NCBI GenBank assembly: GCA_944388165.1
Contig: CALXHS010000086.1
Coordinates: 1 to 33,702, forward strand
Direction of reading: 5' to 3'
Length of the DNA stretch: 33,702 nucleotides
Source: an uncultured Gemmiger sp.
GTDB taxonomy: Bacteria; Bacillota; Clostridia; Oscillospirales; Ruminococcaceae
Shown here: piece by piece, positions 1-33,702 of the stretch
Layout: the number at the start of each line of letters is the position of its first letter
How positions within the stretch are numbered: the first letter of the stretch is position 1
Position numbers and translations under genes: made by a program
Notes under the pieces: model-generated
What the model saw: the letters and a program-made list of their open reading frames with translations, nothing else
Told to the model about the DNA's origin: nothing
Database searches by the model: none

Positions 1-1195
1 CGTCTGGCTGCCGGTCACATTGTAGGTCGCACCTTCACCTTCCGCGAAGTCATCGCCGCCAACAGTAACATTGGCATTGGTCAGAGGATCGCCGTCATAC
101 ACCTTGCTGTCCGTAGCACTCGTCAGCGTCACAGACCGCTTTTTAACGGTCAGCTTGCCGGCCTGAGTCTTAACGGAGAACTGATCGGTAACAGTGTTGC
201 CCTCGGAATCCTTCACCACAGCGGTACCGGTTACATTGGAAGTATATTCTCCCGCATCCGTTCCGCTCGCACTGGCGCTCAGGCCTTCCACCGTGTAGGT
301 GTTACCTTCGACCTCAAAGCTCAGCGTTTCGAATCCGCTCACGGAATGCTCGTCGCCGTCGTACTTCGCGCTGTCGCTCTTCGCAACCACCGTGATCTCA
401 TACTTGGCATCGCGGTTCGTAACAGTCAGGGTGCCTTCAATCTTGGTGATATTGTAGTTGTCGGCTTTCGTACCTTCGTTCAGCGTGTAGGTGAAGAAGT
501 TCGTGCTGGAGCCAACCAGAGTCTGGCTGCCGGTCACATCATAGGTAGCGCCTTCGCCGTCGACGAAATCGTCACCGCTAACAGTAACATTCTTATTGAT
601 CAGCGCAGTGCCGTCGTATTCCTTCGTATCCGTAGCACTGGTCAGGGTGACATTACGCTTTTCGATGCTCAGGGTGCCAGGCTGCGTCTTTACGCTGAAC
701 TGGCCGGTAACATCGTTGCCGTCCTCGTCCTTCACAACCGCATCGCCAGTCACATTAGCGGAATATTCGCCCGCGTCCGTTCCCTTCGCTTCTGCGGTCA
801 GACCGCTCACAGTATAGGTTTTGCCTTCAACCTCAAAAGTATCCTTGACAATACCGCTCACCGTATGCTCAGAACCGTCATACTTCGCGGTACCGCTATT
901 TGCAGTCACCGTGATCTCATACTTGGCATCACGATCAATAACAGTCAGCGTACCTTCCCGTTTGGTGATGTTGTAGTTATCCGCCTTCGTACCGTCATTC
1001 AGGGTATACTCGAACTCGTTCGGGCTACTACCCACAACGGTCTGGCTGCCAGTCACATTGTAAGTAGCGCCTTCATCCTCAGCAAAACCGTCTCCGCCAA
1101 CAGTAATTCCATTGTTGGTCAGCGGAGTGCCGTCATACTGCTTGGAGTCCGTGGCGCTGGTCAAGGTAACGTTACGCTTTAAAACAGTCAGCGTA
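1..1195 (-). repeat. 519-bp tandem repeats inside the adhesin gene
   Basis: The boundary motif that encodes K-R-N-V-T-L-T-S-A-T-D begins at equivalent places near 137, 656 and 1175, giving a period of exactly 519 bp (173 residues) twice. Each unit contains one K-x-YDG-T/D-x-L half and one AKYDG-x-EH half. The copies differ at many positions, so they are old duplications and not a recent amplification. The array continues past the left edge. Confidence 0.85.
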
Positions 1196-4100
1196 CCAAC
1201 TCTCGTGCTGCTAATTTGATAGTCGCTTTCGAGAGCAGTACCAGTCCATGCCAGGGTATACGTATTGTCCGATACACCCGCGTTGGTCTGGGTGCCAGTC
1301 ACCGTAAAGGCAACCGTTTCACCGTCAACCAAGCCTTCAACGCGGCCTCCCGCAGTCAGCGCCTGACCGTTATAGGTGCGTTCCTCGCTATCAGTAATAA
1401 TCTGAATGGGCTTCGGAGTAACAGACAGAGCGCCATCCCTCAAGGTAATTGCAAACTGTTTGGTGACGTCCTTACCCGAAGCATCGGTAATGGTTACGGT
1501 TTCAATCTGATTTTTACCGCTATCACCCACATGAATGATGTCGTTCTCCAACGGCTTCATCACAGCGTTGGCTTTGTATCCGCTCGGCAGAGCCTCTTGA
1601 TTCTCGATATACCAATTTTCATCAGGGACTACCAGCTTCTGTCCGTCATATACCTTGCTGAAGTCTTTCGCCTGAATGGTAAGGGGCGTCTGCTCCGCAA
1701 ATACAGCCTCATAGGTTGCATCCGCCTGGACGTTCTGCGGAGCGTACAGTGCCTCATCAGACAGGTAATCCTGGGCATCCTTCAGGCGCCAACCAACGAA
1801 ATACCAGCCTTCTTCCGCTACAGCCGTAGAGCCCTCAGCATTTTCGCCAATTTTAACCTTTTCTTCCTGGACGGTAACAGTGCCGCCTTCCGTGGCCACA
1901 TACCGCAGGGTTGCTTCCGCACGTTCCCAGTTCGCAACAAAGGTCAGATTGCCCGTAGACCCCTGGTCAACGGAAACATTTTTTGTAGGTTCATCAATTG
2001 CACCGGTAGACACACCTTCCGTTGTCCAGCCGGTGAAGGTGTACCCTTCGCAGGTCGGTTCAGCCAAAGGGAAGGTAGGCGTTTCGACAGTATAGGTAGT
2101 GGGGTTATTCGGCATCACTACCTCTGCCTCTGCGTCCTCCAGACCTTCTTTGTAGGTGATGGTAAAGTCCGCCAGTTTCAGTTCAAACCTGACATACGTA
2201 ACAGGTTCCGTGAAGGTAACACGCTGGCTATCGCTTCCCGCCAGAGTATATCCCTGACGCAGCAGATCATTCAAGATCTCGCCATCTGCGCGAATCGTCT
2301 GTGTCTGTGCTTCCGGAGTCAACTCTTCGCTCGACCCCTTCACATCCTCATTGTACACATACTGAACGACATACTTATGGTCTGCCGCGGAAGAATACAC
2401 AAAGATAACCGTATTATCCGCGCCGCGTTCCAGCGTTATTTCTTTAGTAACAGCATCGGGCCAATACCCTGCATACTCACCTTCCGGTGTTTTGGCTTTC
2501 ACAGTATACGTCGCTCCGACGGTACCGCTGCGAGTATCCGACGGCGCCACTTCCGTGCCGTCTTCGGTCTGGTATTTTACCGTATACTCTACCGTATTCT
2601 TCAGGGTCAGTTTGGCGTAAATTGTGGTGTTCTCGGTAATAGGCTTATTGAAGTCGTAGAGTTTCGTATAATCGGCGTCTTCATACCAGCCGTTAAAGGT
2701 ATACCCCGCCGGCACATCCGGAATAAACGATTCCACCGTTCCGTTATACACAACCGATTCGACCGTATCCTGCATGCCTTCAACGCTGTAAGTGAATGTT
2801 ACAGTCAGTTCAGGCATTTCCCAATCCGCATACAGAACCAAGCCTGTAGGCATTTTGCAGTCGCCCTCATAGAGCACGGTGTGAGCAGGGTCGGTATACC
2901 AGCCCTTGAATTCAGCATTTTCCGGCACGTTCTGCTTTGCTTCGGCCTCTTCAAGCTGTGCAGAAAAATCCACACCGTACTTCAGGTTATAGGTTCCCAG
3001 TTCCTCGCCGCCCAGACCATAGAGGGTCAGCGGATACTCATTGGCAGAATAATAGAAATAAAATTCCGTCTCGTTTTTCCCCAGCTCATACCAACCGGTA
3101 TTTCCGCTTTGCCAGGGACTAACACTGGTATAATACCGCTCGTAACCAGTAATCGGAAAATATTCCTCGTCATAGGTCAGACTGCCATCGAAATCAAGAC
3201 GTGTGGTCGTATATTCACGGAACTTTTTACCATTAGACAATGGATCCGTGATCGTACCTTCCGGATCTTCTACGTAATAATGGAGATACCGTGTCGTACC
3301 AGAACTTTCTGTACGTACGCAACGCATGTCTTCACCAGGCATGTTATTTTGATAAACAGTTTGCGTATTACTCGTCCAACTCCACTGATACGCCGCATGC
3401 TGGGAATTTGCACCAACATTGTCAATCCACCAGTCACCAATGTAAGCACCGTACTTTTCTGTCAATCGAGTGATTTCTTGGTCCCATGAATCAACAAAGA
3501 TCAACGTATACTTATTACGTGTGTATTTCACGTTGATAACAGTGGAGCCGTCCGCCGCCACAGTCGCCGAGGTGCTATTAGCAAAGGTAAAGTGCTGGGT
3601 GTCAAACCCGGTCGGCTTTGGGGAATTGCCGTCAGCACTTACAGTGGTGCCAACCTGTGCGGTAGCCGCAACACTGCCCGCATAGGAGTAACCGTCATCA
3701 TCCGCATTTTCGGTAAAGTAGGCGAGGGTGTAGCTCACGCTCGCAGGCGTCCATTTGGCATAGACCGTCACATCGCCGGTCAGGGTAATGGACTCCGGTG
3801 CTTCCTGCGTGCAACCTGCATCGGTATACCAGCCGTCGAAGGTATATCCCTGACGGGTGGGCTGCGGTTCCCACGTTGCCGGGGTTGTTACATAACAGCT
3901 TTCGGTATGGGTGTGTTCCGTTTTAGTACATACCAGCTCCCACCATTCGAACCCCAAAAAGCTATGCCGCTCGTAGCACGGCTCTGCATTATAGGTATGC
4001 GTATGCTCTTCCAGGCCGCAGGTCCGTTCAGTCGATCCTGCCGTCTTGCTATAAACGGACACACTCTGCTCGTACTTTCCAGTCTGGGGTTCCACATAGC

Positions 4101-5361
4101 TGCCGCCCTGGGAATCATAATTCAGGGTATAGGTATTACGGGTATAATTCACCGTAACAACCAAGCCTTCGGCATTCAGCGGCAGCTGGGTGATTTCTTC
4201 GGCAGTAAAGCCTTCCGTATCTCTGGCTTCAGCTTCGGTCATATCGCCATAGCGGCCGCTCTTAGTCTCCGACTCTTCAGTCGTCCCGCCATCCAAACTT
4301 TCATACACATGCTTGACCGTATACGAAATGTTTTTAGGCGTAACAATCACCGTCACCTCATAGGTGCCGTCCGCCACACCACTGAGGTCAGCCTTAATAT
4401 GGGTGCCATCCAGACTGAAGACACCGCTTCCGCCTTGGAGAGCAATATCATAATATTCCAGCCCCGAAATTTTGGGGGCAATATCAATGTCAACAGCGAA
4501 ACCGGTTTCCGCATTATACTCGACAGTATCCGCTGCCGCCACAGTAAGCTGCTGGTCATCAATATAGTTGACCTTTACAACCTTGGAGCCTTCCGGCACA
4601 ATATCCACATCTTCAAAGGTGCCGACAAACCTGGAGAAAAGGGAAATGCCCGGCGCGGTTTTGCGCACAGCCATGTAGCCTTCCGCCACTTTGTAAGTCA
4701 GGGTAATATAAGCCGCGTCATCTTTGAAAGAATCCATAGAGACGGAATCCGCCTGTACAAACTCCAGGCCTTCCCGCTCATAGGCCAAAGCGGAAGCATC
4801 ATACACACCGTCTACAAAATCCTCCGCAGACAGCGTATATTCGATATCTTCATCGGCAAAGGTACCGATCTCGGTTTCCAGAACATGGGTTACATACAGC
4901 TTGTAACTCTGGGGTTCCGGAGTGGGAGTCGCAGTGGGCTCCGCGGTGGGAGTCGCGGTCGGCTCCGCGGTGGGAGTCGCAGTGGGCTCCTCAGTGGGAG
5001 TCACAACAGGCTCCTCAGTGGGAGTCACAGCGGGCTCCTCAGTGGGAGTCACAGCGGGCTCCTCAGTGGGAGTCACAACAGGCTCCTCAGCGGGAGTCAC
5101 AACAGGCTCCTCAACGGGAGTCTCCGCAGGCTCCTCAACGGGAGTCTCCGCAGGCTCCTCGGCGGGAACCTCAGCCGGCTCCTCCTCAACAGGCACAGAT
5201 TCGCCTTCAGCACCGGTCTCCTCAGCCGGCTCGCTGGTCGGCGCAGGTGTCGCCGCGAGTTCATCGTCGGCAAAGACCTGGACCGGCGTCAGGGAAGCCA
5301 GCATCGCAAAGACCAGCAGAACGCTGATCACGCGGCGTGCCTTGAACCATAACTTGTCCAT
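1..5361 (-). CDS. Giant secreted repeat adhesin (MucBP/InlB-like/YDG repeats), N-terminal part
   Basis: An uninterrupted reading frame of 1,787 codons runs from ATG at 5361 off the left edge, so the C-terminus and any wall anchor are not visible. Residues 1-31 form a signal peptide (Lys/Arg-rich start, hydrophobic core, then VQVFA-DDE). Residues 38-150 are a Pro/Glu/Thr stalk of 8-residue repeats. Then follow MucBP-like segments (for example YTVKHVYESLDGG and VEYTVKYQTEDG), several InlB-type repeats ending in GWY..D/YAKW, a Cys/His-rich insert, and from about 1680 leftward domains containing the motif KxYDG, which become a 519-bp tandem array. The ribosome binding site AAAGGAG lies 7 bases before the ATG. 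Such proteins act at the cell surface in binding glycans, mucus or other cells; the ligand here is unknown. The gene is visibly less GC-rich than the genes from 5771 onward, which fits horizontal acquisition. Confidence 0.9.
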   Translation of the reverse strand, partial: MDKLWFKARRVISVLLVFAMLASLTPVQVFADDELAATPAPTSEPAEETGAEGESVPVEEEPAEVPAEEPAETPVEEPAETPVEEPVVTPAEEPVVTPTEEPAVTPTEEPAVTPTEEPVVTPTEEPTATPTAEPTATPTAEPTATPTPEPQSYKLYVTHVLETEIGTFADEDIEYTLSAEDFVDGVYDASALAYEREGLEFVQADSVSMDSFKDDAAYITLTYKVAEGYMAVRKTAPGISLFSRFVGTFEDVDIVPEGSKVVKVNYIDDQQLTVAAADTVEYNAETGFAVDIDIAPKISGLEYYDIALQGGSGVFSLDGTHIKADLSGVADGTYEVTVIVTPKNISYTVKHVYESLDGGTTEESETKSGRYGDMTEAEARDTEGFTAEEITQLPLNAEGLVVTVNYTRNTYTLNYDSQGGSYVEPQTGKYEQSVSVYSKTAGSTERTCGLEEHTHTYNAEPCYERHSFLGFEWWELVCTKTEHTHTESCYVTTPATWEPQPTRQGYTFDGWYTDAGCTQEAPESITLTGDVTVYAKWTPASVSYTLAYFTENADDDGYSYAGSVAATAQVGTTVSADGNSPKPTGFDTQHFTFANSTSATVAADGSTVINVKYTRNKYTLIFVDSWDQEITRLTEKYGAYIGDWWIDNVGANSQHAAYQWSWTSNTQTVYQNNMPGEDMRCVRTESSGTTRYLHYYVEDPEGTITDPLSNGKKFREYTTTRLDFDGSLTYDEEYFPITGYERYYTSVSPWQSGNTGWYELGKNETEFYFYYSANEYPLTLYGLGGEELGTYNLKYGVDFSAQLEEAEAKQNVPENAEFKGWYTDPAHTVLYEGDCKMPTGLVLYADWEMPELTVTFTYSVEGMQDTVESVVYNGTVESFIPDVPAGYTFNGWYEDADYTKLYDFNKPITENTTIYAKLTLKNTVEYTVKYQTEDGTEVAPSDTRSGTVGATYTVKAKTPEGEYAGYWPDAVTKEITLERGADNTVIFVYSSAADHKYVVQYVYNEDVKGSSEELTPEAQTQTIRADGEILNDLLRQGYTLAGSDSQRVTFTEPVTYVRFELKLADFTITYKEGLEDAEAEVVMPNNPTTYTVETPTFPLAEPTCEGYTFTGWTTEGVSTGAIDEPTKNVSVDQGSTGNLTFVANWERAEATLRYVATEGGTVTVQEEKVKIGENAEGSTAVAEEGWYFVGWRLKDAQDYLSDEALYAPQNVQADATYEAVFAEQTPLTIQAKDFSKVYDGQKLVVPDENWYIENQEALPSGYKANAVMKPLENDIIHVGDSGKNQIETVTITDASGKDVTKQFAITLRDGALSVTPKPIQIITDSEERTYNGQALTAGGRVEGLVDGETVAFTVTGTQTNAGVSDNTYTLAWTGTALESDYQISSTRVGTLTVLKRNVTLTSATDSKQYDGTPLTNNGITVGGDGFAEDEGATYNVTGSQTVVGSSPNEFEYTLNDGTKADNYNITKREGTLTVIDRDAKYEITVTANSGTAKYDGSEHTVSGIVKDTFEVEGKTYTVSGLTAEAKGTDAGEYSANVTGDAVVKDEDGNDVTGQFSVKTQPGTLSIEKRNVTLTSATDTKEYDGTALINKNVTVSGDDFVDGEGATYDVTGSQTLVGSSTNFFTYTLNEGTKADNYNITKIEGTLTVTNRDAKYEITVVAKSDSAKYDGDEHSVSGFETLSFEVEGNTYTVEGLSASASGTDAGEYTSNVTGTAVVKDSEGNTVTDQFSVKTQAGKLTVKKRSVTLTSATDSKVYDGDPLTNANVTVGGDDFAEGEGATYNVTGSQT
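4912..5151 (-). repeat. 24-bp repeats encoding the PxxTPxEE stalk
   Basis: About ten copies of an 8-residue unit (PAETPVEE, PVVTPTEE, PAVTPTEE, PTATPTAE and variants) are encoded in near-identical 24-bp units. This is a typical Pro-rich spacer that holds adhesive domains away from the membrane. Near-identity at DNA level makes the copy number likely to vary between strains. Confidence 0.85.
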
Positions 5362-5401
5362 GAAATTCTCCTTTCCGAGCGTTTCCGCCCTGCACTAGTT
5401 A

Positions 5402-5414
5402 CCCCGAAACGGGG
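5402..5414. other. Small palindrome CCCCG-AAA-CGGGG in the adhesin leader
   Basis: A perfect 5-bp stem with a three-base loop sits between the adhesin -10 box and its ribosome binding site, so it would form in the 5' leader. No T-run follows in either direction, so it is not an obvious terminator. Confidence 0.4.
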
Positions 5415-5436
5415 CAATTCATGACTTTATGAAGCT

Positions 5437-5470
5437 ATTATATACGTCCTCGGTCACAAAATGGTCACAA
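5437..5470 (-). promoter_or_regulatory. Adhesin promoter with 11-bp-period direct repeat
   Basis: On the minus strand a perfect TATAAT lies at 5442-5437. Nine bases upstream begin two exact copies of TTGTGACC (5459-5452 and 5470-5463) with an 11-bp period. They occupy the place of the -35 box, and no good -35 hexamer is present. This geometry is typical of a promoter activated by a response regulator that binds direct repeats on one face of the DNA. The regulator is unknown. Confidence 0.5.
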
Positions 5471-5550
5471 CTTTCCCGCAAAGCCCCCGCCGCCGCCGAA
5501 AAATCTTCTGAATTCAGAAACTTTTTTCCGTATTTTCGGCGACTTTCTCG

Positions 5551-5581
5551 TTTTGTAACTATTTTGTAATCAATCTATCAC
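5551..5581 (+). promoter_or_regulatory. Direct repeat TTTTGTAA x2 and weak promoter for the recombinase operon
   Basis: TTTTGTAA occurs at 5551-5558 and again at 5562-5569, an 11-bp period. It resembles the TTGTGACC pair of the adhesin promoter, but in the opposite orientation. TTGTAA at 5553-5558 followed after 17 bp by TATCAC at 5576-5581 could serve as a weak promoter for the rightward genes. Apart from these sites, 5362-5648 contains no gene I can support. Confidence 0.35.
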
Positions 5582-5648
5582 ATATTCACGTACATTCCTC
5601 CGTACCCATAGAAGGATATATTCCACTGCCACAGAAACGGAGGTCGCC

Positions 5649-5774
5649 ATGGATTCCCCCATTCTTTTGGTTCATGATACGTTCCGCTCCGCCGTCCCAT
5701 CCCACCGTGAAGAAGCACTGAAGCAACTGGCCTGGACCTGGCTGCGCATCGCCATCGGTCAGACCTGCCCATGA
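5649..5774 (+). CDS. Small 41-residue protein coupled to the serine recombinase
   Basis: ATG at 5649 follows a good ribosome binding site (ACGGAGG, about 5 bases upstream). The frame encodes 41 residues beginning MDSPILLVHDTF, with a potentially amphipathic helix (HREEALKQLAWTWLRIAI). Its stop TGA overlaps the recombinase start in an ATGA arrangement, so the two are probably translationally coupled. I do not recognise the family. A small protein in this position could influence recombination, for example as a directionality factor, or could simply be a leader that couples translation. Both are inference. Confidence 0.6.
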   Translation: MDSPILLVHDTFRSAVPSHREEALKQLAWTWLRIAIGQTCP

Positions 5775-7321
5775 GAGCCGCCATCTACTGCCGCCTGAGC
5801 AAAGAGGACGAAGTCCTGCCCGGCAGCGAAGCCCAGGAATCCGAAAGCATTCAGAACCAGCGGGCCATGCTGCTGGAATATGCCCGCCGGCACGGCCACG
5901 AAGTTACACATATATATTGTGACGAGGATTATTCCGGCATCGACCGCACCCGGCCGGACTTCAACCGAATGCTCGAAGCCGCCAGAGCGGGAGAGTTTGA
6001 ATTGATCCTGGTCAAGACTCAGTCCCGTTTTACCCGGGATATGGAACTGGTGGAAAAGTATTTACACGGCCTGTTTCCTTTGTGGGGCATCCGGTTCATC
6101 GCGGTGGTGGACCACGTGGACACCGACGATACCGCCAATAAAAAGAGCCGCCAGATCAACGGGCTGATCAACGAGTGGTATCTGGAAGACCTGTCCGCCA
6201 ATGTGCGGTCGGTGCTGACCCACAAGCGCCGGGCGGGGCAGTACATCGCGGCCTTTCCCCTGTACGGCTACGCCAAGGACCCCGCCGACCACAACCGGCT
6301 GGTCATCGACCCCGAAGCCGCCGGGGTGGTGCGGCGGATCTTCGGGATGTACCTTTCGGGGCTGGGCACCACCCGCATCGCCCAGGTGCTGAACCGGGAA
6401 GGCCTGCCGCCCCCGGGGCGTTACCGCCTGCTGAAAGAGAACCATCTACCTTATTATAATGGAAAGCACGCCGGGGAAAGCTGGAGCAAAGCCACTGTCC
6501 ACCGCCTGCTCACCACCCGCACCTACGCCGGGGACCTGGAGCAGGGCCGTCACCGCCGGATCAGCTACAAGTCCTCCAAAACCATATGGCTGCCCCGCGG
6601 CCAGTGGATCGTGGTGCCCGGCACCCACCCGGCCATCATCGACCGGGAAACCTTCGACCGGGTGCAGCAGATGCTGCACAGCGGCGCCCGCAGCGGCACG
6701 GGCGGCAGCATCCATCCGCTGGCAGGCCGGGTGGTCTGCGGACTGTGCGGCCGGGTGATGGAGCAAACCGCCTCCGGCCGTAAGGGGGCGGACGGCAGCC
6801 GCACCCGGTATTTCCGCTGCCGTACCGCCCTGCGAGACCGCACACTCTGCCCCGGTCAACCTTATCTGCCGGTCGCCGCCTTGGAAACAGCGGTGCTGGC
6901 GCGTATCCGGGCACTTCTGGGACCTTACCTCGACCCGGAAGATCCGTCTCTCTGCCCGCCGGGTCCCGATGAGGACGCTGCAGAAAGAGAAAAGCGTCAT
7001 CTGCACACCGAGCTGGAACGCCGCCGGGCCGCCGTGGAGGCACTGTATCTCGACCGTTGCGGCGGCGTGGTGGAGGAAGAGGAGTTTCAGACGCTGCATC
7101 GCCGGTTCCGTCAGGAAATCACCCAGCTGGAGCAGCGTCTGCACGCTCTGGAATCCGCCCCCGCACCGGAATCCGCGTCGGCTGCCCGGCAGCGCCGGCT
7201 GCGGCAGGCCGCCGCCCTGCCGGTACTGGACCGGGCGCTGGTCAGCCTGCTGGTGGAAGAGGTGCGGGTCTATCCGCCGGAAAGCGGCACCCGAAAGGTG
7301 GAGATCCGCTGGAAATTCTGA
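5771..7321 (+). CDS. Large serine recombinase (site-specific integrase)
   Basis: This 516-residue protein has the three parts of large serine recombinases. The N-terminal resolvase/catalytic domain starts MRAAIYCRLS, with Ser10 as the expected nucleophile and the later motif KTQSRFTRD containing conserved arginines. The recombinase domain follows (about 155-290, NEWYLEDLSANVRS and FPLYGYAKDP). A zinc ribbon uses Cys323, Cys326, Cys350 and Cys360, and a charged coiled-coil region follows at about 400-480. Such enzymes integrate and excise mobile elements between short attB and attP sites, and usually lie next to one end of the element. Here the gene ends about 20 bp before an interrupted SleC-like gene. 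It has no adjacent phage or conjugation genes in view. An alternative role is inverting a nearby DNA segment, but I found no long inverted repeats around the adhesin promoter. Confidence 0.95.
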   Translation: MRAAIYCRLSKEDEVLPGSEAQESESIQNQRAMLLEYARRHGHEVTHIYCDEDYSGIDRTRPDFNRMLEAARAGEFELILVKTQSRFTRDMELVEKYLHGLFPLWGIRFIAVVDHVDTDDTANKKSRQINGLINEWYLEDLSANVRSVLTHKRRAGQYIAAFPLYGYAKDPADHNRLVIDPEAAGVVRRIFGMYLSGLGTTRIAQVLNREGLPPPGRYRLLKENHLPYYNGKHAGESWSKATVHRLLTTRTYAGDLEQGRHRRISYKSSKTIWLPRGQWIVVPGTHPAIIDRETFDRVQQMLHSGARSGTGGSIHPLAGRVVCGLCGRVMEQTASGRKGADGSRTRYFRCRTALRDRTLCPGQPYLPVAALETAVLARIRALLGPYLDPEDPSLCPPGPDEDAAEREKRHLHTELERRRAAVEALYLDRCGGVVEEEEFQTLHRRFRQEITQLEQRLHALESAPAPESASAARQRRLRQAAALPVLDRALVSLLVEEVRVYPPESGTRKVEIRWKF

Positions 7322-7338
7322 GCCCGGCGTGGATGGTG

Positions 7339-7360
7339 CTGTCCCGCCCAGGTGGGATAG
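7339..7360. other. Candidate attachment site at the SleC/element junction
   Basis: A 22-bp imperfect inverted repeat with 8 of 11 base pairs (plus one G-T) is centred between 7349 and 7350. The clearest arms are TCCC at 7342-7345 and GGGA at 7354-7357. It lies exactly where SleC similarity ends on the minus strand. Short imperfect palindromes with a central crossover dinucleotide are what large serine recombinases use. The partner site is outside the window, so this is a prediction. Confidence 0.4.
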
Positions 7361-7929
7361 ACCTCGCCCGAAGCCACCGTGGCGATATATTCCTGAAAGC
7401 TCACCGTCACGTTGCGGGCGTTTTCTGTGGGGCGGCCCAGGTGCACCGTGATGTTCTTGGGGATGACCACCTCCTGCAGCACCCGCCCCTGCAGTCCGGG
7501 ACAGTTACCCGCCGGGGCAGGTCCGCTGCCGCCCCGGCCGGAAAACAGCGGGTGGGGCGGAATGCGCACGTTGCTTTCCTGGGTGATGCGGGCGGATTCC
7601 ACCGCACCGTCGGCGGGCAGAAAGGCCAGCCGGGCCACCGTCTGCTGGCCGTCAAACACCTGCACCCCCTCCACCCGCACGGTCTGCCAGCCGTCCTTTT
7701 CGGCCACCAGGTCGTACACGGCATAAGGCCGCACCGTGGTATTTTCTTCATCCAGGCTGTATGAGCGGTCCGGTGCAGCCAGACCTTCCTGCAGGGCGAC
7801 GCCGTTTTCGTCGGTTTCCAGGCGGGCGGCGGGCACCCCGGTCTCATCCAGAATGGTCACCCGCACCCCCGCCAGCGGCGCGGCCTCTTCGGCCAGGGCC
7901 GCCGCGATCCATATACTGCCAGTGGGCAT
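7348..7929 (-). pseudogene. SleC-like peptidoglycan-binding protein, truncated after 194 codons
   Basis: ATG at 7929 follows the ribosome binding site AGGGAGGTG. The protein starts MPTGSIWIAAAL, with an N-terminal carboxypeptidase-regulatory-like fold (VRVTILDETGVPAARLETDENG) and then the part typical of clostridial SleC-like proteins (IPKNITVHLGRP, VTVSFQEYIATVASGEVYPTW). In that family the conserved core continues with PENALRANIYAQISFALNR or similar. Here similarity stops after Trp194 at 7348, and the frame runs antisense to the recombinase tail, ending at 7270. The family includes spore cortex lytic enzymes and related peptidoglycan-binding proteins. The rest of the gene is not between 1 and 7348, so it is either lost or lies left of the window beyond an inserted element. 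Confidence 0.75.
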
Positions 7930-8071
7930 AGATAACACCTCCCTGCCCACAGGATATGACCGGGTCTGCCGCCAGGTGTCCTGCGGCGGGAAAATTCGCC
8001 GCCGGGTACTCTTCCCATTTTTCCGGGTTTGCGCTATACTGAAAGAAACAAATCCTTTGGGGGTATACGAA

Positions 8072-8956
8072 ATGCGCCATACCATCGAAAATGAATATAT
8101 CCGCCTCACTGTGGACACCCACGGCGCCGAGGCTGTCAGCGTCATCAACAAACACACCGGGGCTGAGATGCTCTGGCAGGCCGATCCCGCTGTGTGGGCC
8201 CGCCATGCGCCCATTCTGTTCCCCTATACCGGCAAGCTCACCGGCGGTAAGATGCTGGCCAAGGGCGTGGAATATACCGGCGGCCAGCATGGCTTTGCCC
8301 GGGATGTGGAGCACACCCTGGTGAACCGCACCGACGACAGCCTGGTGTTTGAACTCACCGCCGACGCCCAGACTTTGCAGAAATGGCCCTACGCCTTTGT
8401 GCTGCGTTCCACCTTCACCCTCAACGGCAAGACGGTCTGCCACACCCTGACGGTGGAAAACCCGGTGGAAGAGCAGCTGCGCTTCGGCATCGGGTATCAT
8501 CCGGCCTTCGCCATCCCCTTTGACGACAAGCACACCACCGAGGACTACGAATTCCGCTTTGATGAGCTGGAAAGCCCCCTGTGCGTGAGCTGCCTGCCCA
8601 ACGGCCTGCTGAACGGCCGGGACTTCCACTATCTGGGCCGCAACATCAAGGCCGTGCCCCTCACCGACCACCTGTTCGACAACGACAGCTACTGCATGGT
8701 GAACCTGCGCAGCGCCAACCTGGCCATTGTGGAGAAGGACACCGGCCGCAAGGTCTCCTGCAACATCGAAGGCTACCCCTATGTGCTGATCTGGTCCAGC
8801 CCTGCCAAGCCGGTGCGTTTCGTCTGCATCGAGCCCTGGCACAGCCTGCCCGGCGAGGAAAACGGCCCCATGGAGTGGGAGCAGCGCCCCTGTGCCGCCA
8901 GCCTGGCCAAGGGCGAGACCTGGTCCACCACCCTGTGCACCACCTTTGACCGCTGA
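8072..8956 (+). CDS. Aldose 1-epimerase family protein (LacX-like mutarotase)
   Basis: This 294-residue protein belongs to the galactose-mutarotase fold, closest in pattern to the LacX-type subgroup: IENEYIRLTVDTHGAE at the start, ILFPYTGKL near 48, HGFAR with His73, and GYHPAF with His143. The two histidines match the active-site positions that assist sugar ring opening. The expected activity is interconversion of alpha and beta anomers of a hexose. ATG at 8072 is preferred over upstream in-frame codons, because similarity starts there. TATACT at 8035-8040 could be its -10 box. The stop overlaps the next gene by one base (TGATG), so it heads an operon with two membrane proteins. The true substrate is unknown. 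Confidence 0.85.
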   Translation: MRHTIENEYIRLTVDTHGAEAVSVINKHTGAEMLWQADPAVWARHAPILFPYTGKLTGGKMLAKGVEYTGGQHGFARDVEHTLVNRTDDSLVFELTADAQTLQKWPYAFVLRSTFTLNGKTVCHTLTVENPVEEQLRFGIGYHPAFAIPFDDKHTTEDYEFRFDELESPLCVSCLPNGLLNGRDFHYLGRNIKAVPLTDHLFDNDSYCMVNLRSANLAIVEKDTGRKVSCNIEGYPYVLIWSSPAKPVRFVCIEPWHSLPGEENGPMEWEQRPCAASLAKGETWSTTLCTTFDR

Positions 8957-10983
8957 TGGTTTCTGTTCGTGACCACCGCCGCGTCCGCTTCTGGGCGCTG
9001 ATGGGTGCGCTTCTGGGTGCGGCGGTCTTTCTGATTTTGTACGGCGTGCGGGTCCTGGACCCCACCAACGCCGACTGGATGCTGGCCGCCGGGGCGGACC
9101 CGTCCCAGCATTATCTGGGCTGGGTGCAGTACCGCCACAGCGAATGGCACCTGCCCTATCTGGGCATGTCCTATGCCACCGTCTATCCCCACCGCATCAG
9201 CGTGCTGTACACCGATTCCCTGCCGCTGTTTGCAGTGTTTTTCAAGCTGCTGGACCCCATTCTGCCACAGACCTTCCAGTATTTCGGCTGGTGGGGTCTG
9301 CTTTGCTTTGCCCTGCAGGGGGCCCTGGGCCAGTGTCTCATCGCCCGGCTGGGGGCTGTGCGCACCCATGTGGGGCATGCCGCCGCCCTGGCCGGGGCCG
9401 GTATCCTGGTGCTGTTTCCCGCTTTGCGCATCCGCATGTTTGCCCACACCGCCCTGGCGGGCACCTGGCTGATCCTGGCCGCCCTGTGCCTGTGGGCTTT
9501 TGCGGACACCCTGTGCCCCACCCTGCCCAAAGCCTGCCTGTGGTGGGCGCTGCTTGGGGTGCTGGGCGCGGGCATCCACCTGTATTATCTGCCCATGATG
9601 GGCATTGTCGCCGTAGGCTGTGCCCTAGGCGCGCTGCTGCGCCGCCGGGGTGCGGCCTATGCCTTGCTGCCCATCGTCACATTCTGTGCTGCGGCGCTGG
9701 CCGAACTGGTATTGCTGGGGGCTTTTTCCGGCAATTATTCCGGCACCTCGGCGGGCTGGCTCAACGGGGCCGACCTGGCAGACCTCTTTGTTCCCGGCTT
9801 CGACGACGGCTTCGAATCCTACATTTACATCGGGGCCGGGGCGGTGCTGGCCTGCGTGCTGGCCCTTTTTGCCGGGGCGGTGCGGTTCGTCCGCCTGAAG
9901 GACCGTTCCGCCGCTCTGCGCCGTCTGGCTCCCTGGCTGGTTTCGGCAGCGGCGATCGGGCTGCTCAGTGCCTTTGCTTCCATGTCCGACACCATTACCT
10001 TTGCCGGACACGCCCTGTTCACCCTGCCCATGCCCGGCTTTCTGCTCAGTCTGTGGACCATGTTTTCCTCCTGTGCCCGGCTGGCCTGGCTGCTGGGCAT
10101 CCTGCTCATCGTTTTGGCCGCCGGTATCCTGATGCGGGTCTGCGGCCCCCGTGCCGCCCTGGCGGTGCTGGGCATCTGCCTGGCGGTGCAGGCGGCAGGG
10201 CAGTGGTCTTCCCTGACCGCCACCGCCGCCGATTACCGCAGCGAAGAGCGCTATACCTACACCTCTTCCCTCACCGATCCCGGCTGGCAGGCCGTGGCGG
10301 ACAGCGGCAAGATCCGGCATCTGGCCTTTGCCTCCCTGGACAGCGGTTCCTCCACCTTCTGGGGCTGCGCCGTTCTGGCAGCGGAGAACGACTGGACGCT
10401 GAACAGCTTCTATCTGGCTCACATGGATACTGCCACGGCGGCGGACAGCATCCCCGCCCAGCTCAATGACCCGCAGCCCGCCACCCTGTATGTTTTTTCC
10501 AGCCGGGGGGATGAACTGCGCCGGGAGATGTACGGCCTGAACTATTACCGCCTGGACGGCGTATTGGTGGGCAGCTTGGAAGAACTTCCCCTGCCCGCCG
10601 CCGAACCCGCTTCGGATACAGTGGCGGTGGACCTGAGCACCCTTGGCTTTGCACAGGATTCCGCCAGCACCCATGATGCCGACGGAGGCATCACCCTGGC
10701 CGGCGGCGAGAGCGTATCCGGCGCGGGCTGGACCCTGCTGCCGGGGCGGTACGTCTGCACCATCCGGGGGGAAGGGCTGGACCACTGCTATGTGCGCAGC
10801 GGCTACCATCTGGAAAAGCAGCCCTACCAGGCGCTGGACATCGTTTTTCTGGAGGGCAACGCCCAGGTGGTGTCCTTCCAGTTTGATCTGGGGCAGAACG
10901 CCCACGGCTGGGAGTTTGCCGTGCACACCCTGGACGAACGTTCCCTGCGCCTGACCGAAGTGACCCTGACCAAGATCAGTTGA
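8956..10983 (+). CDS. DUF6311 polytopic membrane protein (GT-C-like)
   Basis: The 675-residue protein has a first membrane helix at about 13-32, then a conserved extracytoplasmic loop with NADWMLAAGADPSQHYLGWVQYRHS and YTDSLPLFAVFFKLLDP, the DUF6311 signature. Roughly nine more hydrophobic helices follow, and from about 410 a soluble C-terminal domain of mainly beta character. The acidic and histidine residues in the first loop resemble the layout of GT-C glycosyltransferases that use lipid-linked sugars. That makes a role in cell-surface glycan modification likely, but it is not shown. Start ATG at 8956 overlaps the mutarotase stop by one base, so the two are translationally coupled. Confidence 0.8.
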   Translation: MVSVRDHRRVRFWALMGALLGAAVFLILYGVRVLDPTNADWMLAAGADPSQHYLGWVQYRHSEWHLPYLGMSYATVYPHRISVLYTDSLPLFAVFFKLLDPILPQTFQYFGWWGLLCFALQGALGQCLIARLGAVRTHVGHAAALAGAGILVLFPALRIRMFAHTALAGTWLILAALCLWAFADTLCPTLPKACLWWALLGVLGAGIHLYYLPMMGIVAVGCALGALLRRRGAAYALLPIVTFCAAALAELVLLGAFSGNYSGTSAGWLNGADLADLFVPGFDDGFESYIYIGAGAVLACVLALFAGAVRFVRLKDRSAALRRLAPWLVSAAAIGLLSAFASMSDTITFAGHALFTLPMPGFLLSLWTMFSSCARLAWLLGILLIVLAAGILMRVCGPRAALAVLGICLAVQAAGQWSSLTATAADYRSEERYTYTSSLTDPGWQAVADSGKIRHLAFASLDSGSSTFWGCAVLAAENDWTLNSFYLAHMDTATAADSIPAQLNDPQPATLYVFSSRGDELRREMYGLNYYRLDGVLVGSLEELPLPAAEPASDTVAVDLSTLGFAQDSASTHDADGGITLAGGESVSGAGWTLLPGRYVCTIRGEGLDHCYVRSGYHLEKQPYQALDIVFLEGNAQVVSFQFDLGQNAHGWEFAVHTLDERSLRLTEVTLTKIS

Positions 10984-10996
10984 AAGGAGGCGGCTT

Positions 10997-13246
10997 ATGC
11001 CGTCCGGCAAACACACATTCTCCCTGACGGGGCTGCGCCGGCACCCCGCCCTGCTTGTGCTGCTGGCAGCGGAACTGCTTTTGCTGGTGCTGGCTTTCCG
11101 GAATGCCCTGCGCCCGCTGCCCGACCTGACCTTCACCCCCGACACACTGGAAAACTGGACGGTGGAAACCGAACTGACCGCCGACGAAGCGGGCCGCGTG
11201 GGGGTGGGGACCGCCGGGACCGCCGCGGAGGAGACCCTGTTCTCCACCCCGGAACTGCAACTGCCAGCCGGGTATTACCGCATCACCGTGCGGTACCGGG
11301 CCGAAGCCTGGCTGGATGAAGAGGGGCATATTGCCCTTCCCAGCTTTTCCTCCTACACCGAACAGAGCGGCACCCTGTGCACCTACGAAGGGCATCTGGA
11401 CCCCGGCACCGAAAGCCAGACCCTGGATCTGTGCGTACTGAAAAAAAGCACCGACGCCCGGCTGCTGCTGCGCGGCAACGGCGCGGTGTTCTATCTGGAA
11501 AGCCTCTCCATTGCCCCCAACCGTGCCCTGATGCTGCTTCTGGCCCTGGGCACCCTGCTGTTTCTGCTGGCCGCCGATCTGCTTTTGCTGCGACTGCTGC
11601 CGGGCAGTCCCTTTGCAGTATCGGTGCCGGCCAAGGCGGCGGCTCTGGGCGTTCTGGGCATCACGGTGCTGGCCTGTCTGCCCCTTTTGCAGAACAACGG
11701 CGGCATGGGCGGCCACGACCTGTATTTCCATCTGCAGCGCATCCAGGGCATTGCCGACAGCCTGGCCGAAGGCGAGTTCCCGGTGCGGCTGTACCATAAT
11801 GTAAAGAGCGGCTACGGGTATGCCCCTTCCCTGTACTACGGCGAACTGCTGCTGTACATTCCGGCGCTGCTGCGGCTGGCCGGGCTGGATCTGCGCCTGT
11901 GCTACCAGGGGTACCTTTGGGGCGTGACTCTGGCCACCGCCCTGGTATGCTACCGCTGTCTGCGGGAAATTTTTGACCGCCGGGCTCTGGCGCTGCTGGG
12001 CTGTGCCCTGTTTGTGCTGTCCCCTTATCGGCTGGTCTGCATTTATGTGCGGGCAGCGATGGGCGAATACACCGCCCTGCTCTTCCTGCCCGTCATCGTG
12101 CTGGGCCTGTGGCGGCTGTACACCGGCCGGGGCCGGGCCTGGGTGCTGCTGGCGGTGGGCTTCAGCGGGCTGCTGCAGACCCACATCATCACCCTGATCC
12201 TGACCACCCTCACGGTGTTTTTCCTGGTGCTGGCCCTGTGGCGCAAGACCTTCCGCCGTCCCGTTCTGCTGGAATGGGCCAAGGCTGCCGGCGCCTGTGT
12301 TCTGGTGAATCTGTGGTTCCTGGTGCCCTTTGTCAGCATGGCAGGCGGCCGCCTTTCCGGTGGGAGTTCCGGCCTGGACCAGCCCGGTCTGACTCTGGCC
12401 CAGCTGCTGACCCGCGGCGAAACCGCCGTGTTCGGGCTGGCGCTGCCTTTGGGCGGTGCCTTGCTGCTGGCGGTATACCTGATGGTTCCCCCTGAAAAAG
12501 GCCCCCACCGCACCGCCGGGCTGTGCGTCCTGGCCGTGGGCGCCTTTGCCCTGTTCGCCAGCACCGACCTGTTCCCATGGCAGACGGTGGTCCGCCTGCC
12601 GGTGCTGGGCACTTTGCTGGGTTCCATCCAGTTCCCCTGGCGTTTTTTGGGCCTGGCGGCCATGGCGCTGGTCCTGGCCTCCGGCTGGGCGGTGCAGGGG
12701 CTGCGCCGGGCCGGGCAGATCGCCGCTGCCCGGGGTGCCGGTGCTGCGGTTCTGGCCCTGACCATGCTGTTCTGCCTGCAGTTCCTGCCGGAATACATTC
12801 CCCTGGAATCCGGCGGATATGTAGGAGACCCGTCCCAATGGATGCTGCTGGAAAATGCCAATCTGGTATGGCCCATGGATGATCTGTACCTGCCTGAGGG
12901 CGCCGAACCCCAGGGCCTGGGCTATACCGCCGCCGAGCCCGCCGATATCCGGGTGGAAGACATCACCCGGGACGGCCGCACCACTTATGTGGAGTGTTCC
13001 ACCGACGGGGCGGAAGGGTTCCTGGATCTGCCCCTGCTGTACTATCCCGGCTACACCACCGACACCGGCACCCTGTACCGCTCTCAGAGTGGTCTGGTGG
13101 GGCTGGCGGTGCCCGCCGGTTTTGAGGGCACCGTCACCGTGACCTGGCAGGAGCCCAAGCGCTGGCTGGCCGCCGATCTGGTCTCGCTGGTGAGCATCGC
13201 GGCTCTGGCGGGCCGCGCCCTCTACCGCCGCCGCAAAAAGGCGTAA
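10997..13246 (+). CDS. Large membrane protein, PTPS-related/YfhO-like (GT-C-like)
   Basis: The 749-residue protein follows the previous stop by 13 bp, with a strong ribosome binding site (AAAGGAGG at 10982-10989). It has an N-terminal helix (about 15-35), a soluble jelly-roll-like segment (about 45-180) and about ten further helices, then a C-terminal soluble region and a last helix before RRRKKA. The segment HDLYFHLQRIQGIADSL followed by FPVRLYHNVKSGYGYAPSLYYG is typical of the family Pfam calls 6-pyruvoyl-tetrahydropterin-synthase-related membrane proteins. That name does not imply pterin synthesis. The His-Asp pair in the first extracytoplasmic loop suggests a GT-C glycosyltransferase. With the DUF6311 neighbour it probably works on exported glycans or teichoic-acid-like polymers. 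Confidence 0.75.
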   Translation: MPSGKHTFSLTGLRRHPALLVLLAAELLLLVLAFRNALRPLPDLTFTPDTLENWTVETELTADEAGRVGVGTAGTAAEETLFSTPELQLPAGYYRITVRYRAEAWLDEEGHIALPSFSSYTEQSGTLCTYEGHLDPGTESQTLDLCVLKKSTDARLLLRGNGAVFYLESLSIAPNRALMLLLALGTLLFLLAADLLLLRLLPGSPFAVSVPAKAAALGVLGITVLACLPLLQNNGGMGGHDLYFHLQRIQGIADSLAEGEFPVRLYHNVKSGYGYAPSLYYGELLLYIPALLRLAGLDLRLCYQGYLWGVTLATALVCYRCLREIFDRRALALLGCALFVLSPYRLVCIYVRAAMGEYTALLFLPVIVLGLWRLYTGRGRAWVLLAVGFSGLLQTHIITLILTTLTVFFLVLALWRKTFRRPVLLEWAKAAGACVLVNLWFLVPFVSMAGGRLSGGSSGLDQPGLTLAQLLTRGETAVFGLALPLGGALLLAVYLMVPPEKGPHRTAGLCVLAVGAFALFASTDLFPWQTVVRLPVLGTLLGSIQFPWRFLGLAAMALVLASGWAVQGLRRAGQIAAARGAGAAVLALTMLFCLQFLPEYIPLESGGYVGDPSQWMLLENANLVWPMDDLYLPEGAEPQGLGYTAAEPADIRVEDITRDGRTTYVECSTDGAEGFLDLPLLYYPGYTTDTGTLYRSQSGLVGLAVPAGFEGTVTVTWQEPKRWLAADLVSLVSIAALAGRALYRRRKKA

Positions 13247-13256
13247 GACAAAAAAA

Positions 13257-13300
13257 TCCCCCGCGCTCTGCACACAACGGCAGAACGCGGGGTTTTTGTT
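13257..13300. terminator. Bidirectional intrinsic terminator
   Basis: CCCCGCG at 13259-13265 pairs with CGCGGGG at 13286-13292, and inner TCTGC pairs with GCAGA around an 8-base loop. TTTTTGTTTTA follows on the plus strand, and on the minus strand the A-run at 13250-13256 becomes a T-run. It separates two convergent operons. Confidence 0.9.
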
Positions 13301-14809
13301 TTATAGCCAGATCCAGCAGTAGACGTTCATTTCCCGCTGCTGCTGGGGCGTCAGGTCCATGGCCATCAGCTCTTCCCGCAGCTGGTCGGCCAGTTCAGGG
13401 CGGCCATAGGCACAATCGCCGAGCAGTCCCCAGTCCAGTTCAGCCCCTGCCTGCACCCGGTCCAGATGGTCCCGGATGCTGATCCGCTCAAGATTGGTAC
13501 CGCACAGCACGCAGAAGGACACCATGGCGGCCAGCACCCAGATGCGCACCGCCGGGAGTTTTCGCCACAGGCGCAGCAGCGCCAGCACGGCGGCCAGGCC
13601 CAGCACTCCCAGGCACCACGCCGAGGTGATCCGCCGGGGCGTCAGCCCCCACAGCCGGATATACACCCCCAGCTTGGCGGCGGCCAGGCCCACAAATCCC
13701 AGCCCGAAGGCACAGAACAGGGTCAGCAGCACCCGGCGGCGGCCGGGACGGTCCACCGGCGCGGGGCTGAGGAAATGCAGCGCCGCCAGCACGGCGAAGT
13801 CCAGCACCAGCACCCGGCACAGTTCCCAGAATCCGCCCACCGCAAACTGGGATGCCTCTACCGCTTCCAGGGGGACAGGCGCCCCCAGGGCAACGGCAAA
13901 TTCACCGCACTGCACCGCGAAAAACAGGGCATACACCGCACACAGGCCCCCCACCGCCAGGTTGGCGGTCAGGTCGGGCAGGCGGGGCGCCCGGCCCAGG
14001 GCGCGGTAGAAGCCTTCCTCGGTGATGGGCGGGGTACGGCGGCGCAGACCGCCCCCCACCAGACCGAACAGCCACATGCCCACGGGGATGGAGAGCACCA
14101 GGGCCACGGTGTCATACAGGTCCCAGTTCCACTGCAAGGGCCGCAGCAGCCCGTCCACCAGATTGCCGAAGGCTTCGTCCGCCGCGGCCAGCTGTCCGGC
14201 AGCGAACCACACCAGCAGCAGCGCCAGCACCACACCGGCCAGGGCCTCCCATATACGGCGGCGGGAAGCCGTCCGGCACCGCACCCAGCCCATCAGCAGC
14301 TCCCACCAGGCCCGCAGCCGCAGGAAGAAACTGCTCCAGGGCAGGACGAACACCCCGGTGAGCCCGTCCAGCACGATCATGGCGTTGGCTTTGCCCGCCG
14401 CCTGCATGCCGGTGCGGCAGAGGACGAAATAGATCGCCGTCATGTGCCAGACCATGGGCTGCCAGGTACGCAGCACGTCGTTGTGAAGGGCATAGAGGTG
14501 TATAGCCAGCCCCTGGGCCAGCCAGCAAACGCCCCAGAACCAGGTTTCCCGGCTGCCTTTGCGGCCCAGGGCCCGGCTGAACAGCTCCACCGCCGCCATG
14601 AACAGCACCGGAAACACCAGATACCCGATGCTGCGGGAGCTCCCCATAAACACATATTTGGTGTAATACCAGGCCAGCGGATAGCTGATCAGGGCCGCCA
14701 GCCCCCACAAAACCCGGCCGCCGGGCAGGGCTTGAGGCACTGCGGGCAGATTTTGGGGCGCACTTGAATAGAGGGGACGCCCGGCGCCCTCTTTGTTGAT
14801 ATTTTCCAT
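13301..14809 (-). CDS. DUF4173/DUF4153-type membrane protein
   Basis: The 502-residue protein has about twelve hydrophobic helices. The segment KLGVYIRLWGLTPRRITSAW near 370-390 matches the conserved core of DUF4173, where it reads roughly YI..YGLT..R..S.W. The last 65 residues are soluble and helical. ATG at 14809 has AGAGGG upstream. It is the third gene of an operon after DUF2975 and a small XRE regulator, a set I associate with membrane or envelope stress physiology in Firmicutes. No biochemical function is known to me. Confidence 0.75.
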   Translation of the reverse strand: MENINKEGAGRPLYSSAPQNLPAVPQALPGGRVLWGLAALISYPLAWYYTKYVFMGSSRSIGYLVFPVLFMAAVELFSRALGRKGSRETWFWGVCWLAQGLAIHLYALHNDVLRTWQPMVWHMTAIYFVLCRTGMQAAGKANAMIVLDGLTGVFVLPWSSFFLRLRAWWELLMGWVRCRTASRRRIWEALAGVVLALLLVWFAAGQLAAADEAFGNLVDGLLRPLQWNWDLYDTVALVLSIPVGMWLFGLVGGGLRRRTPPITEEGFYRALGRAPRLPDLTANLAVGGLCAVYALFFAVQCGEFAVALGAPVPLEAVEASQFAVGGFWELCRVLVLDFAVLAALHFLSPAPVDRPGRRRVLLTLFCAFGLGFVGLAAAKLGVYIRLWGLTPRRITSAWCLGVLGLAAVLALLRLWRKLPAVRIWVLAAMVSFCVLCGTNLERISIRDHLDRVQAGAELDWGLLGDCAYGRPELADQLREELMAMDLTPQQQREMNVYCWIWL

Positions 14810-14830
14810 GATATTACCCTCTGTATAATT

Positions 14831-15049
14831 TTATCTGTCCGTCTCTTCGGGACGGTATTCCAGCAGGTCGCCGGGCTGGCAGTCCAGTTCCCGGCACAGG
14901 GCTTCCAGGGTGGAGAAACGCACCGCCTTGGCCTTGTTGTTTTTCAGGATGGAGAGGTTGGCCGGGGTGATGCCCACCTTTTCGGCCAGTTCCCCCGCCC
15001 CCACATGGCGGCGGGCCATCATCACATCCATGTTCACGTAAATGGGCAT
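14831..15049 (-). CDS. Small XRE-family transcriptional regulator (YozG-like)
   Basis: This 72-residue protein is almost only a Cro/CI-type helix-turn-helix: helix 2 at about 19-26 (GELAEKVG), recognition helix at about 28-40 (TPANLSILKNNKAKAV), and then FSTLEALCRELDCQPGDLLEY, the usual tail of the YozG-like group. ATG at 15049 is preceded by AAAGGAGAAGG, which overlaps the stop of the upstream gene. Proteins of this group are commonly encoded beside DUF2975 membrane proteins, as here, and probably autoregulate the operon. Confidence 0.9.
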   Translation of the reverse strand: MPIYVNMDVMMARRHVGAGELAEKVGITPANLSILKNNKAKAVRFSTLEALCRELDCQPGDLLEYRPEETDR

Positions 15050-15062
15050 GCTGCCTTCTCCT

Positions 15063-15545
15063 TTACACCGTCAGGTCCAGTTCGTCCTTCATTTCCACCG
15101 CCTGGCGGAAAGCGTTCATGATGACCCGGACGATGAGAGCCATGAACCCGGCGCACAGCCCCAGGGAAAAGACGAAGGGCAGACGCAGCAGCAGGCCCGC
15201 CGGGGTGCACAGGAAAGCCGCCCCCGCGCAGCACCAGCTGATGCGCCACAGGGCGGTGACGTTGGCGGGCACGAACACCGCCCCGCTCTGCACCCGGCCC
15301 AAAAAGCGGTAGAGGTTGTACAGGGTGGCAAAGGCCAGGGCGGCACACAGGTACCCAAGACCCAGCAGCCCGCCCCGCAGCAGGGCCAGGGCGGCGCTGC
15401 CGGTGTAGTCCCGCAGGGCCCACCCTACCAGCTGAGGCCCGCACCCCACCATGATCAGGCAGATGATCCCCATGCACAGGGTGCTGAACTGGCTCAGGGC
15501 GATGCTTTTGTCCCGTCCGCTGCGGGACGGCGTTGGGTTCGGCAT
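15063..15545 (-). CDS. DUF2975 membrane protein
   Basis: The 160-residue protein has four membrane helices (about 15-37, 48-72, 95-118 and 122-143) and ends EMKDELDLTV, the acidic tail typical of DUF2975. I chose ATG at 15545. A GTG two codons upstream (15551) is possible, but it would be only about 3 bases from the end of the AAAGGGG binding site. It is the first gene of the DUF2975-XRE-DUF4173 operon and lies 13 bp before the regulator. Its role is unknown; the pairing suggests it senses or buffers membrane state. Confidence 0.85.
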   Translation of the reverse strand: MPNPTPSRSGRDKSIALSQFSTLCMGIICLIMVGCGPQLVGWALRDYTGSAALALLRGGLLGLGYLCAALAFATLYNLYRFLGRVQSGAVFVPANVTALWRISWCCAGAAFLCTPAGLLLRLPFVFSLGLCAGFMALIVRVIMNAFRQAVEMKDELDLTV

Positions 15546-15581
15546 ATCCACAAGTCCCCTTTCGGTTTCTGTTCTGACACT

Positions 15582-15610
15582 ACCATACCACAGGACATAT
15601 CGTTTTGCAA
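15582..15610 (-). promoter_or_regulatory. Sigma-A-type promoter of the DUF2975 operon
   Basis: On the minus strand TTGCAA (15610-15605), a spacer of exactly 17 bp and TATGGT (15587-15582) form a reasonable promoter about 37 bp before the chosen start codon. Confidence 0.65.
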
Positions 15611-15663
15611 GTGTTTTTTATTGTTTTTCAATATATTTTTTTCGTTTTTCAGTTCGCAAGGGC

Positions 15664-15692
15664 AAAAAACAGCCCGCCGGGCAAGGGCGGGC
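15664..15692 (-). terminator. Intrinsic terminator after the uridine-kinase-like gene
   Basis: On the minus strand GCCCGCC (15692-15686) pairs perfectly with GGCGGGC (15678-15672) across a 7-base loop, followed by TGTTTTTTG. It lies 11 bp after the stop of the gene ending at 15703. Confidence 0.85.
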
Positions 15693-15702
15693 GCGAATTT
15701 TT

Positions 15703-16305
15703 TCAGTTGTCGGCCAGGGCGGTATCCATCACCCAGTCGGCCTTTTCCTCCACTCCGAAGGCGGAGAAATACCCTTCCTCCAGGGGAATCCAGCAGCGGC
15801 GGAAGTTCTCGTACCGGCCCCCTTCCCGCGCCTGCAGGCGGCGGGCCTGGCATTCCGGCGGGCAGGTGACAAAAACCGTCAGGTCCTGTTCTCCCAGGTC
15901 GGGGTGGTGGCTGTAACTGCCTTCCAGCACCAGAAGACCGCCCCCGGGCAGGAGGTTCCCGGCGCCGAAGGTCCCGGCGTGGCAGTTGTAGGGGCGGCAG
16001 AGAACATCCCGCCCCGCCCGCCAGGGGTCCAGCACCTCCCCCCGCAGCCGTTCAAAGTCCATGTTGGCCGCGGGGATGGTCCGCCAGCCTTCCGGGCGGC
16101 GGTCAAAGGGCAGGTAATAATCGTCGGTGTGCACCACCGGGCAGCTCAGTTCCCGGCCCAGGGCTGTACCCAGGCCGGTTTTGCCCCTGCCGCAGCGGCC
16201 GTCCACCGCCAGAACGACCGCACGGCCGCTTTTTGCCAGTTCCTCCGCCCTGCGGCGCAGTTCCGGCGGCAGGGTACCGGGGGCGGCGTTCAGCCGGCGG
16301 TTCAC
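15703..16305 (-). CDS. Uridine-kinase-like P-loop NTPase
   Basis: The protein has 200 residues when started at the GTG at 16305, which overlaps the upstream stop as GTGA and so suggests translational coupling. A GTG six codons earlier is the alternative. Walker A is DGRCGRGKTGL (about 35-45). HTDDYYLPFDRRP follows, the position of the DDFF-type motif in uridine kinase/phosphoribulokinase relatives, then LVLEGSYSHHPDL (Walker-B-like). It probably phosphorylates a nucleoside or a similar small molecule, but the substrate cannot be read from sequence. It is the last gene in an operon with HPt and HD-GYP signalling proteins, an unusual neighbourhood for a salvage kinase. Confidence 0.8.
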   Translation of the reverse strand: MNRRLNAAPGTLPPELRRRAEELAKSGRAVVLAVDGRCGRGKTGLGTALGRELSCPVVHTDDYYLPFDRRPEGWRTIPAANMDFERLRGEVLDPWRAGRDVLCRPYNCHAGTFGAGNLLPGGGLLVLEGSYSHHPDLGEQDLTVFVTCPPECQARRLQAREGGRYENFRRCWIPLEEGYFSAFGVEEKADWVMDTALADN

Positions 16306-16652
16306 TGGGTGATGGCCGCGCACAGGCCGTCGTACATCCGGTCCAGTTCGGGCATCATGGCCACAGCGCCCTCCCAGTCGTCGGCGCGGAAAGCCGCCAC
16401 CTGCCGGGTGAGCAGGTCAAACAAGGCGGTCATGGAGAGATTGCCGCAGACGCCCTTCATGGTATGGGCGGCGGCCAGGGCCTTTTCCTTGTCCCCCGCC
16501 GCGATGGCTTCGGTGAGGGCGGCGTGGTTGGGGTCGGCGGGGAATTTGTTCAGGAACCGCTCCAGCAGCCCTTCGTTGTTCATGAACCGTTCCAGGGCAC
16601 CGTCCACATCAATGCCTGCATCCACCAGCTTCTGCTTGCGCATGGCGTCCAT
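16302..16652 (-). CDS. Histidine phosphotransfer (HPt) domain protein
   Basis: The 116-residue protein is a single HPt four-helix bundle with the motif AAHTMKGVCGNLSM. His63 is the phospho-accepting residue, and the following Lys and Gly residues are canonical. ATG at 16652 is preceded by AAAGGAGG, which overlaps the last codons of the HD-GYP gene. HPt proteins relay phosphate between receiver domains. The obvious partner is the receiver domain encoded immediately upstream. No hybrid histidine kinase is encoded nearby, so the kinase must lie elsewhere. Confidence 0.93.
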   Translation of the reverse strand: MDAMRKQKLVDAGIDVDGALERFMNNEGLLERFLNKFPADPNHAALTEAIAAGDKEKALAAAHTMKGVCGNLSMTALFDLLTRQVAAFRADDWEGAVAMMPELDRMYDGLCAAITQ

Positions 16653-16656
16653 CTCG

Positions 16657-17751
16657 TTATACCTCCTTTTTCATCTCATACAGGCGGTGCAGTTTGGGCT
16701 CCACCGCAAAAAATTCCTTGAGCAGCGCCGGGTTGAACACCCCGCACTGGCCGGTGCGGATCATTTCCAGCACCGTGTCCCGGTCAAAGGCTTTCTTGTA
16801 CACACGCTTGCAGCTCAATGCGTCGTACACGTCCGCCAGGGAAACGATCTGGGCCCAGACCGAGATCTCGTCCCCCTTCAGCCCGTCGGGATAGCCCCGG
16901 CCGTCCCACCGTTCGTGGTGGTGGCGGGCGATGTCGTAGGCATAGGGATAGGCTTCGTTGTTCCGCAGCTGGGGGATCTTTTCCAGCATCTCCGCCCCGC
17001 GGAGGGTATGGGTCTCCATGATCTTGCGTTCTTCGGGGGTCAGCCGTCCGGGCTTGTTCAGGATAGCGTCGGGAATGGCGATCTTGCCCACGTCGTGCAT
17101 GATGGCGGCAGTGGCGATGAGCTCGATTTCCGCCGAGCTGAACCCCTTGCCCATGGCGGTATCGGTGAGCATGGTTTTGGTGATGTCGTAGATGCGGCGG
17201 ACGTGCTCCCCGGATTCCCCGTCCCGGAACTCGATGGCGGTGGAGAGGGCTTCCAGCATGCCCATGTTCAGTGCCGCGATCTGCTTGGCCCGTTTCATCA
17301 GTTCCGACTGCTGCAGTTCCACCGTATTGCTCAGGCGGCGGCGGGCTTCGAACAGTTCCACCACCGACTGCACCCGTCGCAGGACCACGTAGGGCACCAC
17401 CGGCTTGCTGATCACGTCCATCACGCCCAGACGGTAGGCTTCCTTCATCACCTCATCCCGGGCTTCGGCGGTGATGAGGAACACCGGCAGCTTCTGGGTC
17501 AGGCCCCTGTCGCTGAGGCGGCGCAGCACCTCGATGCCGTCCATCTCGGGCATCATCACATCCAGCAGCACCGCACACAGCCGGTCCGGCCCCGCCAGGA
17601 TAGCATCCAGGCCCAGGCGGCCGTTTTCCGCCTCCTGAATGGCATAGTAAGGGGCGAACAGATTGTCCAGAATCGCGCGGTTGAACGCATCATCATCCAC
17701 AATGAGCAGGGTGCGGTGAGGGGCGGTCTTGCGTTGGCTGCTTTGTTCCAT
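16657..17751 (-). CDS. Response regulator with HD-GYP c-di-GMP phosphodiesterase domain
   Basis: The 364-residue protein has a receiver domain at 14-130, with the acidic pocket IVDDD (19-21), phospho-acceptor Asp64 (LLDVMMPEMDG) and Lys116, and a helical linker at about 130-165. The HD-GYP domain follows, with HD at 219-220 in IMHDVGKIAIPD and HHHERWDGRGYP (278-288) containing an intact GYP. Intact HD-GYP proteins hydrolyse cyclic di-GMP (some act on cGAMP), so this is a predicted phosphorylation-controlled phosphodiesterase. The ribosome binding site AAAAGGAGG precedes ATG at 17751. It leads an operon with an HPt protein and a uridine-kinase-like protein. No diguanylate cyclase is present in the window. 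Confidence 0.95.
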   Translation of the reverse strand: MEQSSQRKTAPHRTLLIVDDDAFNRAILDNLFAPYYAIQEAENGRLGLDAILAGPDRLCAVLLDVMMPEMDGIEVLRRLSDRGLTQKLPVFLITAEARDEVMKEAYRLGVMDVISKPVVPYVVLRRVQSVVELFEARRRLSNTVELQQSELMKRAKQIAALNMGMLEALSTAIEFRDGESGEHVRRIYDITKTMLTDTAMGKGFSSAEIELIATAAIMHDVGKIAIPDAILNKPGRLTPEERKIMETHTLRGAEMLEKIPQLRNNEAYPYAYDIARHHHERWDGRGYPDGLKGDEISVWAQIVSLADVYDALSCKRVYKKAFDRDTVLEMIRTGQCGVFNPALLKEFFAVEPKLHRLYEMKKEV

Positions 17752-17783
17752 CCCGGGGCCTCCTTTTGGCTGTATCTGGTTTC

Positions 17784-17812
17784 AGTATACTCAATTTTCG
17801 GGAAAACCACAA
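17784..17812 (-). promoter_or_regulatory. Promoter of the HD-GYP/HPt operon
   Basis: On the minus strand TTGTGG (17812-17807), 17 bp, then TATACT (17789-17784), about 32 bp before the start codon. Confidence 0.7.
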
Positions 17813-17823
17813 GGTTTTTCCCT

Positions 17824-17869
17824 GTAAAACCGAAACGGGACCCTGCTTGCGCAAAGTCCCGTCCCGGTT
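17824..17869 (-). terminator. Probable terminator of the pst-phoU operon
   Basis: On the minus strand CGGGAC pairs with GTCCCG (17861-17856 with 17841-17836), and outer ACCG pairs with CGGT (17868-17865 with 17832-17829) across a small internal loop. TTTTAC follows. The stem is imperfect, and it lies 44 bp after the phoU stop. Confidence 0.6.
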
Positions 17870-17912
17870 GGTATAGGAAAAATAAGAGAATGGCGTTGTT
17901 CTGCGCGGCGCA

Positions 17913-18587
17913 TCACACGATCTTGCGGGATTTGTGCACGCCGGTCTTGAGGAATTCCACCCACTCGGCCACGTTCACCGCGTGGTCGCCCAGACGTTCC
18001 AGATACTTGGTGATCATGAACAGGTCCAGGGCGGTCTCGGCCTCGTTGGGATGCTGGGCAATGTAGTGGGCGATCTCGCCGCTGATGCGGTTGAAGGAAG
18101 CATCCGCCACGTCGTCCCGGGCGATGACCTCCGCCGCGCTGGCCAGGTCCACCTGCACATAGGCGCCGATGGACTGTTTGACCATCTTCAGCACCAGGTC
18201 ACCCATGCGGTAGATGTCCTCCATCACGCCCACGGCGGTGGCGGTGTCCACATGCAGGTGCAGGATGATCTCCGCAATGTCGGAAGCCTGGTCGGCGATG
18301 CGCTCGATGTCGGTGACCATCTTCAGGGCGGTGGACACCTTGCGCAGGTCGCTGGCCACCGGCTGCTGGCGCAGGAACAGGGTCAGGCAGCGGTGTTCCA
18401 CTTCGTGTTCCACGGCGTCGATCTCGCTGTCCCGGGAAATGACGCTGCGGGCCAGTTCGATGTCGCCGGTCTTGAGGGCGGTGAGGGCGCTTTCGATGGC
18501 GCCCCCCGCCGCGTGGCCCATGCGGGCCAGCATGGTATCAAGCTGCAACAGCTCTTCGTCGTAAATCTTGCGACTGCTGGTAGGCAT
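17913..18587 (-). CDS. phoU: Phosphate-transport regulator PhoU
   Basis: The 224-residue all-helical protein has the two PhoU repeats, each with the metal-binding pattern. The first includes ALKMVTDIERIADQASDIAEI (near 87-107) and the second ITKYLERLGDHAVNVAEWV (near 192-210), with the expected E..D and D-H/Q residues. PhoU links the Pst transporter to the PhoR kinase and turns off the Pho response when phosphate is plentiful. It is the last gene of the pst operon, 17 bp after pstB, with AAAGGGGG as binding site, the common order in Firmicutes. Confidence 0.97.
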   Translation of the reverse strand: MPTSSRKIYDEELLQLDTMLARMGHAAGGAIESALTALKTGDIELARSVISRDSEIDAVEHEVEHRCLTLFLRQQPVASDLRKVSTALKMVTDIERIADQASDIAEIILHLHVDTATAVGVMEDIYRMGDLVLKMVKQSIGAYVQVDLASAAEVIARDDVADASFNRISGEIAHYIAQHPNEAETALDLFMITKYLERLGDHAVNVAEWVEFLKTGVHKSRKIV

Positions 18588-18604
18588 GCAAATTTCCCCC
18601 TTTA

Positions 18605-19357
<753 letters not shown>

Positions 19358-19363
19358 CGTCAC

Positions 19364-20284
19364 TCATTTTCCTTTCGCAAGTTTGCCCGCCACAAAACCG
19401 GACAGGGCATTGATGGCCAGGACCAGGGCCAGCAGCACCACAGCGGTGCCGTAGGTCTCGCCCACATGCAGGCCTTCGTTGGAAAGCATATACATGTGCA
19501 CAGCCAGGGTACGGGTGGAGCTGAACACGCTGTTGGGGATGGCAGCCACCGTGCTGGCGGTGTAGATCAGGGCAGCGGTCTCGCCCACGATACGGCCCAC
19601 GGCCAGGATGATGCCGGACAGGATGCCGGGCATGGCGGAGGGCAGCACGATGTTGAAGACGGTGCGCAGCTTGCCGGCGCCCAGGCCGAAGCTGCCTTCC
19701 CGGTAGGAATCAGGCACCGCCAGAAGGGCTTCCTCGGTGGTGCGCATAATGACCGGCAGCACCATGATGGACAGGGTGAAGGCGCCGGCGATGAGGGAAT
19801 AGCCCCATTTCAGCTGGGTGACAAAGAACAGCATGCCGAACAGGCCGTAGACGATGGAGGGGATGCCCTGCAAAGTCTCGGTAGTCAGGCGGACCACCTT
19901 CACCATCTTGTTGCCCCGCTTGGCGTATTCCACCAGCCAGACGGCGGCGAAGATGCCCAGAGGGGTGGCGATGGCCAGGGAGAAGGCGGTCATCAGAAGG
20001 GTGTTGATGAGGGCCGGCATGAGAGAGACGTTTTCGGAGTTGTATTCCCACTCAAACAGGCTGAGTTTCAGGTTGGGGATGCCCATGACCAGGATGTACC
20101 CGATCAGGAACACCAGCACGGCCACCGTGACAAGGGCGGCCAGACGGACCAGCCAGCGCATGACGAAGGCCCAGACGCGGGCGGAGGTGCGGTTTTCCCG
20201 GTTCTTGGCCGGGGGGATCATCTGTGCGCGGGAAGCGCTGTATTCGCCGGGATTGGCGCCGGTCGTAATGGTAGACTCAGGCAT
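19364..20284 (-). CDS. pstA: Phosphate ABC transporter permease PstA
   Basis: The 306-residue permease has an N-terminal cytosolic extension of about 40 residues, six predicted helices and the coupling-helix region RTTEEALLAVPDSYREGSFGLGAGKLRTVF, the EAA-type motif that contacts PstB. ETLQGIPSIVYGLFG is the conserved PstA/PstC segment. Its ATG at 20284 overlaps the pstC stop by 8 bp. It pairs with PstC to form the membrane channel. Confidence 0.97.
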   Translation of the reverse strand: MPESTITTGANPGEYSASRAQMIPPAKNRENRTSARVWAFVMRWLVRLAALVTVAVLVFLIGYILVMGIPNLKLSLFEWEYNSENVSLMPALINTLLMTAFSLAIATPLGIFAAVWLVEYAKRGNKMVKVVRLTTETLQGIPSIVYGLFGMLFFVTQLKWGYSLIAGAFTLSIMVLPVIMRTTEEALLAVPDSYREGSFGLGAGKLRTVFNIVLPSAMPGILSGIILAVGRIVGETAALIYTASTVAAIPNSVFSSTRTLAVHMYMLSNEGLHVGETYGTAVVLLALVLAINALSGFVAGKLAKGK

Positions 20285-21179
20285 TTTTCTCCCTCTCCTT
20301 CACAAGGCTGAAGCTCACATTGATGAGCAGAATGAATACGAACAACACAACGCCGGTGGCGATCAGCGCTTCCCGGTGCAGGTCTGCGGCATAGCCCATC
20401 TCAATGACGATGTTGCTGGTCATGGTGCGCAGGCCCTGGAACAAGCCCTGGGGCATCCAGGTCTGGTTGCCGGCCACCATCACCACGGCCATGGTCTCGC
20501 CGATGGCGCGGCCGATGCCCAGGATCACGGCGGAAAGCACACCGCTCTTGGCGGCGGGCAGGATGGTAAAGAAGACGCTGCGTTCATGGGTAGCGCCCAG
20601 GGCCAGGCTGCCCTCGTAGTAGCTTTCGGGCACGGCGTCCAGGCTGGCCTTGCTCACCGTGATGATGGTGGGCAGGATCATGATGCCCAGCAGAAGGCTG
20701 GCGGTGAACAGGCTCATGCCCTTGCCGTTGCTGATGCCCAGAGTCTTGCGGACGAAGTCGGTTTTCAGCACTGCCTGGATGGCCGGCACCAGAACCACCA
20801 TGCCGAAGAAGCCGTACACCACCGAGGGGATGCCGGCCAGCAGCTGAACGGCGGGCAGCAGCACCTTGTTGATGCGGGGGGAGGCAAAGCGGCTCATGTA
20901 GATGGCGGTGAGCAGGCCGATGGGCACGCCCACCACGATGGCGCCGGCGGTGATATAGATGCTGCCCAGGATCATGGGCAGGATGCCGTAAATGTCGTTA
21001 CCCGGCTTCCAGGTAGTACCCAGCAGGAACTTCAGAGGTCCGATCTCAAAGATGGTGGGCAGGCCGTTGGCAAACAGAAAGATGCAGATGAGGGCCACCG
21101 CCAGGATCGAGATGCAGGCGCAGGCGGTAAACACCCATTTCATCACCACTTCTTTTGTGTTGGATGTTCTCGTACTCAT
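20277..21179 (-). CDS. pstC: Phosphate ABC transporter permease PstC
   Basis: The 300-residue permease has six predicted helices, QLLAGIPSVVYGFFGMVVL and the coupling segment SKASLDAVPESYYEGSLALGATHERSVF. Start ATG at 21179 (MSTRTSNTKEV) has AGGA four bases upstream. An upstream TTG at 21194 is in frame but unlikely. It is the second gene of the operon, separated from pstS by 120 bp that include a stem-loop. Confidence 0.97.
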   Translation of the reverse strand: MSTRTSNTKEVVMKWVFTACACISILAVALICIFLFANGLPTIFEIGPLKFLLGTTWKPGNDIYGILPMILGSIYITAGAIVVGVPIGLLTAIYMSRFASPRINKVLLPAVQLLAGIPSVVYGFFGMVVLVPAIQAVLKTDFVRKTLGISNGKGMSLFTASLLLGIMILPTIITVSKASLDAVPESYYEGSLALGATHERSVFFTILPAAKSGVLSAVILGIGRAIGETMAVVMVAGNQTWMPQGLFQGLRTMTSNIVIEMGYAADLHREALIATGVVLFVFILLINVSFSLVKEREKNA

Positions 21180-21255
21180 TTTCCTATACTCCAATCTTGT
21201 GCGGAGGGGTCGTTCGGCCCCAAGGAACAGAGGTTTCCGTTTTTATACCCAAAGA

Positions 21256-21283
21256 AATGGCCGCTGCGGCGGCAACGGCCATT
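21256..21283 (-). other. Stem-loop between pstS and pstC
   Basis: AATGGCCG (21283-21276 on the minus strand) pairs perfectly with CGGCCATT (21263-21256), with extra pairing in the loop. TTTCTTTGGG follows rather than a clean T-run. It may be a leaky terminator or a 3'-protecting hairpin that makes pstS mRNA more abundant than the downstream genes, as is common in binding-protein operons. Confidence 0.6.
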
Positions 21284-21299
21284 GAATGTACGGGTTCAG

Positions 21300-22247
21300 T
21301 TACTGGATGGCGTCCCAGGTGGTGGTCTCGCCCACGTAGATGCTCTTGATCTGCTCGGTGGTCAGGTCCTCGATGGGGTTGGCGGGGTTGACGATGACAG
21401 CGATGCCGTCCATGGCCAGCACGGTGCCCACAGCGCCGGCTTCCACTTCGGAATCCTTCAGTTCACGGGAAGCCATGCCGATGGTGTAGGTGCCGTCCAG
21501 AGCGCCGGAGACGCCGACGGTGGAGTCGGTGGTCAGCAGCTCAATGCTGGCGTTGGCGTTCACAGCCTTGTAGGCTTCGATGAGCTTTTCAATCAGGGGG
21601 CTGACGGAGGAAGAACCGCCCACGGTGATGCTGCCGGAAGGCTGGGTGCTCTCGAAGGCGGCGGCATCGTCGGAACCGATGTAGCCATCCTCGGTGGCCA
21701 GGGCCTGACCGTCGGTGCTCAGGCAGTAGTTGATGAAGTCAACAGCCACGGGGTCGGTGGCATCGCCGTTGGTGACGATGTTGAAGGGACGGGCCAGGGT
21801 GTAGGTGCCGTCCTTGACGGTCTCGGCGGAAGCAGCCACGCCGCCCACGGTGACAGCCTTGACGGTGTCGTTCAGGCTGCCCAGGCTGATGTAGCCGATG
21901 GCGGTCTCATCGTTGGCAACGGTGGTCATGACGCCGTTGGTGGAGTTCTGGGTGGCGGCACCGGCGGAGGTGTTGTCCACCTTTTCGCCGGCATCGTTCT
22001 TCTCTTCCACGCCGGTCAGTTCGATGAAGGCGCCGCGGGTGCCGGAGCCTTCCTCACGGGTGATGACGGTGATGGCCTGGGTGTTGTCAAAGTCGCTGGC
22101 GGTTTCTTCGGCGGCGGCTTCGGTGGTGGCGGAGCTGGTCTCGGGAGCGGTGCTCTCGGAGGCGGTGCTCTCAGAAGCGGTGTTGCCGCAGGCGGCCAGG
22201 CTCAGGGCCATAGCGGCGGCGCAAACCAAAGCGATCTTACGTTTCAT
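21300..22247 (-). CDS. pstS: Phosphate-binding lipoprotein PstS, circularly permuted
   Basis: The 315-residue lipoprotein has the signal MKRKIALVCAAAMALSLAAC, with lipidated Cys20, and a Ser/Thr/Glu linker to about 55. The binding domain is in an unusual order. Residues 58-195 hold ITVITREEGSGTRGAF, AIGYISLGSLND and the FINYCLSTDGQAL stretch, which in ordinary PstS form the C-terminal half. Residues 206-315 hold SITVGGSSSVSPLIEKL, MASRELKDSE and GIAVIVNPANPIEDLT, normally the N-terminal half, and the protein ends TTTWDAIQ, exactly where the C-terminal half would normally begin. All phosphate-contacting motifs (GSSSV, SRELK, REEGSGTR) are present, so it should be functional. The start at 22247 is set by the signal peptide; an upstream TTG is not credible. 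It is the first gene of the pst operon. Confidence 0.95.
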   Translation of the reverse strand: MKRKIALVCAAAMALSLAACGNTASESTASESTAPETSSATTEAAAEETASDFDNTQAITVITREEGSGTRGAFIELTGVEEKNDAGEKVDNTSAGAATQNSTNGVMTTVANDETAIGYISLGSLNDTVKAVTVGGVAASAETVKDGTYTLARPFNIVTNGDATDPVAVDFINYCLSTDGQALATEDGYIGSDDAAAFESTQPSGSITVGGSSSVSPLIEKLIEAYKAVNANASIELLTTDSTVGVSGALDGTYTIGMASRELKDSEVEAGAVGTVLAMDGIAVIVNPANPIEDLTTEQIKSIYVGETTTWDAIQ

Positions 22248-22352
22248 ATTGTTCTTCTTCTCCCTTTTTGCTCGATTTTCATTCAGCAAAGTATCGGCGC
22301 GGGGCTTACCAACTGTCCCGCGGCTCGGCGCCCTTCCGTCGGGCGCAAGGGT

Positions 22353-22419
22353 ATTGTAGCACCGGCGGGGCGGCGGTTTCGACCATGCGGCGGTACAATC
22401 GGTGTAAATCTTCGGTCAA
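22353..22419 (-). promoter_or_regulatory. Pho-box array and -10 box of the pst operon
   Basis: On the minus strand the hexamers TTGACC (22419-22414), TTTACA (22408-22403) and TGTACC (22397-22392) follow each other at an exact 11-bp period. After 33 bp comes TACAAT (22358-22353) as -10. No -35 hexamer is visible, as expected for a promoter activated by a PhoP/PhoB-type regulator. The mRNA leader would be about 100 nt. Confidence 0.65.
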
Positions 22420-22513
22420 ATGGTAACCCGAATTGAAAAGGAATTGTAAAATTCGTAAAATTTCGGGCGATATTTTCGGGCAAAACGCCCGGAAAGTGCC
22501 TTGCCGGGGCCAT

Positions 22514-22580
22514 TTTACATAAATTTTACAAACACTTTACCGCCTTTTGCTACCGCTGAAGTGCGCAGCACCGTTATAAT
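22514..22580 (+). promoter_or_regulatory. Pho-box array and -10 box of the Na+/phosphate cotransporter operon
   Basis: TTTACA (22514-22519), TTTACA (22525-22530) and TTTACC (22536-22541) have an 11-bp period, with a weaker TTGCTA-like fourth copy near 22547. After 33 bp from the third copy comes a perfect TATAAT (22575-22580), with no -35 box. The layout matches that of the pst promoter on the other strand base for base in spacing. Confidence 0.7.
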
Positions 22581-22593
22581 AGGAGACGGTATG

Positions 22594-22721
22594 ATGCCGG
22601 TTTGCGGCATGGGGGCACGGCCCCCGGAAAAATAGGAGTGGGCAGACACTACGGGTCCCTTTTACCTTATAAGGGGGAATTGCGGGTTTTTGCCCCCATA
22701 TAAGAGAATGGAAGTGGACCC
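22594..22721 (+). promoter_or_regulatory. Structured 5' leader of the cotransporter mRNA
   Basis: Three consecutive stem-loops are predicted. ATGCCG (22594-22599) pairs with CGGCAT (22605-22610), and GGGGGC (22611-22616) with GCCCCC (22620-22625). A larger structure has an outer stem GGGTCC (22653-22658) with GGACCC (22716-22721), and an inner stem CTTATA plus GGGGG (22666-22677) with CCCCC plus TATAAG (22693-22704), broken by one A-A mismatch. The outer stem ends three bases before the start codon and covers the only binding-site-like bases there. I do not recognise a known riboswitch class. Confidence 0.5.
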
Positions 22722-22724
22722 TGT

Positions 22725-24494
22725 ATGAGTATTTTCAACATCTTCGTCCTCCTCGGCGGCCTTGCCATGTTCCTTTACGGTATGGACGTCATGGGCAAGA
22801 ACCTGGAGCAGACCGCCGGCGGCAAGCTGCAGGTCATTCTGAGCAAGATGACCTCCTCTCCCCTGCGCGGCCTTCTGCTGGGTCTGGCGGTCACCGCCGT
22901 GATCCAGTCCTCCTCCGCCACCACCGTCATGGTCGTCGGCTTCGTCAACTCCGGTCTGATGGACTTGTACCAGGCGGTGGGCGTCATCATGGGCGCCAAC
23001 ATCGGCACCACCGTGACCTCCTGGCTGCTGAGCCTTACCGGCCTGGAAGGCGAGAGCTTCTTTATCCAGATGCTCAGCCCCGACGCCTGGAGCCCTCTGC
23101 TGGGCTTTGTGGGCATCGTCATGTTCATGTTCTGCAAGGACCGTAAGAAGGGCGTCGGCCAGATTTTCCTGGGCTTTGCCATCCTTATGGCCGGCATGAA
23201 TCTGATGACCAGCGCCACCGCGCCCCTGGCCGACGCGCCCTGGTTCGGTGAGCTGTTCCTGGCCTTCACCAACCCCGTTCTGGGCGTGCTGGTGGGTGCT
23301 CTGCTCACCGCCATCATCCAGTCCTCCTCCGCTTCCGTGGGTATCCTGCAGGCGCTGTCCGCCTCCACCGGCGCTGTGTCCGTGGCGGCTGCCATGCCCA
23401 TCATCATGGGCCAGAACATCGGCACCTGCGTCACTGCGCTGATCTCCTCCGCCGGTGCCAACAAGAATGCCCGCCGTACCGCCATGATCCACCTGTACTT
23501 CAACATCATCGGCACCACGGTGTTCCTGTGCGGGTTCTATGCCCTGAACGCCGTGTTCCATTTCGCCTTCTATCACGACCAGGCCACCACTTTCAACATC
23601 GCCATCATCCACACCGTCTTCAACGTGGTGACCACCGCCATCCTGCTGCCCTTCAACAAGCTGCTGGTCCGTCTGGCCATCCTCACCGTGCCGGACAGCA
23701 AGGAACCCCAGCAGAACTCCCTGCTGGACGAGCGTCTGCTCTCCACCCCCGCCGTGGCCGTCAACCGTGCCATGCTGGTGGGCGGCGATATGGCTGAGAT
23801 CTGCCGCACTTCCCTGCTGCAGGCCATGTCCACCACCCGCAAATGGGACGACACCGTGGCCGATGAGGTCCGCCGCAAGGAAGACGCCATCGACCATTAC
23901 GAGGACGTTCTGGGCACCTACCTGGTGCAGCTGTCCGGCCGCCCCCTGAGCAAGGAGGACAACCGCACCATCAACACCCTGCTGCATACCATCGGCGACT
24001 TTGAACGCATCTCCGACCACTCCATGAACCTCATCGAGGCCGCGGAGGAGATCCGGGACAAGAACATCCGCTTCAGCGACGAAGCCCTGGCCGACCTGGC
24101 CGTGCTGGAATCGGCGGTGCAGGACATCGTCAACCGCACGGTGGACGCCTTCCAGAAGCGTGACTGCTACGCCGCGGGCAAGATCGAGCCCCTGGAAGAA
24201 GTGGTGGACGGCCTGGTGCGGGAGGTCAAGACCCGCCACATCGCCCGCCTGCAGGCCGGCACCTGCACCATCGAGTACGGCTTCGTGCTGGATGACCTGC
24301 TCACCACCTACGAGCGCATCGCGGACCACTGCTCCAACATCGCGGTGGCCATGATCGAAGTGTCGGAGGACAAGTTCGACACCCACGAATACCTGAACAA
24401 CATCAAGAACGGCTCCAGCATGAAGTTTGAACAGCGGTACGAGAAATATCGTGACCGCTACGCCTTCCCCACCGAAGCCGTGACCAACGAATAA
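22725..24494 (+). CDS. Na+/phosphate cotransporter with C-terminal PhoU-like domain
   Basis: The 589-residue protein has two inverted NptA/Na-Pi cotransporter repeats with their hallmark QSSSATT (61-67) and QSSSASV (199-205), each followed by GANIGT or GQNIGT. About eight helices run to residue 325. A cytosolic PhoU-like helical domain follows at about 345-565 (TIGDFERISDHSMNLIEAAEE, TYERIADHCSNIAVAMIE), with the D/E-R-I-x-DH metal-type motifs. It imports phosphate with sodium, and the tail may tie transport to Pho signalling. ATG at 22725 has no strong Shine-Dalgarno and lies just after a leader hairpin. It starts an operon with a PhoB/PhoR-like pair and is divergent from pst. Confidence 0.95.
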   Translation: MSIFNIFVLLGGLAMFLYGMDVMGKNLEQTAGGKLQVILSKMTSSPLRGLLLGLAVTAVIQSSSATTVMVVGFVNSGLMDLYQAVGVIMGANIGTTVTSWLLSLTGLEGESFFIQMLSPDAWSPLLGFVGIVMFMFCKDRKKGVGQIFLGFAILMAGMNLMTSATAPLADAPWFGELFLAFTNPVLGVLVGALLTAIIQSSSASVGILQALSASTGAVSVAAAMPIIMGQNIGTCVTALISSAGANKNARRTAMIHLYFNIIGTTVFLCGFYALNAVFHFAFYHDQATTFNIAIIHTVFNVVTTAILLPFNKLLVRLAILTVPDSKEPQQNSLLDERLLSTPAVAVNRAMLVGGDMAEICRTSLLQAMSTTRKWDDTVADEVRRKEDAIDHYEDVLGTYLVQLSGRPLSKEDNRTINTLLHTIGDFERISDHSMNLIEAAEEIRDKNIRFSDEALADLAVLESAVQDIVNRTVDAFQKRDCYAAGKIEPLEEVVDGLVREVKTRHIARLQAGTCTIEYGFVLDDLLTTYERIADHCSNIAVAMIEVSEDKFDTHEYLNNIKNGSSMKFEQRYEKYRDRYAFPTEAVTNE

Positions 24495-24497
24495 ACC

Positions 24498-24527
24498 GAA
24501 GCCCGCCCTTGTCCGGCGGGCTTCTTG
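24498..24527 (+). terminator. Hairpin between the cotransporter and phoB-like genes
   Basis: GAAGCCCGCC (24498-24507) pairs perfectly with GGCGGGCTTC (24515-24524) across a 7-base loop. Only TTGGT follows, so it is probably a leaky terminator or a stabilising hairpin that lowers expression of the downstream regulator genes. Confidence 0.65.
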
Positions 24528-24545
24528 GTACAAGGAGTGTTTCAT

Positions 24546-25247
24546 ATGATTTACATCGTCGAGGATGACGCCAGCATCCGGGAACTGGAGCAGTACGCCC
24601 TGCAGACCAATTCCTACACCGCCCGGGGCTTTGCCGACGGCGCCAGCTTCTGGACCGCCGTGTACGACACGGTGCCCGACCTGGTGATCCTGGATGTGAT
24701 GCTTCCCGATGAGGACGGCTACCAGATCCTGAGCAAACTGCGGGAGAATGCTTCCACCCGCAACGTGCCGGTGATCATGGTCACCGCCAAGACCAGCGAG
24801 ATCGACGTGGTCAAGGGCCTGGACAAGGGCGCCGACGATTATCTGTGCAAGCCCTTCGGCATCATGGAGTTCATCAGCCGGGTGAAGGCGGTGCTGCGCC
24901 GGGCGCAGAACACCGCGGCCGCCGCCCCCGCCGCCCTGCGGTTCGGGGCCATCGCCCTGGACGACCTGACCCGCACCGTCACGGTGGAGAACGAGCCGGT
25001 GGAACTGACCTTCAAGGAATATTCCCTGCTGCATTTCTTCCTGGAACACCCGGAAGAGGTGCTGGCCCGGGAACGGATCATGAAAGCGGTGTGGGACACC
25101 GACGACCTGCTGGAATCCCGCACCATCGACATGCACGTGCGCACCCTGCGCCAGAAGCTGGGCGACGCCGGGGAGTCCATCCGCACGGTGCGCAAGGTAG
25201 GCTACAAACTCAGTGCCCGTGGGGCGGAGAACAGCGATGAAGCCTGA
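24546..25247 (+). CDS. PhoB/PhoP-like response regulator (OmpR family)
   Basis: The 233-residue protein has a receiver with Asp7/Asp8, phospho-acceptor Asp50 (VILDVMLPDEDG), Thr80 and Lys102. A C-terminal winged helix follows at about 130-225, with LTFKEYSLLHFFLEHPEEVLARERI and RTIDMHVRTLRQKLGD. ATG at 24546 has AAGGAG eight bases upstream; an upstream TTG is rejected. OmpR-family regulators bind direct repeats with an 11-bp period, just what is seen in the two phosphate promoters of this window. With the adjacent kinase gene, which overlaps by 11 bp, it is the likely phosphate regulator. Confidence 0.9.
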   Translation: MIYIVEDDASIRELEQYALQTNSYTARGFADGASFWTAVYDTVPDLVILDVMLPDEDGYQILSKLRENASTRNVPVIMVTAKTSEIDVVKGLDKGADDYLCKPFGIMEFISRVKAVLRRAQNTAAAAPAALRFGAIALDDLTRTVTVENEPVELTFKEYSLLHFFLEHPEEVLARERIMKAVWDTDDLLESRTIDMHVRTLRQKLGDAGESIRTVRKVGYKLSARGAENSDEA

Positions 25248-26631
25248 GGATACCCGCATTTCCCCCCGCAGCATGTCCCGGCTGCTGCGGCTGGCCCTGA
25301 TCCTGGTGGGGCTGGTGGCGGTGCTGCTCACCTCGGTGGGGGCGGCGCTGCTCTTCCACCGCGCCTTTGCCGCCCAGGTGGACCGGGACCTGGCCCGCAC
25401 CACCCGGGCAGTGGCCGCCGGATACCAGGCGGATGAAACCACCAGCCATGAGACCCTGGATGCAGCCCTGGCGGGCAGTACCCTGCGCATGACTCTCATC
25501 GACACCGACGGCACCGTGCTGTATGACAGCACCGAACCCGCCGCCAATATGGAAAACCATGCCGGACGGCCGGAGGTCGTGGCCGCTCTGGAAAACGGCG
25601 AAGGCTCCAGCGTGCGCAACAGCACCACCCTGGGCCGGGAAGTCCACTATTATGCCGTGCGGCTGGACAACGGCCAGGTGCTGCGCCTGGGCGAGGAGAC
25701 CAGCTCCATGTGGAGCCTGTACAACCAGGTGCTGCCTCTGCTGGGCATCGGCTGCGTGCTGGTACTGCTGCTCTCGGCGCTGCTGGCCACGCTGGTAACC
25801 CGGTGGCTGGTGCGGCCCATCACCCGCATGGCCGACCATCTGGACACCATCGAAGCCAATGTTCCCTATGAGGAACTGATCCCCCTGGCCCACACCATCC
25901 AGTCCGACCGGCGCCTGCGGGAAAACAACGAGACCATACGCCGGGAATTCACTGCCAACGTGAGCCACGAGCTGAAAACGCCTCTGACCAGCATTTCCGG
26001 CTACGCCGAACTCATCGAGACCGGTATGGCTAAGGCGGAGGACGTGCCGGTGTTCGGCCAGCGCATCCACAAGGAAGCCGGGCGGATGATCCGGCTGGTT
26101 TCGGACATTCTGCAGCTCAGCGAGCTGGACGGCATGCACGCCGAAGGTTCCGCCCTCTCCGAACCTCTGCCGGTGGACCTGGCTTCCCTGGTGAAAGAGG
26201 TCAACGGCAACATGATCATGAACGCCCGCAAGGCTTATGTGACCTTGCAGTGTGACCCCGCCCCCGCCACTGTGCTGGGCAGCCGGGACCTGCTCACCGA
26301 ACTGGTCACCAACCTGTGCGACAACGCCATCCGCTACAACCGTCCCGGCGGCCATGTGCTGCTGCGCTGCGGCACCGACGGCACCGGCGCCCCCTACCTG
26401 AGCGTGGAGGACAACGGCATCGGCATCCCCCAGGACGCCCAGAACCGGGTGTTCGAACGGTTCTACCGGGTGGACAAGAGCCGGTCCAAAGCCACCGGCG
26501 GCACCGGTCTGGGCCTGGCCATCGTCAAGCACATCGCGGTGCTGCACAGCGCCCGCATCGACCTGCGCTCCACCGTGGGCACAGGAACCACCATCCGGGT
26601 CACCTTCCCCGCCCCCAAAGCCGGGAAATGA
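25237..26631 (+). CDS. PhoR-like sensor histidine kinase
   Basis: The 464-residue protein has helix 1 at about 16-40, an extracytoplasmic sensor region (about 41-160), helix 2 at about 163-188 and a short HAMP-like segment. A HisKA domain carries His244 (ANVSHELKTPLTSISGYAELIE), and the HATPase domain has N (LVTNLCDNAIRYN), G1 (VEDNGIGIP), F and G2 (GGTGLGLAIVKHI) boxes, all intact. There is no clear cytosolic PAS domain, which B. subtilis PhoR has. ATG at 25237 overlaps the regulator gene by 11 bp. The genomic setting between cotransporter and pst operon supports a role in the phosphate-starvation response with PhoU. Confidence 0.9.
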   Translation: MKPEDTRISPRSMSRLLRLALILVGLVAVLLTSVGAALLFHRAFAAQVDRDLARTTRAVAAGYQADETTSHETLDAALAGSTLRMTLIDTDGTVLYDSTEPAANMENHAGRPEVVAALENGEGSSVRNSTTLGREVHYYAVRLDNGQVLRLGEETSSMWSLYNQVLPLLGIGCVLVLLLSALLATLVTRWLVRPITRMADHLDTIEANVPYEELIPLAHTIQSDRRLRENNETIRREFTANVSHELKTPLTSISGYAELIETGMAKAEDVPVFGQRIHKEAGRMIRLVSDILQLSELDGMHAEGSALSEPLPVDLASLVKEVNGNMIMNARKAYVTLQCDPAPATVLGSRDLLTELVTNLCDNAIRYNRPGGHVLLRCGTDGTGAPYLSVEDNGIGIPQDAQNRVFERFYRVDKSRSKATGGTGLGLAIVKHIAVLHSARIDLRSTVGTGTTIRVTFPAPKAGK

Positions 26632-26651
26632 CCTTTTTTCCCAAAAAACAA

Positions 26652-26696
26652 AACCACCCGCCGGGAGCCCGAAGACTCCGGCGGGTGGTTTTTTCT
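26652..26696. terminator. Bidirectional intrinsic terminator
   Basis: AACCACCCGCCG (26652-26663) pairs perfectly with CGGCGGGTGGTT (26679-26690), extended by GAG/CTC around the loop. A T-run follows on the plus strand, and an A-run at 26643-26648 supplies the T-run for the minus strand. It lies between convergent genes. Confidence 0.92.
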
Positions 26697-26708
26697 GTTT
26701 TCAGTGGG

Positions 26709-27089
26709 TCACAGCACGGCCACGCATTCGATCTCCACCAGGGCGCCCTTGGGCAGGGCCCCCACCTGGAAGGCCGCCCGGGCCGGGAAAGGCTCGGTGA
26801 AGGCCTCGGCGTAGACTTCGTTCATGGCAGCGAAATCCCCGATGTCCTGGAGCATGACGGTGGTCTTGACCACGTGGGACAGATCGGTGCCCGCCTCTTT
26901 CAGGATGTTGCCCAGATTCTTCAGGCACTGACGGGTCTGGGTGCGGATATCCGCCCCGGCAAACTCGCCGGTGGCCGGATCAATGGGGATCTGGCCGGAG
27001 ACATAGACGGTATCGCCCACCCGCACGGCCTGGGAATAGGGGCCGATGGCGGCGGGGGCGTTGGAAGTGTGTACAGCGTTACGTTCCAT
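26709..27089 (-). CDS. ridA: RidA family enamine/imine deaminase
   Basis: The 126-residue protein matches RidA/YjgF along its whole length: AIGPYSQAVRVGDTVYVSGQIPIDPATGE, QTRQCLKNLGNILKEAG and the catalytic region FPARAAFQVGALPKGALVEIECVA with Arg104, the substrate-carboxylate ligand, and the usual Glu near 119-121. RidA hydrolyses reactive enamine/imine intermediates such as 2-aminoacrylate made by PLP enzymes. ATG at 27089 is chosen by similarity. It stands alone between a terminator and its own promoter. Confidence 0.96.
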   Translation of the reverse strand: MERNAVHTSNAPAAIGPYSQAVRVGDTVYVSGQIPIDPATGEFAGADIRTQTRQCLKNLGNILKEAGTDLSHVVKTTVMLQDIGDFAAMNEVYAEAFTEPFPARAAFQVGALPKGALVEIECVAVL

Positions 27090-27120
27090 TTCAGCAAGCC
27101 TTCTTTCCTTGTTTTGACCC

Positions 27121-27149
27121 AGTATACCAGCCGCCGGGCCCCTTGGCAA
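27121..27149 (-). promoter_or_regulatory. Promoter of ridA
   Basis: On the minus strand TTGCCA (27149-27144), a 17-bp spacer and TATACT (27126-27121) lie about 30 bp before the ridA start and just after the stop of the ZIP transporter gene. Confidence 0.75.
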
Positions 27150-27153
27150 GGGG

Positions 27154-27942
27154 TCAGCCCAGGGCCACATCCAGCACCATCATCACCAGGAACCCGGTCA
27201 TCACGCCCAAAGTGCCGCTGTGGGAGTGCTGGCCCAGGTTGGCTTCGGGGATAAGTTCCTCCACCACCACATAGATCATGGCACCGGCGGCAAAAGCCAG
27301 CAGCCAGGGCATCAGGGGCTGGATGCTCCCCGCCGATGCCGCCACCAGCACGCCGAAGATGGGTTCCACCACACCGGACCCCGCCCCGCTGCGGAAAGCC
27401 TTCCACCGGCTGGCCCCCGCCTGCCGCAAGGGCAGGGAGATAGCGGCCCCTTCGGGGAAGTTCTGGATGCCCATGCCCAGAGCCAGGGCCCAGGCTGCGG
27501 ACAACGACGCCGGGTCTCCGTGCTGGGCGGCCAGGGCGAAGGCCAGGCCCACGGCCATGCCTTCGGGGATGTTGTGCAGCGTCACCGCCAGCACCATCAG
27601 GGTGGTGCGCCGCCATTGGGCGGGCAGGCCCTCCGGTTCGTCGGCGTTGAGGTGCAGGTGGGGCATGAGCTGATCCAGCCCCAGCATGAAAGCGGTACCC
27701 AGAATGAACCCGCCCGCGGCGGGCTGCCAGCCCGGCACACCGGCGGCCTCGGCCTCCTCAATGGCGGGCAGCAGCAGGCTGAACACCGAAGCCGCCACCA
27801 TCACCCCCGCCGCAAACCCCAGGAAAACCCGCTGCATGGCGGCCTGCACCGACCCGCGGAAGAAAAACACCGTAGCCGCGCCCAGCGCGGTCATGAGAAA
27901 GGTAAAGCCGGTCCCTCCGGCTGCCCACAAAACTCCCTGCAT
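27154..27942 (-). CDS. ZIP-family metal transporter (GufA/ZupT-like)
   Basis: The 262-residue membrane protein has about eight helices and both ZIP metal-site motifs: HNIPEGMAVG (123-132) in helix 4 and GIQNFPEGAAISLPL (158-172) in helix 5. A third site, VVEELIPEA, lies near 225-235. A short His-containing loop (MPHLHLNADEPEG, 93-105) could bind metal before transport. The family imports zinc, iron or other divalent metals. ATG at 27942 follows GAGGAGGCG. Longer in-frame extensions are not supported by similarity. Confidence 0.92.
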   Translation of the reverse strand: MQGVLWAAGGTGFTFLMTALGAATVFFFRGSVQAAMQRVFLGFAAGVMVAASVFSLLLPAIEEAEAAGVPGWQPAAGGFILGTAFMLGLDQLMPHLHLNADEPEGLPAQWRRTTLMVLAVTLHNIPEGMAVGLAFALAAQHGDPASLSAAWALALGMGIQNFPEGAAISLPLRQAGASRWKAFRSGAGSGVVEPIFGVLVAASAGSIQPLMPWLLAFAAGAMIYVVVEELIPEANLGQHSHSGTLGVMTGFLVMMVLDVALG

Positions 27943-28144
27943 CTGCTTTCGCCTCCTCTGCCCGCTGCCCCGGGATGCCGGACGGCGGGCTTTTCGTTTG
28001 TATCTGTTTCCATTGTATGTGTTCCAGCCGGCAAAGTCTTTGTCCCCGGCAACAGTTTCCGGTTCCGCCGAACCGCCCGGCCCCGGGTTGGGAAAATTCT
28101 GCTTTTTTCCCCCGGATTCTCTGCCCAGGCCGCCTTCCATGCTG

Positions 28145-28150
28145 TATAAT
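28145..28150 (+). promoter_or_regulatory. -10 box of the beta-galactosidase promoter
   Basis: A perfect TATAAT lies 124 bp before the start codon. The region 17 bp upstream is a poor -35 (TGCCCA), so activation may be needed. The 332-bp gap 27943-28274 otherwise holds the leader elements described separately and no gene. I found no convincing promoter for the ZIP gene in it. Confidence 0.5.
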
Positions 28151-28189
28151 GGGCCTGTAAACCTTCGTTTCCCCAATTTTTCAAAAGTT

Positions 28190-28259
28190 CCGGGCCCCCG
28201 CCCTGGTGCCCGGCGCTTTTTCCGGCGTATATCAAAACATGGGGCCGCGCATCCGCCCC
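28190..28259 (+). promoter_or_regulatory. Terminator-like hairpin and second hairpin in the beta-galactosidase leader
   Basis: CCGGGC (28190-28195) pairs with GCCCGG (28208-28213), and after CGC a run of five T (28217-28221) follows, which resembles an intrinsic terminator inside the leader. A second stem GGGGC/GCCCC (28241-28245 with 28255-28259) ends just before the binding site AGGAGA. The arrangement could be an attenuator; no antiterminator protein target was recognised. Confidence 0.4.
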
Positions 28260-28274
28260 GGAACAGGAGAACGT

Positions 28275-31085
28275 ATGAAACCTGAACTTTCCTGGCTCAC
28301 CGATCCCACCGTGTTTGCGGTGAACCGCCTGCCCGCCCACTCCGACCACCGCTGGACCATCGGCGGCGAAGCCCCCTTCCAGAGTCTGGACGGGGAATGG
28401 CAGTTTGCTTTCAGCCCCCGCCCGGCGGACCGTCCGGCGGATTTCTGGGCCGAGGATGCCGACCTGTCCGCCTTCGGCCTCATCCGGGTGCCGGGCCACA
28501 TGGAGACCCAGGGCTATGACCAGCTGCAGTACGTCAACGTCATGTATCCCTGGGACGGCCGCTGCGCCCTGCGCCCGCCCCAGATCGACTGGGACAACGC
28601 CCCTGTGGGCAGCTATGTGCGCACCTTCGACCTGGACCCCGCTCTGCGGGGCAAGCGGGTGTGCGTCAGCTTTCAGGGCGTGGAGCAGGCCATGTACCTG
28701 TGGTGCAATGGCCATTTCGTGGGCTATGTCGAAGACACCTTCACCCCCTCGGACTTTGACCTGACCCCCTATCTCCGGGAAACCGGCAACCGCCTGTGCG
28801 TGGAAGTGCACAAGCGGTGCAGCGCTTCCTGGATCGAGGACCAGGATTTCTTCCGCTTTTCCGGCATCTTCCGCCCGGTATTCCTCTACGCCAAGGCTCC
28901 CGTCCATCTGGAAGACCTGTGGCTGCGCGCCGGCCTGGAGGAGGACAACACCACCGGCACCCTGGCCCCCCGGCTGAAACTTTCCGCCGCCGAAGGCTCC
29001 CTGCCCGCCGATACTGCGGTGCACTGCCGCGTCACCGCCCCCGGCGGCGGGGTGGTGTATGATGCCCCCCTGGCGCTGCACACTGAAGGGGAATACCTGG
29101 CCGCCGAAGCCATCCGCCTGCCGGGCATCCGTGCCTGGAACCACAATGACCCGGCCCTGTACACCGTCACCCTGACCCTGACCGCCGCCGGGCAGGAGCA
29201 GGAAGTGACCGCCTACCGCACCGGCTTCCGCCGCTTTGAGATGAAGGACGGCGTCATGTGCCTGAACGGGGAGCGGGTGTTCTTCAACGGCGTGAACCGC
29301 CACGAATGGAACCCCGAGACCGGCCGCGCCATCGGCCCCGAGGACATGTTCCGGGCCATGGAGACCTTCCGCCGCAACAACATCAACGCCGTGCGCACCT
29401 GCCATTACCCGGACCAGAGCCTGTGGTACGACCTGTGCGACGAAAACGGCGTGTACATGATCGACGAGACCAACCTGGAGAGCCACGGTACCTGGCAGAC
29501 GATGGCCGGCATCGATCCCACCTGGAACGTGCCCGGCAGCCGCCCGGAATGGAAGGACTGCGTGGTGGACCGGGCCCGCAGCATGTTTGAGCGGGACAAA
29601 AACCACACCGCCGTGCTCATCTGGTCCTGCGGCAACGAGAGCTATGCGGGGGAGGACATCCTGGCCATGAGCCGCTTCTTCCATGACAACGACCCCACCC
29701 GCCTGGTGCATTACGAGGGCGTGTTCCACAACCGCGCCTTCGACGAGATCAGCGACATGGAATCCCGCATGTACGCCACTCCTGCCGAGATCCGGGAATA
29801 CCTGGAAAACGGCCCGAAAAAGCCCTTCATCCTCTGTGAATACATGCACGACATGGGCAACAGCCTGGGCGGCATGGAAAGCTACATCCGCCTGGGCGAG
29901 GAGTTTGAGAAGTACCAGGGCGGCTTCATCTGGGACTACATGGACCAGGCCCTGTGGCATACCGACGCCGCCGGACGGCGGGTGCTGGGCTACGGCGGCG
30001 ACTTTGAAGAGCGCCCCTCCGACTACAACTTCTGCGCCAACGGCATCGTCTTTGCCGACGGCACCGAAAAACCCGCCATGCAGGATGTGCGCTACTGGCA
30101 TATGGACGCCGCCGCCCGTGCCGCCCACGACGCCGCCAACGCCCGGGCCGAAGCCCAAAGCGCCAAAAATCTGGCCGAAAACGCCAGAGTCTTTGCCGCC
30201 GCCGGGGCCAAGCGTCCCGACCTGACCATCGTGGAAGGGGAGATGAACACCGGCGTGCGGGGCGAAGGCTTCGAGGTCATCTTCTCCTTCACCGCCCAGG
30301 GTCCGGTGAGTCTGCGGGTCCACGGGGCCGAATGGCTCTACCGCGCGCCCCGCCCGGTGTTCTGGCGGGCCGCCACCGAAAACGACAAGGGCTGCGGCTT
30401 CCCTGTGCGCAGCGCCCTCTGGCAGGCTGCCGACGCTCAGGCGTTCTGCACCGGCCACACAGTGGAGGAAAAGAGTGCCCGTCGATTTGTCATTTCCTAC
30501 CGGTTTGCCAGCCCCGCCGCTCCGGGCATGGAAGCGGTCCTGCGCTACACCGTCACCGCCGATGGCGAAATGACAGTGCAGGCGGTGTACCACGGGGGCG
30601 AAGGCCTGCCGGAACTGCCCTGCTTCGGCTTCCGTCTGGCCACCCCGCGCCCGGTGGGCCGCTTCAGCTGGACCGGCCTTTCGGGTGAGACCTACCCAGA
30701 CCGCTACAAAGGCGGCGTCTTCGGCCGCCACACCGGGGAACCCCATCTGGCCGATTATCTGGTGCCCCAGGACTGCGGCTGCCACGTGAACACCCACAGC
30801 CTGCGCCTGGACCGCGTATCCTCCACCGGCCGTACCGAGGCCGCCCTGGAACTGGTGATGGCGGACAAACCCTTTATCTTCTCCGCCCTGCCCCACACCG
30901 CCCAGGAACTGGAAGCCGCCGACCACCGGGAAGACCTGGGCCGCAGCGTCCATACCCACCTGTGCATCTACGCCGCCATGCGGGGCGTGGGCGGCATCAA
31001 CACCTGGGGCGCGGATGTGGAGGAACCCTACCACGTCAGCGCCCAGCAGGACCACGCCGTGCAGGCGACCTTCCGCCTGGTATAA
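28275..31085 (+). CDS. lacZ: Beta-galactosidase, glycoside hydrolase family 2 (LacZ type)
   Basis: The 936-residue enzyme has the LacZ layout: jelly-roll domain with LDGEWQFAF and VNVMYPWDG, an immunoglobulin-like domain, a TIM barrel with GVNRHEWNPETGRAI and IDETNLESHG, a second Ig-like domain and a C-terminal beta-sandwich. The acid/base is Glu455 in WSCGNES and the nucleophile Glu522 in ILCEYMHDMGNS. It hydrolyses terminal beta-galactosides such as lactose. No signal peptide is visible, so it acts inside the cell. A helical Ala-rich stretch (about 615-640) in the linker is unusual. ATG at 28275 follows AGGAGA. No lactose transporter is adjacent. Confidence 0.95.
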   Translation: MKPELSWLTDPTVFAVNRLPAHSDHRWTIGGEAPFQSLDGEWQFAFSPRPADRPADFWAEDADLSAFGLIRVPGHMETQGYDQLQYVNVMYPWDGRCALRPPQIDWDNAPVGSYVRTFDLDPALRGKRVCVSFQGVEQAMYLWCNGHFVGYVEDTFTPSDFDLTPYLRETGNRLCVEVHKRCSASWIEDQDFFRFSGIFRPVFLYAKAPVHLEDLWLRAGLEEDNTTGTLAPRLKLSAAEGSLPADTAVHCRVTAPGGGVVYDAPLALHTEGEYLAAEAIRLPGIRAWNHNDPALYTVTLTLTAAGQEQEVTAYRTGFRRFEMKDGVMCLNGERVFFNGVNRHEWNPETGRAIGPEDMFRAMETFRRNNINAVRTCHYPDQSLWYDLCDENGVYMIDETNLESHGTWQTMAGIDPTWNVPGSRPEWKDCVVDRARSMFERDKNHTAVLIWSCGNESYAGEDILAMSRFFHDNDPTRLVHYEGVFHNRAFDEISDMESRMYATPAEIREYLENGPKKPFILCEYMHDMGNSLGGMESYIRLGEEFEKYQGGFIWDYMDQALWHTDAAGRRVLGYGGDFEERPSDYNFCANGIVFADGTEKPAMQDVRYWHMDAAARAAHDAANARAEAQSAKNLAENARVFAAAGAKRPDLTIVEGEMNTGVRGEGFEVIFSFTAQGPVSLRVHGAEWLYRAPRPVFWRAATENDKGCGFPVRSALWQAADAQAFCTGHTVEEKSARRFVISYRFASPAAPGMEAVLRYTVTADGEMTVQAVYHGGEGLPELPCFGFRLATPRPVGRFSWTGLSGETYPDRYKGGVFGRHTGEPHLADYLVPQDCGCHVNTHSLRLDRVSSTGRTEAALELVMADKPFIFSALPHTAQELEAADHREDLGRSVHTHLCIYAAMRGVGGINTWGADVEEPYHVSAQQDHAVQATFRLV

Positions 31086-31160
31086 ATCCCACGCCATGAC
31101 CCCGGCAAGTTTTCCACAAGAAAAGCAAAATTCGTGGAAACTTTCCGGCCCAAAACAAGA

Positions 31161-31206
31161 AAACACCCCCGCTGCCGTACACACTACGGCGGCGGGGGGT
31201 GTTTTT
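31161..31206. terminator. Bidirectional intrinsic terminator
   Basis: AACACCCCCGC-GCCGTA pairs with TACGGC-GCGGGGGGTGTT across a short loop (CACAC), followed by TTTT. Upstream A-rich sequence supplies the T-run for the other strand. It separates the convergent lacZ and molybdenum hydroxylase genes. Confidence 0.88.
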
Positions 31207-31217
31207 ATGGTTCAGAT

Positions 31218-33515
31218 TCAGTCCGCGTCAGGGCGGGACATGGCGATCTTTTCGGGGGTGATGGGCAGTTCCCGGTGCCACACGCCGGTGGCCCGCATGA
31301 TGGCATGGGCGATGGCGGGGGCGGGGGTGTTGATGACGATCTCGCCGATGGACTTGGCGCCGAAAGGTCCGGTGGGCTCGTAGCTCTGCTCAAACTCCAC
31401 ATGCAGGCGGCCCACATCCAGGCGGGTGGGGATCTTGTACTGCATCAGGCTGGATTCAACAGGCTTGCCTGCGTCGTTGTAGGTAACATTTTCGGTCAGG
31501 GTCATGCCGATGCCCTGGGCCAGGCCGCCCTCGGTCTGCACCCGGGCCAGCGCCGGGTTGATGGGGGTGCCGCAGTCCACCACGGCGTCGTATTTCAGCA
31601 CCTGAACTTCGCCGGTAAGGCGGTCCAGTTCGATCTCCACCATACCCACCATGAAGGGCGGAGGAGAAAGCGGAGAAGAATGGGTGGCGGTGGACTGGGC
31701 GGCTACCTCGTTGCCGCACTGCACCCGGTAGGCGATGTCCGCCAGGGCCACGGTGCGGCCGTCGGCGGCCCGCACGCACTTGCCGCCGAAGCTCACCTCG
31801 GCGGGGTCACAGTGGAGCATCTCGGCGCCGATGGCACAGATTCGCTCCCGCAGGTCCATGCAGGCCTTTTCCACCGCCTTGCCGGTGACGTAGGTGGTGG
31901 AGGAGGCGTAGGAACCGGAATCATAGGGGGACACGTCGGTGTCGGCGCCGAACACGGCCACATCCTCCACCGGGCAGTCCATGCACTCGGCGGCCATCTG
32001 AGCCAGGATGGTATCGCATCCGGTGCCCATGTCGGCGGCGCCGATGATCAGGTTATAGGTGCCGTCCTCGCTGAGTTTGATGGTGGCGGAACCCACGTCC
32101 ACGTTGGAGATGCAGGACCCCTGCATGGCCATGGCCACGCCGGCGGCACGGACCTTGCCGTTGCCCATATCCCGCACGGGGTAGCGGTGTTCCCAGTCGA
32201 ACATTTCCCGGCAGTGGGCCATGCAGCGGTCCAGGGCGCAGGCGTTGGCGGGTTCGCCGTAATAGGCGGGCATGGTCATGCCTTCCCGCACCATGTTCTT
32301 GTCACGCAGTTCGGTGGGGTCCACGCCCAGCTGTTCGGCCAGTTCGTTGACGATGGATTCCACCGCAAAGATGCCCTGGGTGGCGCCGTAGCCGCGGTAG
32401 GCACCGGCGGCCTGCAGGTTGGTGTAGACCACGTCATACCGGAAGCGGAAGGCTTCCAGCCCGCCGGTGTACAGGGGGATGGACTTGTGGCCGGACAGGC
32501 CCACGGTGGTGGGGCCGTGCTCGCCGTAGGCGCCGGTGTTGGACAGGGTGTACAGGTCCAGGGCGCGGATGCGGCCGTCCTTGTCGGCGCCCAGGCGCAC
32601 CCGCACTTCCATCTCGTGCCGGGGGCTGCCTGCGATCTGGCTTTCCTCCCGGGTATAGATCAGTTCGGCGGGGCGGCCGGTCTTCATGGTGACAAAGGCG
32701 GGGTACACCTCGCAGACGGCGGTCTGCTTGGCGCCGAAGCCGCCGCCGATGCGGGGCTTTTCCACCCGGATGCGGCTCTTGGGGATGCCCAGCGCCCGGG
32801 AGAGGATGCGGCGGCAGTGGAAGACGATCTGGGTGGAGGAGATCACATGCAGCCGCCCGTAGCGGTCCAGCTCGGTGTAGGTGCGGAAGGTCTCCATCAT
32901 GGCCTGGTTGACGGCCCGGGTGTGGTAGGTGCGGTCCAGCACGATGTCGCAGTTTTCCAGCACCTGCTCCACATCGTCGCTGCCTTCCTGTCCGCTGGCC
33001 ACCAGGTTGCGATGGTTGTCGCCGCCCACCTCACAGGGGGGGAACCAGTCTTCTTCGGGGTGGACCAGGACGGGGTTGTCCTTGGCGGTGCGGAAATCCA
33101 GCACCGCTTCCAGCACCTCATACTCCACCTTGATGAGCTTCATGGCCTTGCAGGCGGCCTTTTCGGTGTCGGCGGCAATGATGGCCACCGGGTCGCCCAC
33201 AAAGCGCAGATGCCGGTCCAGGATCAGCCGGTCATAGGGGGAGGGTTCGGGGTAGGTCTGGCCCGCAATGGCAAAACGGGTCTGGGGCACATCTTCCCAG
33301 GTATACACATCCACCACGCCGGGGACCTTCCTGGCGATGGCAGTGTTGATGCTCTTGACGATGGCGTTGGCATGGGGGCTGCGCAGCAGCTTGACCACCA
33401 GGGCCCCCCGGGGCACCACGTCGTCGGTGTACACCGGCTTGCCCAGCAAAAGCTGCATGGCGTCCTTTTTGCGGACGGCCTTGCCCACGCATTTGTTGTT
33501 CATCTCAGGATTCAT
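31218..33515 (-). CDS. Xanthine-dehydrogenase-family molybdopterin-binding subunit
   Basis: The 765-residue protein is a molybdenum hydroxylase large subunit. [23 protein letters not shown] starts the first domain. [13 protein letters not shown] is the molybdopterin loop, [10 protein letters not shown] and [11 protein letters not shown] are cofactor-contact segments, and [10 protein letters not shown] near 717-726 supplies the catalytic Glu at about 725. Members hydroxylate purines, nicotinate, aldehydes or other heterocycles with electrons passing to 2Fe-2S clusters. The substrate cannot be decided here. ATG at 33515 follows AAGGAGG and overlaps the 2Fe-2S subunit gene by 11 bp. A separate FAD subunit, if present, lies right of the window. 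Confidence 0.93.
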
Positions 33516-33702
33516 GGTGCGCCTCCTTGCGGGTGTCCAGGAAGTTGCGGATGCCCCGCAGCTGCCCTTCATAGCCGGAGCAGCGGCAGAGGTTGCCCGA
33601 AAGATACGCCCGGATCTCGTCGTCGGTGGGGTCGGGGTTTTCCCGCAGCAGGGCGATGGTGTTCATCACAAAGCCGGGGTTGCAGAAGCCGCACTGGTCG
33701 GC
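33505..33702 (-). CDS. 2Fe-2S subunit of the molybdenum hydroxylase (C-terminal 65 residues)
   Basis: The visible C-terminus reads [13 protein letters not shown], then [13 protein letters not shown]. This is the CxxC...CxC set that binds the second 2Fe-2S cluster of XdhC/CoxS-type subunits. The usual residue after CGFC is Thr or Ser, and here it is Asn. The gene is cut by the right edge and its stop lies inside the large-subunit start region (11-bp overlap), so the two are co-translated. It passes electrons from the molybdenum site toward FAD or another acceptor. Confidence 0.92.

Follow-up and report, generated by a model that had tools for sequence, protein, structure and literature searches.

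A probable sleC-intervening element with a serine recombinase, inserted at one recurring codon in several gut genera

Late sporulation genes that are interrupted by DNA elements and rebuilt by their excision have been described in several cases. The gene gerE of Bacillus cereus ATCC10987 harbors gin, an element of 28.6 kb with three recombinases, the excision of which has been demonstrated (PMC5595907). The skin element of sigK employs a small factor, CD1234, of 53 amino acids, and yin in yabG, SPbeta in spsM and vfbin in spoVFB are likewise located inside late sporulation genes restored by excision (PMC10747680). YabG processes pre-pro-SleC in C. difficile (PMC10747680), where expression of sleC depends on sigma-K (PMC5025042). 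Here we describe an interruption of sleC itself in an uncultured Gemmiger sp.

The window, meaning the whole stretch of 33,702 nucleotides analysed, is a complete contig (G000:C86:1-33702) of a draft genome of 2.38 Mb, with no assembled DNA to its left. When the frame is compared with SleC relatives, the match that starts at 7929 on the minus strand ends at Trp194 (codon 7350-7348), as the original prediction had it, and is followed by 25 unrelated codons and a stop at 7270. A 3' half had been expected in the same genome and was found: the remaining 679 codons of sleC start at C36:4206, with the codon right after Trp194. Its position beyond the other end of the element was correctly foreseen, but not its place to the left of the window, as the partner contig is C36; similarly, the recombinase gene does adjoin the junction, at a measured distance of 26 nt instead of the proposed 27 bp. 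The identity of the gene was established on an intact relative (G007), homologous over the pre-pro-SleC core, which matches PDB 9h68, 'Spore cortex-lytic enzyme pre-pro-form', over residues 36–408 (E = 1.7e-71). This relative contains five PG_binding_1 stretches, and the cut falls inside a sub-threshold SpoIID match at its residues 173–238.

Relatives do not share this point as the natural end of the gene. Among 30 related loci, the window's own included, 19 read through, 10 are cut at this codon, and in one (G032) the contig ends exactly there. In each of the 10 cut loci, the missing part begins precisely one codon on, at another place in that genome. The interruption is thus confirmed, and such an abrupt gene end is far beyond chance, since a third of the loci end at this very codon with the other half at the next. 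An in-frame start with a Shine-Dalgarno-like stretch was present in only 3 of 21 C-halves, suggesting that the C-half is mostly no gene of its own.

Reading from the N-half junction, the short spacer is followed by the genes for the recombinase, a microprotein and a giant surface protein, and then by 185 nt and the second half of sleC (Table 1). A repeat of 87 nt, with 4 mismatches, occurs at the ends of both C86 and C36; one or more copies may therefore be absent from the assembly, which makes the element size of ~11.5 kb a minimum-like estimate. The adhesin ORF is open at the contig edge, with 1,787 codons on the window contig and 1,339 more on C36, corresponding in total to more than 3,100 aa with a tail that resembles a membrane anchor, and its stop lies 185 nt short of the second half of sleC. 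The adhesin had been proposed as cargo of an element reaching past the window edge, in agreement with an ORF that runs on in C36 to the other end. Taken together, the matching 3' half and the junctions support the core of that proposal, namely a serine-recombinase element that splits sleC and has one half at each end.

Table 1. Position of the features identified in the window
Feature	Position	Strand	Basis
sleC-like gene, 5' part, codons 1-194	7348..7929	-	match to SleC relatives; SleC identity of an intact relative
Large serine recombinase, 516 aa	5771..7321	+	Resolvase, Recombinase and zinc-ribbon domains
41-aa microprotein, candidate recombination directionality factor	5649..5774	+	stop overlaps recombinase start (ATGA)
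Giant signal-peptide surface protein, adhesin-like, cargo	1..5361	-	List_Bact, MucBP and InlB-type repeats
Putative attL; core CCTGG 7352-7348, element side from 7347	7320..7380	-	junction comparison
Putative sleC sigma-K-type promoter: CACC, 15 nt, TCATATCCTG	7950..7978	-	pattern in orthologous loci; own match alone p = 0.07

The window's element contains the recombinase, microprotein and adhesin ORFs only, with no phage structural or replication genes in the sequence available, the inter-contig gap of repeat length being unseen. In a PHROGs scan of two of its proteins, the recombinase alone gave a match. A phage origin was considered and rejected: relatives of the recombinase occur in 593 phage records, all below 60% identity, and the best of these, MT837840.1, was read as bacterial DNA, as it also carries a sleC N-half and bacterial-looking genes. 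Further relatives were detected in 310 plasmid records (all below 60% identity) and in three viral contigs (37–40% identity).

The insertion point lies between YPTW and PEQ, after the codon for W, in the sleC frame. The CCTGG core is repeated at both ends of the window's element and the sleC halves adjoin codon to codon; the junctions are such that a precise excision would restore the frame. Once joined, the ends of this element can be read as an inverted repeat: 9 nt on either side of a TG pair perfectly, and farther out the symmetry is shifted by one base. At its best-scoring centre 18 of 26 positions pair, a score equalled in 1 of 200 shuffles. Across 19 elements, the joined ends had TG as the best centre of the inverted repeat in 15, and in a shuffle test of 10 elements (200 shuffles each) 8 were matched by at most 3 shuffles. 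For G276, 15 of 200 shuffles scored as high, and the joined ends of the 59.7-kb span in G031 showed no inverted repeat (10 of 26 pairs). In G032, both contigs (G032:C104:1 and G032:C2:1-9) end precisely at the recombination codon and have CCCACCTGG in common, which looks like a branch of the assembly graph at this point.

Within the genus, the N-part of sleC is present in 33 of 35 genomes. In the family, 138 of 247 genomes match the intact-core profile, and among the family matches listed at least 9 genomes outside the genus, from 5 other genera, match from the cut onward only; their N-halves were located and end at the cut. Among the 80 best loci from a scan of named genomes, 76 continue across the cut, with gaps of 0–9 nt, and 4 were without the N-part, including that of Faecalibacterium longum. 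No N-half turned up for L102 (Faecalibacterium sp. E09__bin130) in a search for it, and L098 and G105 are one genome. Subdoligranulum variabile TSDC17.2-1.1, an isolate sequenced with long reads, has a 31,979-bp element at sleC. Overall, a split gene with both halves was detected in the window's genome and 20 others; the two parts fit together without loss or gain of a codon in 10 genomes within the genus, 10 outside it, and S. variabile, spanning 5 further genera plus the F. longum and S. variabile records. The insertion interrupts the reading frame of a sporulation gene, both halves of which are kept.

Ten elements are whole on one contig, with sizes of 2,959 (twice), 7,866, 7,875, 9,919, 12,046, 18,974, 19,825, 31,979 and 59,733 bp. 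A large serine recombinase is located at one end: related enzymes were found in 21 of 21 elements, 21–374 nt from a junction in 20 of them and 2.2 kb away in G261. It is placed at the N-half side in 15 elements and at the C-half side in 6, and two tandem recombinases are present in three (G002, G030 and G031). Adhesins are the cargo in G000, G033 and G014, with three to four of them in G009; G245 carries an FMN-dependent dehydrogenase, G083 an MCRA-family oleate hydratase, and other elements carry transport, sensor or glycosyltransferase-like ORFs, as read by eye only. Beside the C-half of G027 (L064, G027:C87:151000-162588), ORFs resembling an IS30-type transposase and filamentous-phage Zot were noticed, also by eye.

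In 21 of 21 elements the recombinase is preceded by an ORF of 33 to ~83 codons with the pattern V.E.F.S....R...L..L, picked by eye among the upstream ORFs. Its substitutions are those of coding sequence (pS 0.40 vs pN 0.23, four pairs, p = 1e-4). The five microproteins scanned against Pfam gave no match up to E = 0.05, and the four scanned against PHROGs gave none either; L083 is represented in the alignment and in the Pfam scan by its C-terminal part only. Small ORFs of a loosely comparable composition also lie upstream of four more distant recombinases located elsewhere, so the microprotein may belong to a wider recombinase class. By analogy with the small partners of known systems, it is the most likely candidate for a recombination directionality factor.

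The arrangement could also arise if sleC were simply a conserved attB for serine-recombinase islands, its permanent inactivation being tolerated by non-sporulating hosts. In its favor, the cargo is diverse and of use to the host, with adhesins, an oleate hydratase, an FMN dehydrogenase, and genes for transport and sensing; loss of sporulation is common in gut Firmicutes (PMC8340488); and in G263 the C-half of the split gene is closed by a premature stop after 227 codons. We nevertheless consider this explanation unlikely, as the N-halves were stop-free in 21 of 21 cases and 20 of 21 C-halves stayed open over the length read, counts that include G032, with S. variabile treated separately. Moreover, dN/dS values for the N-half were 0.10–0.64 in 20 split pairs vs 0.14–0.58 in 8 intact pairs, and for the C-half 0.05–0.35 (20 split pairs) vs 0.07–0.37 (8 intact pairs), with G032, where the contigs do no more than stop at the codon, counted as split here and in the sleC tree.

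In a sleC tree of 55 cores, with 22 rows labelled as split, 11 state changes were obtained (bootstrap 10–12), compared to a mean of 17.3 for shuffled labels, and 0 of 500 shuffles were as low as 11. At least 8 changes are forced by well-supported branches, and the window's clade of five is supported at 99/96. In the recombinase tree, where G191_2 is a spurious frame (branch length ~10), the four type A enzymes group together (100/99) with the same branching order as in the sleC tree, and both trees also agree for G194/G083/G263 and G016/G027/G006; the agreement holds inside type A, g50 and type C. Because of this agreement the split looks old within these three groups, and it was probably inherited in those clades, with the frames remaining open. 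In clades with an apparently ancestral split, both halves are under purifying selection as strong as that of intact genes, which argues against permanent inactivation. Two unsplit copies were peculiar: that of the single-contig genome G004 (L048, G004:C1:2567959-2568633) has an in-frame TAG, and the intact frame of L010 (G023:C120) ends in a peptide that we take to be translated sequencing adapter, the contig end being probably an artefact.

Spore genes are also kept, a further point against an integration site in non-sporulating hosts. SpoIVA was over the cut-off in 12 of 14 genomes, the window's included, being absent in G245 and present as a fragment only in G276. Matches of sigma-E/K type were detected in 14 of 14 genomes, two genes in that of the window, none of them over the family cut-off, below which the B. 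subtilis control also fell. Six of these genomes show the second sigma gene as partial matches only, in two parts in G004, G014, G083, G302 and G305 and with one part listed in G006. The sigK-like pieces lie at G004:C1:831773-844909, G014:C13:12874-42358, G302:C11:125909-167712 and G305:C34:119702-139508, on C48/C49 of G083 and on C54 of G006, and a SpoIVCA-like serine recombinase is found between or beside them in the four cases fetched. Judged by the positions of the sigma-factor matches, the split would be as in a skin-interrupted sigK. The window's own gene, which we infer to be sigK, is one open frame.

Just upstream of sleC, the pattern mACm-N14-16-kCATA, counted after inspection of the aligned upstream regions, was present in 19 of 30 loci, compared to a mean of 0.06 and a maximum of 1 in 200 shuffles. 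Promoters were scored with what we take to be the sigma-K and sigma-E consensus forms. Upstream of sleC (14 of 30 loci; related sequences, which make the p-values too small), Fisher p was 9e-9 for sigma-K and 0.045 for the sigma-E control. Upstream of the microprotein-recombinase operon (18 of 21 elements, non-independent, so again too small), it was 0.001 for sigma-E and 0.95 for the sigma-K control, the window's own sigma-E match having p = 0.58.

These promoters bear on a second alternative, in which excision in a subpopulation of growing cells would act as a reversible switch that turns sleC on and the adhesin off. It is true that the element carries a recombinase and a surface protein, and that yin of C. 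botulinum is excised in part of the culture at all time points (PMC10747680), but the sleC promoter is of late-sporulation type, so rejoining in growing cells would be of no evident use, and other elements at the same codon are without an adhesin, so adhesion is not their common point; we regard this as very improbable. In the same vein, nothing seen supports the original prediction that one event would switch cortex biology and adhesion together: if excision took place only in the terminal mother cell, like that of skin systems, the inherited genome would keep the adhesin and nothing would be switched in the lineage. An assembly artefact, as might be suspected from the mostly draft MAGs and from an element spread over two contigs, can be dismissed, as ten elements are whole in one contig, including those of the isolates F. 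longum CLA-AA-H243 and S. variabile TSDC17.2-1.1, and related recombinases are present at the joints.

The reading we favor, and hold to be quite probable, is a sleC-intervening, skin/gin-like element that is excised in the mother cell. The recombinase and the microprotein would be made in the sporulating mother cell, where the sleC-specific recombinase, with the microprotein acting as directionality factor for excision, would cut the element out precisely and rejoin codons 194 and 195 in frame. This would occur after sigma-E activity and before, or as, sigma-K starts sleC transcription, the rejoined gene being transcribed from the sigma-K-type promoter, while the forespore, as the germ line, would retain the element and its cargo, here the giant adhesin. 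The sequences themselves show the split with its two halves, the att structure, the recurrence, the association with recombinase and microprotein, the conserved frames and the sigma-K-type promoter; that the element is excised, when and in which cell this happens, and what the microprotein does, we infer by analogy with skin and gin. Neither an excised chromosome nor a circle was seen, each split genome showing one N-half and one C-half, and a scan of viral_contigs returned 0 joined circle junctions and 0 empty sites.

A wider reading, which we put forward tentatively and judge slightly short of probable, is that sleC offers a family-wide, cargo-neutral docking codon. The recombinase-microprotein pair would hold host-useful cargo in the germ line and be tied to the host by the dependence of a late sporulation gene on mother-cell-specific excision, which would imply hidden sporulation in Faecalibacterium and Gemmiger relatives. 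These gut bacteria are often treated as non-sporing, and the conserved split halves would be genomic evidence for a complete sporulation programme in them. If excision is real, sleC would be added to the genes that are reassembled by removal of DNA (sigK, spsM, spoVFB, gerE and yabG), in this case at a single codon used repeatedly in several gut genera. A recombinase family that, with an undescribed small partner, reuses one site for many cargoes would moreover be useful for integrase work. Among the literature matches listed, no title refers to an interrupted sleC.

Compared with the described systems, the elements yin, SPbeta and vfbin are prophage-like (PMC10747680), whereas the window's element has no phage gene among its three ORFs. 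The skin element in sigK of C. difficile and B. subtilis is alike in its serine recombinase adjoining the split gene and in its mother-cell logic (PMC5025042); it differs in the gene, and the skin-type recombinases beside the split sigK of relatives (four cases) are only ~22–26% identical to the sleC enzymes. Like the sleC element, gin is non-phage and splits a mother-cell sporulation gene, and it has a large serine recombinase and a small directionality factor (GirC, GirX) with precise rejoining (PMC5595907). Unlike gin, the present element resides in sleC, its excision is predicted from sequence, and its insertion codon is shared by many elements in different genera.
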